A stretch of 64,000 nucleotides of DNA, from positions 1-64,000 of the forward strand of contig NZ_PYVW01000019.1 in the NCBI RefSeq assembly GCF_003056355.1. Direction: 5' to 3'. Position numbers and translations under genes: made by a program. This stretch comes from Devosia naphthalenivorans (GTDB lineage: Bacteria > Pseudomonadota > Alphaproteobacteria > Rhizobiales > Devosiaceae). The notes under the pieces are model-generated. The model did not search any database. It saw only the letters and a program-made list of their open reading frames with translations, and had not been told where the DNA came from. Below, piece by piece: positions 1 to 64,000 of this stretch; the stretch's first letter is position 1; each line of letters begins with the position of its first letter.

Positions 1-2
1 TG

Positions 3-110
3 CAAACCATTGTCGCCCTCTACAACAACACCCCGCGAAAATGTCTCGACTTCCAAACCCCAAATGAGGTCTTCTCCAGTTTCTCTAACCGTGTTGCACT
101 TCAAACGTGA
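3..110 (+). mobile_element. C-terminal end of an IS30-type transposase
   Basis: An open frame enters from the window edge and stops at 108-110. Its 35 residues include ALYNNTPRKCLDF and TPNEVF and end in VALQT, which matches the typical C-terminus of IS30-family DDE transposases (NNxPRKxLxxxTPxEVF). Only the tail is in the window, so completeness, the catalytic residues and the inverted repeats cannot be judged. The family call rests on remembered family motifs. Confidence 0.8.
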
Positions 111-116
111 GTCCAC

Positions 117-146
117 CTTCCCGCTTTCGCGGGAATGACGCGGTGA
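117..146. repeat. Partial palindromic repeat, family B
   Basis: The stretch CTTCCCGCTTTCGCGGGAAT plus GACGCGGTG is one hairpin arm of the family seen complete at 9991-10068. It lies directly after the transposase stop. Bases 147-267 contain nothing else I can support. Confidence 0.6.
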
Positions 147-267
147 TAGGTGAGTGCTGGAAGTGAACTCTCCCCTCACGCTCTCGTCATTAACCCTGAT
201 CTTTGCTGCCACCGTTCCGCCGGAATGGCTATGTTAACCTCCGCTTAATATCGGGGGCCCGTCGCAC

Positions 268-1608
268 ATGCAGCTCAAGCCGAATGCTTATCGTCTCAAC
301 GAAACCGTAAAGGGCGTCGAGACGATGACGCGCTTTGCCCTTGCCGTGCTTGCGCTGGCGTCGGGGGTTTATACTTATCTGGGGGTGCGCGGCATCCTCG
401 ATGGCTCGGCGAGCTTCGTGTTCTTTGCCGCCATCATCTATTCGGCCGCCGTTTCTGTTGCGATCTATGCGTTCTGGAGTTTCATGCTGCGCTTCGTGCC
501 GCTGGTGACTTCGGGGGTGCAGCGCATCGGGCTGTTCGTCACCATGGCGATCGGCTGCTGCATGATCATGGCCATGAGCTCCTGGCTCAATGCCGCGGCG
601 CTGGCCGGTTCGGCGGCGACCGAGCAGCACATGGCTGTGACGCTGCAGGGCTATGCCGAAGACCTCGATAATGCCCATGCCAATGCCTTGGCGGCGCAAT
701 CGCTGCTGCCGGATGTGGAGCGGGCCGCCGAGCGGTTTTCGGGGCTTGCGGCCGATGAGCGGGAATCGGGTGCCCTGACGGGAACAACCGGCTCAGGCAG
801 TGTCGTGCAGTTGCTGACCCAGATGGGTGCGCAGATGAACCGGCTTGCCGCGACTATTACCGGCAGCCGCGAGGAAGTGGCTGGATTGTTCGAACAGGGT
901 TCGGCGCGGCTTGCAACCATGCGTGAGCTGGTCTCAACGCCCGGCGCCATCGCGCCGCGGGCTGACAGTTTCCAGGCCGAAGCTGTGCAATTGACCGCCG
1001 TAATCGCTGCGTTGCAGCAAACAGGCGTAGCAGCATCGGTCAGCCGGGCCGCTGCCGACCTCTCGGCCGGGTTCATCGCGCCCGTTGCCGATGGGCAGGT
1101 AGGAGACCTGGCCATTCGGCAGAACCAGGTGATGGACACAGTGCGGGCTTCGGTCGCCGCGCAATCGTCGGCCCTGAGCGCGGCGGCAGATGAAATCCTC
1201 GCAACCCCGGCGGTGGAGCAGCGCCGCTTCGTGCCGTTGTCGAGCGCGGAGGCGGTGTTGCGCTATTGGCAGGATTTCATCCCCAGCTGGGCCGGCGCCA
1301 TCTCCATCGACCTGTTGCCGGTGGTTCTGGTGCTGGTGCTGATGATCGTCAACGACGCGATGCGGCGGGAGTCGGAATCGCTGGAGGAAGCCGAGAACAT
1401 CACGGCGGCGGAAATGCTGCGGGCCATGGCGCTTTATCGCAAGATGGAGGCCGCGGGGATCGATGTTGCAACGGGGCAGCCCCGGCCACAGGCGGAGCCG
1501 GAGCCGGATGAGATTCCTGCCGTCGCGGAAGCTGAGCCGGAGGATGCGACGGTGACGCCAATCGATGCAGCGCAGCGCAAGCGCACCGACGGGCCGCGCC
1601 CCGCATGA
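268..1608 (+). CDS. Inner-membrane protein of unknown function, paired with the following ClpP-fold gene
   Basis: A 446-residue protein with hydrophobic segments at roughly residues 20-42, 46-68 and 84-105, a long alanine-rich helical middle region (about 110-340), and a fourth hydrophobic segment near 345-365 (SIDLLPVVLVLVLMIV). The C-terminus is acidic and proline-rich. I do not recognise a characterised family. Its last codons overlap the ATG of the next gene (ATGA at 1605-1608), so the two are probably translationally coupled and may work together at the membrane. The start could also be the ATG at 325, which would place the first helix at the very N-terminus; the choice is unresolved. 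Function unknown. Confidence 0.75.
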   Translation: MQLKPNAYRLNETVKGVETMTRFALAVLALASGVYTYLGVRGILDGSASFVFFAAIIYSAAVSVAIYAFWSFMLRFVPLVTSGVQRIGLFVTMAIGCCMIMAMSSWLNAAALAGSAATEQHMAVTLQGYAEDLDNAHANALAAQSLLPDVERAAERFSGLAADERESGALTGTTGSGSVVQLLTQMGAQMNRLAATITGSREEVAGLFEQGSARLATMRELVSTPGAIAPRADSFQAEAVQLTAVIAALQQTGVAASVSRAAADLSAGFIAPVADGQVGDLAIRQNQVMDTVRASVAAQSSALSAAADEILATPAVEQRRFVPLSSAEAVLRYWQDFIPSWAGAISIDLLPVVLVLVLMIVNDAMRRESESLEEAENITAAEMLRAMALYRKMEAAGIDVATGQPRPQAEPEPDEIPAVAEAEPEDATVTPIDAAQRKRTDGPRPA

Positions 1609-2420
1609 AGACTTCGGCCAATGCCCGGACAGTGACGCATGAGGGCCCATTCTACCGGGGCGCCATTGCCTGGCTGGCGGGGCTTGAGGATGGGTCCATT
1701 TTGCGGGTAGCATTCTTCGGCCTGCTGCTGGGGACTGCCTCGGTGCTGTATGTCGATTATCGCGAACTGACCGCCAATGAGGGTGCGGCGCTGGCCATGC
1801 CCATGCAGCCTATCCTGCCGCCGGCGATTGATAATCCGGCGCAGGGGCCAATGCCGCAGATTACCACCAGTCCCGATATCCTGGATGACCCGCTAGAGAT
1901 TGCGCTGGGCGCGGGGGGCGCGCTGAACCTGACCGGGACGATCGATCCCGGGTCGGGAGAGCGCTTTGCTGACGAGATTGAGGCGCGGGGCGAATATGTG
2001 CAGACTGTGGTTCTCGATTCGCCAGGAGGATCGGTAGTGGATGCACTGGCCATTGGCCGCTTGATCCATGAAAAGGGCCTTGCCACCAAGGTCGCTGCGG
2101 GCTCGCTTTGTGCTTCGTCCTGCCCCATCGTATTTGCCTCCGGCCAGAGCCGCATCGCCAGCAGGGATGCGGCAATCGGCGTACACCAGATCTATGCGGC
2201 AGCGCTCAGCGCGGACCCGCAAAGCGCGTTGCGGGTCGCGGGGACGGCCATGGCCGACGCGCAAACCACCACGGCGGAGATCATCGCGCACCTGACGGCT
2301 TCGGGCGTCGATCCGGCGCTGTGGCTGCATGCGCTACAGACGCCGCCGGACCAGCTTTACTATTTCAATGCGGAGGAAATGGAGGGTCTTAAGCTCGTCA
2401 CGGAATTTGCCGTAGATTGA
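1605..2420 (+). CDS. Membrane-anchored periplasmic protein with ClpP/crotonase-like fold (COG3904 type)
   Basis: A 271-residue protein with an N-terminal hydrophobic anchor (about residues 28-48) followed by a soluble domain. The motifs VVLDSPGGSVVDALAIGRLI and SLCASSCPIVFASG are the two hallmarks of the ClpP-like periplasmic proteins grouped as COG3904: the G-G-S oxyanion loop and an A-S-S-C segment at the nucleophile position. It may be a serine protease, but members of this group are largely uncharacterised and activity is not shown. The start overlaps the stop of the upstream membrane protein by 4 nt, implying coupled expression and a shared envelope role. Confidence 0.8.
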   Translation: MKTSANARTVTHEGPFYRGAIAWLAGLEDGSILRVAFFGLLLGTASVLYVDYRELTANEGAALAMPMQPILPPAIDNPAQGPMPQITTSPDILDDPLEIALGAGGALNLTGTIDPGSGERFADEIEARGEYVQTVVLDSPGGSVVDALAIGRLIHEKGLATKVAAGSLCASSCPIVFASGQSRIASRDAAIGVHQIYAAALSADPQSALRVAGTAMADAQTTTAEIIAHLTASGVDPALWLHALQTPPDQLYYFNAEEMEGLKLVTEFAVD

Positions 2421-2508
2421 ATGCTGATGGATGGAACCGGTGGAGGATCGGGGCCGTTCAACATGGTTACAGGCTACGAAAAAAGTAGCGATTGGAGGGA
2501 GGCCAAGA

Positions 2509-2799
2509 ATGAGTCGAATGCATACTTTGACGCGCCACCGCGATATTCAGAACTGGGTGAGCGACCGGCGCGGAATTCCGGCTATTGCGCGCGTGCGCAA
2601 CCGGTTCGGCGAAGAGCGATCCCAGCTCAAGCTGAGTTTTCAGAGGGCCCGCAATGTGCCCCATGAAAGCCTCGACGATGGGATGAGCCCATGTTCGTGG
2701 ACGGCCTGGCTGGCCGAACTCGACCGCCAGCAATTGGCACTCAAGGTCGATCCGGCGGCGGACGATTTTGAATTGGTGGAGCGCCGCGAGGCGAATTAG
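2509..2799 (+). CDS. Small conserved hypothetical protein
   Basis: A 96-residue basic protein. I start it at the ATG at 2509 because an AGGGAGG site lies 6-8 nt upstream; the longer open frame from 2431 has no such site. The N-terminus (RHRDIQNWVSDRRGIPAIAR) resembles a family of small soluble alphaproteobacterial proteins with a D-I-x-x-W-x-x-x-R-x-G-x-P-A pattern, sometimes mislabelled as glucan branching enzyme. The function is unknown. It converges on the diguanylate cyclase gene, with 4 nt between stops. Confidence 0.65.
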   Translation: MSRMHTLTRHRDIQNWVSDRRGIPAIARVRNRFGEERSQLKLSFQRARNVPHESLDDGMSPCSWTAWLAELDRQQLALKVDPAADDFELVERREAN

Positions 2800-2803
2800 G
2801 GCT

Positions 2804-4009
2804 TCAGGAGCCCGTCAGTTGTTCGGGATTGCTGGTGACAAGCATTGGATCGGCGACGATAACGCGGTTGCGGCCCGATTTCTTCGCCTCATAGAGCGCC
2901 TGATCTGCCCGGCGCAATGTGTCGGACAGATCGTCATGGGGGAGCAATTGCACCACCCCGAAACTGGCGCTGAGCGCGCTTATGCCCAATTGCGGGCCAA
3001 TCCCTGAAAAAGCCACGCGCACGCCTTCGGCATAAAGCCGGGCAGTGGCGAGATTTGCACCGGGCAGGAGAACGGCGAACTCTTCGCCGCCCTGGCGGGC
3101 GACAACCATGCGTGGTTCGGCATTATCCGTCAGCAGGCGTGCAAAGGCGGTGATCACCGTGTCACCCCAGGCGTGGCCCAGCGTATCATTGATGTGCTTG
3201 AAATGGTCGAGATCGGCCACGACGAGCGCGCTGGGCAGGCTAGCCTTGCGGGCGAGCACCAGGGCGCGTTCGGTGTGGTTCTCGAAGCCGCGCCGGTTCC
3301 AGAGGCCGGATAGCTTGTCGGTCTCGGAGCGCAGGGTGATGGCGGCCATCTCGTCGCGCACGATGATCAGCAGCATCAGCACGCCAGTGGCGATGAGCAG
3401 AAATGCGGTCAGCGTTTGCGAATAGGCGCCATAAAGGCTGTGCAGGTAATCCGCCGTGCCGGGATCGCCCATGCTTAGGGCGAGGAACGGCTTGGCGACG
3501 AATTGCAGACCGCTCACCAGCAGGAATACCAGCAGGGTGAGATCAAGCGGCTGGCGGCGATGCGAGCGCCAGACGGTGAGGGCGCCCAGGACATGGGCGG
3601 CGAAATAAGGGAGCTGGTAGGCCATGGCGCGCCAGAACGAGGCGCTGGAGGCCTGGTCCATCAGCGCGGCATTGAGCCCGACCGAGGCGATCGCAAGCAG
3701 GGCCAGCGCATTCCAGAGCACCGGGGTGCCGTAGTGGCGGGCAAGGCCGATGACGGAGACCAGAAAGGCGCTGAGCGCCACCGTAAAGACGGTCAGGTTG
3801 AGCAGCGCGGGGTCCTGCATGGTGGGCAGGATGAATTCCAGGGCGGCATTGGCCATGCCGATCGAATAGGCGATGGCCAGCCAGCGCGCGCCGATGGCGC
3901 TGCGGTTGCGCCAGGCCACCGTGCCGAAGGCTGCGGTAAACAGCCCCGCGACGAAGATATTGATGGCGAGAACGAAGCCAGCAGCGCTCACAGTGAGGGA
4001 CTCGGACAA
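2804..4009 (-). CDS. Membrane-bound diguanylate cyclase (GGDEF domain)
   Basis: A 401-residue protein. The N-terminal half (about residues 8-215) has roughly seven hydrophobic segments forming an integral-membrane sensory module. The C-terminal half is a GGDEF domain: LSGLWNRRGFE, the metal and substrate segment DLDHFKHINDTLGHAWGD, and the signature RQGGEEF. The GGEEF form is catalytically competent, so it should make cyclic di-GMP from two GTP. The upstream inhibitory I-site (RxxD five residues before the signature) is not present; the corresponding residues read EPRM. Product inhibition at that site is therefore unlikely. No EAL domain is present. Confidence 0.93.
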   Translation of the reverse strand: MSESLTVSAAGFVLAINIFVAGLFTAAFGTVAWRNRSAIGARWLAIAYSIGMANAALEFILPTMQDPALLNLTVFTVALSAFLVSVIGLARHYGTPVLWNALALLAIASVGLNAALMDQASSASFWRAMAYQLPYFAAHVLGALTVWRSHRRQPLDLTLLVFLLVSGLQFVAKPFLALSMGDPGTADYLHSLYGAYSQTLTAFLLIATGVLMLLIIVRDEMAAITLRSETDKLSGLWNRRGFENHTERALVLARKASLPSALVVADLDHFKHINDTLGHAWGDTVITAFARLLTDNAEPRMVVARQGGEEFAVLLPGANLATARLYAEGVRVAFSGIGPQLGISALSASFGVVQLLPHDDLSDTLRRADQALYEAKKSGRNRVIVADPMLVTSNPEQLTGS

Positions 4010-4068
4010 GCGATAATGCGCCGATGCTAGCCGATCCGGCGAAACGGCAGGTTAACGCCGGAAGCGAC

Positions 4069-5076
4069 TCAGCGCGGCAAAATGCCCAAGGTCTTGGCAA
4101 GGAGTTCGTAGGAGCGCCGGCGCAGTTCGTAGCTGTGGATGGTGGTGGTGATCATCACCTCGTCGGCATTGCAGGCGGCAGCCTTTTCGCTGATCGTTTC
4201 GGCCATGCGTTCGGGGCTGCCGATCAGCCAGAGGCTCGATTGATGCTCGATGATCTGCTGCTGCTGGGGCGTCAGCTGGTGTTCCATGGCTTTTTCGGGC
4301 GAGGTCAGCTGGCGCTGTTCACCGGAAACGAAGCGGGCCCAGTTCACGGCTTGGGAAATGCCGAGGAATTCGGCTTCCTCATCGGTTGGCGCGCAGATCA
4401 CCGAGAGGCACAGAATGGTGCGCGGTTCGGGGAAATATTCGGAGGGCTGGAAGGCCTCGCGATAGGCGGCGAAGGCGGGGGCTGCCGGAGTGTGGCTGAA
4501 ATGGGCGGCGAAGGCATAGCCAAAGCCCAGCTGGCCGGCGGCCTGGGCGCTGTTGCCGGATGAGCCCAGCAGCCATTTGGGCGGCAGCTGGATGCCGCCG
4601 GGAGAAACGGGCACGCGGGAGAACGGATGTTCTGGCGGGAAGCTGTCATCGTCGAAGGCCATCAGTTCGGCCAGATAGTTGGAAAATTCCTCGCCACCGC
4701 CGCTACGAAGGGCGCGCATGGCGTAGCCGTCGCCGCCGGGGGCGCGGCCCAGTCCGAGATCGATGCGGCCGGGGTGGAGCGCTTCGAGCGTGCGATAGGC
4801 CTCGGCAATGCGCAGGGGCGCGTGGTTGAGCAGCATGACGCCACCCGAGCCGACGCGCAGGTTTTGCGTATGGGCGGCGGCGCTGCCGATCAGGATTTCG
4901 GGGACGGACGAGGCGATGGAGGGCATGCCGTGGTGCTCGGCATACCAGAGGCGCGTATAGCCCAGCGCATCGGCGGCCTCGGCGAGCCGGACGGTTTCGG
5001 CCATCGCTTGTGGCGTTGAGGTGCCTTCGGCAATGGGGGCGAGGTCCTGCAGGGAGAGTGCGAAGGGAGCGGCCAT
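4069..5076 (-). CDS. LLM-class flavin-dependent oxidoreductase (luciferase-like)
   Basis: A 335-residue protein of the bacterial-luciferase-like superfamily, MsnO8/YhbW type. Evidence is the N-terminal barrel start (LSLQDLAPIAEG), the motif RLWYAEHHGMP near residues 43-53, the strand RVGSGGVMLLNHAPLRIAE, and RIDLGLGRAPGGD. These proteins use reduced FMN to monooxygenate small substrates; the substrate cannot be read from the sequence. It is divergent from the PagL-like gene to its right and probably monocistronic. Confidence 0.9.
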   Translation of the reverse strand: MAAPFALSLQDLAPIAEGTSTPQAMAETVRLAEAADALGYTRLWYAEHHGMPSIASSVPEILIGSAAAHTQNLRVGSGGVMLLNHAPLRIAEAYRTLEALHPGRIDLGLGRAPGGDGYAMRALRSGGGEEFSNYLAELMAFDDDSFPPEHPFSRVPVSPGGIQLPPKWLLGSSGNSAQAAGQLGFGYAFAAHFSHTPAAPAFAAYREAFQPSEYFPEPRTILCLSVICAPTDEEAEFLGISQAVNWARFVSGEQRQLTSPEKAMEHQLTPQQQQIIEHQSSLWLIGSPERMAETISEKAAACNADEVMITTTIHSYELRRRSYELLAKTLGILPR

Positions 5077-5268
5077 GGGGAAAACTCTGGTGGTGGGATG
5101 TTGGGGTCTTCTATCGTCGAATTACGATAAAAGCGAGGCCCAAGCGCAAAAGGGCGTGGCCTCTTCGTCACATCGGGTGGCCGATGGGGTGCTGCAAGGC
5201 CCCGGCGCATTGACTTGATCGTAAGAGTCCGGCTTTTAGTATCGGCACATCCGTGCGGAGGATTGCCG

Positions 5269-5865
5269 TTGTCGCTGTTGCGTGTTGCCCATCTTGCTCT
5301 TGGTATTCTGGCCCTGACTGCGGTGCCTGCCGCAGCGCAAAGCCTGACGACGCCGGAGCCGTTTGCCGACATCGTCGATGAAGTCCGCATCGGCATTCAT
5401 GCGCATGACGTTGACTATACGGCGCTGCCCCGGCCCGGTCAGTGGGATCTGGGCGAGATCGAGGATCTCAGCTTCGACGTGCTGTTCACGTCGCCCGACC
5501 TGGATGTGTTCCGCTGGATCGGCGCGCCGCGGCCCGATCTGGGCGTCACGATTAATCTCGATGGCGAGGATAGCTTGGCGCATCTGGGCCTGACCTGGCA
5601 ATTGCCTGTGTTCGACACGCCGTTTTACCTGGAAGGCACGTTCGGCGCCGCCATCCACAATGGCTATCTGGATGGATCGCCCGATACCGCGAGCCGGCAC
5701 AATTTCGGCTGCCGCATCAATTTCTACGAGCGGTTCGGCGTTGGGGCCAATATCAGCGAGCAGATGACGGCGACGCTGACCTATGAGCACACGTCGAATA
5801 ATGAGTGGTGCGACAACAATCAGGGCTTGTCGAACCTCGGCGTGCGGGTTGGTTGGAAGTTCTAG
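5269..5865 (+). CDS. Acyloxyacyl hydrolase, lipid A 3-O-deacylase (PagL-like)
   Basis: I start it at the TTG at 5269, preceded by GCGGAGGA with a 6-nt gap, giving 198 residues with a clear signal peptide ending in AVPAAAQ. The longer TTG at 5215 has no site. The protein has the beta-barrel pattern and closes with YEHTSNNEWC and SNLGVRVGWKF. The H-x-S-N motif is the catalytic His-Ser of PagL, which removes the 3-O acyl chain from lipid A in the outer membrane. A diverged paralogue follows about 320 bp downstream. Confidence 0.82.
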   Translation: MSLLRVAHLALGILALTAVPAAAQSLTTPEPFADIVDEVRIGIHAHDVDYTALPRPGQWDLGEIEDLSFDVLFTSPDLDVFRWIGAPRPDLGVTINLDGEDSLAHLGLTWQLPVFDTPFYLEGTFGAAIHNGYLDGSPDTASRHNFGCRINFYERFGVGANISEQMTATLTYEHTSNNEWCDNNQGLSNLGVRVGWKF

Positions 5866-5908
5866 GGCGCAGCAGGAGTTTTTCGCGCAGCGGGTAGCGG
5901 CGCACCGG

Positions 5909-6009
5909 GCTTCCCTCGGGCTTGACCCGAGGGTCAGGTCCCGCAGACATAATCGCTTCGGGCAAGGGCTCCCCCAATGGCTCTCGGGTCAAGCCCGAGG
6001 GCAGCGCGG
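5909..6009. repeat. Palindromic repeat, family A, complete copy
   Basis: Two inverted hairpins: CCCTCGGGCTTGACCCGAGG at the left and CTCGGGTCAAGCCCGAGGG at the right, about 50 bp apart, with outer flanks GCTTCC and GCAGCGCGG. Related copies lie at 12505-12600 and 17375-17466. It sits in the 320-bp gap between the two PagL-like genes; nothing else in the gap is recognisable. Confidence 0.8.
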
Positions 6010-6187
6010 CGTTCTCGACTGCCTTGTGCCAATGGCAAGTGTCTTGAGTAACACTCCTCCCTCAAGGGGGATGTGCTCTTCTTCGGCGTGGCTCGCCTTG
6101 GCTTAACGGGCTGTTATCGACAATTTTAGGTAAATCTTGCTGATTGTGGCTTGAGGCGGTCCGATGCTCCCCAAGAGGAGCGGGTTC

Positions 6188-6745
6188 ATGGTCGCACGAT
6201 TCTGGGCATTGGTGGTGATGGCGTTGGGGCTGGGCATTGTGCCGGCGCAGGCGCAGTTCAATTTCCTGCCGGAAATTCGCGGCGGGGTAATGGCCGGTGG
6301 TATCGATGATGGGGCGGAGCTGTTCAGTTCCGAGCGGATCAGCCACGCCAATGTCGAATTGCTGTTTGCGACGCCCGATCTCAATGCCTGGTCGGTGATC
6401 GGCGAGTTGCGGCCGCATGTGGGCGCGACGGTCAGTTTTGGCGACGAGCCGTCCTATGGCTATGCGGGATTGAGCTGGACGCTGCAGGCGCCGATCCTGC
6501 CGGTGTTCGTTGAGGCCAGCCTGGGCGGGGTGGCGCATACGAGCCTGTTCTCGGCGCCGGAAGATGATCCGTCGCGCAGTTTTGGGTGTGCGATCGGGTT
6601 GCGGGCGGCGGGGAGCGTGGGGCTTAACCTGCCGGCAGGTGCGTCATTGATCGCAACGCTGGAACATTTGCCGGACTTCGGGGCCTGCGGGACGCCGGAG
6701 CGCGCGAGCACCAATCTGGGTGTCCGGTTGGGGTGGCGGTTTTAA
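6188..6745 (+). CDS. PagL-like outer-membrane paralogue lacking the catalytic serine
   Basis: The ATG at 6188 follows AAGAGGAG with an 8-nt gap. The 185-residue product has a signal peptide ending in VPAQAQ. It aligns along its whole length with the upstream gene (ELLFATPDLNAWSVIGELRP against VLFTSPDLDVFRWIGAPRP; the same TNLGVRLGWRF end; two cysteines in the same relative places). Where the upstream protein has EHTSN this one has EHLPD, so the His is kept but the Ser is Pro. It is probably not a PagL-type deacylase, and may be a structural or binding homologue. Confidence 0.78.
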   Translation: MVARFWALVVMALGLGIVPAQAQFNFLPEIRGGVMAGGIDDGAELFSSERISHANVELLFATPDLNAWSVIGELRPHVGATVSFGDEPSYGYAGLSWTLQAPILPVFVEASLGGVAHTSLFSAPEDDPSRSFGCAIGLRAAGSVGLNLPAGASLIATLEHLPDFGACGTPERASTNLGVRLGWRF

Positions 6746-6747
6746 CC

Positions 6748-7107
6748 ATGGCGTTCAGCACAGTTGTTCCGATCCTGCGCAGTTTCGATCAAGAAAAGAC
6801 GCAGGAATTCTATCGGGACTGGCTGGGATTTGCGCTCGATTGGGAGCATCGCTTCGGTCCCGACATGCCGTTTTATCAGCAGTTCAGCCGGCATGGTCTC
6901 GTGTTGCACCTGTCCGAGCATCATGGGGATGCGACGCCCGGAAGCCATGTGCGGGTCAAGACGTCCGGTCTGCGGGCGTTTCACACGGAACTGTCGGACA
7001 AGCGGTACAAGAATAACCGACCGGGATTGGAAACGCCGCCTTGGGGTGGGCTGGAGATGACCGTGATCGATGGGGCGGGGAACCGGATTACGTTTTACGA
7101 GGGTTAG
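6748..7107 (+). CDS. Glyoxalase/bleomycin-resistance (VOC) superfamily protein
   Basis: The ATG at 6748 lies 2 nt after the stop of the PagL-like paralogue, so the genes are probably cotranscribed. The 119-residue product has the single-module vicinal-oxygen-chelate layout: an N-terminal strand IVPILRSFD-like segment, FYRDWLGFALDWEHRF, HGLVLHLSEHHGD, and a closing GGLEMTVIDGAGNRITFYE. This pattern is closest to the bleomycin-binding-like branch. Substrate and metal dependence cannot be told. Confidence 0.8.
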   Translation: MAFSTVVPILRSFDQEKTQEFYRDWLGFALDWEHRFGPDMPFYQQFSRHGLVLHLSEHHGDATPGSHVRVKTSGLRAFHTELSDKRYKNNRPGLETPPWGGLEMTVIDGAGNRITFYEG

Positions 7108-7205
7108 TTTCTCGTTGTCGGCATGGAGGTGGTGGAGGGCACAATCACCGCCGCCCCACCCTTGGCCCCTCCCCCTCAGGAGCTCATCGTCTCTTGTCAA
7201 TTTCA

Positions 7206-7235
7206 TCCACAACGCGCGGGAATGACGCGGTGACA
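7206..7235. repeat. Partial palindromic repeat, family B
   Basis: CGCGCGGGAATGACGCGGTG repeats the sequence at 130-146. The rest of the 7108-7297 gap contains CCTCCCCCTC-type bases like family C and no gene. Confidence 0.45.
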
Positions 7236-7297
7236 ACTGGGAAGCCGGTAAGTGCCGGAATGCGCCCCTCGAGGAAGCGAGGCGCTGAAGGTGGTGG

Positions 7298-8488
7298 CTA
7301 AGCCGCTTGACCCGCCGCCCAGCCGGAGGACCAGGCCCATTGGAAATTGTAGCCGCCGAGCCAGCCGGTGACGTCGACGACTTCGCCGATGAAGAAGAGG
7401 CCGGGGACGGCGCGGGCGGCCATGGTCTTGGCGTCGAGGTCGCGGGTGTCGACGCCGCCCAGGGTGACCTCGGCGGTGCGGTAGCCCTCGGAACCGACGG
7501 GCTTTAGCGTCCAATTCTTGAGGATGGCCTCAACCACGGCGAGCTTCTTGTCTGAGAAGTCGCCGATCATGCCGGGAAGATTCAATTCTTCGCCCAGCAG
7601 CTGGGCGAGTTTTTTGGGCAGGACGGAGCCGAGCACGGTCTGGACCTGCACCTTGGGATTGGCCTTGCGCGCCGCGCGCAGGGTTTCGGCGGCGTCCTGA
7701 TTGGGCAGCAGATCAACGCTGATGGCGTCGCCTTCGCGCCAATAAGACGAAATCTGCAGGATGGCGGGGCCGGAGAGGCCGCGATGGGTGAAGAGCAGGG
7801 CTTCCTCGAACGCGGTCTTGCCGTGGCGCACGATGGCGTCGGTGGCGATGCCGGAAAGTTCCTTGAGCCGTTCCAGGGCGCCGGTCTCGAAGGTCAGTGG
7901 CACCAAAGCGGGGCGGGTTTCGGTGAGGCGGAGGCCGAATTGCGCGGCGAGTTGATAGCCAAGGCTCGAAGCGCCCATCTTGGGAATGGATTTGCCGCCA
8001 GTGGCGACGACGAGACTGTCGCAGGTGACCGAGCTGGTGGAGAGCTGCAGCGCGAAGCCGGTCTCTTCCTTGCTCACCTGTTCGACGGAGGTTTCCAGCA
8101 CCAGGGTGACGCCGGCCTGGCGCATTTCGCCCAGGAGCATGGTGTTGATCTGGGTGGCGGGGCCGTCACAGAACAGCTGGCCCAGGGTTTTCTCGTGAAA
8201 ACTGATGCCGTGGCGCTGGACCATGGCGATGAACATTTCGGGCGTGTAGCGGCTGAGTGCTGAGAGGGCAAAGCGCGGGTTTTCGCTGAGGAAGCGGTCG
8301 CGGCCCTTGTCGATGGTGGCGTGAATATTGGTGAAGTTGCAGCGGCCACCGCCGGAGATGCGGATTTTTTCGCCGGCGAATTTGGCGTGATCGACCACAA
8401 GGACGGAGCGGCCGCGCTTGCCGGCTTCTATGGCCGCCATCATTCCGGCAGCACCGGCGCCGAGCACCACGACGTCGTAGTGGATCAT
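7298..8488 (-). CDS. NAD(P)/FAD-dependent oxidoreductase, HI0933/YhiN type
   Basis: A 396-residue flavoprotein starting at the ATG at 8488 (MIHYDVVVLGAGAAGMMAA), with the FAD-binding GxGxxG fold at the very N-terminus. A longer frame upstream runs into repeat sequence and is not used. Family marks are KIRISGGGRCNFTN (residues about 43-56), VVATGGKSIPKMGASSLGY, FTHRGLSGPAILQISSYW, and the C-terminal FIGEVVDVTGWLGGYNFQWA. The group is widespread and its physiological substrate is poorly defined. It appears to be a single gene. Confidence 0.92.
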   Translation of the reverse strand: MIHYDVVVLGAGAAGMMAAIEAGKRGRSVLVVDHAKFAGEKIRISGGGRCNFTNIHATIDKGRDRFLSENPRFALSALSRYTPEMFIAMVQRHGISFHEKTLGQLFCDGPATQINTMLLGEMRQAGVTLVLETSVEQVSKEETGFALQLSTSSVTCDSLVVATGGKSIPKMGASSLGYQLAAQFGLRLTETRPALVPLTFETGALERLKELSGIATDAIVRHGKTAFEEALLFTHRGLSGPAILQISSYWREGDAISVDLLPNQDAAETLRAARKANPKVQVQTVLGSVLPKKLAQLLGEELNLPGMIGDFSDKKLAVVEAILKNWTLKPVGSEGYRTAEVTLGGVDTRDLDAKTMAARAVPGLFFIGEVVDVTGWLGGYNFQWAWSSGWAAGQAA

Positions 8489-8582
8489 GGTTCTTCGTCC
8501 TTGTTGGTTTGCGGCAGTTATAGGGGTTGGGGGGTGGGGTGCAAGGGTGGCGGGTGGTCGTTGAGGGGTGGTGGGTTGTTGA

Positions 8583-8873
8583 GGGGCTTCACCCCTCACC
8601 CTAGCCCTCTCCCCGGAGGGGCGAGGGGACAGATCGAGGTCGGGGAGACGTCTGTGACGCCAAAAGCAGGGCGTTGACTAATTCCTATTTGAGAGTATGA
8701 CTTCGCCTGCTTTTCTCAGCTAAGCAGTCAATCGATGCGCAGCGCCACGCAAATCGCGGAATTCGCAACCACCTGCCGGTCGGCGGGGGGCGTTGCTGCG
8801 CTCATGACCAAAACCACCAAAACCGCCTGACGTCTTTCCCCGGGTCAACTCCCCGACGGGGAGAGGCGCGAAA
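8583..8873. repeat. Repeat-rich intergenic stretch, family C palindromes
   Basis: In the 449-bp gap before asd, ACCCCTCACCCTAGCCCTCT followed by CCCCGGAGGGGCGAGGGG (about 8585-8623) and CCCCGGGTCAACTCCCCGAC followed by GGGGAGAGG (about 8838-8866) are hairpin-forming segments like those at 38655-38760. No gene is supported between 8489 and 8937. Confidence 0.55.
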
Positions 8874-8937
8874 CCAGATGGCCGCGGTGTTGAACCGCGC
8901 GGGGCGGCAAGGTTACGGGACTGGAGTTCCAAGAAAA

Positions 8938-9978
8938 ATGGGTTATCGCGTCGCTGTCGTAGGTGCCACGGGCAATGTGGGCCGTGAAGTTCTCAATATC
9001 CTGGCGGAGCGCAAGTTCCCCGCCGATGAAGTCATCGCGCTGGCCTCGTCCAAGTCGACGGGGCGCGAAATCTCCTTTGGCGACAAGATCCTCAAGTGCA
9101 AGAACCTTGATGATTTCGACTTCAAGGGCGTCGACTTCGCCATCATGTCGGCTGGCTCGGCGATATCCAAGGATCTGGCGCCGCGCATCGCGGCCTCGGG
9201 CTGCATCGTCATCGATAACTCCAGCTATTGGCGCTATAATTCCGATATTCCGCTGATCGTGCCGGAAGTGAACGGGCATGTGCTCGACCGCTGGCTGGCT
9301 GACCCGAAGCGCAGCAATATCATCGCCAACCCCAATTGCTCCACGGCGCAGTTGGTGGTGGCGCTCAAGCCCCTGCATGACTTTGCCAAGATCAACCGCG
9401 TTGTCGTGTCCACCTACCAGTCCGTGTCCGGTGCCGGCAAGGAAGGCATCGACGAATTGTGGAACCAGACCAAGGGCATCTTCGTCAATGATAGCGCGAC
9501 GCCCGGCAAGTTCCCCAAGCAGATCGCCTTCAACGTCATCCCGCACATCGATGTGTTCATGGAAGACGGCTACACCAAGGAAGAGTGGAAGGTGCTGGCC
9601 GAAACCAAGAAGATCCTCGATCCCAAGATCAAGGTGACCTGCACGGCGGTGCGCGTGCCGGTGTTCGTGGGCCATTCGGAAGCGGTCAATATCGAGTTCG
9701 AGAATCCCATCACCGCCGATGAGGCGCGCGATATCCTGCGCGAGGCGCCGGGGATCTCGGTGCTCGACAAGCGCGAGCCGGGTGGCTACGCGACGCCGGT
9801 GGAAACGGTGGGCGAATACGATACGTTCGTGTCGCGCATCCGCGAGGACAATACGGTGGAGAATGGGCTGGCCATGTGGGTTGTTTCGGACAATCTGCGC
9901 AAGGGCGCGGCGCTCAATACCATCCAGATCGCGGAAGAGCTGATTGCGCGCGGGCTGAAGGCGCGGTTGGCGGCGTAA
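8938..9978 (+). CDS. asd: Aspartate-semialdehyde dehydrogenase
   Basis: A 346-residue enzyme converting aspartyl phosphate to aspartate semialdehyde with NADPH, the branch point to lysine/diaminopimelate, threonine and methionine. The start at 8938 gives GYRVAVVGATGNVGREVLNI, the Rossmann GxxGxxG at the N-terminus. The catalytic cysteine is in NPNCSTAQLVVALKPL (about residue 133), and the conserved YQSVSGAGKEG and RVPVFVGHSEAVNIE segments are present. Length is normal for the Gram-negative type. An in-frame upstream extension to 8878 falls in repeat-like sequence and is rejected. Confidence 0.97.
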   Translation: MGYRVAVVGATGNVGREVLNILAERKFPADEVIALASSKSTGREISFGDKILKCKNLDDFDFKGVDFAIMSAGSAISKDLAPRIAASGCIVIDNSSYWRYNSDIPLIVPEVNGHVLDRWLADPKRSNIIANPNCSTAQLVVALKPLHDFAKINRVVVSTYQSVSGAGKEGIDELWNQTKGIFVNDSATPGKFPKQIAFNVIPHIDVFMEDGYTKEEWKVLAETKKILDPKIKVTCTAVRVPVFVGHSEAVNIEFENPITADEARDILREAPGISVLDKREPGGYATPVETVGEYDTFVSRIREDNTVENGLAMWVVSDNLRKGAALNTIQIAEELIARGLKARLAA

Positions 9979-9990
9979 CTGGTAGCTACG

Positions 9991-10068
9991 ACGTCATTCC
10001 CGCGAAGGCGGGAATCCCACTAATGCGCTGAAGTGAAGTGAGATTCCCGCCGTCGCGGGAATGACGTC
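9991..10068. repeat. Palindromic repeat, family B, complete copy
   Basis: Outer arms ACGTCATTCCCGCG and CGCGGGAATGACGT are perfect inverted copies, and each half also folds by itself (CCCGCGAAGGCGGG; CCCGCCGTCGCGGG). It lies between asd and the EamA gene. Other copies are at 16387-16458 and, in part, at 117-146 and 7206-7235. Confidence 0.82.
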
Positions 10069-10144
10069 GCGGCTGGGAATGAAGCTGCAGACTTGCTGAC
10101 ATCGTGCCCTGGGTGCTATCGACCCCAGCCGCTGGATAAATGAA

Positions 10145-11017
10145 ATGCCCCCTCGCGACATAGCTCTGGCCCTTGGCGTCGTTCTGATCTGGGGGCTCAA
10201 TTTTGTCGCCATCAAATGGGGCGTCGATGAGATTCCGCCCTTTCTGTTGACGGCACTGCGCTATCTGGGTTGCGCCTTTCCGGCGGTGTTCTTCATCAAG
10301 CGGCCACAGGTGGGCTGGCCGATCCTGATTGCCTATGGCGTCACGGTGGGCGTGCTGCAGTTCAGCTTGCTGTTTACCGCGATCGAGCTGGGCATGCCGG
10401 CCGGTTTAGCCAGCCTCGTGATGCAGATGCAGGTGTTTTTCACCATGGCGTTGGCGATCCTGTTTCTGGGTGAGCGTCCGACCATGCTGCAATTGGGCGG
10501 CGCCGCGCTGGCGCTGATCGGGCTCGGGGCGATCGGGGCAGAGCGGGTTGGCGGCGCGGTGATGGTGCCGCTGGTGATGACGCTGGCGGCGGCGCTGTTC
10601 TGGGGGCTTTCCAATATCGTCACCAAGCGCGCGGGCAAGGTGGACATGTTGGGCTTCGTGGTGTGGGGCGCGCTGGTGCCGCCGGTGCCGATGCTGCTGC
10701 TGTCGCTGGTGTTCGAGGGGCCGGAGGCGATGCTGGGGCTGCCGTTCATCTCGGCGGGCGCCATCGGCTCGGTGCTGTTCATTGCCTATGGATCGACGCT
10801 GGTCGGCTATGGCAGCTGGGCGATCCTGCTTGGGCGGTATCCGGCGAGCATGGTGGCGCCATTTTCGCTGCTGGTGCCGGTGGTGGGCTTTGCCGCCGCG
10901 GCACTGTTGCTGGGAGAAGTGGTGAGTACGCTGGAAATCCTGGGGAGCCTGCTGATTTTTCTGGGGTTGCTGCTCAACGTCTTTGGACCACGCCTGGTGG
11001 CGTTTGCCCGGGCCTGA
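10145..11017 (+). CDS. EamA-family drug/metabolite transporter
   Basis: A 290-residue integral membrane protein with about ten hydrophobic segments and the internal duplication of two EamA modules. The first begins IALALGVVLIWGLNFVAIKW, the second about residue 140 with LFWGLSNIVTKRAGKVD. These proteins sit in the inner membrane and usually export small metabolites or amino acids; the substrate is not predictable. It is followed by a hairpin shared with the convergent EF-hand gene. A second, unrelated-looking EamA protein lies at 18503-19444. Confidence 0.9.
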   Translation: MPPRDIALALGVVLIWGLNFVAIKWGVDEIPPFLLTALRYLGCAFPAVFFIKRPQVGWPILIAYGVTVGVLQFSLLFTAIELGMPAGLASLVMQMQVFFTMALAILFLGERPTMLQLGGAALALIGLGAIGAERVGGAVMVPLVMTLAAALFWGLSNIVTKRAGKVDMLGFVVWGALVPPVPMLLLSLVFEGPEAMLGLPFISAGAIGSVLFIAYGSTLVGYGSWAILLGRYPASMVAPFSLLVPVVGFAAAALLLGEVVSTLEILGSLLIFLGLLLNVFGPRLVAFARA

Positions 11018-11023
11018 TGAAAA

Positions 11024-11043
11024 GGCCGCCCCGAAGGGCGGCC
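11024..11043 (-). terminator. Hairpin terminator of the EF-hand gene, possibly bidirectional
   Basis: GGCCGCCC-CGAA-GGGCGGCC is a perfect 8-bp stem with a tetraloop. On the minus strand it is followed by TTTT, 12 nt after the EF-hand gene stop. On the plus strand the T run is absent, so termination of the EamA gene there is less certain. Confidence 0.7.
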
Positions 11044-11054
11044 CGTGGTTCGAA

Positions 11055-11384
11055 TTATTGCGGCAGGGCTGCCGGATCTGCGGCTGGAGCCGCAGGGTCA
11101 GCCGGAACTGCGGGCGCTGCAGGATCGGCCGCCGGTGCGGGAGCGGCTGGGGCGGCGGCAGCCTGGAGGGCATTGAGCTCGTCCACGGTCAGTCCGCCGC
11201 TGGCGTCGGTGTCGGCAGGCCCGAATTCGGCATCTGTCATGTCCGGCCAAACGGTCTGCAGTTCGGTGAGGCTAAGCTCGCCGCTGGTGTCGACGTCCAC
11301 ATCGGCAAAGGTGGTCGGGGTCTGGGCGATGGCGGTGCCAGCCAGGGACAGGACGATGGCGGACGACAGGATGATCTTCTTCAT
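11055..11384 (-). CDS. Secreted EF-hand calcium-binding protein
   Basis: A 109-residue protein with a signal peptide (MKKIILSSAIVLSLAGTAIA, then Q). The mature part contains two canonical 12-residue EF loops, DVDTSGELSLTE and DTDASGGLTVDE, each with acidic residues at positions 1, 3 and 12 and Gly at 6. The C-terminus is an Ala/Pro tail of AAPA and DPAAPA units. It is probably a periplasmic calcium-binding protein of unknown role. The ATG is preceded by an A/G-rich site (GGAGCACACCTCCC on the coding strand). Confidence 0.85.
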   Translation of the reverse strand: MKKIILSSAIVLSLAGTAIAQTPTTFADVDVDTSGELSLTELQTVWPDMTDAEFGPADTDASGGLTVDELNALQAAAAPAAPAPAADPAAPAVPADPAAPAADPAALPQ

Positions 11385-11552
11385 GGGAGGTGTGCTCCAA
11401 TGTTGGGGAGAAAAGCGGCGACCGGTTAGCCGGCCTCCGACGGGCCGCTCTCCTGCAGCCCGTGGTCAGTAACATGATCGTGAAATATGTCGGGGAGCGG
11501 CCCAAAATTCGACCCGCGGGGGATCAATGTCGGGCCATTTGGGGGCAGGGCC

Positions 11553-12194
11553 TTAAAGTTCGGGCCGCCTGAAATCGCCGGTTTCGGCGTCCATGATCCA
11601 GAGTTCGCCGGTCGAAATGTCGAACCAGGCACCGTGAACAGCCAGCTTTCCCTCGGCTTCGAGCGCGGCGACATAGGGGAAAGTACGCAGGTTCTGGATG
11701 GAATTGCGGATGGAGATTCGTTCCAGCGCCGTCTGGCGTTCGGTGGCGGTCATCAGCTCGTTCTGGCCGACCTGCTCGGGCAGGCCGCCCAGCATGCTCA
11801 TCCACTTGCCGATGAAATCGCCATCGTCGAGCGGGCTCTGGTCGGGCGCGAGCGCCGCCTTGATGCCGCCGCAACGGCCATGGCCCATGATGACGATATT
11901 GGCGATTTCGAGTGCCTTGACGGCAAACTCGATGCCGGCCGAGGTGCCGTGCTGGCCGCCGTCAGGCTGGTAGGTCGGTACCAGATTGGCGACGTTGCGC
12001 AGGACGAACAATTCGCCGGGTGCAGCGTCGAAGATCAATTCGGGCGCGGCGCGGCTGTCGCAGCAGGCGATGATCATGGTGGTGGGGCTTTGGCCTACCG
12101 CGGCAAGCTCGCGATAGCGGTCTTTTTCACGAACGTAGCGGCCTGCCATGAAGTTGGCGTGGCCCTTAAGCAGATCGGGAGGAAATCGGTGCAT
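11553..12194 (-). CDS. Beta-class carbonic anhydrase
   Basis: A 213-residue zinc enzyme interconverting CO2 and bicarbonate in the cytoplasm. Zinc ligands are seen in ACCDSRAAPE (Cys45, with Asp46-Arg48 forming the dyad) and MGHGRCGGIKAAL (His105, Cys108). The rest follows the plant-type beta fold (ELFVLRNVANLVP, GTSAGIEFAV). The start begins MHRFPPDLLKGHANF, typical of the family. The 170-bp gap to the EF-hand gene contains no recognised signal. Confidence 0.95.
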   Translation of the reverse strand: MHRFPPDLLKGHANFMAGRYVREKDRYRELAAVGQSPTTMIIACCDSRAAPELIFDAAPGELFVLRNVANLVPTYQPDGGQHGTSAGIEFAVKALEIANIVIMGHGRCGGIKAALAPDQSPLDDGDFIGKWMSMLGGLPEQVGQNELMTATERQTALERISIRNSIQNLRTFPYVAALEAEGKLAVHGAWFDISTGELWIMDAETGDFRRPEL

Positions 12195-12267
12195 GCGGTC
12201 TGAATTAGCGCTAAGAGCGTTTCAGATCAATCGGGCGTTGCTGAATGCCCGCGCATCGGGGGCATGC

Positions 12268-12474
12268 ATGCTGATTTATCGTTTCCTGACCGGCGAGGAC
12301 GACGCCGCGTTCTGTCATCGGGTTACCAAGGCGTTGAGCGAGGGCTGGCAGCTCTATGGCACGCCGAGCTACGCTTATGACGGGCACAACAAGAAGATGA
12401 AGGTGGGGCAGGCGGTGACGCGGATTGCGGCGGACCAGCCTTATGATCCGGACAAGAAGCTGGTGGATTTTTGA
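12268..12474 (+). CDS. Small DUF1737-type protein
   Basis: A 68-residue product if started at the ATG at 12268 (MLIYRFLTGEDDAAFC). It has the DUF1737 pattern: YRFLTG, a helix HRVTKALSEGWQLYGTPSYAYDG-like, and a C-terminal AVTRI. These are short proteins of unknown function, often paired with a nucleotide or DNA metabolism gene. The frame is open further upstream across the carbonic anhydrase start, but that part looks like a shadow. Confidence 0.65.
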   Translation: MLIYRFLTGEDDAAFCHRVTKALSEGWQLYGTPSYAYDGHNKKMKVGQAVTRIAADQPYDPDKKLVDF

Positions 12475-12504
12475 GGGTGAGGGCGTTTCGCTCGAAGTTT
12501 AGCC

Positions 12505-12600
12505 GTGGTGGCTTCCCGCGGGCTTGATCCGCGGGGTCACTCTCAGTCCGGCACATGCGACGAGTGGCCCTCGGATCAAGTCCGAGGGAAGCGCGGTGGT
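12505..12600. repeat. Palindromic repeat, family A
   Basis: GCTTCCCGCGGGCTTGATCC and GCGG form the left hairpin; CCCTCGGATCAAGTCCGAGG and GAAGCGCGGTGG form the right. Outer flanks GTGGTGGCTTCC and GGAAGCGCGGTGG are near-inverted. It lies between convergent genes. Confidence 0.78.
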
Positions 12601-12645
12601 TGGGGAGGTAGCCGGGCTGGGTGGTGGGTCATTGGGGCTGGCTGA

Positions 12646-13287
12646 TTAGCTGATTTCGCCCTTGGCGAGGCGCAAAGCCAGGGCTTGCAGCATCAGGATG
12701 GTTTTGGCGTCGACGATGCCGCCTTCGGCGATCATCTCCATGGCTTGCTCGAAGCCGAGTTCGAAGACTTCGATATCCTCGCCTTCGCTGGCGAGGCCGC
12801 CGCCTTCGCTGATCTGTTGGCCAGGCGTATAGCGGCCGAGGAAGCAGGCGCATTTTTCGGTGAGGGAGCCGGGGCTGGCATAGGTTTCGAAGAGGAATAC
12901 GAGATCGGTGGGCTCGTAGCCGGTTTCTTCGACCGCCTCGCGGTGGGCGGCGATGGCGGGGGCTTCGCCGTCGAGCATGCCGGCGGGGGCCTCGATCAGC
13001 CAGGCGGGATCGCCATTGAGATGGGGCGGCAGGCGGAACTGGCGGGTGAGGATCACTGTGCCGGCTTCGGGCGCGTAAAGGAGCACGGCTGCGGCGCTGC
13101 CGTGGTCGTAGACTTCGCGCTGCACCGTCTGGAGCGTGCCGTCGCGCTTTGAATGCGTGATCTGGTAATCATCGAACCGGCCCCAATTGTGGGCGAGCTT
13201 GGTGACGCTGTTGATGGTGATCGAACCGGACAATTGGTGCTCCTGTGGCTTGCCTTTAGCTATGGCGCGAGATGGGGGCGATGCCAA
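12646..13287 (-). CDS. Nudix hydrolase, NudK/ADP-ribose pyrophosphatase-like
   Basis: A 213-residue Nudix protein. The box is GMLDGEAPAIAAHREAVEETG followed by Y, fitting Gx5Ex7REUxEExGU, and is preceded by the substrate-loop segments VILTRQFRLPP and WLIEAPAG typical of ADP-ribose or sugar-nucleotide pyrophosphatases. The residues around EGGGLASEGEDIEVFELGF favour the NudK/GDP-mannose branch. It hydrolyses nucleoside diphosphate derivatives in the cytosol; the exact substrate is inference. It is divergent from the sdh operon, with a gap of about 185 bp. Confidence 0.88.
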   Translation of the reverse strand: MASPPSRAIAKGKPQEHQLSGSITINSVTKLAHNWGRFDDYQITHSKRDGTLQTVQREVYDHGSAAAVLLYAPEAGTVILTRQFRLPPHLNGDPAWLIEAPAGMLDGEAPAIAAHREAVEETGYEPTDLVFLFETYASPGSLTEKCACFLGRYTPGQQISEGGGLASEGEDIEVFELGFEQAMEMIAEGGIVDAKTILMLQALALRLAKGEIS

Positions 13288-13473
13288 GTTCCGCCGGTAC
13301 GGACCAAATCTGCGAAGCCCGCACAGTCTGTGCGTTATACGAACAAAGTGCGACTATCGCCAAAAGTAGCGTCCCAACATGCATCTGGGGCTTTGATTTC
13401 GTAACACTTGGACGCTAGAAGTCTCGAACCATTCCAAACTGCAGGCGGGTTTTCCGCACGCCAGCGAGGCTTC

Positions 13474-13860
13474 ATGACGGTTAGATCCCGCCCCTTATCG
13501 CCCCATCTCCAGGTTTACCGCTGGACCATCACCATGACGATGTCCATCGTGCACCGCGCGACCGGTATCGCCAATTACGCGGGCTCGGCGCTGCTGGTGC
13601 TCTGGCTCGTTGCTGCGGCATGGGGGCCCGAGCCGCTCGACGCGGTCAACGGACTGTTCGGCAGCTGGTTCGGGCAGCTGGTGCTGTTCGGCTATACCTG
13701 GAGCCTCACGCATCACATGCTGGGTGGTATCCGCCATTATGTGTGGGACTTCATCCTAGGCATGGAAGCGGGGCAGCGCGAAATGCTGGCCTGGGCAAAT
13801 GTGATCGCTTCGGTCGTGCTGACCCTGCTGATCTGGACCATTTTCGTGTGGGTAGGCTAA
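13474..13860 (+). CDS. sdhC: Succinate dehydrogenase cytochrome b556 subunit
   Basis: A 128-residue membrane anchor of complex II. RPLSPHLQVYRW at the N-terminus and MSIVHRATGIANYAG (heme/quinone region, with the SxxHR motif) are diagnostic; three hydrophobic helices follow, with the heme-ligand histidines in LTHHMLGGIRHYVWD. I start at the ATG at 13474; a longer in-frame start at 13408 adds non-conserved residues. The stop overlaps the sdhD start by one base (TAATG). Confidence 0.95.
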   Translation: MTVRSRPLSPHLQVYRWTITMTMSIVHRATGIANYAGSALLVLWLVAAAWGPEPLDAVNGLFGSWFGQLVLFGYTWSLTHHMLGGIRHYVWDFILGMEAGQREMLAWANVIASVVLTLLIWTIFVWVG

Positions 13861-14252
13861 TGCGCGAACAAATCATCACCCAAAAGACGATCGCCGATCC
13901 GCGCTCGCACTATGGCGACGCCAAGGCTTCCACGCGTCACTTCATCACGCAGCGCCTGACGGGCGTCAGCAATATCGCCTTCCTGCTGTTGCTGCTGTTC
14001 GTGGTGGTGCGGCTGGCCGGGGAAGATCGTGGCGACATGGTGGAAACCATTGGTAGTGCCTGGATCGGACTGCCGCTTGCTCTGCTGCTGGGGATCGTAA
14101 CGATCCACATGCGCAACGGCATGCGAGACATCCTCGAAGATTATTTTCACGGCCGCACCTATCGGCTCTACATGATGCTGAACACCCTGTTCTGCCTCAT
14201 CATCGCGGTTGCCGGCATCGGCGCCATTCTCAAGCTCGTGTTCTGGGGTTAG
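13860..14252 (+). CDS. sdhD: Succinate dehydrogenase hydrophobic membrane anchor subunit
   Basis: A 130-residue protein beginning MREQIITQKTIADPRSHYGD, followed by HFITQRLTGVSNIAFLLLLL and two more hydrophobic helices. It ends KLVFWG. This is the alphaproteobacterial SdhD type, which with SdhC holds heme b and the ubiquinone site. The start shares a base with the sdhC stop, and sdhA begins 6 nt after its stop, so the four proteins are made from one message. Confidence 0.93.
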   Translation: MREQIITQKTIADPRSHYGDAKASTRHFITQRLTGVSNIAFLLLLLFVVVRLAGEDRGDMVETIGSAWIGLPLALLLGIVTIHMRNGMRDILEDYFHGRTYRLYMMLNTLFCLIIAVAGIGAILKLVFWG

Positions 14253-14258
14253 CGAACA

Positions 14259-16070
14259 ATGGCGCAATATGAACTGATCGACCACGAATTCGACGTCGTG
14301 GTGGTTGGCGCCGGTGGCGCGGGGCTTCGCGCTACGCTGGGCATGGCCGAGCAGGGGTTCAACACCGCCTGCATAACCAAGGTGTTCCCGACCCGCTCCC
14401 ATACGGTTGCGGCACAGGGCGGCATCGCGGCTTCGCTCCAGAACATGGGGCCGGATTCGTGGCAGTGGCACATGTACGACACCGTCAAGGGTTCGGACTG
14501 GCTGGGCGACAACGACGCTATGGAATATCTGGCGCGCGAAGCGCCGGCCGCGATTTATGAGCTCGAACATTATGGCGTGCCGTTTTCGCGCACCCCCGAG
14601 GGCAAGATCTACCAGCGCCCGTTTGGCGGGCACATGACGGAATTCGGCGAGGGCCCGCCGGTGCAGCGCACTTGCGCCGCGGCCGACCGCACCGGCCACG
14701 CCATGCTGCACACGCTTTACGGCCAGAGCCTACGCAACGACGCACAGTTCTTTATCGAATATTTCGCGCTCGACCTGATCATGGGCGAGAATGGCGAATG
14801 CCAGGGCGTGATCGCCTGGAAGCTGGATGACGGAACGCTGCACCGCTTCCGCGCCAAGCTCGTGGTGCTGGCGACCGGCGGCTATGGCCGCGCCTATTTC
14901 TCGGCAACTTCGGCCCATACCTGCACCGGCGACGGCAATGGCATGGTGGCGCGCGCGGGGCTGCCACTGCAGGACATGGAATTCGTGCAGTTCCACCCCA
15001 CGGGCATTTATGGCGCGGGCGTGCTGATTACCGAAGGCGCACGCGGCGAGGGCGGGTATCTCACCAATTCGGAAGGCGAGCGCTTCATGGAGCGCTATGC
15101 TCCTAACGCCAAGGATCTGGCATCACGCGACGTCGTGAGCCGGTGTATGACACTGGAAATCCGTGAAGGGCGTGGCGTCGGTCCCAACAAGGACCATATC
15201 CACCTCCACCTCGATCACCTTGACCCAAAAGTGCTGCATGAGCGCCTGCCGGGGATTACCGAGAGCGCCAAAATCTTTGCCGGTGTCGACCTGACGCGCG
15301 AGCCGATCCCGGTGCTGCCCACGGTGCACTATAATATGGGCGGCATTCCCGCCAATTATCATGGCGAAGTGCTTTCCCCGACGCCGGACAATCCGGACCG
15401 CGTGGTCCCCGGCCTGATGGCTGTGGGCGAAGCGGCGTGTGCCTCGGTGCATGGCGCGAACCGGCTGGGTTCGAACTCGCTGACCGATCTTGTGGTGTTT
15501 GGCCGTGCGGCGGCCATCCGGGCCGGGCACGTTATCGACAAGGCAGCCCCGATCCCATCCATCAACAAGGCGCAGGACGACAAGATCCTGGCGCGCTTCG
15601 ATCGCCTGCGCAATGCCTCGGGCTCGCAGCCCACGGCCAAGCTGCGTGACGAGATGCAGCGCACCATGCAGTCCGATGCGGCGGTGTTCCGCACCTCGGA
15701 GTCGCTACAGAACGGCGTTGCCGGCATGAGCGAGATCTATTCGCGGCTCGCCGATGTGCGCGTCAGCGATCGCTCGCTGATCTGGAACTCGGATCTGGTG
15801 GAAACGCTGGAGCTGGAAAACCTCATGGCCAACGCGATGGTGACGGTGGTTTCGGCCGAAGCACGGGAGGAATCGCGCGGCGCCCATGCCCACGAGGATT
15901 ATCCGAGCCGCGACGACGAGACCTGGCGCAAGCATACGCTGAGCTGGATCGATACGGCGAGCGGTGCGGTGACGTTGGGCTATCGTCCGGTGCATGTGGA
16001 CCCGCTGACGCCCGAAAGCGAAGGCGGCATCGATCTCAAAAAGATCGCACCCAAGGCGCGCGTTTACTGA
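14259..16070 (+). CDS. sdhA: Succinate dehydrogenase flavoprotein subunit
   Basis: A 603-residue catalytic subunit that oxidises succinate to fumarate. The FAD fold is at residues 13-30 ([15 protein letters not shown]) and the covalently flavinylated histidine is His48 in [11 protein letters not shown]. Substrate-site segments include [36 protein letters not shown] and [14 protein letters not shown]. Length and C-terminus are normal. Its TGA overlaps the ATG of the next small gene. Confidence 0.98.
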
Positions 16071-16360
16071 TGCGCGCGCTGCTGGTTGCATTGCCGCTGA
16101 TGCTGGCTACGAGTTCGGCTTTCGCCGCGGCGCCGACGGCCGAGCAGAAGGCGGAGTTCGCCCGTGTCTGCATGGGCATCGCGCAGGACGAAACCTTGTG
16201 CACCTGCAAGGCGGATGCCGCGATGACGCTGATCGACGGGCCCTTCATGGACACGGTGATCGCGGCCATGAAGGGCACGCGCAATCCGGCCGAGGGCGAG
16301 TACCGGGCGTATAATGCCTACGTCGCCAAATCGAACCAGATCTGCAAGCCGAACTATTGA
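16070..16360 (+). CDS. Small secreted protein encoded inside the sdh operon
   Basis: A 96-residue product with a signal peptide ([20 protein letters not shown]) and a short mature chain with cysteines in CMGIAQDETLCTCKAD and a last one near the C-terminus (QICKPNY). The start codon shares a base with the sdhA stop (TGATG), so it is cotranslated with sdhA. I do not recognise the family; four cysteines suggest a disulfide-bonded periplasmic protein. Its position between sdhA and sdhB suggests a complex II-related or incidental envelope role, but nothing in the sequence proves it. Confidence 0.75.
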   Translation: MRALLVALPLMLATSSAFAAAPTAEQKAEFARVCMGIAQDETLCTCKADAAMTLIDGPFMDTVIAAMKGTRNPAEGEYRAYNAYVAKSNQICKPNY

Positions 16361-16386
16361 TGGTGCGGGTCTACCCACACCAACGA

Positions 16387-16458
16387 TGTCACCCCGGCGT
16401 AGGCCGGGGTCCATCCTGAAATCTCAAGATGGATTCCGGCCTGCGCCGGAATGACACC
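16387..16458. repeat. Palindromic repeat, family B-like, within the sdh operon
   Basis: GTCACCCCGGCGTAGGCCGG and GGTCCATC at the left, GATGGATTCCGGCCTGCGCC and GGAATGAC at the right form two hairpins and a larger inverted repeat (GTCA...TGAC; CCATC...GATGG). It separates the small secreted protein from sdhB. Confidence 0.8.
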
Positions 16459-16511
16459 GCGCAAGAGAAGAATTCAGTGCCAGACGAACGGCATGGCAAA
16501 GGAATAGTCTT

Positions 16512-17294
16512 ATGGTCGAACTGATGCTCCCCAAGGCCGATCGCCCCACCAAGGGCAAGACCTGGCCAAAGCCTGCCGGCGCGAACCGGCTGCGCGAGTA
16601 TCACATCTATCGTTATAATCCCGATGAGAACGCCAATCCGCGTATCGACACCTATTGGGTGGATCTGGACCAGTGCGGGCCGATGATTCTGGATGGCCTG
16701 CTCTGGATCAAGAACAATGTCGATCCGACGCTGACCCTGCGCCGCTCATGCCGCGAGGGCATTTGCGGCTCGTGTTCGATGAACATCAACGGGCTCAACA
16801 CCCTGGCCTGCACCAAGGGGATGGATGACTCGAGCGGTCCCATCAAGATCTATCCGCTGCCGCATATGCCAGTGGTCAAGGATCTGGTGCCGGATCTGAC
16901 GACGTTTTATGCGCAGCACCGGGCAATCGAGCCGTGGCTCAAGACCACGTCGCCAACGCCGACCAAGGAATGGACGCAGACTGTTCCCCAGCGCGCCAAG
17001 CTCGATGGGCTGTATGAATGTATCCTGTGTGCGTGCTGCTCGACTTCGTGCCCGTCCTATTGGTGGAATGGGGAGCGGTATCTGGGGCCGGCTGCGCTGT
17101 TGCAGGCTTATCGCTGGCTGATCGATTCGCGCGACGAGACGACTAGCGAGCGGCTGGACAATCTTGAAGATCCGTTCAAGCTTTATCGCTGCCATACGAT
17201 CATGAACTGCGCCAAGGTCTGCCCCAAGGGGCTGAACCCGGCCAAGGCGATTGCCGAGATCAAGAAGATGATGGTGGAACGTAAGGCGGCGTAG
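16512..17294 (+). CDS. sdhB: Succinate dehydrogenase iron-sulfur subunit
   Basis: A 260-residue electron-transfer subunit. The [2Fe-2S] cluster ligands are in [15 protein letters not shown] plus the later C in TLACTKG; the [4Fe-4S] cluster is in [17 protein letters not shown]; the [3Fe-4S] cluster is in [17 protein letters not shown]. It passes electrons from SdhA FADH2 to quinone. The gene is 151 nt downstream of the small secreted gene, across a palindromic repeat, so it may have separately tuned expression. Confidence 0.98.
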
Positions 17295-17307
17295 GGGGCA
17301 CGGTCGT

Positions 17308-17466
17308 ACCTCTCCTATGAGGGAGAGGTGACCGGCCCTCAGAGTCACGTTTGACCCGAGTATATCCCATCCACTGTTGCTTCCTCCGGACTTGATCCGG
17401 GGTCTCTCGTCGCCGGTGCCGCGTTGAGGGTGGCCCTCGGGTCGAGCCCGAGGGAAGCGGCGGTGG
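17308..17466. repeat. Family C hairpin followed by family A palindrome
   Basis: ACCTCTCC-TATGA-GGGAGAGGT at 17308-17329 is a short hairpin just after sdhB and may attenuate readthrough, though no T run follows. From 17375 to 17466, GCTTCCTCCGGACTTGATCC with GG, and CCCTCGGGTCGAGCCCGAGG with GAAGCGG, are a family A copy. No gene is in the gap. Confidence 0.7.
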
Positions 17467-17497
17467 GTGTTGATCGATAGTGGGTGTTCGGAATTCC

Positions 17498-18430
17498 TTA
17501 GCTTTCGGCGTTTTCGATCAACATGATCGTTCCCGCTTCATAGGCCGCCTTGCAGTCGGCGCTGTCGCGTTTGAGGTCGCTATCGAGGAGGACTGAGGCG
17601 GCGCCGGGGCCTTCGAAGCGGGGGTCGTCGCAGGATTGATCGTCGGCGTAGTCGGAGGTGTTGTCGCCGAAATCGATGGCTGAGCTGTCATAGGGCGCGC
17701 CGGCGGCGTATTCGGGGGAATAGACCTTGCGGATCGTGGCGGTGCCGGCTTCGACGGCGGCGCGGCAATCGGTGGCGTCGCCGTTGAGATCGTCGATCAG
17801 CAGCTTCTTGTCGACGCCCGTGCCTTCGAAGCGCAGGTCATCGCATTCGTTGTCATTGGCCCATTTGCTCCAATCGGCGCCGTAGTCGAAGGCGACGAGA
17901 GTGACGGCTTGCGGCTGGTAGTCGGAGTTGAGTGTGACGGTGCCGGCTTCGAAGGCCGCCTTGCAATCGGTCGCGTCCTTGAGAAGGTCGGCATCGACCA
18001 GTTCTTCGGCCGAGCCGGTGCCGCGGAAGCGGGGGTCGTCGCATTCGTCGTCGTTGGCCCAGTCGCCCGAATCGTCGCCGAAGTCGATGTCTGTGGTGGA
18101 CGGGGTGTCGCCGGTGTCCTTGAGGGTGACGGTGCCGGCTTCGAATGCCGTGCGGCAGTCGGTGGCATCCTTGCGGATATCGGCCTCGAGCAGTTCTGCG
18201 GCCGAACCGGTGCCGGTAAAGCGGGGGTCATCGCATTCGCCGTCATTGGTCCAATCGCCCGAATCATCGCCGAAGTCGATGCCGGCGGTGGAGGATGGCG
18301 GCGGGGTCTGTTCGGTCGTCGTGAGCGGCGGGTTCTTGCCGCTGGCGGAGATCTTGTCGGCGTAGGCGGGCAAGGCGCCCAGCACCAGCGCGATCGCGGC
18401 GCCGCTCATAAGCCTCGTCAGTGCATTCAT
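17498..18430 (-). CDS. Secreted protein of four C-x25-C aspartate-rich repeats
   Basis: A 310-residue protein with a signal peptide ending in ALPAYA. After a Pro/Thr linker there are four tandem repeats at about residues 51-103, 115-167, 181-233 and 252-304. Each has the pattern (I/F)D(F/Y)G, W or Y, ND.ECDD.RF.G.G, then DATDC(R/K)AAFEAGT. Each repeat has exactly two cysteines, always 26 positions apart (66/92, 130/156, 196/222, 267/293), implying one disulfide per repeat. The many aspartates suggest metal binding. Similar repeats occur in other alphaproteobacterial secreted proteins, to my recollection without known function. Confidence 0.85.
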   Translation of the reverse strand: MNALTRLMSGAAIALVLGALPAYADKISASGKNPPLTTTEQTPPPSSTAGIDFGDDSGDWTNDGECDDPRFTGTGSAAELLEADIRKDATDCRTAFEAGTVTLKDTGDTPSTTDIDFGDDSGDWANDDECDDPRFRGTGSAEELVDADLLKDATDCKAAFEAGTVTLNSDYQPQAVTLVAFDYGADWSKWANDNECDDLRFEGTGVDKKLLIDDLNGDATDCRAAVEAGTATIRKVYSPEYAAGAPYDSSAIDFGDNTSDYADDQSCDDPRFEGPGAASVLLDSDLKRDSADCKAAYEAGTIMLIENAES

Positions 18431-18502
18431 CGTTTTGTCCCCTTACCCATGCCTTGGCTGTGTGGCGGTAGATTAAAGCGCCTTTGCGGCAGCTGACAGA
18501 CA

Positions 18503-19444
18503 TCATCCTCCGGAAGCGCGAATCTGTCGCTCCGCCCGCGTGAACAACACCGAGCCGCCAATCACCAGGGCCGTGCCCAAAACATGGAAGATGGTGAAGG
18601 GCTCGTTAAGCACGACCACGGCAAAGGCGATGGTGAGGAGCGGGCCGAAGGCGGCGGTGGAGGAATTGGCGCGCGGGCCAATGCGGGTGATCGCGGCGTT
18701 CATCATGAAGGAGGGCAGGACGGTGGCGAAGATGCCGAGGCACAGGCCATAGAGCCAGACTTCGCTGGGTAGGCTGAGCAAGGCGCCGGGGCCGCTTAGC
18801 ACTAGGCTTTGGCTGATCGCCACGATTGCGGCGGTGGACATGGCGATGCATGTGAAAAGAGCCGTGCCGAGCTGGCGCATCTGGCCCTTGGCGAGGAGTT
18901 GATAGAAGGCGAAGGTGATGGCCGCCGTCAGCACCAAGCAGGTGCCGATGAGAAGGCCATCGGGTTCGGCGAGGAAGCTCCAGCCAAAGATCAGCACGAT
19001 GCCGGCGTAAGCGAGCAGCATGCCGGGCAGGATGCGCCAGGAGAACGGCACGCCGAAAAACAGGGCGCCGAACAGCACCACGAAGAAGGGGTAGGTGAAC
19101 AGCACCAGCCGGCCATACTGGGCGGAGATGAAGTTGAGCGCGGCGAAATCGAGATAGCTCGAGATGTAATAGCCCAGGAGACCCACCGCCATTGCCGGCA
19201 GCAGCAGCGCGGGCTTGAGCAGGGTGCGTGAGGACGGGTTGCGGGTGAGGAGCGCGACGAGAATCACGAGGTAAACCGGCAACGCCACGAGCATGCGGAG
19301 CGCCAGCAGGGTTTCGGTGGAAGCGCCTTGGGCATAGGCCAGCTTGATGAAGATCGCCTTGGACGAAAACAGCACCGCGCCGCCGATGGCAAAGGCGTAG
19401 CCGACGGGATCGCCGCTGGTCCGGGAGGTGGTGGATAAGCTCAT
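18503..19444 (-). CDS. EamA-family drug/metabolite transporter
   Basis: A 313-residue inner-membrane protein with about ten hydrophobic helices and two EamA modules (first from GYAFAIGGAVLFSSKAIFIK; second about residue 170 from LVLTAAITFAFYQLLAKG). The C-terminal FTIFHVLGTALVIGGSVLF is typical. The substrate is unknown. It is leftward, between the repeat protein and xerC, and is not closely similar to the EamA protein at 10145. Confidence 0.9.
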   Translation of the reverse strand: MSLSTTSRTSGDPVGYAFAIGGAVLFSSKAIFIKLAYAQGASTETLLALRMLVALPVYLVILVALLTRNPSSRTLLKPALLLPAMAVGLLGYYISSYLDFAALNFISAQYGRLVLFTYPFFVVLFGALFFGVPFSWRILPGMLLAYAGIVLIFGWSFLAEPDGLLIGTCLVLTAAITFAFYQLLAKGQMRQLGTALFTCIAMSTAAIVAISQSLVLSGPGALLSLPSEVWLYGLCLGIFATVLPSFMMNAAITRIGPRANSSTAAFGPLLTIAFAVVVLNEPFTIFHVLGTALVIGGSVLFTRAERQIRASGG

Positions 19445-19587
19445 GGGGTGCAGTGGTGAGCGCCGGAAGGGAAACGGGCAAGCCCAAAGGCGCGAGATTC
19501 GTTCGGTGGTGGCTCAGGTGCCACGACCTCGTGGTTCGACGGGCTCACCATGAGGCCTACTGCGGGTGTGGTTGGCGTCGGTCCGCC

Positions 19588-20517
19588 TCAGCCGCGGGGG
19601 TGGGCCTTGCGGTAGCTGTCGAGGAGGCGGCCGGTGTCGACGGCGGTGTAGATCTGGGTGGTGGAGAGGCTGGCGTGGCCGAGCAGTTCCTGAATGGCGC
19701 GCAGGTCGCCGCCGGCGCTGAGCAGGTGGGTGGCGAAGGAATGGCGTAGCGCGTGGGGGGTGGCGGAGGGGGGCAGGCCCAGCGCGCCGCGCAATTGGGC
19801 TACGCGCAGCTGGATCAGGCGCGGGGAGAGAACGCCGCCCTGTACGCCACGGAACAGTGGTTCTTCCGATGCCAGCTCGAAGGGGCAGAGCTCAAGATAG
19901 AGATCGATGGATTTGCGCACGGCTGGGATGAGCGGCACCATCCGCACCTTGCCGCCCTTGCCGGTGACGCGGATCACGGCGCTTTCGAGATCGGCCTGGG
20001 TCAATGCCAGGGCTTCGGAAATGCGCAGGCCCGCGCCGTAGCAGAGCGAGAGCACGGCCATGTCGCGGGCAGCGACCCAGGGGCGTTCTTCCATTTCTGC
20101 CGTGGTCGAAATCGCGCCGCGCGCTTCTGGAACGGTCAGCGCCTTAGGCAGGGATTTGGGCAGCTTGGGCGTGCGGATGACGTTGAGGGCTTCGGTCGCG
20201 ACGACGCCTTCGCGCTCCATGAAGCGGAAGAAGCTCTTGAGGGCCGATAGGACCCGGGCCAGCGAGCGCGAGCCCAGCGATTCGTTGCGCCGCTGGGCCA
20301 TAAAAGCGCGAATGTCGCCGCCACGGAGTTCCCTAAGCGTGCCGAGGGTGACCGGTCCGCCGGTGTGGCCAGCCAGGAACTGCAGGAACTGATCGAGATC
20401 GCGGCTATAGGCTTCGAGCGTTTTGTCGGCCAGGCGCCGCACGGAAAGCAGTTCGCGCTGCCAGGCGCCGATCTGGTTGCGGATGAACTCGTCGGTGGCA
20501 AAGGCGGAATCGACCAT
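19588..20517 (-). CDS. xerC: Tyrosine recombinase XerC, chromosome dimer resolution
   Basis: A 309-residue site-specific recombinase. The SAM-like core-binding domain covers about residues 10-105 and the catalytic domain 125-300. The catalytic residues are all visible: Arg165 (GAGLRISEAL), Lys187 (VTGKGGK), His255 and Arg258 (PHALRHSFATH), His281 (LLGHASLSTTQIY) and Tyr290. Normal XerC length and neighbourhood with priA support the housekeeping XerC rather than a phage integrase. With XerD it resolves dimers at dif. Confidence 0.93.
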   Translation of the reverse strand: MVDSAFATDEFIRNQIGAWQRELLSVRRLADKTLEAYSRDLDQFLQFLAGHTGGPVTLGTLRELRGGDIRAFMAQRRNESLGSRSLARVLSALKSFFRFMEREGVVATEALNVIRTPKLPKSLPKALTVPEARGAISTTAEMEERPWVAARDMAVLSLCYGAGLRISEALALTQADLESAVIRVTGKGGKVRMVPLIPAVRKSIDLYLELCPFELASEEPLFRGVQGGVLSPRLIQLRVAQLRGALGLPPSATPHALRHSFATHLLSAGGDLRAIQELLGHASLSTTQIYTAVDTGRLLDSYRKAHPRG

Positions 20518-20560
20518 GCGGCAAGGCTAGTGCGGCTGCGTTAGGAAAAGGTATCTTGCT

Positions 20561-20752
20561 TTAGCGAAATCGGGAGGTCCAGTCGGGCCGCTCGCTGGGT
20601 AGGATATTGAGATCTTCGTAAAGCGAGCGGGGCAGCGGCTGGAAGCGGCGCTGGTGAGCGAGAGCGGAGAGCAGCACCGCGTAAAGGCTGGCCCGTTCGG
20701 CAATTTCTACGATGTCGTTCCGAGAGGTTGCACTATCGGCGATTGCGGCCAT
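20561..20752 (-). CDS. Small protein of unknown function, divergent from priA
   Basis: A 63-residue product, MAAIADSATSRNDIVEIAER onward, ending PERPDWTSRFR. It is supported by an ideal ribosome site on its strand (AGGAGG, five bases, then ATG at 20752). One alanine/leucine-rich amphipathic helix (about 17-33) is followed by a basic and proline-containing tail. I do not recognise a family. It sits 43 nt from xerC and may be cotranscribed with it. Confidence 0.6.
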   Translation of the reverse strand: MAAIADSATSRNDIVEIAERASLYAVLLSALAHQRRFQPLPRSLYEDLNILPSERPDWTSRFR

Positions 20753-20763
20753 TTCGTCCTCCT

Positions 20764-20812
20764 ATGCTTGAGAACAAAGCATGGACGAAATCTGCTGACA
20801 GAGGCTGTCAGC
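20764..20812. promoter_or_regulatory. Two inverted repeats in the priA divergent promoter region
   Basis: ATGCTT-GAGAACA-AAGCAT (20764-20782) and GCTGACAG-AGG-CTGTCAGC (20794-20812, perfect 8-bp arms) lie between the small leftward gene and priA. They may be operators or a leader hairpin; no T run follows, so a terminator is unlikely. Confidence 0.4.
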
Positions 20813-20877
20813 ATAAAACCGCTTTGGCAAAATCACTTGCGCTTCCTATCTGTTGGATGCGAACAGAACGGGCACAA

Positions 20878-23046
20878 ATGGAGATACGTCCAGATATCGT
20901 TGCGGTGATGGTGGGGGTGGCCGTGGAGGGCCCCTATAGCTACCGCGTGCCCGCAGGAATGGCGGTCACGCGGGGCTCGATCGTTGCGGTGCCGCTGGGG
21001 CCCCGGCTGATCCAGGGCGTGGTCTGGGGGCCGCCCAAGGACATGGTGGCGCATAACCGGCTGCGCGATATTTCCTATGCCTATGAAGTGCCGCCGCTCA
21101 GCGAAGAATTACTGAAGCTGGTGGAATGGGTGGCGCGCTATACGCTTTCGGCGCCGGGGCAGGTGCTACGCGCCGTGTTGCGCTCGACCGAGGCGCTGGA
21201 CACACCCAAGCCCATCGTGGCCTTTCGCCGGACGGGGCACGAGCCGGAAAAGCTGACACCGGCGCGGCTCAGGGTACTGGATGCGCTGATGGACGACAGG
21301 CCATGGCCCAAGGCCGAACTGGTCGGGGTGACCGGGGTTTCGGCATCGGTGATCGAAGGGCTGGAGCGGGCTGGGGCGCTGGAACGGATTGAGATCGCCG
21401 CGCCGCCAATCGCTCTGCCGCCTGATCCGGACAGTGCCATTGCTACCCTTTCGCCAGCGCAAAGCGAGGCGCTTGGGCGCATCCTGGCGCTTGATCCGCA
21501 TCGGTTTGGCGTGGCCTTGCTCGATGGTGTGACGGGCGGTGGCAAGACCGAAGTGTTTTTCGAGGCCGTGGCCGACACGCTGCGAGCGGGGCGGCAGGCC
21601 CTAATCCTTTTGCCCGAGATTGCCCTCACCAACACGTTCATTTCCCGCTTCACCAAGCGCTTTGGCACGAGGCCCGCCGAATGGCATTCGGACATGACGC
21701 CGGCGCAGCGGGCCAAGGTGTGGCGCGGGGTGCTGGACGGCACGGTGCGGGCCGTGGTGGGCGCGCGTTCGGCGCTGTTCCTGCCGTTTCGCGAACTGGG
21801 CATGCTGGTGCTCGATGAAGAGCATGACGGCGCCTACAAGCAGGCCGATGGCATAACCTATCATGCCCGCGACATGGCCGTGGTGCGGGCCCATCTGGCC
21901 AATGCGCGGGTGATTCTGTCTTCGGCAACGCCGTCGGTGGAGACACGCAACAATGCCAATGTGGGGCGCTACAGCCATGTGCTGTTGACCTCGCGCTTTG
22001 CCGAGGCGGCGATGCCTGACATCACGGCCATCGACATGCGCATGGACGGGCCGGAAAAGGGCGAATGGATTGCTCCGCAACTGGCGCGCGAGGTGTTCGG
22101 CGCGCTGGACCGGGGCGAACAGGCGCTGCTGTTTCTCAACCGACGGGGTTATGCGCCGCTGACGCTGTGCCGCTCCTGCGGGCATCAGTATCAATGCCCG
22201 GATTGTTCGGCCTGGATGGTGGAGCATCGCTTCCGGGGCGTGCTGATGTGCCACCATTGCGGGCATGAGGTGCGCACGCCCAATGTTTGCGCTAAGTGCG
22301 GCGATGCGGAAAACCTGACGGCAGTGGGCCCGGGAATCGAGCGGGTGGCCGAGGAGGCGGCGATCCGCTTTCCCGACGCGCGGCGGGTTATTCTGTCCTC
22401 CGACTTGGGCAGCAACAAGCAGTTGCGCGAGCGTTTTGCGGAGATCGAGCGGGGCGAGTTCGATCTGATCATCGGCACGCAACTGGTCAGCAAGGGGCAC
22501 CATTTCGAAAAGCTCACGGTGGTGGGGGTGCTCGATGCCGATCTGGGGCTTGCTCATGGCGATCCGCGCGCGGCGGAAAAGACGTTCCAGATTCTGACCC
22601 AGGTGGCGGGCCGGGCCGGGCGGGCGTCCCGCTCGGGCAAGGCGTTCCTGCAGACCTATCATCCCGATCATCCGGTGATGAAGGCTATGGTCAGCGGGGA
22701 TCGCGAGGCGTTTTACGCCCATGAACTGACCGCGCGGGAGGCGGGCGGGTTGCCCCCGTTTGGCCGGCTGGCGGCGCTGATCGTTTCAGCCAATGAGCAT
22801 GAAGTGGCGATGGCCTATGCCAAGAAACTCCTGTCTGCCGCGCCCATGGCCGATGGCGTGCGCCTGTTCGGACCGGCCGACGCGCCCGTAGCCATGGTGC
22901 GCGGCCGGTATCGTGTTCGGCTGTTAGCGCAATCGGGCAAGGATTTCGACCTGTCGGGTTATGTCCGTTTCTGGCTGGGTTCGGCGGAGAAGACGACGGG
23001 CAATCTGCGCGTGCAGGTCGATATCGATCCGATGAGCTTCATGTGA
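20878..23046 (+). CDS. priA: Primosomal replication restart helicase PriA
   Basis: A 722-residue 3'-5' DNA helicase that reloads the replisome at stalled forks. I start at the ATG at 20878 (MEIRPDIVAVMVGVAVEGPY), the normal PriA N-terminus; the open frame from 20728 is not conserved. Walker A is GVTGGGKTEVFFEAV, the Walker B/DEAH-like box is LVLDEEHDGAYKQ, and the eight-cysteine zinc module runs CRSCGHQYQCPDC, CHHCGHEV, CAKCGD. Helicase motif VI (QVAGRAGRASRSG) is complete. Confidence 0.97.
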   Translation: MEIRPDIVAVMVGVAVEGPYSYRVPAGMAVTRGSIVAVPLGPRLIQGVVWGPPKDMVAHNRLRDISYAYEVPPLSEELLKLVEWVARYTLSAPGQVLRAVLRSTEALDTPKPIVAFRRTGHEPEKLTPARLRVLDALMDDRPWPKAELVGVTGVSASVIEGLERAGALERIEIAAPPIALPPDPDSAIATLSPAQSEALGRILALDPHRFGVALLDGVTGGGKTEVFFEAVADTLRAGRQALILLPEIALTNTFISRFTKRFGTRPAEWHSDMTPAQRAKVWRGVLDGTVRAVVGARSALFLPFRELGMLVLDEEHDGAYKQADGITYHARDMAVVRAHLANARVILSSATPSVETRNNANVGRYSHVLLTSRFAEAAMPDITAIDMRMDGPEKGEWIAPQLAREVFGALDRGEQALLFLNRRGYAPLTLCRSCGHQYQCPDCSAWMVEHRFRGVLMCHHCGHEVRTPNVCAKCGDAENLTAVGPGIERVAEEAAIRFPDARRVILSSDLGSNKQLRERFAEIERGEFDLIIGTQLVSKGHHFEKLTVVGVLDADLGLAHGDPRAAEKTFQILTQVAGRAGRASRSGKAFLQTYHPDHPVMKAMVSGDREAFYAHELTAREAGGLPPFGRLAALIVSANEHEVAMAYAKKLLSAAPMADGVRLFGPADAPVAMVRGRYRVRLLAQSGKDFDLSGYVRFWLGSAEKTTGNLRVQVDIDPMSFM

Positions 23047-23050
23047 AGGG

Positions 23051-23068
23051 TTTTTGTATATACAAAAA
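23051..23068. promoter_or_regulatory. Perfect 18-bp palindrome, candidate BrnA operator
   Basis: TTTTTGTATATACAAAAA is an exact palindrome that ends one base before the -35 hexamer of the brnT promoter. BrnA proteins are ribbon-helix-helix autorepressors, so this is the expected place and form for their operator. Confidence 0.72.
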
Positions 23069-23097
23069 TTGACTCGAAGGGAGGGCGGGACTATGTT
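23069..23097 (+). promoter_or_regulatory. Promoter of brnTA
   Basis: TTGACT (23069-23074), a 17-bp spacer and TATGTT (23092-23097), close to the sigma-70 consensus. The predicted transcript start is only a few bases before the brnT ATG at 23109, so the leader would be very short. Confidence 0.7.
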
Positions 23098-23108
23098 GAG
23101 GGGGCAGA

Positions 23109-23381
23109 ATGGAATTCGAGTGGGACGAGGCGAAGAACGCCAGCAATCTGGCAAAGCATGGCGTTAGCTTTGAGTTGGCGCATGAGTTTGATTGGTATGG
23201 TGCGATCGTCGTGCGCGATGACCGTATGGATTATGGCGAGGAGCGCTATTTGGCGCGCGGTCATGCAGCCGACGGCGCAGGATACTCGATCGTTTTCACC
23301 CGTCGGGGGGCTGCGATCCGGGTGATCAGCATCCGGCCGTTCAACAGAAAGGAGTATTCCCGCTATGGCAAACGAGAATGA
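23109..23381 (+). CDS. brnT: BrnT ribonuclease toxin
   Basis: A 90-residue protein of the BrnT (DUF497) family: FEWDEAKNASNLAKHGVSFE at the N-terminus, DYGEERYLARGHA in the middle and RVISIRPFNRKEYSRY at the C-terminus, all hallmarks of this RelE-like toxin, which cleaves RNA and halts translation. Toxin-first order and 17-nt overlap with the antitoxin gene are typical. Small-molecule stress probably relieves repression at the upstream palindrome. Confidence 0.92.
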   Translation: MEFEWDEAKNASNLAKHGVSFELAHEFDWYGAIVVRDDRMDYGEERYLARGHAADGAGYSIVFTRRGAAIRVISIRPFNRKEYSRYGKRE

Positions 23382-23649
23382 TGATGAACGAATCTATGGC
23401 GTTCCCGATGAAGAAAATCCCGAGCTGACCGAGGAAGCCGTCCGCCGCTCCATTCCCGGCCATCAGTTCTTTGCCGAGCGCGGAATGCCGGTTCCGGGTC
23501 GCCCAAAATCCGAGACTCCCAAGGTGTCGGTGAGCATCCGGCTCGACCCTGAAGTCGTTGCCGGTTTCAAGGCGCAGGGGCCTGGCTGGCAGACGCGGAT
23601 GAATGCCGTGCTGGCCGAAAGCCTCAGGCGCGAAAAGAAGAGCGCCTGA
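23365..23649 (+). CDS. brnA: BrnA antitoxin
   Basis: A 94-residue acidic-then-basic protein. The N-terminal half (PELTEEAVRRSIPG) contacts the toxin in known BrnTA complexes; the C-terminal half PKVSVSIRLDPEVVAGFKAQ followed by GPGWQTRMNAVL is the ribbon-helix-helix DNA-binding domain. It overlaps brnT by 17 nt, so the two are coupled. It should repress its own promoter through the 18-bp palindrome. Confidence 0.92.
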   Translation: MANENDDERIYGVPDEENPELTEEAVRRSIPGHQFFAERGMPVPGRPKSETPKVSVSIRLDPEVVAGFKAQGPGWQTRMNAVLAESLRREKKSA

Positions 23650-23701
23650 GCCGGCGTCACCCTGCGACACTTTCGCAAGCCTTGAATATCACGGGCGAGC
23701 C

Positions 23702-23730
23702 TTGCAAGCCGCGCAAGCCTTGTGCTAGAG
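23702..23730 (+). promoter_or_regulatory. Possible promoter of the ATP synthase operon
   Basis: TTGCAA (23702-23707), a 17-bp spacer and CTAGAG (23725-23730), about 130 bp before atpH. It fits the loose alphaproteobacterial pattern only partly. No other candidate stands out in the 211-bp gap after brnA. Confidence 0.4.
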
Positions 23731-23860
23731 CGGGCCCGACTTTGAAGGGGTCGTGGAACGCTCCCTTTTTCAACACAAGAACAAGCGTCGGCAACCGGCC
23801 GTTTTTCGCCAGCGAAAGACAGCGGTACAGCAGGCAGGCAAATAAGAGGGTGTAGCGGCA

Positions 23861-25956
<2,096 letters not shown>

Positions 25957-25977
25957 GGCCGAGGAGACTTTGGGCCC

Positions 25978-26865
25978 ATGCCTTCGCTAAAGGACCTCAA
26001 GAACCGGATCGACTCGGTCAAATCGACCCAGAAGATCACCAAGGCCATGCAGATGGTCGCGGCGGCAAAGCTGCGCCGCGCCCAGGAAGCGGCAGAGGCG
26101 GCTCGCCCCTACGCCGAACGCATGGGCAAGGTTCTGGCCGCGCTCGGCGCGGTCTATGACGGGCAGGAAAATGCGCCCGTGCTGCTTGGCGGTACGGGAA
26201 ACGATCAGGTGCATCTGCTGGTGGTCGCCACCGGTGAGCGTGGCCTAGCCGGCGGTTTCAACTCGTCGATTGCCCGCCTCGCGCGTGAACATGCCGCCAA
26301 GCTCATCAGCCAGGGCAAGACGATCAAGATCCTGACCGTGGGCCGCAAGGGCCACGATATCCTGCGCCGGCAATATCCGAACAACATCGTCGACACCTTC
26401 AATTTCCGCGAGATCAAGCAGGTCGGGTTCACCCAGGCCCAGCAGGTCGCGGACAAGGTGCTGGAGATGTTCAACGCCGGCGAGTTCGACGTGGCGACGC
26501 TGTATTTCGCCAAGTTCGGCTCGGTGATCAGCCAGGTGCCGACGGCCCAGCAGCTGATTCCGGCCAAGCTGGAAAAGCCGGAAGGCGAGGGCGCTGTCGA
26601 AGCATCGGCCGTGCCGTACGAATACGAGCCGAGCGAAGAAGCGATCGTCGAAGATCTGCTGCCGCGCAATATCTCGGTGCAGATTCTCAAGGCCCTGCTC
26701 GAAAACTCCGCCTCGTTCTACGGCGCGCAGATGTCCGCCATGGACAATGCGACCCGCAACGCTGGTGAAATGATCGGCAAGCTGCAGCTGAGCTACAACC
26801 GCCAGCGCCAGGCCCAGATCACCAAAGAACTCATCGAAATCATTTCGGGCGCGGAAGCGCTCTAA
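25978..26865 (+). CDS. atpG: ATP synthase F1 gamma subunit
   Basis: A 295-residue rotor shaft. It begins [20 protein letters not shown], and ends with the conserved helix [20 protein letters not shown] before [23 protein letters not shown] is present. It lies 21 nt after atpA, with GAGGAGA just upstream of the ATG. Confidence 0.97.
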
Positions 26866-28326
<1,461 letters not shown>

Positions 28327-28412
28327 TATCGGTTCGGGCGTCCGCGCCCTGACCCTTTCGTCGTGATGGAGCTCGGGTCAAAACCGGGCTCCACTGCCAA
28401 AGGACCAAAAGA

Positions 28413-28838
28413 ATGGCTGAAGGCCTCAAGATCGAGATCGTGTCGCCCGAGCGGCTGGTGCTGTCGGAAGTCGTCCAATCGGTCACCGTTCCGGGCACCG
28501 AAGGCTATTTCACCGTGATGGACGACCATGCGCCGTTCATGACGACGCTGCGCCCCGGCTTCATCACTGTTAACGGGCTTGGCGGGCGCGACGAGATCTT
28601 CTTCGTCAAGGGCGGTTTCGCCGATGTTTCGCCAGAAGGCCTGACCATCCTGGCTGAGCAGTCGGTGCCGTTCTCCGAGTTCGATCACGCAGACCTGGCC
28701 GTCCAGATCAAGGCCGCGGAAGCAGAACTCGCCACCGCGCCGACGCCGGAAGAGCGCTCCTATGCCCAAGAGATCGTCAGCGGCTTGCTGAACCTTGCCA
28801 TAGAAGCAGGCCAGATCAATGGTGGGCATATCCACTAA
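28413..28838 (+). CDS. atpC: ATP synthase F1 epsilon subunit
   Basis: A 141-residue protein: IEIVSPERLVLSEVVQSVTV, VPGTEGYFTVMDDHAPFMTT and FVKGGFADVSPEGLTILAEQ are the beta-sandwich family signatures; a short C-terminal helical part follows. It couples rotation and inhibits hydrolysis. The 86-nt gap after atpD has no gene. A terminator follows the stop by about 23 nt. Confidence 0.95.
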   Translation: MAEGLKIEIVSPERLVLSEVVQSVTVPGTEGYFTVMDDHAPFMTTLRPGFITVNGLGGRDEIFFVKGGFADVSPEGLTILAEQSVPFSEFDHADLAVQIKAAEAELATAPTPEERSYAQEIVSGLLNLAIEAGQINGGHIH

Positions 28839-28861
28839 GGTCGTTCGGTGACCAAGATAAC

Positions 28862-28888
28862 AAAGCCCGCGGATGACGCGGGCTTTTT
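28862..28888 (+). terminator. Rho-independent terminator of the atp operon
   Basis: AAAGCCCGCG-GATGA-CGCGGGC followed by TTTTT, a strong GC stem with a T run, 23 nt after atpC. Confidence 0.92.
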
Positions 28889-28971
28889 CGTTTTAGGAAT
28901 TGGCATCGCACCATGTCTGCTCGATCTCGGGGCCGCATCTGGCGAAGCTTCGGCAAGTACAGAGCGTCCGC

Positions 28972-28996
28972 GTCAAGCCCGAGGGCGACGGCCCCT
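28972..28996. repeat. Half copy of palindromic repeat family A
   Basis: GCGTCAAGCCCGAGGGCGAC matches the right arm of family A. It lies in the 28889-29060 gap, which otherwise shows nothing I can name. Confidence 0.5.
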
Positions 28997-29060
28997 TAGA
29001 CCTCGTTCCTTCGGAGGGTTCACGATGCGGTCTACTGGGCAAAGGTTATGCACGATACGA

Positions 29061-29747
29061 CTAGACCAGCGCGGCGTTGACCAGGGCTTTGGCGTGGAGG
29101 TCGGTGGTGTCGTAGACGGGGAGGGGGCTGACGCTGTCGTCGATCAGCATGGTGATTTCGGTGCAGCCCAGGATCACCGCTTCGGCGCCGCGGGCGGCCA
29201 GCCGTTCGATGGCCGTGACATAGATGCGCCGGGATTCTTCCCGTACGATGCCGCGGCATAGTTCTTCGTAGATGATGCCGTTGAGATTGGTGCGGTCGAC
29301 TTCGGGGATGATCGATGCCAATCCGCGCTGCGCCAGGCGATCGTGATAGAACGGCATTTCCATGGTGAAGCGGGTGCCCAGGAGGCCCACGGTTTCGAAT
29401 CCATCTGCCAGCAAGGCATCACTGGTCGGATCAGCGATGTGAACGAAGGGTATTTCGATGGCGGCGGTGATCTGGTCGGCAACGATGTGCATGGTATTGG
29501 TGGCAAGCCCGATGACTTCGGCACCGGCGTCCTGTAGCGCACGGGCAATGGTGGCCAATTGGTTGCCCGCAGCCTCCCACTCACCCTTTGCCTGTAATTC
29601 GGCCACGGGCGCGAAATCGACCGAATGCACGATCAACGGCGCGGAGTGAAGGCCGCCCAGTCGTGCGGCGGTTTCCTGATTGATGACGCGGTAATAGTGA
29701 GCGGTGGATTCCCAGCTCATGCCGCCGATCAGGCCGATGGTCTTCAT
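29061..29747 (-). CDS. Aspartate/glutamate racemase family protein
   Basis: A 228-residue protein of the Asp/Glu racemase fold. The N-terminus MKTIGLIGGMSWESTAHYY is diagnostic. The two catalytic cysteine sites differ: the second is in AVILGCTEITML (Cys kept), while the first is GLATNTMHIVAD, where the usual Cys is Thr. Members with one Cys replaced by Thr exist in this family and can act as racemases or other isomerases, so the substrate is not certain. The start overlaps the rppH stop by 4 nt. Confidence 0.85.
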   Translation of the reverse strand: MKTIGLIGGMSWESTAHYYRVINQETAARLGGLHSAPLIVHSVDFAPVAELQAKGEWEAAGNQLATIARALQDAGAEVIGLATNTMHIVADQITAAIEIPFVHIADPTSDALLADGFETVGLLGTRFTMEMPFYHDRLAQRGLASIIPEVDRTNLNGIIYEELCRGIVREESRRIYVTAIERLAARGAEAVILGCTEITMLIDDSVSPLPVYDTTDLHAKALVNAALV

Positions 29748-30283
29748 GGAGTGGCGAACCGCTGTGGAATGTCGGCGAAAGCTTCGACGATTTTGTCGTA
29801 GGCGTCCTTCTTGAAGGGCACGATCAGGCTGGGCGTGCGGCTGAGTTTTTCCCAGCGCCACTCGTCGAACTCGGCGGTGAACTTGCCGCCGCCGGGGCTG
29901 TGCACGTCGATTTCACTGTCGTCGCCCGTGAAGGCAAAAGCGAACCAGCGCTGGCGCTGGCCGCGGTATTTGCCGTGCAGGGCGATGCCGAGGGCTTCGT
30001 CGGGCAGCTCGTAGTGGATCCATTCGGGCGCTTCGGCCAAAAGGCTGACGCTCGACATGTTGGTTTCCTCGTGCAACTCGCGCAGCGCAGCCCGCAGAGG
30101 GTCCTCGCCCCTATCGATGCCGCCCTGGGGCATCTGCCAGGGTGCCTCGATGACGGCTTTGCCCTCGATATAGTCGTTGGGCTTGCGCCGGCCGATGAAG
30201 ACATTGCCTTCGTTATTGAACACGGCGACGCCCACACAATCACGATAGGGCAGGGATTCCCGGGCGGGACGATCAGCAGACAT
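29744..30283 (-). CDS. rppH: RNA pyrophosphohydrolase
   Basis: A 179-residue Nudix enzyme removing pyrophosphate from 5' triphosphate RNA to start mRNA decay. LPYRDCVGVAVFNNEGNVFI, WQMPQGGIDRGEDP and the Nudix box reading GGIDRGEDPLRAALRELHEE then T are the RppH/IalA hallmarks; QRQRWFAFAFTG and FDEWRWEKL follow. The ialA name is used in related genera. It overlaps the racemase gene. Confidence 0.94.
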   Translation of the reverse strand: MSADRPARESLPYRDCVGVAVFNNEGNVFIGRRKPNDYIEGKAVIEAPWQMPQGGIDRGEDPLRAALRELHEETNMSSVSLLAEAPEWIHYELPDEALGIALHGKYRGQRQRWFAFAFTGDDSEIDVHSPGGGKFTAEFDEWRWEKLSRTPSLIVPFKKDAYDKIVEAFADIPQRFATP

Positions 30284-30293
30284 GGGGCAAACT

Positions 30294-31403
30294 CTACTTC
30301 ATCAGGGCGCTGGCCGGCACCAGGGCGATGCCCTTGCTTTCCAGCTCGCCGGCCCATTCGGCGACTGCGGTTATCGATATGGGCAAGGCGCTTACCATAC
30401 CAATTGCCTGCCCGTTCTCCACTGCGGCCTGCTCAAGGCTGGCAAGCGCTGCGAGTATGGATTGGCGCGAAGGATTGGCGTCGATCACCAGATCGGCCCT
30501 GGCAAAAGGCACCTTGTTGCCCTGGGCAAGCTGAGGGGCGAGCGAACGGTTGGAGGAGCCATCATCGAGATAGCCGAGACCCCGCGCGCCAAGCTCTTCC
30601 ATGATCGGCGAAAAATCGGCCGCGGATGCGGTGAAGCGGGCGCCCATATTGTTGACGAGGCCCGCATAGCCGCCAAAGCGGGCCATGAGCCAGAACAGCT
30701 TGTCGAGGTTGGAGCGGGTCGGCTCACCTGTCAGCAGCGTCTGGGGGCCGGGGTCGTTCTGGGGGTAATCGAATGGCTCGAGCGGCACTTCGAGCAGGAC
30801 CTCGTGCCCAGCCGAGCGCGCGGCAGCCACCGTGGTGGTGAGGGTCTTGCCATAGGGCGCAAAGGCCAGGGTCACTTCGGGCGGCAGTTGATCGATGGTG
30901 CTGAGCGAGCCCTGCTCGTTGATGCCAAGGCCACTGACCACGATGGCCACCATGGGCTTACCACTGGCGAGAGCGGCTTCAGCGGGCCGAGCATAGGCGG
31001 CGAAGGGGGTAAGGCCTGCGGCGGAGATGCGCGGGATGGCGCCGTCGGCGGTTTCTTCGCTGAGATCAGGCAGGGCACCGAACATGTCTGGGGCGCCGGT
31101 AGTGCTCGATGGCGCGGGTGGGGTGACATTGGTGCCTGCCGGGTATTGCTGGGGATCGGCAGTGATGGTCACCGGGCCGGTGCTGACGGCATTGGCGAGC
31201 TCATTGCCGTTGCGGGTGCTGGTAATCGCCACTTCTTCGCTCGGGCGACCGCCATGGGGATCATCGACCAGCAGCAGGCGCGCGGCCACGGCGGCGCTGA
31301 TTAGTACCAGAACGGCCAGCAATATCCGGCCGACCGGCCATTGGCGCCTGGTTCCGGGTTTGCGCTTGCGCCCGGTCAGGGGCGTGGAGAGATCATTGGC
31401 CAA
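30294..31403 (-). CDS. Divergent polysaccharide deacetylase family protein (YibQ-like)
   Basis: A 369-residue protein from a TTG at 31403 (M-A-N-D-L-S-T-P-L). A TTG at 31424 gives seven more residues, but it lies in the tail of the preceding gene's terminator. One N-terminal transmembrane segment (ILLAVLVLISAAVAARLLL) is followed by a Pro/Thr linker and a carbohydrate-esterase-like barrel: VAIVVSGLGINEQGSLSTID, EVLLEVPLEPFDYP and LVNNMGARFTAS. These proteins act at the envelope; enzymatic activity is not established. It is next to envC and ctpA, as in many relatives. Confidence 0.85.
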   Translation of the reverse strand: MANDLSTPLTGRKRKPGTRRQWPVGRILLAVLVLISAAVAARLLLVDDPHGGRPSEEVAITSTRNGNELANAVSTGPVTITADPQQYPAGTNVTPPAPSSTTGAPDMFGALPDLSEETADGAIPRISAAGLTPFAAYARPAEAALASGKPMVAIVVSGLGINEQGSLSTIDQLPPEVTLAFAPYGKTLTTTVAAARSAGHEVLLEVPLEPFDYPQNDPGPQTLLTGEPTRSNLDKLFWLMARFGGYAGLVNNMGARFTASAADFSPIMEELGARGLGYLDDGSSNRSLAPQLAQGNKVPFARADLVIDANPSRQSILAALASLEQAAVENGQAIGMVSALPISITAVAEWAGELESKGIALVPASALMK

Positions 31404-31422
31404 TAAGGGACGTCCCGAAAGC

Positions 31423-31456
31423 AAAAGGGCGGGGCAGCGAATCAGCTACCCCGCCC
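31423..31456 (-). terminator. Rho-independent terminator after ctpA
   Basis: On the minus strand GGGCGGGG-TAGCTGATTCGCTG-CCCCGCCC is followed by TTTTGCTTT, 28 nt past the ctpA stop. It means yibQ may need its own promoter or partial readthrough. Confidence 0.75.
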
Positions 31457-31483
31457 AAACCAGTCATAGCACGGCGCTCGTGC

Positions 31484-32935
31484 CTACTCGGCCTTGGGCG
31501 GGAAGGCCGGATCGGTCTCCTCGCCATTGATCAGGCGGACGGCATATTGCAGCTGCGCGTCGTCGGCCGCTTCCGGTGGCACATAGACCGAGGAGCCGAC
31601 GGTGGTTTCTTCCTGGCCTTCGATGGTGATGTGGCCGGCGAGCCCCGCTTCACCGATGATCTCGTCGCGGCCCTGGAATTCCTCGGGGACGACCTGCTTG
31701 ACCTCGATATCGGGCGTGATGCCCAGCGCTTGGATGGAGCGGTTGTCTGGCGTGTAGTAACGTGCCGTCGTCAGCCGCATGGCCCCATCGGGGCCAAGCG
31801 AGATGATCGACTGGACGCTGCCCTTGCCGAAGGAGCGGGTACCGACAACGGTTGCACGCTTGTGGTCCTGCAACGCTCCGGCCACGATTTCGGAGGCCGA
31901 AGCGGAGCCGCCATTGATCAGCACGACCAGGGGCACGTCCGTGAGTTGTGCATCCAGCGGATCGGGCTGGGCGTCGTAGCGGGCGGATTCCTGCGCGATG
32001 CGGCCGCGCGTCAGCACGATGGCACCCTGCTTGAGGAAGGCATCGGCGACATAGACCGACTGGTCGACAAGCCCGCCCGGATTGTTGCGCAGATCGAGGA
32101 TAATGCCCTTGGGCGGGGCCTTATCGCGCTCGGCATAGATGTCTTTGATCGCCTTTTCGATACCGACAAAGGCCTGTTCGGAGAAGCGGGCGAGGCGCAC
32201 CACGGCAACATCGCCTTCCATGCTCCAGCGCACGGCGCGCATGGAGATGGTGGCGCGTTCCAACTCGAATGTCAGCGGCTCGGGCACGCCTTCGCGGGCG
32301 ACGGTGATCTCGACCTTGGTGCCCAGCGGGCCACGCATCTTGCCGACGGCGTCATCCAGCGTCAGGCCCTGCACCTGCGTGCCATCGATTTCGACGATGA
32401 GGTCATTGGCGAGGATGCCGGCACGGGCGGCCGGGGTGTCGTCGATCGGGGAAACGACCTTGACGATGCCTTCTTCCATGGTGACTTCGATGCCTAAGCC
32501 CCCGAATTCGCCCGAGGTATCCTCGCGCATGTCGTCGTAGTCGGCGGGGGGGAGATAGCCCGAATGAGGATCGAGAGAGGTCAGCATGCCCTGGATGGCG
32601 GCGCGGATCAGCTCCTGCTCATCGGGCGGATCGACATATTCGGCCCGGATGCGATCGAAGATTTCGCCAAAGAGGTTGAGATCGGAATAGATCTCGAGCG
32701 GATCGCGCGGGGCGGCAGCGTTTTCTTCCGGCGTGGGCTCGGGTTCTTCTCCGCCCGGCGCTGGTTCTTCGACCGGAGCCTGATCGGGTGCCTGATCCGG
32801 CGCGGGAGCGGGCGTTTCCTCGGCGGGAGGTGGCTCGGTTGTGGGAGCGGGGGCCGGTTCCTGGGCAATCAACAAGCCAGCGGGCAGCGAAAGCGCCAAA
32901 GCAATGGCGAGCGTGCGAAGGGGCGTAAGGCGCAT
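31484..32935 (-). CDS. ctpA: S41-family C-terminal processing protease
   Basis: A 483-residue periplasmic serine protease. The start at 32935 gives a signal peptide ending in LLIAQE; a Pro/Glu-rich linker (about 25-75) follows. Then a PDZ domain (GGLGIEVTMEEGIVKVVSPI) and the S41 catalytic core: the serine in GGSASASEIVAGAL and the lysine in GTRSFGKGSVQSI. It trims C-termini of envelope proteins and typically controls peptidoglycan hydrolases. The envC-like gene is 7 nt upstream, so the two are cotranscribed. Confidence 0.95.
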   Translation of the reverse strand: MRLTPLRTLAIALALSLPAGLLIAQEPAPAPTTEPPPAEETPAPAPDQAPDQAPVEEPAPGGEEPEPTPEENAAAPRDPLEIYSDLNLFGEIFDRIRAEYVDPPDEQELIRAAIQGMLTSLDPHSGYLPPADYDDMREDTSGEFGGLGIEVTMEEGIVKVVSPIDDTPAARAGILANDLIVEIDGTQVQGLTLDDAVGKMRGPLGTKVEITVAREGVPEPLTFELERATISMRAVRWSMEGDVAVVRLARFSEQAFVGIEKAIKDIYAERDKAPPKGIILDLRNNPGGLVDQSVYVADAFLKQGAIVLTRGRIAQESARYDAQPDPLDAQLTDVPLVVLINGGSASASEIVAGALQDHKRATVVGTRSFGKGSVQSIISLGPDGAMRLTTARYYTPDNRSIQALGITPDIEVKQVVPEEFQGRDEIIGEAGLAGHITIEGQEETTVGSSVYVPPEAADDAQLQYAVRLINGEETDPAFPPKAE

Positions 32936-32942
32936 GAGGGTT

Positions 32943-34385
32943 CTATCCACTCTGGGTCGGGGTCGCCCACCAATTGGTGGGATCGACCGGCTCGTTGTTT
33001 TGTCGGAGTTCAATATAGAGGGTCGGCTGGGCGGCGCCAGCATTGGTGGTTACGGAGCGCCCAATTGTGCGTGATCCCATGGTGCCGAGCGGCATGCCCA
33101 TTTGTACAAACTGGCCGATGTCGACCGTCACGGTTTCGAGACCTGCCAGAAGGGCGGTGTAGTTCTGTCCGGTATTGAGGATGACGATTTGGCCGTAATT
33201 GAGGTAAGGCCCTTTATAGAGCACCCAGCCATCGGCGGGCGCCACCACCTGCGCCTCAGCACGCGTCACCAGGGACAGACCCTGGTTGACGCCTCCAAAG
33301 CCGTCATTGGCCCCATAATCAAGCACGGTAACGCCATTGGCGGGCATGGTCAGATAGCCCCTGGCGGCGGCAAAGGGGATCGCCGGTTCGGTGCGCGCGG
33401 TATTGGCCAGCGCCACCTGGATTTCCTGGGGCGTCAATACGGGCGCATCGGGATCGAGCGGTGCATTGGCGGCGGCCGAGGCATTGGCCACCGACGTCAG
33501 CTGGGCTGAGAGACTGTCGATCAATTCCTTGAGCGAAGTGGCGCGGGTGGCCAAGGCCACAGCCTGTTCTTCCTCGGCGGTCAACTGGGCGTTGCGCATG
33601 CCTAGGCCCTGCTTGCGCGCGGCAATCAGGGTCGCGATGCGCAATTGCTCTTCCTCGAGCACGGCGTAATTGGCCTTGAGCGTTTGCTCTTCGGCCAGGG
33701 CCCTCGCCTTGATATCGTTCAGTTCGCGCAGATCAGCGGTGACCGCATCGGCCTTGGCGCGCAGCTGCGGCACGATGGCGGCGATCAGGATGGCGCTGCG
33801 GGCCGAGCCTAATGCGTCGTCGGGGTCAACGATCAGAACTGGCGGCGGATTGAGGCTGATGCGCTCCAATGCCGCCAGCACATTGGCGATTTCCGCGTTG
33901 GAGCCATCGAGGCGTCCGCGCACTTCAAGCTCGGAGACAATCAGTGTGTTGAGCCGCTCTTCGACATCGGCAACCTCGATTTCTGCCAGCTTGACGCGCT
34001 GGGCTGCGGCGATCAGGGCGGCGTTCTGGCTGGCGACATCGCCTTCCAGCGCCGCGATTTCGGCTTTCAGTTCATCGATGCGCTGCTGGCTGAGCGTCAT
34101 CGAGGATTCAATGGCCTCGAGGTCGGCCGTGGTCGGAATGGCGGGTTGATTGGCGGCCGGTGCCTCTGGTGCAGGCGGGGTTGCGTCCGGCTCGGCAGGG
34201 GGTGCTTCGCCGGGGCTTCCCGGCACGGAAGCGGGCTGCGCGAGGACGGGCCCTGGCGTGACCGGAGCGGGTTCGGCTTGCGGTCGGGCAGGCTCGGTTT
34301 GCGCCACCAAAGGCAGGGAGGAAACGCCCGCCAGCAACATGCCAGCCAGCAAAAGCCCTAACCCTCTGACACGCCCAAGCGCCAT
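32943..34385 (-). CDS. EnvC-type murein hydrolase activator with degenerate LytM domain
   Basis: A 480-residue periplasmic protein. I start at 34385, where GGAGGT precedes the ATG by a few bases, giving a signal peptide ending in LPLVAQ. A Pro/Ala linker is followed by long coiled coils (about residues 85-340) and a C-terminal LytM/M23 domain. The metal ligands of active M23 peptidases (HxxxD, HxH) are absent: the segment reads LNYGQIVILNTGQNYTALLA, with no HG. As in EnvC it should activate amidases, not cut peptidoglycan. Confidence 0.88.
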   Translation of the reverse strand: MALGRVRGLGLLLAGMLLAGVSSLPLVAQTEPARPQAEPAPVTPGPVLAQPASVPGSPGEAPPAEPDATPPAPEAPAANQPAIPTTADLEAIESSMTLSQQRIDELKAEIAALEGDVASQNAALIAAAQRVKLAEIEVADVEERLNTLIVSELEVRGRLDGSNAEIANVLAALERISLNPPPVLIVDPDDALGSARSAILIAAIVPQLRAKADAVTADLRELNDIKARALAEEQTLKANYAVLEEEQLRIATLIAARKQGLGMRNAQLTAEEEQAVALATRATSLKELIDSLSAQLTSVANASAAANAPLDPDAPVLTPQEIQVALANTARTEPAIPFAAARGYLTMPANGVTVLDYGANDGFGGVNQGLSLVTRAEAQVVAPADGWVLYKGPYLNYGQIVILNTGQNYTALLAGLETVTVDIGQFVQMGMPLGTMGSRTIGRSVTTNAGAAQPTLYIELRQNNEPVDPTNWWATPTQSG

Positions 34386-34490
34386 GAAACCTCCAGCACG
34401 GGCGCCGCACGCCCGAATCAGTGCGCGCACCATAGCAAGCCCGCTCCAAAGCGGAGGTTAACGATGCTTAACCATGCCGTGATGGCCTGC

Positions 34491-34973
34491 TCAGTCGCCG
34501 CGATGATAGGGATGACCCGACAGAATGGTAGTGGTGCGGTAAAGCTGCTCGGCCAGCATGATGCGCACCAATTGGTGCGGCCAGGTGAGGGGCGAAAAGC
34601 TCAGCACCAGATCGGCCTGGCTGACGAATTCGGGCAGGAGGCCATCAGCCCCACCAATGACGAAGCTTGCCGCGGGGCGGCCATCGTCACGCCAGCGGCC
34701 GATCTGGTTGGCGAAGGTTTCGGAACCGATGGATTTGCCGCGTTCGTCCAGCGCTACCACGACGCCATCGGGCAAAGAGGCGCGCAGGTTCTTGGCTTCT
34801 TCGGCCTTGCGGCTGGCCGAAGAGGAGGCGCGGGATTCAGTGAGTTCGATGACATCGAAGCCGGTCAGCGCCAGCGGCTTGCCGCCGCCGGTCGCGCGGT
34901 CGAGATACCGCGCAACCATCTCACGCTCCGGCCCGGCCTTCATTCGGCCGACAGCCGCAATCGTTATGCGCAT
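34491..34973 (-). CDS. rlmH: 23S rRNA pseudouridine-1915 N3-methyltransferase
   Basis: A 160-residue SPOUT-fold methyltransferase. Family marks are the N-terminus MRITIAAVGRMKAGPE, FVIGGADGLLPEF with the knot glycine loop, and the C-terminal SPLTWPHQLVRIMLAEQLYR followed by HPYHRGD. It modifies helix 69 of 23S rRNA in assembled ribosomes. It lies 9 nt from rsfS, the usual partner. Confidence 0.96.
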   Translation of the reverse strand: MRITIAAVGRMKAGPEREMVARYLDRATGGGKPLALTGFDVIELTESRASSSASRKAEEAKNLRASLPDGVVVALDERGKSIGSETFANQIGRWRDDGRPAASFVIGGADGLLPEFVSQADLVLSFSPLTWPHQLVRIMLAEQLYRTTTILSGHPYHRGD

Positions 34974-34982
34974 GCGAAATGA

Positions 34983-35396
34983 TCAGTGAGCGTCGGCAGC
35001 GAAATCTGCCTGCCACATCTTTTCGATGTTGTAGAACTCGCGCACTTCGGGGCGGAAAATGTGGACGATGACATCGCCGGCATCCACCAGGACCCAATCG
35101 CAATGGGGCAAGCCCTCGATGCGCGGCTTGCCGTATCCGGCATCGCGCAGGGCTGTTACCATCTGATCGGCGACGGCACCGACATGACGCTGCGAGCGGC
35201 CGGACGCCACGACCATGTGGTCGGCGAGGGAAGATTTGCCGGTAATATCTACCGCAACAATCTCCTCGGCCTTGGCATCGTCCAGGCATTCAAGGATCAC
35301 ATCGATCATGGGGCGTTCCGGGTTGGCCTTGACGGCCTCAGGAGCGGAAATGGTGTTCTCGGGCAGCGCGGCCATCAGCAATGGCCTTCCGCCCAT
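34983..35396 (-). CDS. rsfS: Ribosomal silencing factor
   Basis: A 137-residue protein that binds uL14 and blocks subunit joining during starvation. The core is ECLDDAKAEEIVAVDITGKS, DHMVVASGRSQRHVGAVADQ, and IEGLPHCDWVLVDAGDVIVH with IFRPEVREFYNIEKMW. The start is not certain: the ATG at 35396 lacks a ribosome site, and the ATG at 35375 has GGAAGG nine bases upstream. Confidence 0.95.
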   Translation of the reverse strand: MGGRPLLMAALPENTISAPEAVKANPERPMIDVILECLDDAKAEEIVAVDITGKSSLADHMVVASGRSQRHVGAVADQMVTALRDAGYGKPRIEGLPHCDWVLVDAGDVIVHIFRPEVREFYNIEKMWQADFAADAH

Positions 35397-35552
35397 GACA
35401 GTGCATGGGTCATGCGTAGGGTCAGCATCCTTGGTTGTTGATCGGAATGTGCAGGCGTTTTGTAAACGGCAAGCAATCAGTTCCTGTTCCGGTGACTATC
35501 ATCACACGGGGACAATATGCGCTCTCTGGCGCCATTTCGCAAGATTGCCCCC

Positions 35553-36194
35553 TCACTTTGCATCAAAGTGCCGCGTTTGGGCCCGGATTGCCGATGAAGA
35601 GAGCGTCGATTGGCGACCATGGAGATAAATCCACGAGGGGGGCGGGAGCATGGCCAGACGGGGGGCGTCTTCCTCGTCAATGCGCCAGCGCGCCAAGGCG
35701 CTCGCTGCCAGAGAGGTGGGCGCCAGGCGGGAAGAGCCGGGCCGGACATAGACGGCCATGGGCAGCATTTCGGCGATTTCGCGCCAGCGCTCCCAGCGGT
35801 GAAAATTGACCAGATTGTCGGCACCCATGATCCACACGAAGCGGCGGTCGGGCATGATCTGGGTTAAGAAGCGGATGGTTTGCCAGGAGTAAGTGAACCC
35901 ATGTGCTGCTTCAAAGCCGGTGACGCGCACTTTTGGATGGCGCAGCAGGCGGCGGGCCGCCAGCACCCGGTCGGCCAACGGGGCAAGTTCCTTGTGATCC
36001 TTGAGCGGGTTGCCAGGGGTGACCAGCACCCAGAGCGCATCGAGATCGAGCCGGCGCAGGGTCTCCTCGACCACGAGCCGATGACCTTCATGTACGGGAT
36101 TGAAGCTGCCCCCAAACAGCCCAATGCGCATGCCCGCGCCGGAGACGGGCAGTTCGGTGATGCCGGGAATGCGGATTGGGTGACGCAGGGTCAA
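35553..36194 (-). CDS. nadD: Nicotinate-nucleotide adenylyltransferase
   Basis: A 213-residue enzyme making deamido-NAD from NaMN and ATP. The nucleotidyltransferase motif IGLFGGSFNPVHEGHRLV (GxFxPxHxGH) is complete and the C-terminal SSSAIRAQ motif (ISSTxIR type) is present. It lies just after proA and before rsfS, the conserved order. The 150-bp gap to rsfS has no recognised signal. Confidence 0.96.
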   Translation of the reverse strand: MTLRHPIRIPGITELPVSGAGMRIGLFGGSFNPVHEGHRLVVEETLRRLDLDALWVLVTPGNPLKDHKELAPLADRVLAARRLLRHPKVRVTGFEAAHGFTYSWQTIRFLTQIMPDRRFVWIMGADNLVNFHRWERWREIAEMLPMAVYVRPGSSRLAPTSLAASALARWRIDEEDAPRLAMLPPPSWIYLHGRQSTLSSSAIRAQTRHFDAK

Positions 36195-36200
36195 AAGGGA

Positions 36201-37481
36201 TCAGGGTCTCGTTTGGCCGTTGCCGCGGATGCGGTATTTGAAGCTGGTGAGTTGTTCGACGCCGACGGGGCCGCGGGCGTGCATCTTGCCGGTGGCGATG
36301 CCGATTTCGCCGCCAAAGCCGAACTCGCCGCCATCGGCGAACTGGGTGGAGGCGTTGTGCAGGAGAATGGCGCTGTCGATTTCGCGGAAGAATTTGTCAA
36401 CGGCGATGGGGTCTTCGGCGATGATCGCTTCGGTGTGGTGGCTGGAATATTTCTCGATATGGGCGATCGCGGCCTCAAGGCTGTCGACGATCTTTACCGA
36501 TATAATGGCGTCCTCGTATTCGGTGCGCCAGTCCTCTTCCGTGGCCGTTTCGGTTAGCGGATTGTTAGCATTGACAGTCGCATCTCCGCGCACTTCGCAC
36601 CCTTTGGCGATCAAAGCGTCAATGATGGGGTTGAGGTGGGTCTTGACCACGTCCCGGTGCACCAGCAGTGTCTCGGCCGCGCCGCAAATGCCGGTGCGGC
36701 GCATCTTGGCGTTGAGCGTGACGCTTACTGCTTTTTCGAGATCGGCAGATTTGTCGATATAGACGTGTACCAGCCCTTCGAGATGGGCGAATACCGGCAC
36801 GCGGGCTTCGTTCTGTACGCGGGCGACCAGTGTCTTGCCACCGCGGGGCACGATGACGTCGATATTGCCGTCGAGCCCCCGGAGCATTTCGCCCACTGCG
36901 GCGCGATCGGTGGTGGGGACCAGTTGCACACACTCAACCGGTAGGCCCGCGAGATGGAGCCCGTCGAGCAGGCATTCAACGAGCGCGTGGCTGGAGTGGA
37001 AGCTGTCGCTGCCGCCGCGCAGGATGACCGCGTTCCCGGATTTGATGCAAAGGGCGCCGGCGTCTGCGGTGACGTTGGGGCGCGATTCAAAGATCACGCC
37101 GATAACGCCAAGGGGCGTGCGCACCCGCTCGATATGAAGACCGTTGGGGCGATCCCATTCGGCGATGGTGGTGCCGACGGGATCGGGGAGTTCGGCAATG
37201 GTCTGGACGGCCTCGATGATGCCGTCGATGCGGGCGTCGGTCAGCTCCAGACGGTCAAGGAATGCCTTGGATATGCCCTTGGTGCGGGCCGCTTCCATGT
37301 CCTTGGCGTTGGCGGCCAGGATTTTCTTGCGGTGTGCATTGATCGCGCCAGCCGCGGTCAGCAGCGCGGTGCGCTTCTGCTCTGGCGTGGCAATCGCCAG
37401 GGCCCTGGCGCCGATGCGGGCATTGCGGCCCAGTTCGGACATGATGGAACCGAGAGATTGTTCGGCTTCAGCCAAGCTCAT
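36201..37481 (-). CDS. proA: Gamma-glutamyl phosphate reductase
   Basis: A 426-residue enzyme of proline synthesis reducing glutamyl-5-phosphate to the semialdehyde. The start at 37481 ([20 protein letters not shown]) overlaps the end of proB by 14 nt. Catalytic cysteine segment [19 protein letters not shown]-site segments [20 protein letters not shown] and [15 protein letters not shown]. The C-terminus ends [13 protein letters not shown]-like ([16 protein letters not shown]). Confidence 0.97.
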
Positions 37482-38607
37482 GGCTTTCCTCCTTGGCGCC
37501 AACCAGCACCATATTGTCGCGATGAATGAGGGCGGCACGATTGGACGTGCCGAGCAATTCCTGCACCGCGTCGCTGCGCTTGCCCATAACCAGGCGTGCT
37601 TCGTCGCTATCGAGTCCGGCGAGGCCCCGGGCGATTTCGATGCCGTCGGGATTGAGGACGGCGATGGCATCACCGCGCTCGAACTCGCCGGTGACGCGGG
37701 TGACGCCGATGGGCAGCAGCGATTTGCCCGTGAGCAGGGCGCGGGCGGCGCCGGCGTCGACGCTCAGCGTACCCGCAAGGGCGAGCGAGCCCATGATCCA
37801 GCGCTTGCGGGCCTGGGCGCGGCTCTCGGCCGGATAAAACAGCGTGTGCCGGCCGCCTTCGGTCAGCGCCTTAAGCGGATGATCTTCGGTGCCCTTGGCG
37901 ATGATCATCGCCGTGCCGGCTTGCGTCGCAATCTTGCCGGCCTCGACCTTGGTGGTCATGCCGCCGCGCGACAGATGGCTCGCGGCGCCACCGGCCATGG
38001 CTTCGATGGCGGGGGTGATGACGCGCACTTCGGGCAGATGCCGCGCGTCCGGGTCCTTGGCAGGCGGGGCGGTATAGAGGCCGTCGATGTCGCTGAGGAG
38101 CACGAGGCAATCGGCCTCGATCATGGTCGCGACTCGGGCGGAAAGCCGGTCATTGTCGCCATAGCGGATTTCCGCGGTGGCGACGCTGTCGTTCTCGTTG
38201 ATGATGGGAACGGCGCCGAGGCCCAATAGGGTCGCGATGGTGGTGCGGGCGTTGAGGTAGTAGCGCCGCTCCTCGGTGATGTTGGGCGTGATGAGGATCT
38301 GGCCGGTGACGATGTCGTGGCGGCCCAGGGCTTCGGCCCAGGCCTGGCTGAGGGCAATCTGTCCGGCGCTGGCGGCGGCCTGGGATTGCTCAAGGGTCAG
38401 AGCCACGGCGGAGAGGCCGAGAAGACCGCGGCCAAGGGCGATGGCGCCGGAGGAGACGATGACGACTTCGCAGCCGTCGGTCTTGAGGGCGGCAAGATCG
38501 CTGGCCAGGTTCGCCAGCCACTGCGCGCGTAGCCTGCCCGTTTTGTCGACAAGCAAGGCGGAGCCGATCTTGATGGTTAGGCGACGGTAGGGGACAAGGG
38601 CGTTCAT
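37468..38607 (-). CDS. proB: Glutamate 5-kinase
   Basis: A 379-residue enzyme phosphorylating glutamate, the first step of proline synthesis. The start at 38607 gives [20 protein letters not shown], the amino acid kinase N-terminus. [38 protein letters not shown] and [17 protein letters not shown] are the active-site blocks. A C-terminal PUA domain (about 275-370) is present, as in feedback-regulated forms. A longer frame upstream passes through repeats and is rejected. Confidence 0.97.
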
Positions 38608-38654
38608 GTTTTTGGGCCCTTTAGCACTGTGTGCTCGGCCAAACTCGGGCCGAC

Positions 38655-38760
38655 ACCTCCCCCTCGACGGGGGAGGTTGGGAGGGGGTGATGAGAGCCAC
38701 AATATTGGGGCTCTCGCCCCCCACCCTTGATCCCTCCCCGCGAGGGGGAGGGTGTCGACT
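38655..38760. repeat. Palindromic repeat, family C
   Basis: CACCTCCCCCTCGACGGGGG and AGGTTGGGAGGGGG form one hairpin; CCCTCCCCGCGAGGGGGAGG and GTGTCGAC the other, about 50 bp apart. It fills the proB-obgE gap. Confidence 0.75.
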
Positions 38761-38781
38761 GAGACATCAAGGCCAAATTCA

Positions 38782-39825
38782 TCAAGGCGTCCAATTGGGT
38801 TCCACCTTGCGGCGCGCAGCTTCCAGCCGCGCGGCCTTTTCGGCGTCGAGCGTGTCGATGATGGCATAAAGCACCATGTCCACCCCCTTGCCGGTAGCGG
38901 CCGAGACCTGGAAGACATCGGCCTTGCTCAGCTTCTTGAGCAGCTTGACCTTTTGCTTGAGGTCGTCGGGTTCAATGGCATCCACCTTGTTGAGCACCAC
39001 GAGCTCCGGTTTTTCGCCCAGGCGCTCGTCATAGGCTGAAAGCTCATTGCGGATGGTGCGGTAGGGGGCCTCGATATCGTCCTGGGTGCCGTCGATCAGG
39101 TGGATAAGCACACCGCAACGCTCGATATGACCCAGGAACCGGTCACCGATGCCTGCACCCTCGCTGGCCCCTTCGATCAGTCCCGGAATATCGGCCAGCA
39201 CAAAATCGCGTTCGCCAATGGAGACGACGCCCAGATTGGGGTGGAGCGTGGTGAAGGGATAATCGGCGATCTTTGGCTTGGCGGCGGAAACGGCCGCAAG
39301 GAAAGTCGACTTGCCGGCATTGGGCAGGCCGACCAGACCCGCGTCGGCGATCAGCTTGAGGCGCAGCCAGACCCACTTTTCGGTGCCGACCTGGCCCGGG
39401 TTGGCATGGCGGGGCGCCTGGTTGGAGCTGGTCTTGAAGTGCGCATTGCCGAAGCCGCCATTGCCACCCGAAAGCAGCACGACGCGCTGGCCGACCTCGG
39501 TCATATCAGCAATCAGGGTTTCGTTGTCGTCCTCGAACACCTGCGTGCCGACAGGAACGCGCAGAACGGTGTCCTCGCCATCGGCGCCAGTGCGGTTCTT
39601 GCCCATGCCGTGCGTGCCGGTCTTGGCCTTGAAGTGCTGCTGGTAGCGGTAATCGATCAGCGTATTGAGCCCATCGACGCATTCCAGCACGACATCGCCA
39701 CCGCGCCCGCCATTGCCGCCATTGGGGCCGCCGAACTCGACGAATTTTTCGCGCAGGAACGCCACGGCGCCGCCGCCACCGTCGCCCGAGCGAATATAGA
39801 CCTTGGCCTGATCAAGGAACTTCAT
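38782..39825 (-). CDS. obgE: Obg GTPase, ribosome assembly and stress control
   Basis: A 347-residue GTPase. The glycine-rich Obg domain (about 1-158) begins [20 protein letters not shown] and has [13 protein letters not shown]. The G domain has G1 [10 protein letters not shown]3 [16 protein letters not shown] and G4 NKVD. The protein ends shortly after the G domain, without the OCT extension of some homologues. Its start overlaps the acetyltransferase stop by 4 nt, so they are coupled. Confidence 0.97.
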
Positions 39826-40358
39826 GTGTTTCTGGCCTTCCAGACGCTACGCGTCAGTTGTGTGTCGATATGCTCCACCTCGGCGCCGCGCGCAAGGCAG
39901 AGCAAGGTTGAGCGCCCGATTTCGGTAAACCCAAGCTTGGTTTGAATGGCGAGCGAGGCCACATTGAAGTGGAACACGCCCGAATAGATCACCGGCGCCG
40001 GCGAGGCGTCGAAGAACCATCCGAGGCACGCCGCTACGGCCTCAGTCATGATACCCTGGCCCCAAAAGGGCTTGCCCAGCCAATAGCCGATGATCGGTCC
40101 CTGACCACCAAGGTGAAACCCGACATGACCGACAAGGCCGTGTCCGGGCAACTCGATGGAGAAATTGGTGTCCTCAGTCGGCAGATTGGGCCGACGCGTC
40201 CGCAACCAGGCCCTGGCATCACCAAGATGGTAAGGGAAAGGCACGCGCGCAAGATTGCCCGCCACATCGAAATCGTTGAGATAACGCGCGATCGGCTCGG
40301 CATCGCCGACCTGCGCCGGGCGCAGCAACAGGCGTTGCGTCTGGAGCGTAACGTTCAT
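39822..40358 (-). CDS. GNAT N-acetyltransferase, RimJ/RimL-like
   Basis: A 178-residue acetyltransferase: [20 protein letters not shown] at the N-terminus, then the acetyl-CoA-site strand and loop [20 protein letters not shown] and a C-terminal [17 protein letters not shown]. The W-G-(K/Q)-G form is typical of the RimJ/RimL branch acting on protein N-termini or small amines. It directly follows a paralogue and precedes obgE in a coupled string. Confidence 0.9.
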
Positions 40359-40873
40359 TATTGAGCCCGCTCCTGCCAGCGCTCACGCGTCAGGCGCGTG
40401 ACCACATGGTCCACATTGTGCTGCAGGGGATGGGAGAAGCGCATTTCGTGGGCGTGCGGCTCGAAGCCGAGCTTTTTCTGCACGGCGAGGGAGGCTGCGT
40501 TGTTGTGGTGCGCGCTCGATATCACCCGGTCAGCACTGCAATTGCTGAAGTGCCAATCGAGCAGCGCGGTTGCCGCTTCCGTTACATAGCCCTTGTTCCA
40601 GTGCGGGCGGGCAATCCAGAAGCCAAGCTCGTCGAGAAGGGAGATGCAGCCGATGACGCCCCTTTTGGGCAGTTCGATCATCAGCAAGGATTTTTCCGGG
40701 GTGGCGGGCTTGGCCTGCCGCAGCCAGTCGATGGCCATGCCCAACGTATAGGGATAGGGCACCGCGGTGAGGAAGCGGGCCACATCATATTCGCCCACGC
40801 CCAGCGCCACGCAGGGCGCATCGTCGAGGCTCGCTTCGCGCAGGATCAGCCGTTCGGTATGGATCGCTATCAT
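40358..40873 (-). CDS. GNAT N-acetyltransferase, paralogue of the adjacent gene
   Basis: A 171-residue acetyltransferase from the ATG at 40873 (MIAIHTERLILREASLDDAP). FWIARPHWNKGYVTEAATAL is the acetyl-CoA site and NNAASLAVQKKLGFEPHAHE the C-terminal block; the next gene matches both. The stop and the start of that gene share a base. A tandem duplication is the likely origin. The substrate is unknown. The longer frame to 41050 crosses the rpmA terminator and is not used. Confidence 0.9.
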   Translation of the reverse strand: MIAIHTERLILREASLDDAPCVALGVGEYDVARFLTAVPYPYTLGMAIDWLRQAKPATPEKSLLMIELPKRGVIGCISLLDELGFWIARPHWNKGYVTEAATALLDWHFSNCSADRVISSAHHNNAASLAVQKKLGFEPHAHEMRFSHPLQHNVDHVVTRLTRERWQERAQ

Positions 40874-40994
40874 CTGACCCCATCTCCCCAACAGCGATGG
40901 CAGGGCGCCGACCCGCTGGCCGCTCGTACCGAAATCATGGACATGGTGTTGGCGGCAGCAAGGGTCGGTTTCATCTACGATCAGCTCCAGAACG

Positions 40995-41026
40995 AAAAAA
41001 GGGAAACCGGCAAACCGGTTCCCCTT
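40995..41026 (-). terminator. Rho-independent terminator of rplU-rpmA
   Basis: On the minus strand AAGGGGAACCGG-TTTG-CCGGTTTCCCTT runs into TTTT, a 12-bp stem with one G-U pair, 69 nt past the rpmA stop. Confidence 0.9.
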
Positions 41027-41094
41027 CAAATATCGCTCTGTTTCAAACACGAGCCGGGGAACAGGTCACCGGCTGGGCTTGAGCACCGGCCGGA

Positions 41095-41364
41095 TTATTC
41101 GGCGGCCTCTGCTACCGGGTCAACGGAAACAAAAACTTTGTTGTTGGCGCGGGTGCGGAACGACACATTGCCGTCCACGAGTGCAAAAATGGTGTGGTCC
41201 TTGCCCAGGCCGACGCCTGTGCCGGGGTGCCACTTGGTGCCGCGCTGGCGGATGATGATGTTGCCGGCGATGACGGTTTCGCCGCCGAACTTCTTGACGC
41301 CGAGACGACGGCCAGCGGTATCACGACCGTTGCGGGATGAACCGCCTGCTTTTTTGTGTGCCAT
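41095..41364 (-). CDS. rpmA: Ribosomal protein bL27
   Basis: An 89-residue protein. [20 protein letters not shown] and [20 protein letters not shown], then [20 protein letters not shown], are diagnostic. It reaches the peptidyl transferase centre. It lies 11 nt after rplU, in the usual rplU-rpmA-obgE region, and is followed by a strong terminator. Confidence 0.98.
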
Positions 41365-41375
41365 GGTCTAGCTCC

Positions 41376-41924
41376 TTATTCCTTGTCGGCCTTGGGTGCG
41401 GCCTTCTTGGCCGGGGCCTTCTTCGCCGGCTTTTCAGCGGCGGTGTCGTCGGTTGCGGCAGCCTTGGGCTCAGCCTTCTTGGCTGGCTTCTTGGCCGGTG
41501 CTTCTGCCTTTTCGGCAGCAGGAGCCGCAGCGGCCTTCGGTGCCTTCTTGGCAGGAGCGGCTTCGCTCACGCTTTCGCTCGAGGTCGCAACGCCGGCGGC
41601 CTTGACGGATGGCTTGGCGCCGCCGGTCAGGATTTCGGTGATGCGGACGGTCGAGAGCAGCTGGCGATGGCCATTGCGGCGACGGTAATTGTGGCGACGG
41701 TTCTTCTTGAAGATGATGACCGTCTTCTGCTTTTTGGTTTCAAGCAGTTCGGCAGCAACGAGCGCACCCTCGACGAGCGGGGCACCCACTTCGTCGCCAA
41801 CCATCAGCACCTGGTCAAAGGTCACGATGGAGCCGGCTTCGGCATCGAGCTTTTCGATCTTCAGAACGTCGTTGGCGGCAACCTTGTACTGCTTGCCACC
41901 GGTTTTGATCACGGCAAAAGTCAT
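41376..41924 (-). CDS. rplU: Ribosomal protein bL21 with long Ala/Lys/Pro tail
   Basis: A 182-residue protein starting at 41924 ([20 protein letters not shown]). Residues 1-102 are the normal bL21 domain, including [20 protein letters not shown]. The remaining 80 residues are a low-complexity tail made of [24 protein letters not shown] and [13 protein letters not shown] units. Tails of this sort are known in alphaproteobacterial L21; they probably contact RNA on the ribosome surface. Confidence 0.96.
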
Positions 41925-42152
41925 ACATATAACCGGGAGCGTCAAACGCCCGGTCCCATTTTGTCGCGCTCTGTGGCGCCGCAGGTAAAGCCCAGTCCTG
42001 CGGTCTTCTTGCATGCTGCCGGCAATGTAACCGGCGGGCAGCCTCGAACAGCGTTTTCAAACAAAGGAAGCGCGCCAGACCAGCCAGCGCGCATTTCCGA
42101 GGGTGCTTATCAGGGCAAAAGCGCCCGGAGTCAAGAGAAGGCGGGCGCCCGA

Positions 42153-42923
42153 TCAGCCTTGGCCGTTAGGGTACCATTCAAGGAGCCGCACTTCCACACC
42201 CTCGTCAACCGCGCTCTCCAGCACCGACAGATCGCTCTCGCCATAATGGTAGGGATAAACGATTTTTGGCTTGAAGGTGTTGATGGCCTCCGCCGCCTGC
42301 TCGGGCGTCATGGTATAGGGCAGGTTCATCGGCAGGAAGGCTACTTCAATGCCCGTCAGCTTGAGCATTTCGGGCGTGGGCTCGGTATCGCCCGCCACAT
42401 AGATCACCTTGTCGCCAAAGGTGATGAGATAGCCATTGCCCACGCCCACCGGATGGTACTGCATTCGGTCTTCGGTGGTATTGTGGGCCGTGGTGGCCTC
42501 GATGGGCAGGCCATTGAGGTCGGTCGAGCCGCCATTGGCGATGGCCGTAGCATTGGCCTTGAGCGCCTCGGGCAATTTGTCGAATACTTCCTGACTGGTC
42601 AGGATCGGGGCCGAACCGGCAATCGCCTCCAGCGTGGGCACATCGAAATGGTCGCCATGGCCATGGGTGATCAGGATGGCGGTGGGCGCCGGCAGGCCCT
42701 CATAGAGCGTGGCGCCGCCAACCGGGTCGACATAGATCACCTGGTCACCATAGCCGAGCAAGAGGCTGGCGTGTTCGATGGGGTGGATGGTGACATCGCC
42801 ACCCGAAGTCGAAATCGTATCGCCGTCCAAAGCGGCCTCCTGAGCCCAGGCAAATTGCGCGGCGGCGACAGACGCCAGCGGCAGGCTTGCCATTCCGATT
42901 ACTACAGTGCGGCGGTTGGTCAT
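42153..42923 (-). CDS. Exported metallo-beta-lactamase-fold hydrolase
   Basis: A 256-residue protein beginning MTNRRTVVIGMASLPLASVA, a signal peptide with twin arginines, so export by Tat is possible. The MBL-fold motif is ITHGHGDHFD (HxHxDH), followed by YVAGDTEPTPEM, and a late histidine in VYPYHYGESD. This is the UlaG/UPF0173-like metal-dependent hydrolase branch. The substrate is unknown. The in-frame ATG at 42938 adds five residues and lacks support. Confidence 0.87.
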   Translation of the reverse strand: MTNRRTVVIGMASLPLASVAAAQFAWAQEAALDGDTISTSGGDVTIHPIEHASLLLGYGDQVIYVDPVGGATLYEGLPAPTAILITHGHGDHFDVPTLEAIAGSAPILTSQEVFDKLPEALKANATAIANGGSTDLNGLPIEATTAHNTTEDRMQYHPVGVGNGYLITFGDKVIYVAGDTEPTPEMLKLTGIEVAFLPMNLPYTMTPEQAAEAINTFKPKIVYPYHYGESDLSVLESAVDEGVEVRLLEWYPNGQG

Positions 42924-43076
42924 CCAAAATCCTCCCATGGGGTGCAGCTTGCCTTGAACGTATGGCGCCGGCTGTCAGATCGGCGCTGACGGAAAATTGA
43001 GCGGTTAATGCAGCACTGGTGTTAATCGCCATCCCGGCATTCACGACCCAAACCAGCCAAAGCCTCACAACAGATG

Positions 43077-43105
43077 TTGCAGGCCAACAAATGCTATGTC
43101 ATAAG
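43077..43105 (+). promoter_or_regulatory. Likely promoter of tRNA-Ser
   Basis: TTGCAG (43077-43082), a 17-bp spacer and CATAAG (43100-43105), 50 bp before the tRNA. Confidence 0.45.
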
Positions 43106-43155
43106 CCCGCCCGTGTCGACCAGCGGCCTCTCCACGGAGAGCCGATCGATCTCGC

Positions 43156-43245
43156 GGAGAGATGGCAGAGTGGTTGAATGCACCGCACTCGAAATGCGGC
43201 ATAGGGGCAACTCTATCGGGGGTTCGAATCCCTCTCTCTCCGCCA
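43156..43245 (+). tRNA. tRNA-Ser (CGA anticodon)
   Basis: A 90-nt class II tRNA: acceptor GGAGAGA pairs with TCTCTCC before GCCA, so CCA is encoded. The anticodon arm is CCGCA-CTCGAAA-TGCGG with CGA at 43190-43192, reading UCG codons. A long variable arm (TAGGGGCAACTCTA) and the GGTTCGAATCC T arm are complete. The gene marks the left edge of a decayed island and is a natural attachment site. Confidence 0.97.
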
Positions 43246-43446
43246 TCGACCCAGGAATTGGCCCTGTAATCAAAGGGTTAAAAGGGTCGGCTTCTTTAGG
43301 CCCTATCGCGTGCCCTATCAAGGAAGTTCCCTGACTTCGCTTCAGAAACGCGACCGCTCAGAGTGTTGCGGCAGTTCCGATGATTTCGATTTTTGGTATG
43401 ACAGAAAAGGGGCCGAGGCTGTGTGAGAACTCGCTGATCTGGGCGC

Positions 43447-44332
43447 TCAGGATAGTTTGTATCGGGGGCGTCGGCTCGGTTCACCCGTTATCGCCTTGAG
43501 TGTCGAGGCAACGCCAGCGGCGGCGATGGCGCGCTTGATGTTTTATGCCAGGATAGTCAGGCGGCTTCGGTGGCGACGTTCTCGAGGCCGCGCGTTCGGA
43601 AGTGGGTAGCGCCCATCCACCCTTTTATCGTGCCAAGGACGTGCTCGACCGTACAGCGGCGGACCGCCATTGCCTCGGGCATCGCGTCAAAGCGGCGCTC
43701 CATCTGGTCGAGCACTGCCTCATGCTCCCATCGTCGGATGCGCTTCTCCTTGCCGGCGGTGCACAGATGACGCGATGAGCAGGCGCCACAAGCCTTCTGA
43801 TTGAAGTGGGCTCCGATGAGCTTGCCGCCCTCCACTCTGGCAAAGCGCTTCTGCAGCTGCTCGCCGGCTGGGCACCGATAGGTGTCGGTCTCGCGCTCAT
43901 GGACGAACATGGCTTTGCCCCAAAAGCCACGGGCCACGGCCGGTGACGTATTGGGCTTAGGCACCATCGGGATGATGCCCGCTTCGGCGCAGGAGCGGAT
44001 TTGTTCGCCCTCATAGTATCCACGATCGGCAAGGGCAATCATCCCTGAGCCACCGATCTCGGTCTGCGCGGCCTTGGCCATCTCCAGCAGGTGCGACCGA
44101 TCATGGCCTCGGTTCGTCACCGCGTTGGCGACGACAATATGGTGCTTGGTATCGACCGCTGCCTGCATATTGTAGCCGACGACACCACGATGATCGCTTC
44201 CGGTCGCCATGGCCCGCGCGTCTGGATCGGTAAGCGAGATCTGCTCATCGGGCGCAGCTTGCAGCTGTCGGCCAATCTCCTCGAGTTCGCCCAAACGCCC
44301 GCGCAACGAGGCCAATCGCTCCGTTAGGTGCG
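43447..44332 (-). mobile_element. Truncated and frameshifted IS1182-type transposase
   Basis: Minus-strand DDE transposase remnant: DHRGVVGYNMQAAVDTKHHI, ALADRGYYEGEQI, CGACSSRHLC and FRTRGLENVATEAA are typical of IS1182 elements. The N-terminus is missing. At the C-terminus the frame stops at 43557, but another frame continues with ILA-stop-NIKRAIAAAGVAST and PRYKLS to a stop at 43447, showing a frameshift and a nonsense change. GAGTTCTCACACAGCCTCGG (minus strand, near 43413-43432) may be its outer end. Confidence 0.85.
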
Positions 44333-44813
44333 TCACCGGGAACATGCGCCGGCCGTCTGGAACCGGCCCATGTCTGAGCGACATGATGATGCGTCCGTTT
44401 TCGCGCAGGAGCGCGCAAACCCGCCCCATACCACGCCTTCGCTCTCCTTCGTCGAGGTGCATCCAAACAGCTGAAAGCAGGACCAGATCGAAGGTTCCCG
44501 CGCGAGGCATAAGTGTTCCAAGACTGGGCAGCGCGTTGGTGACCCACTCGATACTCTGGGATGGATGAAGTTGCCGACCTGACTCGCGTAGCGCAGCGAC
44601 CGGCTCAACAGCCGCAACCTTGTGACCCCGAGCAGCAAGGCCAGCAGCATCCACCCCTATGCCTGCGCCAATATCGATGATCAGCGAAGGACGCTGCGGA
44701 AAGAGCTGCAGCACCTGCTTGGGTCGATCGGTGAAAGACAATTGCTGCCAGCTCTCGACAAGCTCAACCGCATGCTCGCCATAGCCTTCTGTCCCAGCCA
44801 CTTCAGCGTTCAT
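44333..44813 (-). pseudogene. 5' part of a SAM-dependent methyltransferase, fused to the transposase remnant
   Basis: From the ATG at 44813 (MNAEVAGTEGYGEHAVELVE) about 160 residues form the class I methyltransferase core: SLIIDIGAGIGVDAAGLAAR is the SAM-binding loop, FDLVLLSAVWMHLDEGERR follows, and IIMSLRHGPVPDGRRMFPV is where it ends. The reading frame then passes without a stop into the transposase fragment (next residues THLTERLASLRG), giving a chimeric 418-residue product ending at 43557. The natural C-terminus is lost, so function is doubtful. Confidence 0.8.
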
Positions 44814-44973
44814 CTGGCAGCCTCGAAGGTTAAACCAACCGCATGCACTATGCTGGACCTGCTCATAGCCCAACCTAACTCGCACGTCTGCTTCCAGGAA
44901 GTCGGCGAAGCTCTCTTCCCGGCCAGTATGGGGCGCAAAGTGACTGCATAGACAGGGTGATACGGGATAATAG

Positions 44974-45582
44974 CTATCCAATGCGCCGATTTAGCAGAGG
45001 CCTGTTCTCCGTTTTCGGATCTGCCATGATTTGCCGATCTTTGCTGAACTTCTCGCAAGCTCGCTTCAAGCGCCGCTTTTGCTCAATTCTGTGATTAAAC
45101 TGAATGTTCGGGAAAACTTGTCGATAGGGACCTTTGTCCACCTCAGGGGCAAGCTTGTCCTCGTTGATCGCGAAGTACCAGACCTGCAGTACTTGCGCTT
45201 CAACCGGCAGCGTGCCGGTTAATGCCTGGTAGTCATGCCACCCTTCCCAAATGACTGTATCGTTTTGCACATCACTGAAGTCAGCGAGGAGCTCCGCATC
45301 TTCGCGAACAGTCTTTTTATCTTGCTCATAGAAGTGCTTCATCGCGTTCCAGTACTGGTTACGCAGGCGAACGACTTTCCCAAGCTTCATCTCTGGGTTG
45401 AGCTTCAACACAAGCGCTGAGAGCACCTCGACATTCCTATCTTGGCCGACGCCTTCTAGAAGCTCGCAGGCTCCACATGCCAGGGCGTGAACGGATATTG
45501 GATCCCTGTCTCGGAGAAACATGTCAGTAGCGGCGCCGAGCTGCGCTCTGGCAATGTCAGTCTTTACCTGGTGAATATTCAT
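44974..45582 (-). CDS. Hypothetical protein with HEPN-like features
   Basis: A 202-residue soluble protein starting MNIHQVKTDIARAQLGAATD. The segment FLRDRDPISVHALACGACEL, then LRNQYWNAMKHFYEQDKK (an R-N-x-x-x-N-x-x-K-H arrangement) and ALTGTLPVEAQVLQVWYFAI, is like a family of proteobacterial orphans that I recall as HEPN-like; the R-x-x-x-N/K-H spacing is only loosely the HEPN RNase motif. The function is not known. It stands alone in the island, next to the truncated methyltransferase. Confidence 0.65.
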   Translation of the reverse strand: MNIHQVKTDIARAQLGAATDMFLRDRDPISVHALACGACELLEGVGQDRNVEVLSALVLKLNPEMKLGKVVRLRNQYWNAMKHFYEQDKKTVREDAELLADFSDVQNDTVIWEGWHDYQALTGTLPVEAQVLQVWYFAINEDKLAPEVDKGPYRQVFPNIQFNHRIEQKRRLKRACEKFSKDRQIMADPKTENRPLLNRRIG

Positions 45583-45606
45583 GCTCTGTCCTTTTGAAGG
45601 GATCAT

Positions 45607-46017
45607 ACCTTAGCTCTCAAAGGACACCGGCCGGAAGCCGGACCCGCTGCCTCGGCGCTAACCTCGCTGGCGTCGGGTGACGGGCAGCTTTCAGGAGTTC
45701 TCAGGAGAGCTTCAAATGGCTGAAAAGGGGCGCGTTGCTGACCGGCGGGAAGCGCCCCATCTTTGCCGTTCAGGCTGTATGCTAGCTACCGAAAAGCGGA
45801 CCTGACACCGTCTGAGGCTTTTGGAAGCACACCCGATTGACTAATCCTGAGCGAGCCGACATCCTCGCTGTCGACGTGGCCTGCGCCCAACCTCTCAGAC
45901 CTTCCCCAGCAAGGTCTGAACGGAGGCAAAGGGACTGCTGTCTCGGGTCGTTATCTTGGTCCGATCGTCTCGGGCGAGTTGCTAGGGAGCTGCGTTCGAG
46001 ACGTGAAAGGCCCTGTC
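45607..46017. other. Island stretch without a recognisable gene
   Basis: Short frames only, none with a ribosome site or family motif. CTGACCGGCGGGAAGCGCCC (about 45740) resembles the proteobacterial intergenic repeats of decayed DNA. I see no gene here. Confidence 0.4.
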
Positions 46018-46215
46018 ATGAACCAGAATGGCAACCTCAAGCGCTGTGTCCGAGCCCGCGCAGCAAAAACAGGAGAGTCTTACGCGGCAGCGCTACGGCA
46101 TCTCCGCCGATCGACGGATACAACCCTGGTTCGTTCAATGCGCATCGCTGTTGCGCAAACATCCTTGTTCAATGACCCTCGCGACTTCACCTCGCTACAG
46201 GTGAGCGGTGCGGAG
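46018..46215 (+). pseudogene. Left part of a split carbon-nitrogen hydrolase (nitrilase) gene
   Basis: From the ATG at 46018 (MNQNGNLKRCVRARAAKTGE), followed at 46138 by MRIAVAQTSLFNDPRDFTSL and QVSGAE. This is the N-terminus of a nitrilase-superfamily protein (MRIAVAQT, then a DP(R/T)D segment and SGxEIRRLM). After GAG at 46213-46215 the similarity stops; the frame ends at 46260 with unrelated residues. The exact continuation, EIRRLM, is found at 50184. Confidence 0.75.
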
Positions 46216-46403
46216 ACGCTGTGGCGCGAGGGCCTGTTTGGAGCAGTGCTGTACGGCTAATTCGCCGGCCCGTCCTGCGGTATTGGAGGCGGCTTGGTGT
46301 GGAGCGCCCGCGTTTGGCGAAACACATTCGTGATGTCGCCGATACTCAACTGCACCTATATACGTCCGGCAACGATTGGTGATTAAGCTTGCGCGGTATG
46401 CAT

Positions 46404-46420
46404 AACCCGGTATACGGGTC
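46404..46420. promoter_or_regulatory. Imperfect palindrome upstream of the dGTPase genes
   Basis: ACCCG-GTATA-CGGGT with a GTATAC centre, about 125 bp before the first gene of the cassette. It could be an operator for the small winged-helix-like protein. Confidence 0.3.
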
Positions 46421-46545
46421 GCGAATTAGCGGGAAGCTACTTGCGCGAAACGCGCGAACGAACCAATGTACGGTGCGCACGTTGTCCCGGTCCGTTTGCG
46501 GTTTCGTAACGGCCGTCCGTCATAATGCAGTTGAGGTGATCGATC

Positions 46546-46764
46546 ATGGCTTATTCGGAAGTTCCTTCTGACGACGAAGTGGTTGGTGTACTGCGTAAGA
46601 TGGGCGTTGGTATTTCTGCACGCGCGCTGTGTGATGCGCTTGTGCAGGCTGGCCATCCACGGCCTGACAGTCAACTTGCCATTCAACGCGCTACAGAGCG
46701 CGGCCGAATTGTAGTGGCCAAAGACTGGACCCTTACCGCATCTAACGACATGGTCGCAGCCTGA
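46546..46764 (+). CDS. Small winged-helix-like protein preceding the dGTPase
   Basis: A 72-residue product, MAYSEVPSDDEVVGVLRKMG onward, with GAGGTGA six bases before the ATG. Predicted order of helices ISARALCDALVQAG and PDSQLAIQRATERG followed by RIVVAKDWTLTA suggests a small helix-turn-helix with a wing. No named family is recognised. Its TGA (46762-46764) overlaps the presumed first codon of the dGTPase, so the two are translationally coupled; a regulator or partner of the enzyme is a fair inference. Confidence 0.7.
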   Translation: MAYSEVPSDDEVVGVLRKMGVGISARALCDALVQAGHPRPDSQLAIQRATERGRIVVAKDWTLTASNDMVAA

Positions 46765-48080
46765 TTCCAGCGTGGTCTCCGGAGGATCGTGAGCACCGTC
46801 GGCATGAGCTGGCGGCTGTAAGCCCACGTCCAATTGGCGATGAGCAGCGGGCGCAGTTTGAGCGGGATCGCGATCGGCTTCTCTACTCATCTGCATTCCA
46901 TCGACTAGCTGGAATAACTCAGATTGTGCGTGCTGGCGAAGCTGGGGTTTTCCATACTCGTCAGCAGCACACCATCAAGGTGGCACAAGTTGGCCGCCGT
47001 CTCGCCCAGAAGCTGCTCAAGGAGCAACCAGAGTCAGCTAAGCACCGAGGCCTAGACCCGGAAGTTGTCGAGGCAGCCTGTTTGCTGCACGATTTGGGCC
47101 ATCCACCGTTCGGGCATGTGGGCGAGTCTGTTCTGGATGCTCTTGTGAAGCCATCCGATGCTGATGGCTTCGAAGGTAATGCTCAGTCCTTCCGAATTGT
47201 GACCAAACTGGCCATCAGGTTTCCTGAACATGACGGCATTGACCTTACTAGGGCAACCTTGGCCGCAAGCCTTAAGTATCCCTGGTTTAGGGCAGGTGAG
47301 GGGAAGGCTTCCAAAAAGTGGTCCGCCTATCGAGCTGAAACAAAAGATTTTGAGTTTGCTCGCGAGTTTCACCAGCACACTGAAAAGACGCTCGAAGCAG
47401 AGCTTATGGACTGGGCCGACGACGTGGCCTACTCGGTCCACGATCTGGAAGATTTCCACCGCTGCAACGCCTTACCTTGGCAGCGCGTCTTTCAGGAAGA
47501 CCAGAAGATCATTGATCATGCCAGTGGTGGGGTAGGGCAGTATGATCCTAAGCGGCAACGCTTAACCGCGGCATATCTTCGTCTTAAAGAGTTCCTTGGG
47601 GGCACCTACTCCGTACTCTTAGAGACCCAGTACGAAGGCACACGTGAGCAACGCGAACAGCTGCGCCGCATGACCTCTCAACTCATCGGCAAGTACATGG
47701 GCGCTATCCGCATCAATGATGACCTCACATCCAATCGTGCGGTAGAGTTTGACCAAGACAAGGTCGATGAAGTTCTGATCCTCAAGCAGATCACTCGAGA
47801 CTATATCATTGGCAGCCCGACCCTTGCCGCTCAACAGCACGGGCAGAAAAAGATAGTCACCGATCTGTTCGGTGCGCTAAAAGACGAGCTGGACGCAGGC
47901 AAGGAATATCCAGCGTTTCTGCCTCACCGACTCCGCTATTTGCGAAAGATAGCAGAGAATAGCCCAGCTAGGTTCGTGGCCGACTGTATCGCTAGCCTGT
48001 CTGAGTCCGAAGCGGTTGCGCTACATTCCCGGTTGATGGGTGTAGGCACTGGATCCGTGTTAGACCCGATAGTGCGATAG
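46764..48080 (+). CDS. dgt: dGTPase-like dNTP triphosphohydrolase with non-canonical start
   Basis: An HD-domain enzyme that cuts triphosphate from dNTPs. The conserved N-terminus reads AWSPEDREHRRHELAAVSPR, then DEQRAQFERDRDRLLYSSAF and HRLAGITQIVRAGE. HD ligands: HTRQQHTIKVAQ, ACLLHDLGHPPFGH and LMDWADDVAYSVHDLEDFH. The conserved part starts in frame at 46764, but no ATG, GTG or TTG lies between the upstream in-frame stop (46743-46745) and GTG at 46926, which would remove 54 conserved residues. ATT at 46764, overlapping the previous TGA, or CTG at 46761 must therefore start it. Such enzymes can defend against phage by dNTP depletion. Confidence 0.88.
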   Translation: MPAWSPEDREHRRHELAAVSPRPIGDEQRAQFERDRDRLLYSSAFHRLAGITQIVRAGEAGVFHTRQQHTIKVAQVGRRLAQKLLKEQPESAKHRGLDPEVVEAACLLHDLGHPPFGHVGESVLDALVKPSDADGFEGNAQSFRIVTKLAIRFPEHDGIDLTRATLAASLKYPWFRAGEGKASKKWSAYRAETKDFEFAREFHQHTEKTLEAELMDWADDVAYSVHDLEDFHRCNALPWQRVFQEDQKIIDHASGGVGQYDPKRQRLTAAYLRLKEFLGGTYSVLLETQYEGTREQREQLRRMTSQLIGKYMGAIRINDDLTSNRAVEFDQDKVDEVLILKQITRDYIIGSPTLAAQQHGQKKIVTDLFGALKDELDAGKEYPAFLPHRLRYLRKIAENSPARFVADCIASLSESEAVALHSRLMGVGTGSVLDPIVR

Positions 48081-48106
48081 GGTGAATAGACATAGGACCG
48101 GCGTGA

Positions 48107-48682
48107 TCAGTCGCGCTTGAAAATTCTCGCCAGCAGCCCCTTCTTCTGAGCCGCTTCCCTCACCCGCTCTTTGTGGACAAGTTCTTGTATGAAGTCGATG
48201 TTCAGTTGTATTCCGATCGCGCAGGCCTCCTTCTGACAGTCAGGTGGAGGAAGCTTTGACAGGAAAGCGCTTGTTGCGATCTCTCCATCAAGGCGGCGAC
48301 AACCATCGCACTCCAGCGTAAACATGCCGTCTATTTTGAAACGGTCTCGGCCTGACGTTAATCCCGACCGAACACTCCGCTCTCGGAAGTAGGAGAACTG
48401 CGCGTCCAGTAAGGTCGCCTCTAGCCCCTTGAGCGGGGCTGTTCGGCCTTTCTCCGTAAGAGCATCGATCGCCTCAACGGTCATATCGGCGTTAGCCCTA
48501 ATTCCCAGATCTCGTTTTGACTGCGCAGACAGTTGGATGCCGATTTGGCGAAATAGCCTGCCAATCTTATGGGGATGATGGCCTTCATTCTCTTCCATCA
48601 AGATCGCCAAGGCGGGCGCATATTCGGGCTTGATGTACCCGAGGCGGGATATCGCCTTCTCGATGTGCGGCAGGTAGCGCAT
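48107..48682 (-). CDS. Hypothetical protein with two cysteine pairs
   Basis: A 191-residue soluble protein from the ATG at 48682 (MRYLPHIEKAISRLGYIKPE), with GGAAG five bases upstream. An N-terminal helical half resembles a helix-turn-helix region (KIGRLFRQIGIQLSAQSKRD). The C-terminal half has CDGC (Cys125, Cys128) and CQKEAC (Cys149, Cys154), a likely zinc site, and ends in a basic helix. No family is recognised. It is convergent with dgt, 26 nt apart, and belongs to the cassette. Confidence 0.65.
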   Translation of the reverse strand: MRYLPHIEKAISRLGYIKPEYAPALAILMEENEGHHPHKIGRLFRQIGIQLSAQSKRDLGIRANADMTVEAIDALTEKGRTAPLKGLEATLLDAQFSYFRERSVRSGLTSGRDRFKIDGMFTLECDGCRRLDGEIATSAFLSKLPPPDCQKEACAIGIQLNIDFIQELVHKERVREAAQKKGLLARIFKRD

Positions 48683-48915
48683 GCCCGCTTCCAATATCTT
48701 GCTCGCGATACACTCGCCGACAGCGACATGCCCGGCAAGTCCCCGCTTTCATGAATCGGCATCAGCGATGCCAGAAGTAGGCAGGATCGGCCCGGACACC
48801 GCATTCCAATTCCAGGAGGCAAATGAAGCGGCAACAAGTCCGTGCAATCCAACCGACCGGTCGAGCCGCACCCATGATCAATCACCAGTTCGTTGCGACG
48901 GAATCGAACACCCGG

Positions 48916-49677
48916 TCAATCACCCCAACGGATGATTCCGCCCACGTCCCGATACAGGTGCACGTTCGTACCCAGGTCGTAGTAGCTGAGATATCGGCCG
49001 TACTTGCTTGTCTCTTCATGCCGAACTTTGAAAGCGTCTTGGTAAATGAGCGTTATGTGGATTTCGAGTTCGAACGTCCCCCGGTCATCGGATACCTCGG
49101 CTGCAAGATAGGGGTCGAACTCAGCGAAGGCTTCTTTCACAACTCCCGCAGCTATGTCGGACCGGGACTTAGTGCTTGAAGCTTCTCGCGCCGTGTCACC
49201 ATCAATAGCTTTGGTGAGCAACGTCACCCTGAAGGCGACGTTGTACGCTGGGGAAACCCCGGAATTTTTAACCTTATAGTCTATCCTCAGCGTTCCACCC
49301 TTGATGGATGCGCTTGCAAACTCCACCAATAGAAATGGCCTGACCGCGATCTCACTGGCTCGAGCCCCCTGAAGGGCCGCCAGCGCTCCGCTCCTGGTTT
49401 CCTGCAGGGTTCTCGCAAGCAGAACCAGGCCGAAGGCCCCCACCATTGTGGATACGATCGCCACAAAGGCCATGAACCAAGCAGCATCACTCATGCTGCG
49501 CTGTGTGGCCAAATCGAGGTATTCAATGGAGTATGGACCAAGGATGGGCAGGTGCTCTGCGCGAGGGATACCCACAAGGGCCGTGGAAAGCAGTAGGCCG
49601 CCTATCATGCCCGCCCCGACAAGCATGAGCGACCAGGCGCCAGCATTCGCCAGCCTGCGTATACGCCACCACTTCAT
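48916..49677 (-). CDS. Hypothetical two-helix membrane protein
   Basis: A 253-residue protein from the ATG at 49677, with AGGGG six bases upstream. Two transmembrane helices at about residues 14-37 (WSLMLVGAGMIGGLLLSTAL) and 67-88 (FMAFVAIVSTMVGAFGLVLL), a coiled linker, then a C-terminal soluble beta-rich domain (about 112-253) with IKGGTLRIDYKVKNSGVSPA, like the CARDB/immunoglobulin-type folds. The function is unknown. This architecture of membrane anchor plus soluble domain is common in defence accessory proteins, but that is only analogy. Confidence 0.68.
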   Translation of the reverse strand: MKWWRIRRLANAGAWSLMLVGAGMIGGLLLSTALVGIPRAEHLPILGPYSIEYLDLATQRSMSDAAWFMAFVAIVSTMVGAFGLVLLARTLQETRSGALAALQGARASEIAVRPFLLVEFASASIKGGTLRIDYKVKNSGVSPAYNVAFRVTLLTKAIDGDTAREASSTKSRSDIAAGVVKEAFAEFDPYLAAEVSDDRGTFELEIHITLIYQDAFKVRHEETSKYGRYLSYYDLGTNVHLYRDVGGIIRWGD

Positions 49678-49694
49678 GTTTTACCCCTGATTCC

Positions 49695-49874
49695 TCAGCA
49701 GCCAGTTAGTCGTTCGGCGGCTGCTGTAGTCAACAGGAGGGCCACGTGATCATCCCCAGTGTCGCAGTTGACAGCGACCAAAATGCCGTTTCCCGTAGAG
49801 CACGTGTGATGTGCATAGTCCGAGGTGCGTAGTGTGTTTAGGTCGAGGGTGAACTGGTGGGCCCGCGGCGCCAT
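49695..49874 (-). CDS. Possible small hypothetical protein
   Basis: A 59-residue frame, MAPRAHQFTLDLNTLRTSDY then AHHTCSTGNGILVAVNCDTG. Composition is protein-like but there is no ribosome site. It may be real or a decayed piece. The rest of 49678-50181 has no supported gene. Confidence 0.25.
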   Translation of the reverse strand: MAPRAHQFTLDLNTLRTSDYAHHTCSTGNGILVAVNCDTGDDHVALLLTTAAAERLTGC

Positions 49875-50181
49875 GCCGGCAGAGCGGCAACGCACCAGGC
49901 TTGCGATGACAGGCAAGACGGTGAATGGCACAGCGGTGTGGACCGAAGCCGAGGAGGCCCAGGGCACAGCGGCACCTCGATCGCGGCCGAACTAGCGGAC
50001 GGCACGACCCCCGACCAGATAGCCTGCATGGTCGGTCATTGGGGCATTGCTCCCAAGAGCAGCGATCCGCGTTTCACTTACGTTGACGTGCGCGTGCCGC
50101 TCGCTGCGAAGTTCCGCACCTAGCTAGCGGCCGAAGCTAAGCGCCACGGTATGGAATTGCCGGATCTGATGCAGAAGGTGA

Positions 50182-50520
50182 CGGAGATCCGCCGTCTCAT
50201 GACCGCAGCTCATGGAGCCGGTGTGCGACTGATCCACTTTCCCGAAGGCGCCACCTGTGCACCCAACAAGAGGATCATGTCGGGCATCGGGCCGCAGGAA
50301 ATTGGCCCTCCGACTGGAACACGTTTGTGTGGATGGCTTTGCGTCAGGGACTCCAGACCATCAGCAAACATGCGCAAACGCTGCGGCTCTGGACCGTTCT
50401 TGGCTCGGTTCATCAACTGACCCCACCACATCGCCCTCAGAACAGCCTCTAAGTCATCTCGATCGTGGAGAGTTGGTGACCCGCTATGACGAGCGGATGC
50501 TACAGTGCCAAGCTGGAACG
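50182..50520 (+). pseudogene. Right part of the split nitrilase gene, with frameshifts and a stop
   Basis: GAG at 50184 begins EIRRLMTAAHGAGVRLIHFP followed by EGATCAPNKRIMSG, which contains the catalytic glutamate region of nitrilases. Near 50310 the frame shifts: DWNTFVWMALRQGLQTISKH and LRLWTVLGSVHQLTPPHRPQ, NSL, then a TAA, VIS, then another shift to DRGELVTRYDERML near 50470. At least two frameshifts and one nonsense change make it a clear pseudogene. It continues the gene begun at 46018. Confidence 0.82.
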
Positions 50521-50673
50521 GGCAGTGTGATCTGTGCATGCGACAAGGACAGTTGGCATCTGGTCCGAAACGAAATCATTAGTGAGTGGATTAAGTGGTT
50601 AACGCTTTGAGGATTGCGGCGCTAATGTCCGCCGTTCTTGAACCTGCTGACTCAGCTATGGGTCTGATCTGGC

Positions 50674-50804
50674 CCGAAAGCTGACCATTCGCAAACCGCC
50701 CCAAAGCCGTCATTGGGCTATTCAGCGAACCGGCAGCTTTCGGTAAGTCGCAATGGCAGCCTGAGCGGCAGGACTTGGGCGCATTGCTGCTTGGCGGTTT
50801 GCGA
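50674..50804. repeat. Nested inverted repeats in decayed DNA
   Basis: CCGAAAGCTG (50674-50683) pairs with CAGCTTTCGG (50734-50743), and TCGCAAACCGCC (50689-50700) with GGCGGTTTGCGA (50793-50804). No gene is supported in 50521-50994. Confidence 0.5.
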
Positions 50805-50994
50805 CCCATTGCGCATCTCATTAGAAAAAGCACCGCGTCACGCTCTTATTGCCAGCACTAGGCTTCGGCTTCGGCACCGGAGACGGCCTCTTGGAATAGC
50901 CGAGCCAGTCTCTCTCGATCCTGGACCAGCGACGCCACCTCATTGCCGTTGAACCTCATGCCGTGCTCAGACATGAAGTCCAACAAGAATGTGG

Positions 50995-51880
50995 CTACAT
51001 AAAACTCAAACAGTCCGTCCAAGCCTGCTCAGCATGAGCTAACCAAGCGTGGACATAGTCACTTGGCCCTCCGCTGTCGAGCAAGGCGGCAGCGGTGAGC
51101 GCAGCGGGGTAACGGGCATCGCCGTAGCAAAGGTCGTCCACATCCACGATGCCTGACAGATATCCTTCCGGGGAAACAATGACGTTCTTGGTTGTCGTGT
51201 CATGAAGGAAGAGTACGGGCTCCACTACATGCAGCCTCGCGGTAAATTTGGTCAGCAGAGAGCTAACCTGGTCGACGGCTGTTGCGGAAAACAACCCGTT
51301 CACGACGATCCTTCCTCGAGAGCGCTCTACATGAGCCCGAACTACATCCGTCCAGCTCGCATGGGGGGCCTCGGCGGCCCTTGACGCATAGCCAAAACCG
51401 GCGCCACTGCTCGAGTCGAGCAGTTGCTGTCTGTGCATCCGCGACCGCTCTGGCGATATGGCGGAGCTGATCTGTCGACAGGACATATAGAACATGGCCA
51501 AGATCGGTACCTCGAAGGCGCGTCATCAACACATATGGAAAGCCTGCGTGTTCGCCATGGCCCAATACTGCGGGGAGCGGCACACCCAGGGGCTTCAATT
51601 GCGCCGACAACAACAATCCTTGCTGAAGAACGCCAGCTTGTTCGGCAAGGCCAATACGCACAGCGGCCTGGCCCGCTCCAGAAGTTACCTCATAGACGAA
51701 GAACGCGGTGCCTGTTGTGAACCGGCGCGCTGTGGCTGCCGCCAGCCGAAGGCACGTTCAGCGATTGCGCAGGTGACCTTTTCTGAAGGCAGCTCTCTAG
51801 ACAACTTGCGCTCCGCGATATGCAGTGGACTTGCCACGAGGAGAGGATGAACAGGCCCGCGACAAGCCCGGGCGATGCGG
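50995..51880 (-). pseudogene. Aminoglycoside phosphotransferase-like (APH) pseudogene
   Basis: Minus-strand pieces in different frames make one APH-family protein. IAERKLSRELPSEKVTCAIA (around 51800) shifts to AAATARRFTTGTAFFVYEVT near 51740, continues VRIGLAEQAG and FPYVLMTRLRGTDLGHVLY, and shifts again near 51440 to LLTKFTARLHVVEPVLFLHD then TTTKNVIV and GIVDVDDLCYGDARYPAALT. HDTTTKN is the H-D-x-x-x-x-N catalytic motif and DVDD replaces DFD. Two frameshifts disable it. Confidence 0.78.
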
Positions 51881-51909
51881 CACAAGCACCGGTCACACTA
51901 GAACACAAC

Positions 51910-52271
51910 TGCGGTGGGGATATGATGACTAAGGTAGGCAGCGAAACCGATTTGGGTCATCTCCAGCGCAGAACCCCGGCGAAGCGCCCGACGCACTCAT
52001 CGTACCGGGTGTGAGCCGTGCCGCTAGCCAACTACCGAAGGCAAAAGCATTGATTTCCGCTGCTACGCCGATGGTCCAAACAGACCAATGTCAAAGGTGG
52101 TGTGGCCTGCGTCCCACGAGAGGAACGTGCTGTAGGCGTAGACGCCTCTTACGCGTAGATGCCGTTCATTTCGGATGCTTGCGCCTCTGCGCCACGCTCG
52201 AAAAGTTTGAACATGTTGCGAATTGCCACTTAGGCTTAGTTAGAGCGGCGCCCAATTCGGCCGGCCGCATT
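51910..52271. other. Gap at the right edge of the island
   Basis: No gene, tRNA-end duplication or palindrome was found here. Frames crossing it are short and antisense to otnI. The right boundary of the island is probably in this stretch. Confidence 0.35.
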
Positions 52272-53051
52272 TTAACGCCCAAGTCCCTTCGAATGGAACC
52301 AACGCAATCCCTCCATCGTGTCGGCCTTGGGACGATATTCGCAGCCGATGTGGCCCGCATAACCGAGCTCATCGATCATCCTAAACAAATAAGAATCGTC
52401 CAGCTCTCCGGTACAAGGTTCGTGCCGCAGCGGCACTGACGCGGTCTGGATATGGCCGGTGATTGGCAGGTACTTGCGCAACGTTGTGGTCACGTCGCCA
52501 TGTAAGATCTGACAGTGATAAATGTCGAACTGAAGCTTCACATTCGGCCGTCCTACTTCGGAAATGATCTCCGCTGCCATGTCGAAACTGTTGAGGTAAT
52601 AGCCTGGCATGTCGCGCGTGTTGAGCGGCTCTAGCAGCACGTCGATGCCATGCGCCGCCGCTATCTCAGCCGCTTCGCCCAGTGCCGCAAAATAGCGCGT
52701 GCGGGCAAAAACATCGTCTGACGGTGCGATGCCGGCCATCATGTGCAGGCGCGGCACGCCGAGTGCCGTGGCATAGCTGAGTGCCTCGGTTAGGTTCGCG
52801 CTGAACTCCGCTTGGCGCTCGGGGAACACCGCGATGCCGCGCTCGCCCGCGGCCCAGTCTCCCGGGGGCATGTTGAACAGCGCAGCCCTTTGCCCCGCCT
52901 GTCGCAGCCGATCTTGCACCACTTCGATCGGGTACTCATAGGGAAACAGGAACTCCACCGCGTCGAACCCGGCTCTGGCCGCGGCGGCAAAGCGATCGAG
53001 AAAAGGCACTTCGTTGAACATCATGGTCAAATTGGCGGCAAAGCGCGGCAT
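52272..53051 (-). CDS. otnI: 2-oxo-tetronate isomerase
   Basis: A 259-residue TIM-barrel protein of the hydroxypyruvate isomerase family. MPRFAANLTMMFNEVPFLDR, FEFLFPYEYP-type (AVEFLFPYEY), LLEPLNTRDMPGYYL, LQFDIYHCQILHGD and IGCEYRP include the metal-binding Glu, Asp, His and Glu positions. In the pathway it converts 2-oxo-tetronate to 3-oxo-tetronate. The call as OtnI rather than Hyi rests on the otnK-otnC-ltnD context. The gene starts 13 nt after ltnD, the promoter-proximal partner. Confidence 0.9.
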   Translation of the reverse strand: MPRFAANLTMMFNEVPFLDRFAAAARAGFDAVEFLFPYEYPIEVVQDRLRQAGQRAALFNMPPGDWAAGERGIAVFPERQAEFSANLTEALSYATALGVPRLHMMAGIAPSDDVFARTRYFAALGEAAEIAAAHGIDVLLEPLNTRDMPGYYLNSFDMAAEIISEVGRPNVKLQFDIYHCQILHGDVTTTLRKYLPITGHIQTASVPLRHEPCTGELDDSYLFRMIDELGYAGHIGCEYRPKADTMEGLRWFHSKGLGR

Positions 53052-53064
53052 GGCAAGGCTCCGA

Positions 53065-53970
53065 TCAGGTCGTTTTGCGCTGCGGCAAGGTGAGTCCTGT
53101 CACCTGGGCAATCATCCGGGCCACCGAGGCGTCGTCATCGCGCCCCATGCCGGCTGCGGCCGTGGCGAGGAAAAGCTGCAAGGCCGTCGACGCTACCGGC
53201 AGTGGGAAATTTTCCTTCTGTCCCATTGCCGCAATGATCCCCAAGTCCTTGGTGAAGATGTCAATTGCACTGCGGGGCGAATAGTCGTTGTCGAGAATAT
53301 GCGGCACCCGGTTCTCGAACATCCAGCTATTGCCTGCCGAGGCGGTAATCACCTTATAAACTGAGTCCAAGTCCAACCCGAGCTTGCTGGCAAAGGTCAT
53401 CGCCTCGCAAGCGGCTGCGATGTGCACGCCCGCCAGCAGTTGGTTGACGATCTTGTAGGCGGCCCCTAACCCAGCGGCATCGCCAAGCTCATACACCGTT
53501 TCAGCAATGGCCAACAGCACCGGACGGGCAGCCGCAAAGGCCGCCTGCGAGCCAGAAGCCATTACCGTAATTGTTCCGGCTGCCGCCTTGATGGAGCCGC
53601 CGCTGATCGGGGCGTCTAGATAAAGCAGGCCCTGCGATTCTGCCAGGTTAGCGAGGCGCCGGGCATCGTCCGGCGACATGGTGGCGCAGGACAGGATCAC
53701 CCCGCCCTTGGCCATAACGGCCGCCGCACCGTTCTCGCCGAACAGCACCGCTTCGGTCTGCGCAGCATTAACCACCATTACCACTACGCCGCTAGCGCCA
53801 GCGGCGGCTTCGATCGCACTTTCGGAGGCGCTTCCACCGGCCTCGATAAACCGGGCCCGCAGATCGGGGCTAAGGTCGCAACCAGCGACAGCGAAGCGCG
53901 CGCGATGCAGGGATAAAGCCGCTCCCATACCCATTGAGCCTAAGCCAATCACGGCAATTTTTTGCGACAT
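53065..53970 (-). CDS. ltnD: L-threonate dehydrogenase
   Basis: A 301-residue beta-hydroxyacid dehydrogenase oxidising L-threonate to 2-oxo-tetronate with NAD. Start at 53970 with AGAGG six bases upstream. The Rossmann loop is IGLGSMGMGAAL, the substrate motif DAPISGGSIKAAAGT, and the catalytic lysine lies in GAAYKIVNQLLAGVHIAAAC. LtnD rather than another family member is chosen from context. It is divergent from the LacI gene. Confidence 0.9.
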   Translation of the reverse strand: MSQKIAVIGLGSMGMGAALSLHRARFAVAGCDLSPDLRARFIEAGGSASESAIEAAAGASGVVVMVVNAAQTEAVLFGENGAAAVMAKGGVILSCATMSPDDARRLANLAESQGLLYLDAPISGGSIKAAAGTITVMASGSQAAFAAARPVLLAIAETVYELGDAAGLGAAYKIVNQLLAGVHIAAACEAMTFASKLGLDLDSVYKVITASAGNSWMFENRVPHILDNDYSPRSAIDIFTKDLGIIAAMGQKENFPLPVASTALQLFLATAAAGMGRDDDASVARMIAQVTGLTLPQRKTT

Positions 53971-54000
53971 AGAAGCCTCTGGTGACAGCGATATCATAAG

Positions 54001-54031
54001 CTTGATACGCCGCGCGAAGCTCGTTATCAAG
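54001..54031. promoter_or_regulatory. Candidate LacI-type operator between ltnD and the regulator
   Basis: CTTGATA (54001-54007) and TATCAAG (54025-54031) form an inverted repeat in the 94-bp divergent gap. It could let the regulator control both arms. Confidence 0.45.
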
Positions 54032-54064
54032 TTTCAGTGTTTGCGCTGTCATGGGGATTGGGTC

Positions 54065-55066
54065 TTGAGCAGCAATGCCGTTACGCTGCGCGACGTCGCC
54101 CGCCTCGCCGAGGTCAGCGAGATAACTGTGTCCCGTGTGCTGCGTGGGTCCGGTCCGATCCGTGCAGCTACGCGTGACAGAGTGCTCGAAGCCGTGCGCC
54201 GCACTGGATACGTGCAGAACCGTCTCGCGGGAACCCTCGCTTCCTCGAGCTCCAACCTGGTAGGGGTCGTGCTGCCTTCCCTTTCCAACAATGTGTTTCC
54301 CGAGGTTATGGCCGGCATCAATGCCGCTCTGGTCCGCTCCGGTTACCAGCCGGTCGTCGGTGTTACCGATTACGACGCCAAAGCCGAGGAACACCTGGTT
54401 CGTTCCATCCTGGCTTGGAAGCCCGCGGCGATGATCCTGACCGGATTGCAGCATAGCCGTGAAACCGTGCGCCTGGTGGAACGCGCCGGCATCCGCGTCA
54501 TTGAAATCATGGATGTTGGCGGTCGCCCGATCGATGTTGCCATCGGCCTCTCTCACTATGCCGCAGGTATGGCCACCGCCAAGCACCTGCTGGCGCGCGG
54601 CTATCGCCGCTTCGGTTTTGTCGGGCACGACATCAAGCGCGATCACCGCGCCGGCCAACGCCTCCAAGGCCTGATTGAATGGCTTGTAGAGACTGGCATG
54701 GCGCCTCCTCGGATCCAGCTCAGCAACGGCGCTAGCTCCATTCTGGCAGGTCGCGCCGGCTTGCAGTCCCTGCTCGCCAACTACCCTGAGTGTGAGGTGG
54801 TCGTTTTCGCCAATGACGATCTGGCAGTGGGAGGAGTCTATCACTGCCTTGCTGCTGGCATTACGCTGCGTGATCAGTTAGGCATTTTTGGCTTCAACGG
54901 CCTCGATATTGCGCAGGCCCTGCCGCAGCCGCTCTCCACCATCCGCTCTAACCGTGCCCTGATCGGACAGATTGCTGTAGAGACCTTTTTGCAATCCTCG
55001 ACCCCGGAGCCAGAAGGCCGGGTGATCGACACTGGCTTCGATATTATCGCAGGCGAGACCGCCTGA
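54065..55066 (+). CDS. LacI-family transcriptional regulator of tetronate use
   Basis: A 333-residue repressor. TTG start at 54065; the frame continues upstream but without conserved residues. The DNA-binding domain is VTLRDVARLAEVSEITVSRV followed by the hinge QNRLAGTLASSSSNL. The effector domain is the periplasmic-binding-protein fold (VGVVLPSLSNNVFPEVMAGI; FGFNGLDIAQALPQPLSTI), GntR/IdnR subgroup. It probably senses a pathway acid. The stop is 21 nt before otnK. Confidence 0.92.
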   Translation: MSSNAVTLRDVARLAEVSEITVSRVLRGSGPIRAATRDRVLEAVRRTGYVQNRLAGTLASSSSNLVGVVLPSLSNNVFPEVMAGINAALVRSGYQPVVGVTDYDAKAEEHLVRSILAWKPAAMILTGLQHSRETVRLVERAGIRVIEIMDVGGRPIDVAIGLSHYAAGMATAKHLLARGYRRFGFVGHDIKRDHRAGQRLQGLIEWLVETGMAPPRIQLSNGASSILAGRAGLQSLLANYPECEVVVFANDDLAVGGVYHCLAAGITLRDQLGIFGFNGLDIAQALPQPLSTIRSNRALIGQIAVETFLQSSTPEPEGRVIDTGFDIIAGETA

Positions 55067-55087
55067 CCTGAAACCCGGAGGATTGCC

Positions 55088-56338
55088 ATGTATATCGGCG
55101 CCATTGCGGACGACCTGACCGGCGCAACGGACCTGTCGCTGACCTTTTCGCGCGAGGGCATGCGTGTGCTGCAGGTCGTCGGCGTTCCCGATGCCAAATT
55201 CGACTTTGGCGATGCCGATATCGTTGTGGTCTCTCTGAAGTCCCGCACCATTCCAGCCGCGGAGGCAATCGCGCTATCCGTCGCTGGGGCCCAAGTTCTG
55301 CTTGCTGGCGGCGCGCAGCAGCTATTCTTCAAGTACTGCTCAACCTTCGACTCGACGGACAAAGGCAATATCGGTCCGGTAATTGATGCCCTGCTCGAGC
55401 TCTTGGGCGAGACCCGCACCGTTGCCTGCCCCGCCTTTCCAACCAACAAACGTACCCTGTTCAAGGGCCATCTGTTTGTCGGCGACCTGCTGCTGTCCGA
55501 CAGCAGTATGAAGAATCATCCCCTGACCCCGATGCACGACGCAAATCTGGTTCGCGTGCTTCAACGCCAGACCAGTACTCCAGTGTCGCTGATTGCCCGG
55601 GATGTCGTGGCCGGGTCGGTGGGCCAGCTGGAACAGGCCTTTGCCGAGCTCCGTGGCATTGCCATCGTCGACGCCATCACTGACGACGACCTAAGGGCCA
55701 TCGGTCGCGCTGCGAAAACAATGAGGCTGATCACCGGGGGCTCCGGCGTGGCGCTTGGCCTCCCGGCTAATTTCACTGGCCGGCATGCAGCCGTTGCGCA
55801 CACCCAAGCCGTCCATGTGCCGTCCGGAGGGGCCGTAATCCTGGCTGGCTCCTGCTCTTCGGCCACACGGCGCCAGGTCGCTGCCGCGATTGCCGCTGGC
55901 ACCCCATCCTTCCAACTGGACGCTTTTGCCATTGCCGAGCACCGGATGACCGTAGAAGACGTTGTCACCTTCGTGCTGTCTCACCGTGAAGGGAATCCGC
56001 CGCTGGTCTATTCCAGCGCCAATCCCGCCGTGATTGCCTCTGTGCAGGATAAGCTCGGCCGCGATGCCTCCGGCGCTCTGGTGGAGGACTTCCTTGCAGC
56101 AGTTGCCGGGCGCCTGCACGAAAACGGCTTCAACAAATTCTTGGTTGCCGGCGGCGAGACCTCGGGTGCCGTCGTCGGTGCGCTCGGCATAACGGCGCTG
56201 CAGATCGGTCCCGAGATCGATCCCGGTGTGCCATGGACGCGCTCGCATGGGGACGATTGCCCAGTAGCGCTGGCGCTCAAATCCGGCAACTTCGGCAGTG
56301 ACGACTTCTTCCTCAAGGCTTGGGAGCTGGTTCGATGA
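55088..56338 (+). CDS. otnK: 3-oxo-tetronate kinase
   Basis: A 416-residue four-carbon acid sugar kinase (DUF1537 family). YIGAIADDLTGATDLSLTFS is the substrate-binding N-terminal motif; LITGGSGVALGLPANF and the C-terminal FLVAGGETSGAVVGALGI plus GNFGSDDFFLKA are the nucleotide-binding module. It phosphorylates 3-oxo-tetronate at C4. GGAGG lies six bases before the ATG. The TGA overlaps the otnC ATG. Confidence 0.93.
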   Translation: MYIGAIADDLTGATDLSLTFSREGMRVLQVVGVPDAKFDFGDADIVVVSLKSRTIPAAEAIALSVAGAQVLLAGGAQQLFFKYCSTFDSTDKGNIGPVIDALLELLGETRTVACPAFPTNKRTLFKGHLFVGDLLLSDSSMKNHPLTPMHDANLVRVLQRQTSTPVSLIARDVVAGSVGQLEQAFAELRGIAIVDAITDDDLRAIGRAAKTMRLITGGSGVALGLPANFTGRHAAVAHTQAVHVPSGGAVILAGSCSSATRRQVAAAIAAGTPSFQLDAFAIAEHRMTVEDVVTFVLSHREGNPPLVYSSANPAVIASVQDKLGRDASGALVEDFLAAVAGRLHENGFNKFLVAGGETSGAVVGALGITALQIGPEIDPGVPWTRSHGDDCPVALALKSGNFGSDDFFLKAWELVR

Positions 56339-56973
56339 GTGGGATCGTCTCCGAACAGACCAAAAGTCGAGACGAGATCGTAGCAGTCGGTCGATCCCTG
56401 TTCGACCGGCGCCTGACCGCCGGCTCCACCGGCAATATAAGCATGCGCCTCTCAGATGGCTCCATGCTAATGACGCCAACTAATGCCTCCCTTGGCGATC
56501 TAGACCCTGCCCGACTATCGCTGCTGGACGGTAAGGGCATGCACCTTTCGGGCGACAAGCCGACCAAGGAAGCGTTTCTACATTCCTGCATGTATTGCGA
56601 ACGCAGGTCCGACAATGCGGTTGTGCATCTGCATTCGACCCATTCGGTCGCGGCCAGCATTCTGGCGGATGTCTCGCCGGCCGACGTACTGCCGCCGCTC
56701 ACCGCCTATTACGTGATGCGCGTCGGCCGCCTACCGCTAGTCCCCTATTATGCTCCAGGCGATGCTGAGTTGGCTCGTGCCGTGCAGATTGAAGCCAGAA
56801 AGCACCATGCGATACTTTTGGCCAATCACGGACCGGTCGTTGCCGGCGCCTCACTGCGCGAGGCGCAATATGCCATCGAGGAACTCGAGGAAACGGCCAA
56901 GCTGTTTCTGATGCTCGACGGCAAGAATATCCGCCCGCTCACCAGCCAACAGGCTGACGCGTTGCGCAAATAG
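56335..56973 (+). CDS. otnC: 3-oxo-tetronate 4-phosphate decarboxylase
   Basis: A 212-residue class II aldolase-fold enzyme that decarboxylates 3-oxo-tetronate 4-phosphate to dihydroxyacetone phosphate. STGNISMRLSDGS is the phosphate loop; VVHLHSTHSVAAS gives two zinc histidines and LLANHGPVVAGASL the third. The start overlaps otnK by 4 nt. This is the last step before glycolysis. Confidence 0.93.
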   Translation: MSGIVSEQTKSRDEIVAVGRSLFDRRLTAGSTGNISMRLSDGSMLMTPTNASLGDLDPARLSLLDGKGMHLSGDKPTKEAFLHSCMYCERRSDNAVVHLHSTHSVAASILADVSPADVLPPLTAYYVMRVGRLPLVPYYAPGDAELARAVQIEARKHHAILLANHGPVVAGASLREAQYAIEELEETAKLFLMLDGKNIRPLTSQQADALRK

Positions 56974-57102
56974 CCATTCCGGCATGGCAACGAAGACCCT
57001 GTTTTGATCGGCGCTCTGCCCCTTACGACGGCTTGACAGCTGGCGCGCTGCCCCGCAAAGTACACTGGTCTGGTGGTCGGTCCACTGGATCAGGAGGGGA
57101 GA

Positions 57103-57861
57103 GTGCCACGGACTGCTCATAAGCTACTGCTAGATAAATCGACTGGTCTGGGCAGACAGCTTGAGCGCCGGACGATCAAGGACGTCATCGCCGACAAGAT
57201 TGCCGCCTTGATTGCATCAGGCGTTCTATCCGAGGGTGACGATCTACCGAGCGAGCGGGAGTTGGTGGCTGCTCTGTCCGTGAGTCGAGAGACCGTTCGC
57301 GGCGCCATTCAGACACTGGCAGCACGAGGCATCCTGGACGTCAGCCACGGCTTGCGTACTCGGGTCGCGAACGCCGACTTCTCTGGCATGTATGTGGGCA
57401 TAACCAACCGGCTTAACGTTGACAGCTACGATGTTCATGCCGTGCATGGAGCAAGACTGCTGATCGAACAGCAGGTGGTCGGAGACGCTGCTGCGAGCAT
57501 TTCCGCCGGCACCCTGAACCGTCTGCACAAGTCACTCGAAGCGCAATCGTCCTGCCTCGCAGATCCAGTCCGCTTTCTTATCTGTGACCGTGAGTTTCAC
57601 GTCACGATCTACCGAGAGTGCGGCAACCCACTGCTCGCCGACATCGTCACTGACCTATACACCTATATGATGGATTACCGCCGGCGCGCCGTGTCGCAGC
57701 CAGGCGCAATCCAGGAGAGCTTCGCGGATCATCAAGCCATTGTGGGCGCGCTAGGTAGGCGCGACCGGGAGGCTGCTATGGCCGCGTTCGCCGCGCATGA
57801 GGAGCGCATCTACGCCTCAACCCGCAGGATGCTGGGGGCTGACACCAACATCAGATCATAA
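57103..57861 (+). CDS. GntR/FadR-family transcriptional regulator
   Basis: A 252-residue protein from the GTG at 57103, which has AGGAGG five bases upstream; an in-frame GTG at 57073 is less well placed. The winged helix is VIADKIAALIASGVLSEGDD then LPSERELVAALSVSRETVRG. The FCD effector domain follows (ICDREFHVTIYRECGN; FADHQAIVGALGRRD), with His and Asp metal ligands of this type. It probably governs the transporter and catabolic genes downstream, as a second regulator beside LacI. Confidence 0.9.
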   Translation: MPRTAHKLLLDKSTGLGRQLERRTIKDVIADKIAALIASGVLSEGDDLPSERELVAALSVSRETVRGAIQTLAARGILDVSHGLRTRVANADFSGMYVGITNRLNVDSYDVHAVHGARLLIEQQVVGDAAASISAGTLNRLHKSLEAQSSCLADPVRFLICDREFHVTIYRECGNPLLADIVTDLYTYMMDYRRRAVSQPGAIQESFADHQAIVGALGRRDREAAMAAFAAHEERIYASTRRMLGADTNIRS

Positions 57862-57897
57862 CGCCGCCGGCATCGTATATAAGTTTAGGGAGGAACT

Positions 57898-58884
57898 ATG
57901 ACGACCAGACGCAGACTTCTCGCAATGGCGGCAACCGCCGCGACGACTATTGGCTTCGTTGTAGGCGGCATCGTGCCTGCTCAAGCCCAATCCGGGGACA
58001 TTGTCTATCTCACGCCCGGCCTCGATCTGCCATTCTGGCGGTATTTGTCGAAGGGGGTAGAATCCGTCGCCACGGAAAATGGCTACGGCTATCAGGTGCT
58101 CGACTCGGCCAATAGCGCCCAGACACAGTTGCAGAACGCCAAGGACGCAATAGCCCGCGGTGTCGCGGGGATCGTACTCTCGCCCACCGACAGCTCGACA
58201 GCACCAAGCGTGCTTCAACTCGCGGAACAGGCCAGCATTCCGGCCGTCATCGCCGACATCGGCACTAACAGCGGCAACTACGTCTCCTTCATCATCTCGG
58301 ACAATTATGAAGGTGCCCATGGCACCGGCGAGGCGCTGGCCGCGGCGATGACCGAAAAGGGCTGGGAGGCCGGCAAAGTCGGTATCGTGTCAATCTCCCA
58401 GGCTCGGCTGAATGGTCAGGCACGCACCAAGGGCTTCAAGGATGCCATGAATGAGGCAGGGATCACCGGCGATGCGGGTCTGCAGCAGATGCAGACCTAT
58501 ACGGCTGATGAAACCTTCCGTTTCACACAGGACATGCTGACGGCCAATCCGGACTTGCGCGGCTTGTTCATCCAGACTGACCAACCGGCCATTGGCGCAT
58601 TGCGAGCCATCCGGGCAGCCCGTCGCGATGGGGAAGTGCTGGTTGCCGCCTTTGACGGGATTCCGGAGTTTGTTCCGCTGCTCCAGTCCGGTGAACTTGT
58701 CGCATCCGGCATGCAACAACCTTTCCTGATGGGCGAAACGTCTGGCCAGGCACTGATAGATCATCTGACTGGTGAAGAGGTCGAGAAGGAAATATTGGTC
58801 CCGATCGTGATCGTGACGTCGTCGAACATCGAGGAGATGCTTCCGACAATCGAACGGACTGTATTCGCCAACGAGCTCGAATAA
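57898..58884 (+). CDS. Sugar ABC transporter substrate-binding protein, ribose type
   Basis: A 328-residue periplasmic binding protein with a signal peptide starting MTTRRRLLAMAATAATTIGF and ending PAQAQ; three arginines make Tat export possible. The type I fold is evident (GIVLSPTDSSTAPSVLQLAE, FIQTDQPAIGALRAIRAARR, VAAFDGIPEFVPLLQSGELV). AGGGAGGAAC precedes the ATG. Ligand inferred from context: a tetronate, tetronolactone or apiose-related sugar. Confidence 0.92.
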   Translation: MTTRRRLLAMAATAATTIGFVVGGIVPAQAQSGDIVYLTPGLDLPFWRYLSKGVESVATENGYGYQVLDSANSAQTQLQNAKDAIARGVAGIVLSPTDSSTAPSVLQLAEQASIPAVIADIGTNSGNYVSFIISDNYEGAHGTGEALAAAMTEKGWEAGKVGIVSISQARLNGQARTKGFKDAMNEAGITGDAGLQQMQTYTADETFRFTQDMLTANPDLRGLFIQTDQPAIGALRAIRAARRDGEVLVAAFDGIPEFVPLLQSGELVASGMQQPFLMGETSGQALIDHLTGEEVEKEILVPIVIVTSSNIEEMLPTIERTVFANELE

Positions 58885-58964
58885 ATCCACCCAAGCCATC
58901 GGACAACGATCGCCGGCCCGTGTTCCTGCGGATGCGGGCCGGCTCAAAGAAAGATCCACAGGAC

Positions 58965-60881
58965 ATGAGCGTAGCGTCGGAAAGCACTGTCCGGCAGGCT
59001 ATGCTTGCTGCATCCGATATCGCGAAACGCTTCGGTAGCACGCAGGCTCTTGCCGGCGCCAATCTGGAAATCCAAAGCGGAGAGGTCCACGGCCTGTTGG
59101 GTGCCAATGGCGCAGGCAAGTCCACCTTGTCGCGCATCATCAGCGGGCATATCAGACACGATAGTGGCTCGATCACCTATCGTGACAAGCCGTTTGCAAT
59201 CCGGTCGACACGAGATGCTTTGCGCTCGGGTATCGCTCTGGTGGCGCAAGAAACCAGCCTTGCACCGGATCTTTCTGTTCTCGAGAACATCTTCATGCCG
59301 GAGTTCGGCACCCGTGGTCGGCTGTCCTACTCCGATCTCAACACGCGCGCCCACGCAATCCTGTCGCGCCTAGGCCACGATCACGTCTTGGCGCTGGACA
59401 CGGAGGTCCGGCGGCTCTCTGCCGCTCAGCGTCAACTGGTTGAGATCGCAAAGGCCCTTGCGCTTGACGCCAACCTTGTCATCTTTGACGAGCCCACCTC
59501 TTCCCTTAGCCCCTCCGAGGTCGATAGCCTTTTCGACATCATGTCCCGTATGCGCAATGACGGCTGCGGGTTGATTTTTGTGTCTCACCGCTTGGAGGAA
59601 GTGCTCGCAATTACGGACCGGGTAACCGTCATGCGCGAGGGCAAGACGGTCGCGGGTAACCTCGATACCTCCGGGCTGGCGCAGGGAGACATCATCAGGC
59701 ACATGGTGGGCAAGGATCTGGGGGCTATCTACGCTCGCCGCGACCCCGTAGCACCAGCGAGTGCCGGGCCTGCCGTGCTCGAGGTGCGGAACCTTGCGGC
59801 CAAGCCGGCGGTTCGCGATGTCTCTTTCGCTGTGCGCCGTGGTGAAGTGCTTGGCCTCGGCGGACTGATCGGCGCCGGGCGCTCTGAAGCCGTAGAGGCA
59901 TTGTTCGGTCTGCGTCCTCGGGACGGCGGCACGATCCAGATGCATGGCAAGGACATTAACCCGCGAACGCCGGCCGAAGCAATGCGTCTGGGCATTGGTC
60001 TGGTCGCCGAAGACCGTCGGGCGCAGAACATCGTTCCCGATTTTACAGTCAAGGAGAACCTCCTGCTTGCTCATATGGGCATGCGCAACGGGGTCGGGCT
60101 GGGCTACGGCTCTCGTCAGGTTAAGATTACCGAACTGCTCACACGCCTGGGCCTTCCGCCGGACCGCCTCGACACAAGTCTGCTTACATACTCTGGAGGC
60201 ATGCAGCAGAAAGTCATCATTGCGCGGTGGCTCCTGGTGGAGCCAACCGTCCTGATCCTCGATGAGCCAACCAAAGGGGTGGACATCGGCACAAGGAGCT
60301 CGATCTATGCAATCCTTCGCGACATCGCCGAGCAGGGCGTAGCGGTTATCGTCATTTCGTCGGATTTCAGCGAGCTACTTGGTGTGTGCGAGCGCGTGGT
60401 GGTGATGAGCGACGGACTTTCGATCGCTGACCTTCCGAGCAGCGTCCTCACCGAGGAGAAGTTGACCTTGCTCGCAGCCCCGAGAACCTCGACTGAACGC
60501 AATGTGCAGTTCCTTCAAAGTGTGAGCAAGGAATTTGCCGGCACCGCGTTCTGGGCCTTGCTGGGTACCGAAGAGCTGATCTGTCTAGGCGCTGTTTCGA
60601 GCGTGGACGCCCCGGAAATAGATCTTGCGCCCGGACAGGCAGCGCGGAACGATCAGACTGCAATACCTCAGGCCCTGGCCAAGCGAGAATCCCGCTTTGT
60701 GCCCGAGCCGGACAAAGCCGTGGCGACGTTGCTCCTCCCGATGCGCAATAAGCGCGGACATGACCTGGGCTGGATAGGTCTTTCGGTGCGCAATGATCGA
60801 CCTCTGCCCGACGCCGATGAAATCGCCATCAGAGTCGCCACCCTCACCAACGCAGAAGCCCCTATTGGAGTCGATCAATGA
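58965..60881 (+). CDS. Sugar ABC transporter ATPase with extra C-terminal domain
   Basis: A 638-residue protein. Two ABC modules of the RbsA type: Walker A GLLGANGAGKSTLSRIISGH and Walker B LVIFDEPTSSLSPSEVD in the first; the second has the degenerate GLIGAGRSEAVEALFG and signature YSGGMQQKVIIARWLL with ILDEPTKGVDIGTRSSI. RbsA proteins normally end near 500 residues; this has about 130 more, from roughly NVQFLQSVSKEFAG to the end, with FWALLGTEELICLGAVSS and TLLLPMRNKRGHDLGWIGLS, a pattern like GAF domains. The permease start overlaps its stop by 4 nt. Confidence 0.92.
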   Translation: MSVASESTVRQAMLAASDIAKRFGSTQALAGANLEIQSGEVHGLLGANGAGKSTLSRIISGHIRHDSGSITYRDKPFAIRSTRDALRSGIALVAQETSLAPDLSVLENIFMPEFGTRGRLSYSDLNTRAHAILSRLGHDHVLALDTEVRRLSAAQRQLVEIAKALALDANLVIFDEPTSSLSPSEVDSLFDIMSRMRNDGCGLIFVSHRLEEVLAITDRVTVMREGKTVAGNLDTSGLAQGDIIRHMVGKDLGAIYARRDPVAPASAGPAVLEVRNLAAKPAVRDVSFAVRRGEVLGLGGLIGAGRSEAVEALFGLRPRDGGTIQMHGKDINPRTPAEAMRLGIGLVAEDRRAQNIVPDFTVKENLLLAHMGMRNGVGLGYGSRQVKITELLTRLGLPPDRLDTSLLTYSGGMQQKVIIARWLLVEPTVLILDEPTKGVDIGTRSSIYAILRDIAEQGVAVIVISSDFSELLGVCERVVVMSDGLSIADLPSSVLTEEKLTLLAAPRTSTERNVQFLQSVSKEFAGTAFWALLGTEELICLGAVSSVDAPEIDLAPGQAARNDQTAIPQALAKRESRFVPEPDKAVATLLLPMRNKRGHDLGWIGLSVRNDRPLPDADEIAIRVATLTNAEAPIGVDQ

Positions 60882-61846
60882 CCACGTATACGGCTATCAA
60901 GAGTAACGGGTTGGCGCGCATACTTGGCAGCCTGGAAGTGCGGATGCTCGGTCTTGCCCTTGTGCTGGGCGTGATCCTGTCGCTGCTCTCACCCTATTTC
61001 CTGACGCAAAACAACCTGCTCAACATCCTCGACCAATCGGTGGTGATAGGCATTGTCGCCGTCGGCATGACCTTCGTCATCCTGACCGGCGGTATTGATC
61101 TTTCAGTCGGCTCGGTCGCCGGCTTGACGGGCATTGTCTTGGGTTTAGCCTTGCAGGTGATGCCTATACCCCTCGCGATCCTGGCGGCAGCGTTCACAGG
61201 CGGCGGCATTGGGCTGTTTTCGGGTGTGCTCATTGCAGTGTTCGGACTAGCGCCGTTCGTGGTGACCTTGGGCGTGATGGCCATCGCCAGAAGCCTGGCC
61301 TACATCTTCTCCGGACAGACTGCGATCTCGGCAATCCCGTATGAGTTGTCCAACATCGTCTACACCAGCATATTTGGCCTGCCTGCAAACGTATTGTTCC
61401 TACTGGCGCTTTATGCGTTGGCGTGGGCGTATCTCACCTACACCAAAGGCGGCCGCACAATCTATGCCGTCGGCTCCAACGCCGAGGCCGCCCGGGCGGC
61501 CGGACTCAACGTCCTGTTCTATTCAATCCTTCCCTATGTGATCTCCGGTGCACTTGCAGCGGTCGCGATTACCTTCTCGATTGCCCAAATTCTCTCCGCT
61601 GACCCTCTAGCCGGCAATCAGATGGAACTCGATGCGATCGCTGCCGTGGTCATCGGCGGCGCCAGCCTTTATGGCGGCCGCGGCTCGATCCTAGGCACGC
61701 TGATCGGGGTCATTATCATGGTGATGATCCGCAATGGCCTCAACTTGATGAGTGTCTCGCCCTTCTGGCAAGGCACTGCCATTGGCTCCATCATCATCGT
61801 TGCGCTTCTGGCCGATCGTCTCATCAACTGGCGCTCGGGGCGATGA
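60878..61846 (+). CDS. Sugar ABC transporter permease, RbsC type
   Basis: A 322-residue inner-membrane permease with about nine to ten hydrophobic segments. FVILTGGIDLSVGSVAGLTG and IYAVGSNAEAARAAGLNVLF, then IAAVVIGGASLYGGRGSILG with GTLIGVIIM, are the BPD_transp_2 signatures. It overlaps the ATPase gene and probably forms a homodimer in the complex. Confidence 0.94.
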   Translation: MTTYTAIKSNGLARILGSLEVRMLGLALVLGVILSLLSPYFLTQNNLLNILDQSVVIGIVAVGMTFVILTGGIDLSVGSVAGLTGIVLGLALQVMPIPLAILAAAFTGGGIGLFSGVLIAVFGLAPFVVTLGVMAIARSLAYIFSGQTAISAIPYELSNIVYTSIFGLPANVLFLLALYALAWAYLTYTKGGRTIYAVGSNAEAARAAGLNVLFYSILPYVISGALAAVAITFSIAQILSADPLAGNQMELDAIAAVVIGGASLYGGRGSILGTLIGVIIMVMIRNGLNLMSVSPFWQGTAIGSIIIVALLADRLINWRSGR

Positions 61847-61858
61847 GGGAGCTAAACG

Positions 61859-63799
61859 ATGAGCAACAAGCCTAGCCTTGGCCTCCGGCTTTTCGGAACC
61901 GAACAAGCTGTTCCGACCCCACGCAAATTGAAGGCGGGTCCGCTGTCCGCGGAACTTGAGAACGGCAATTTGCGCTATGTCCGATGCCATGGGGTGGAGG
62001 TGATCCGTGCCGTGTCCTTCATCGTGCGCGACAAGGACTGGGGTACCTACGGCGCGGAAATCACTGACCTTGAAGTAGATGAGACCGGCGACAGGTTCAG
62101 CGTGCGCTACAAGGCTAGAGCCGCCGATGCCGCGCAGGCCTTCTTTTACGAAGCGCAGATCGTGGGTGAGGCGAGCGGCAGGCTCGTCTTTGCCGCTCAA
62201 GGGACGGCAGAGACCGATTTTCTGACCAACCGAACCGGTTTCGTCATCCTGCACCCGATCGAAGGCGTTGCGGGCGAGAAGGTCGAGATCGTGCATGTCG
62301 ATGGAAGTGTGGTCGAGAGCCGCTTCCCTTCGATCATCGACCCGTTGCAGCCCATGATGGAACTGCGTCAGCTGACCCATTGGGCCGCCGAGGGCGCACT
62401 GCGGACCACCTGCCTCATGGAAGGCGATACCTTCGAGATGGAGGACCAGCGCAACTGGACGGACGCATCTTACAAGACCTATGTGCGCCCTCTGGCCTTG
62501 CCCTGGCCATACACTCTGGCCAAGGGCACGACGATCGACCAGCGGATCACCGTTGGTGTGGACGGTACCGTCCCTGCTTCAGTTACGGGCAAGCCTGTCC
62601 ACGTCTCGGTTGGACACGAATTGGGGTCCTTGCCATGGCTTGGCATGGGGCTGGATCCCGACGACACCAAGGCGGCACAGTCAGCCTCCGGGGCTTTACG
62701 CGAACTTGGCCCACATCATCTCGTCTGCCATCACGATCCGCGCCGCGGGCACGGCCGGGCCGAACTGGAAGCGCAGGTCGCGTTCGCTAGGGACATCGGT
62801 GCGACGCCATGGCTCGAGGCCGTCATCACGAGCATTGATGGAGCAGAAGTCGAAGTCGCACAATTGGGCGAAATGGTCGCCGAGATGGAAAATCCCTTCT
62901 CCGCGGTGATGCTTTCACCTGCCCCCGACCTCAAGTGCACCCTACCCGGTAGCCCTTGGCCGCCCGCGCCTGACCCGGTGGCCCTTTTCACTGCAGCAAG
63001 AACAGCCTTCCCCGCGGCCCGCGTAGGCGGTGGTATGTTCAGCTATTTCACCGAGCTCAACCGCAAGCGCCCGCCAACGGAAACGCTCGATTTCGTCAGC
63101 TTCACGACTTCAGCTTTGGTACATGCCGGCGATGACCGGTCGGTTATGGAGACCTTGCAGGCGCTGCCGGCCATTGCCAGGAGTGCGCAGGCCATAGCCT
63201 CGGGCCAGCCATACGCGGTCGGCCCTTCGGCCATCGGCATGCGCGCCAACCCATATGGCGAGGCTCCCAAAGAGAACCAGCAGAATATCCGCCAGGCGAT
63301 GAACCGGAACGATCCGCGTCAGCGGGGCCTGCTTGGCGCGGCTTGGGCGCTGGGCTATTTCGCGCGTTTTTCGGCGGGAGGAGCATTTGCCATAGCGCTC
63401 GGCTCGCCAGTCGGCGCCTCCGGTGCAGTTTACGCCCCAGCCGACTTTCCTCAGCCCGTGTTTGACGAGCGAGGCGGAGTTTTCCCCGTCTACCACGTGT
63501 TGCGTGGATTGGCCCGCCTTGGGGGTGCGCCTATGCGCCAGCTGAATATCTCAGAGGAAAACCAAATCCTGGGCATTGCCGCTAACGCACAAGAGGGCCT
63601 GGAACTCTGGCTGGCCAATCTCGGCGACCAGCCACTTGAACTAGAGTTGGAACGGCCGGCCGTTTCGATCGCGCGTCTGGAGGCCGGTAATTTCCTTGAA
63701 GGACTGGCCGATCCGACACTGCTGGACGCACTGGCCTCCGCCAATACTACCCAGATATCAATGGCGCCTTACGGCATAGTTCGCCTGCGGCTCGCCTGA
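61859..63799 (+). CDS. D-apionate lactonase-like protein
   Basis: A 646-residue soluble protein without signal peptide. The N-terminal part (about 1-240) is beta-rich (ELENGNLRYVRCHGVEVIRA), the middle (about 245-540) looks like a barrel with GGGMFSYFTELNRKRP, LDFVSFTTSALVHAGDDRSV and YAVGPSAIGMRANPYGEAP, and a beta tail follows. These blocks recall the D-apionate lactonase (ApnL) family as I remember it; I cannot check it. ApnL opens apionolactone; here, among tetronate genes, the natural lactone may be erythrono- or threonolactone. Confidence 0.65.
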   Translation: MSNKPSLGLRLFGTEQAVPTPRKLKAGPLSAELENGNLRYVRCHGVEVIRAVSFIVRDKDWGTYGAEITDLEVDETGDRFSVRYKARAADAAQAFFYEAQIVGEASGRLVFAAQGTAETDFLTNRTGFVILHPIEGVAGEKVEIVHVDGSVVESRFPSIIDPLQPMMELRQLTHWAAEGALRTTCLMEGDTFEMEDQRNWTDASYKTYVRPLALPWPYTLAKGTTIDQRITVGVDGTVPASVTGKPVHVSVGHELGSLPWLGMGLDPDDTKAAQSASGALRELGPHHLVCHHDPRRGHGRAELEAQVAFARDIGATPWLEAVITSIDGAEVEVAQLGEMVAEMENPFSAVMLSPAPDLKCTLPGSPWPPAPDPVALFTAARTAFPAARVGGGMFSYFTELNRKRPPTETLDFVSFTTSALVHAGDDRSVMETLQALPAIARSAQAIASGQPYAVGPSAIGMRANPYGEAPKENQQNIRQAMNRNDPRQRGLLGAAWALGYFARFSAGGAFAIALGSPVGASGAVYAPADFPQPVFDERGGVFPVYHVLRGLARLGGAPMRQLNISEENQILGIAANAQEGLELWLANLGDQPLELELERPAVSIARLEAGNFLEGLADPTLLDALASANTTQISMAPYGIVRLRLA

Positions 63800-63820
63800 A
63801 CACGAAAAGGTCGTCACTTA

Positions 63821-64000
63821 TGCATGTAATGATCGTTGGCGCCGCCGGAATGGTGGGGCGCAAGCTTGCGGAGAACATAGCACGCGAGGGCACCCTTGGC
63901 GGCAAGCCGGTAGAGCAACTTACCCTGCTCGATGTTGTCGCCGCCGAAGGACCTGTCGGTTTCCGGGGCACCGTTGTTATCAAAAGCGGCAATATCGCCC
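63821..64000 (+). CDS. denD: D-erythronate dehydrogenase, 5' part
   Basis: Sixty codons from the ATG at 63821: MHVMIVGAAGMVGRKLAENI, then PVEQLTLLDVV. This is the Rossmann start (GxxGxxG) of an NAD-dependent extended short-chain dehydrogenase, with the DenD-like N-terminus. DenD oxidises D-erythronate to 2-oxo-tetronate, feeding the OtnI-OtnK-OtnC steps. Context supports the call; the catalytic Tyr-Lys part lies beyond the window. Confidence 0.78.

Follow-up and report, generated by a model that had tools for sequence, protein, structure and literature searches.

Probable insertion of a phage-derived circle with a winged-helix/dGTPase gene pair into a nitrilase-family gene of Devosia naphthalenivorans

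In a 64,000-nucleotide stretch of Devosia naphthalenivorans DNA (contig NZ_PYVW01000019.1, positions 1 to 64,000; hereafter the window), a 3,971-bp insert interrupts a nitrilase-family gene; we read the insert, at a probability of roughly 0.7, as a phage-derived circle with a two-gene winged-helix/dGTPase module for superinfection defence. According to this reading, a phage-derived DNA circle, now about 4 kb long, would have entered the gene by one crossover inside the pentanucleotide CGGAG, which lay within a phage-type gene of the circle (gene G); the anatomy is visible in the DNA, and the route is what we infer from it. The circle would have brought an accessory module known from prophages, in which the gene of a 72-aa winged-helix protein is directly followed by a dGTPase gene (Table 1). 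The original prediction had described a mobile defence cassette of four genes with a 5-bp junction duplication; its accessory dGTPase of anti-phage type and its mobile origin were borne out, whereas the four-gene set and a transposition with duplication of 5 bp were not.

Table 1. Coordinates of the insert, its genes and the interrupted host gene in the window
Feature	Position	Strand	Basis
Carbon-nitrogen hydrolase (nitrilase family), left piece, ends SGAE	45979..46215	+	DNA match to unbroken gene in G058, L007
CGGAG, left copy, shared crossover sequence	46211..46215	.	sequence
Phage-type gene G, last 15 codons and stop, ETLWREGLFGAVLYG*	46213..46260	+	top 15-mer against relatives' C-termini; alignment
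Small protein, 72 aa, predicted winged helix, upstream partner of dGTPase	46546..46764	+	structure prediction
Accessory dGTPase (dNTP triphosphohydrolase, HD fold), start uncertain	46761..48080	+	Pfam HD, HD_assoc; TIGR01353; PADLOC dGTPase
Protein with C-x2-C and C-x4-C cysteine pairs	48107..48682	-	relatives: Rhizobium phaseoli plasmid and two genomes
Two-helix membrane protein, 253 aa (as described in the original prediction)	48916..49677	-	paralogue G000:C55:93191-93928, 34% identity
Phage-type gene G, earlier part, one TAG inside	49956..50183	+	61-63% identity to G016 relative
CGGAG, right copy, shared crossover sequence	50182..50186	.	sequence
Nitrilase-family gene, right piece, frameshifted	50184..50501	+	DNA match to L007 1895-2215

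The interrupted gene has an unbroken counterpart in genome G058 (locus L007, 1611-2696), a 361-aa ORF with a Pfam CN_hydrolase match (E = 4e-12). Window positions 45836-46091 and 50183-50501 match this ORF at the DNA level, one block on each side of the insert, in agreement with the claim that a nitrilase-family gene had been split. A search for an uninterrupted site, which had been suggested along with that claim, thus succeeded in G058, which belongs to another family of the order and is the only unbroken relative with DNA matches on both sides, but no empty nitrilase site, and likewise no free circle, was found in a close strain. By reading, the right piece of the gene carries a frameshift and stops, and the genes neighboring the insert are decayed. 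The G+C content is 56.5% in the insert, 59% in its flanks and 61.5% in the whole window. CGGAG is present at both junctions, as had been noticed.

Further examination of the two ends of the insert revealed that they are complementary parts of one gene. The alignment of the right-end part extends to residue 136 of 152 in the first G016 copy of gene G, residue 112 of 128 in the second G016 copy and residue 120 of 136 in the first G007 copy, and the part at the left end resumes at residues 138, 114 and 122, respectively; the T codon at 50181-50183 occupies the gap, with no residue doubled and none missing compared to these three intact relatives. Among the 127,906 15-mers of the window, the 15-residue left end gave the best score against the C-terminus of each of them. 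At the DNA level, window positions 49970-50187 and 46210-46256 match positions 1711-1494 and 1500-1454 of locus L008. The second G copy of G007 gave no alignment to the left end of the insert. Because the two ends complement each other as pieces of a single gene and abut across CGGAG, this pentanucleotide is better read as a shared crossover sequence than as a target-site duplication.

Gene G is itself damaged, with one TAG and a frame that is lost before about 49956. Its relatives were found in nine genomes of the genus, and their neighborhoods were examined in three. In G016, two copies follow a tape-measure gene (phrog_3336, E = 3.9e-62); in G007, the gene before G matches phage transglycosylase and tail proteins; and on contig C55 of the same genome as the window, a relative lies behind a gene that matches tape-measure proteins weakly (E = 0.0046), and an integrase is close by. 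No relatives of gene G were found in viral contigs, and its phage nature therefore rests on its neighbors in bacterial genomes. At first impression, we took gene G to resemble the GcrA family, and this assignment was abandoned because neither copy from G016 nor the first one from G007 matched any Pfam family at E-values up to 1. The original gene list was correct for the ORFs of all four named genes but overlooked this fifth gene at the two ends.

Among the four cargo genes, only the small protein and the dGTPase belong together. After exclusion of 7 loci holding the window insert, 184 other loci were compared; several of them are overlapping fetches of one place, so that the counts are not independent events, and their flanks are mostly 1.5-10 kb, with more distant neighbors possible. 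The dGTPase occurred alone in 116 loci and with the small gene in 9, while the small gene alone (1), the cysteine-pair gene (5), the membrane gene (7), the membrane gene with G (1) and G alone (14) were seen in other loci. A four-gene system was rejected because all four genes were together in none of the 184 loci. The relatives of the cysteine-pair protein (5 loci) were never beside a dGTPase in the flanks examined. The same holds for the relatives of the membrane protein (8 loci); its paralogue on C55 lies in a prophage-like region, with an integrase and a weakly matching tape-measure gene close by, and two viral contigs also contain relatives of the membrane protein. Thus, of the supposedly co-occurring set, only the pair of small gene and dGTPase recurs elsewhere, and of the undescribed partners that had been proposed, only the small upstream protein, for which no description was found, can be retained.

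These observations bear on how the insert arrived. If a four-gene defence cassette had transposed and duplicated 5 bp of its target site, the CGGAG at both junctions and the open cargo frames would fit, but this route is highly improbable given that the ends are parts of gene G, that no transposase was matched among the six insert ORFs scanned, that no terminal inverted repeat exceeded chance (the best 12-mer match was reached in 95 of 200 shuffles, and 5 of the first 20 bases of the ends agree), and that the four genes do not travel together. A plasmid origin was rejected as well, since a megablast search of 72,556 plasmid records gave no match. The 3.97-kb circle contains no recognized replication or integration gene, and it must therefore either have been much deleted or have been made by another agent. 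A variant of the circle reading, which we regard as a genuine if not favored possibility, is that a complete temperate phage used its own recombinase to integrate at an attachment site in G with CGGAG as the core, and that the prophage was then mostly deleted, leaving its two ends. The prophage-like cargo and the integrases that often adjoin close relatives of the module are in line with this variant, and the deletion would account for the missing integrase; however, a common core of 5 bp would be short, the flanking similarity is limited by eye to a gapped GGTG, and inspection of the G016 and G007 stretches by eye revealed no evident attachment site at G.

The enzyme of the module is a putative dNTP triphosphohydrolase, as judged by family profiles and conserved catalytic residues. 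It matches Pfam HD (46 bits) and HD_assoc (42 bits), both above the Pfam cut-offs, and TIGR01353 (234.9 bits, cut-off 152.35). Its assignment to the anti-phage type agrees with the PADLOC dGTPase model PDLC02374 (302.8 bits, E = 1.1e-90, residues 23-442; the tool gives no cut-off), while the score for the NCBIfam anti-phage model NF041026 is below the cut-off (230.3 versus 400 bits). dGTPases convert dGTP to deoxyguanosine and triphosphate, and their catalytic motif has the form H...HD...D. An HD motif is also named in PMC12265719. H70, H110-D111 and D217 (counted from the codon at 46761) are identical in all six aligned sequences, including the window enzyme. Moreover, this enzyme keeps 148 of the 152 columns that are invariant in five phage relatives, and all four changes lie outside the catalytic H110/D111/D217.

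The start of the dGTPase gene is unusual. Its frame opens at 46746, the first ATG, GTG or TTG appears at 46926, within the conserved region, and a full-length start is possible only at CTG 46761 or ATT 46764, of which the CTG, overlapping the stop of the upstream gene, is the likeliest. Accordingly, the description of the dGTPase as intact holds for its body, with both domains and the catalytic residues complete, but not for its expected start, which lacks ATG, GTG and TTG. The absence of a standard start, together with the stop and lost frame that gene G has already acquired within the same insert, leaves some room for a dead passenger, i.e., an untranslated dGTPase whose open frame merely reflects recent arrival. 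We consider this less likely than not, since the gene is open over 1,320 bp, with neither stop nor frameshift, and the 70% identical dGTPase of viral locus L098 has the same CTG overlapping the TGA of its small gene, though with a GTG three codons on. As a measure of selection, the differences between the window and L098 at the three codon positions are 0.256/0.174/0.638 for the dGTPase, and the small gene shows 0.328/0.219/0.688. Scans for promoters and terminators produced no signal that clearly exceeded shuffled sequences.

The small upstream protein is predicted to adopt a winged helix (pLDDT 85) with three helices and a beta wing; a poor single-sequence prediction (pLDDT 48.8) was set aside. 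Among 42 dGTPase loci of viral contigs (collapsed from 52 at 80% identity, two loci with no suitable ORF being left out), five form a close clade with 51-70% identity to the window enzyme, and all five have the small gene directly upstream. The module adjoins an integrase in L102 and L100 (by family match; the two integrases are similar), adjoins a 381-aa gene with no PHROG match in a like position in L098, and comes after a tail module in L101. A fusion gene split by a frameshift is unlikely, as the two ORFs are 20 and 14 bases apart in L100 and L102. A homologue of the small gene occurs with no dGTPase in L176. Similarity searches among upstream ORFs gave nine upstream-upstream pairs, to which the window small gene adds four matches. 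An HMM of the small gene had five matches in 3,549 ORFs, all from the loci that built the model, and it therefore indicates absence from the other loci and is not independent support. Of the 41 viral loci in which a dGTPase ORF is present, 20 have no small ORF upstream, and chance probably accounts for several of the small ORFs in the remaining 21. By eye only, L071 and L132 were placed in the L070/L112 group, and L109, L114 and L121 look alike. Literature searches, which covered part of the literature, found no description of the winged-helix/dGTPase pairing, which thus appears undescribed, though the kind of enzyme is known.

The window dGTPase is a sporadic accessory gene. In 75 genomes of the genus, the best dGTPase match besides the window copy scored 126.6 bits versus 1004.8, and broader samples yielded 2 of 385 genomes in the class (the genome of the window itself and G748; E up to 1e-45), 1 of 398 in the phylum (E up to 1e-45) and 1 of 214 in the order (E up to 1e-55), the last two being the genome of the window again. 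The module would most likely act as a superinfection defence: the dGTPase would lower dGTP when another phage replicates, as is established for relatives, and the winged-helix protein may control the enzyme or its expression and so spare the lysogen. Selection for such a defence, as originally proposed, is plausible. dGTPases also have housekeeping roles, a case in Caulobacter among them, and all 75 genus genomes contain a dGTPase-like match besides the window copy, so the phage dGTPase might instead serve the nucleotide balance of the phage or lysogen; the sporadic distribution and the prophage or plasmid settings suit an accessory role, and we regard this alternative as unlikely.

Several known systems resemble the module. 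An anti-phage dGTPase was reportedly described by Tal et al. in 2022. This enzyme is cited in PMC12265719; like it, the window enzyme is an HD-fold dNTP triphosphohydrolase recognized by PADLOC, but the latter is below the NCBIfam cut-off and has a prophage-type setting with a winged-helix gene before it. Among solved structures, the best match to the clade profile is 7lwz, followed by the anti-phage Shewanella SpdGTPase (PDB 9p8w). Clover, as described in PMC12265719, consists of the CloA dGTPase and the CloB nucleotidyltransferase, which restrains it. The window module is likewise a dGTPase with one partner, restraint by the partner being a feature of Clover, but its partner is a 72-aa winged helix instead of a nucleotidyltransferase, and the clade profile scores 9p8s-9p8v, taken here as CloA, below 9p8w (these entries are labelled dNTP triphosphohydrolase, and the paper prints 8P9S-8P9V). 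No adjacent CloB-type nucleotidyltransferase family was found among the insert proteins scanned; a match named NTPtran falls on the dGTPase itself (20.4 bits, cut-off 315). BstA (PMC8585504) is also a prophage-encoded accessory gene that acts on incoming phages with self-immunity, but it is a different protein, and mechanisms were not part of this comparison. In addition, plasmid dGTPases of the haloarchaea Salinigranum, Natribaculum and Salinirubellus are 36.6-37.3% identical to the window enzyme and are immediately preceded by a small ORF (68-81 aa). The haloarchaeal and phage small proteins are similar by profile-profile comparison (probability 65.8, E = 5.7e-05); however, the former are missed by the HMM of the phage set, their dGTPases are plasmid-borne, and that of Salinirubellus is split over two ORFs.

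It is conceivable, though speculative, that many of the mobile dGTPases carried by prophages and plasmids belong to toxin-antitoxin-like modules of two genes, where an upstream protein of 50-80 aa, drawn from one of several unrelated families, restrains the enzyme or senses infection; the window would represent a winged-helix type that moves as a small circle. Defence by dGTPases is already known, and their pairing with a winged-helix protein in prophages looks new. The window would also document, with unusual clarity, how phage-type DNA in circular form came into a chromosome through one crossover at five bases common to both. To our knowledge, Clover is the only worked-out bacterial case of keeping an anti-phage dGTPase harmless, and the recurring winged-helix partner in prophages would provide a small, testable two-gene system for the restraint of such enzymes.

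In the 4.49-Mb, 55-contig genome of Devosia naphthalenivorans that holds the window, a nitrilase-family gene is split by an insert of 3,971 bp. An undivided relative of 361 aa with a Pfam CN_hydrolase match was found at locus L007 of G058 (a genome from another family of the order), and its DNA matches window positions 45836-46091 and 50183-50501. The anatomy of the insertion is demonstrated. Relatives of this gene were also present in 10 of the 75 genus genomes (E up to 1e-30, 40-46% identity); since nine of these ten lack an internal stop, uninterrupted nitrilase-family relatives exist.

Coordinates of the interrupted gene, its junctions and other window features
Feature	Position	Strand	Basis
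Nitrilase-family gene, left piece	from about 45979, cut at 46215
Nitrilase-family gene, right piece	resumes at 50184
CGGAG, both junctions	46211-46215 and 50182-50186		sequence
Methyltransferase domain continuing in frame into the C-terminal part of a DDE transposase	43557-44981	-
Partial APH family phosphotransferase (profile positions 118-233 of 239)	50995-51501	-

From 46213 the insert reads ETLWREGLFGAVLYG followed by a stop, and its final 228 bases, when translated, resemble a protein stretch from beyond the midpoint, with MELPDLMQKVT at its end. Both end stretches proved to be parts of a single gene, G, in two other genomes of the genus, G016 and G007. The right part ends at residue 136 of 152 in the first G016 copy, 112 of 128 in the second and 120 of 136 in the first G007 copy; in these three aligned relatives a T codon fills the next residue and the left part begins one residue later. 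For the second G007 copy, the right part could be aligned and the left could not. Among the 127,906 15-mers of the window, the left 15-mer scored highest against each of the three tested G C-termini. No inverted repeat above chance was detected at the insert ends. Because these ends are two parts of one gene, which transposition would not produce, a transposon origin was rejected, and a circle bearing G fits, from which one crossover within CGGAG would yield the ends as seen.

Relatives of G occur in 9 of the 75 genus genomes, including the organism's own (E up to 1e-5), and the neighbourhoods in three of the nine were examined. Both G016 copies lie downstream of a tape-measure gene; in G007, G and the weaker second copy come after a gene with matches to phage transglycosylase and tail families; and on contig C55 of the own genome a distant G is preceded by a weak tape-measure match, with an integrase and a paralogue of the membrane protein from the insert close by. 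On the strength of these neighbours in bacterial genomes, we therefore call G a phage-type gene. The two G016 copies gave no PHROG match, these and the first G007 copy gave no Pfam match, and no G relatives were found in the viral-contig scan.

The insert dGTPase belongs demonstrably to its family, scoring above the TIGR01353 cut-off and matching the PADLOC dGTPase model. All 75 genus genomes have a dGTPase-like match besides the window copy, the best reaching 126.6 bits versus 1004.8; judged by these scores, the insert enzyme is distinct from the resident one. Close forms are rare: they were detected in 2 of 385 genomes of the class sample (the window's and G748; E up to 1e-45), 1 of 398 of the phylum sample (the window's; 1e-45), 1 of 214 of the order sample (the window's; 1e-55) and 1 of 17 of the family of G748 (G748 itself; 1e-50). 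A profile scan of viral contigs returned 42 dGTPase loci, five at 51-70% identity to the window enzyme and 37 at 26-40%; a second scan with a closer profile returned 33, with the same five ranked top, and an earlier search using just the window protein had detected none. The window enzyme keeps 148 of the 152 columns invariant in the five close viral relatives.

The dGTPase frame opens at 46746, and its first ATG, GTG or TTG is a GTG at 46926, within the conserved region. The small upstream gene, whose product has a predicted winged-helix fold and whose pairing with the dGTPase gene is likewise demonstrated, ends GCC TGA, and a CTG at 46761 overlaps this TGA. Among the close viral loci, a CTG likewise overlaps the small gene's stop in L098, which also has a GTG three codons on; L100 and L102 have TTG, and L099 ATG. 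The insert dGTPase may be translated by coupled initiation at CTG, or it may have lost its start.

Other mobile dGTPases have small upstream genes of unrelated families, which recur between loci (L104, L105, L136 and L138; L070 and L112; L066 and L068). In L070, a Roseomonas plasmid locus, a distant dGTPase adjoins a gene annotated as an abortive infection family protein. At L062 (G748:C14), two direct repeats (1302-1392 and 3420-3510, 75% identical) are copies of the 5' end of a comM/yifB-like gene; a small ORF and a dGTPase are the only genes recognised in the roughly 2.1 kb between them, as if this stretch had likewise integrated at the repeat gene. As for the remaining cargo, the cysteine-pair protein has relatives in one plasmid record and, besides the own genome, 2 of 347 order-sample genomes; the membrane protein has them in 9 of the 347 other than the own, in two viral contigs and, as a paralogue, in the own genome. 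Neither accompanied a dGTPase in any of 184 loci.

Overall, we read the insert as a phage-derived circle with a putative winged-helix/dGTPase defence module, integrated in a nitrilase-family gene. Five points hold our confidence at about 0.68: no near strain with an empty nitrilase site was found among the 75 genus genomes scanned for relatives; the insert contains no integrase; the damage to G and the absent standard dGTPase start suggest decay; the dGTPase falls below the NCBIfam anti-phage cut-off; and the small gene has an orphan homologue on a viral contig (L176, 2983-3186), with no dGTPase within the 6 kb examined.

The circle may have derived from a phage genome, through its own recombination or by chance. 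Hydrolysis of dGTP and phage restriction are established for related dGTPases. In the Clover system (PMC12265719), the dGTPase is toxic on its own and restrained by its partner. The winged-helix protein may regulate the dGTPase or its operon, and the phage-borne pair would shield lysogens from other phages through loss of dGTP.
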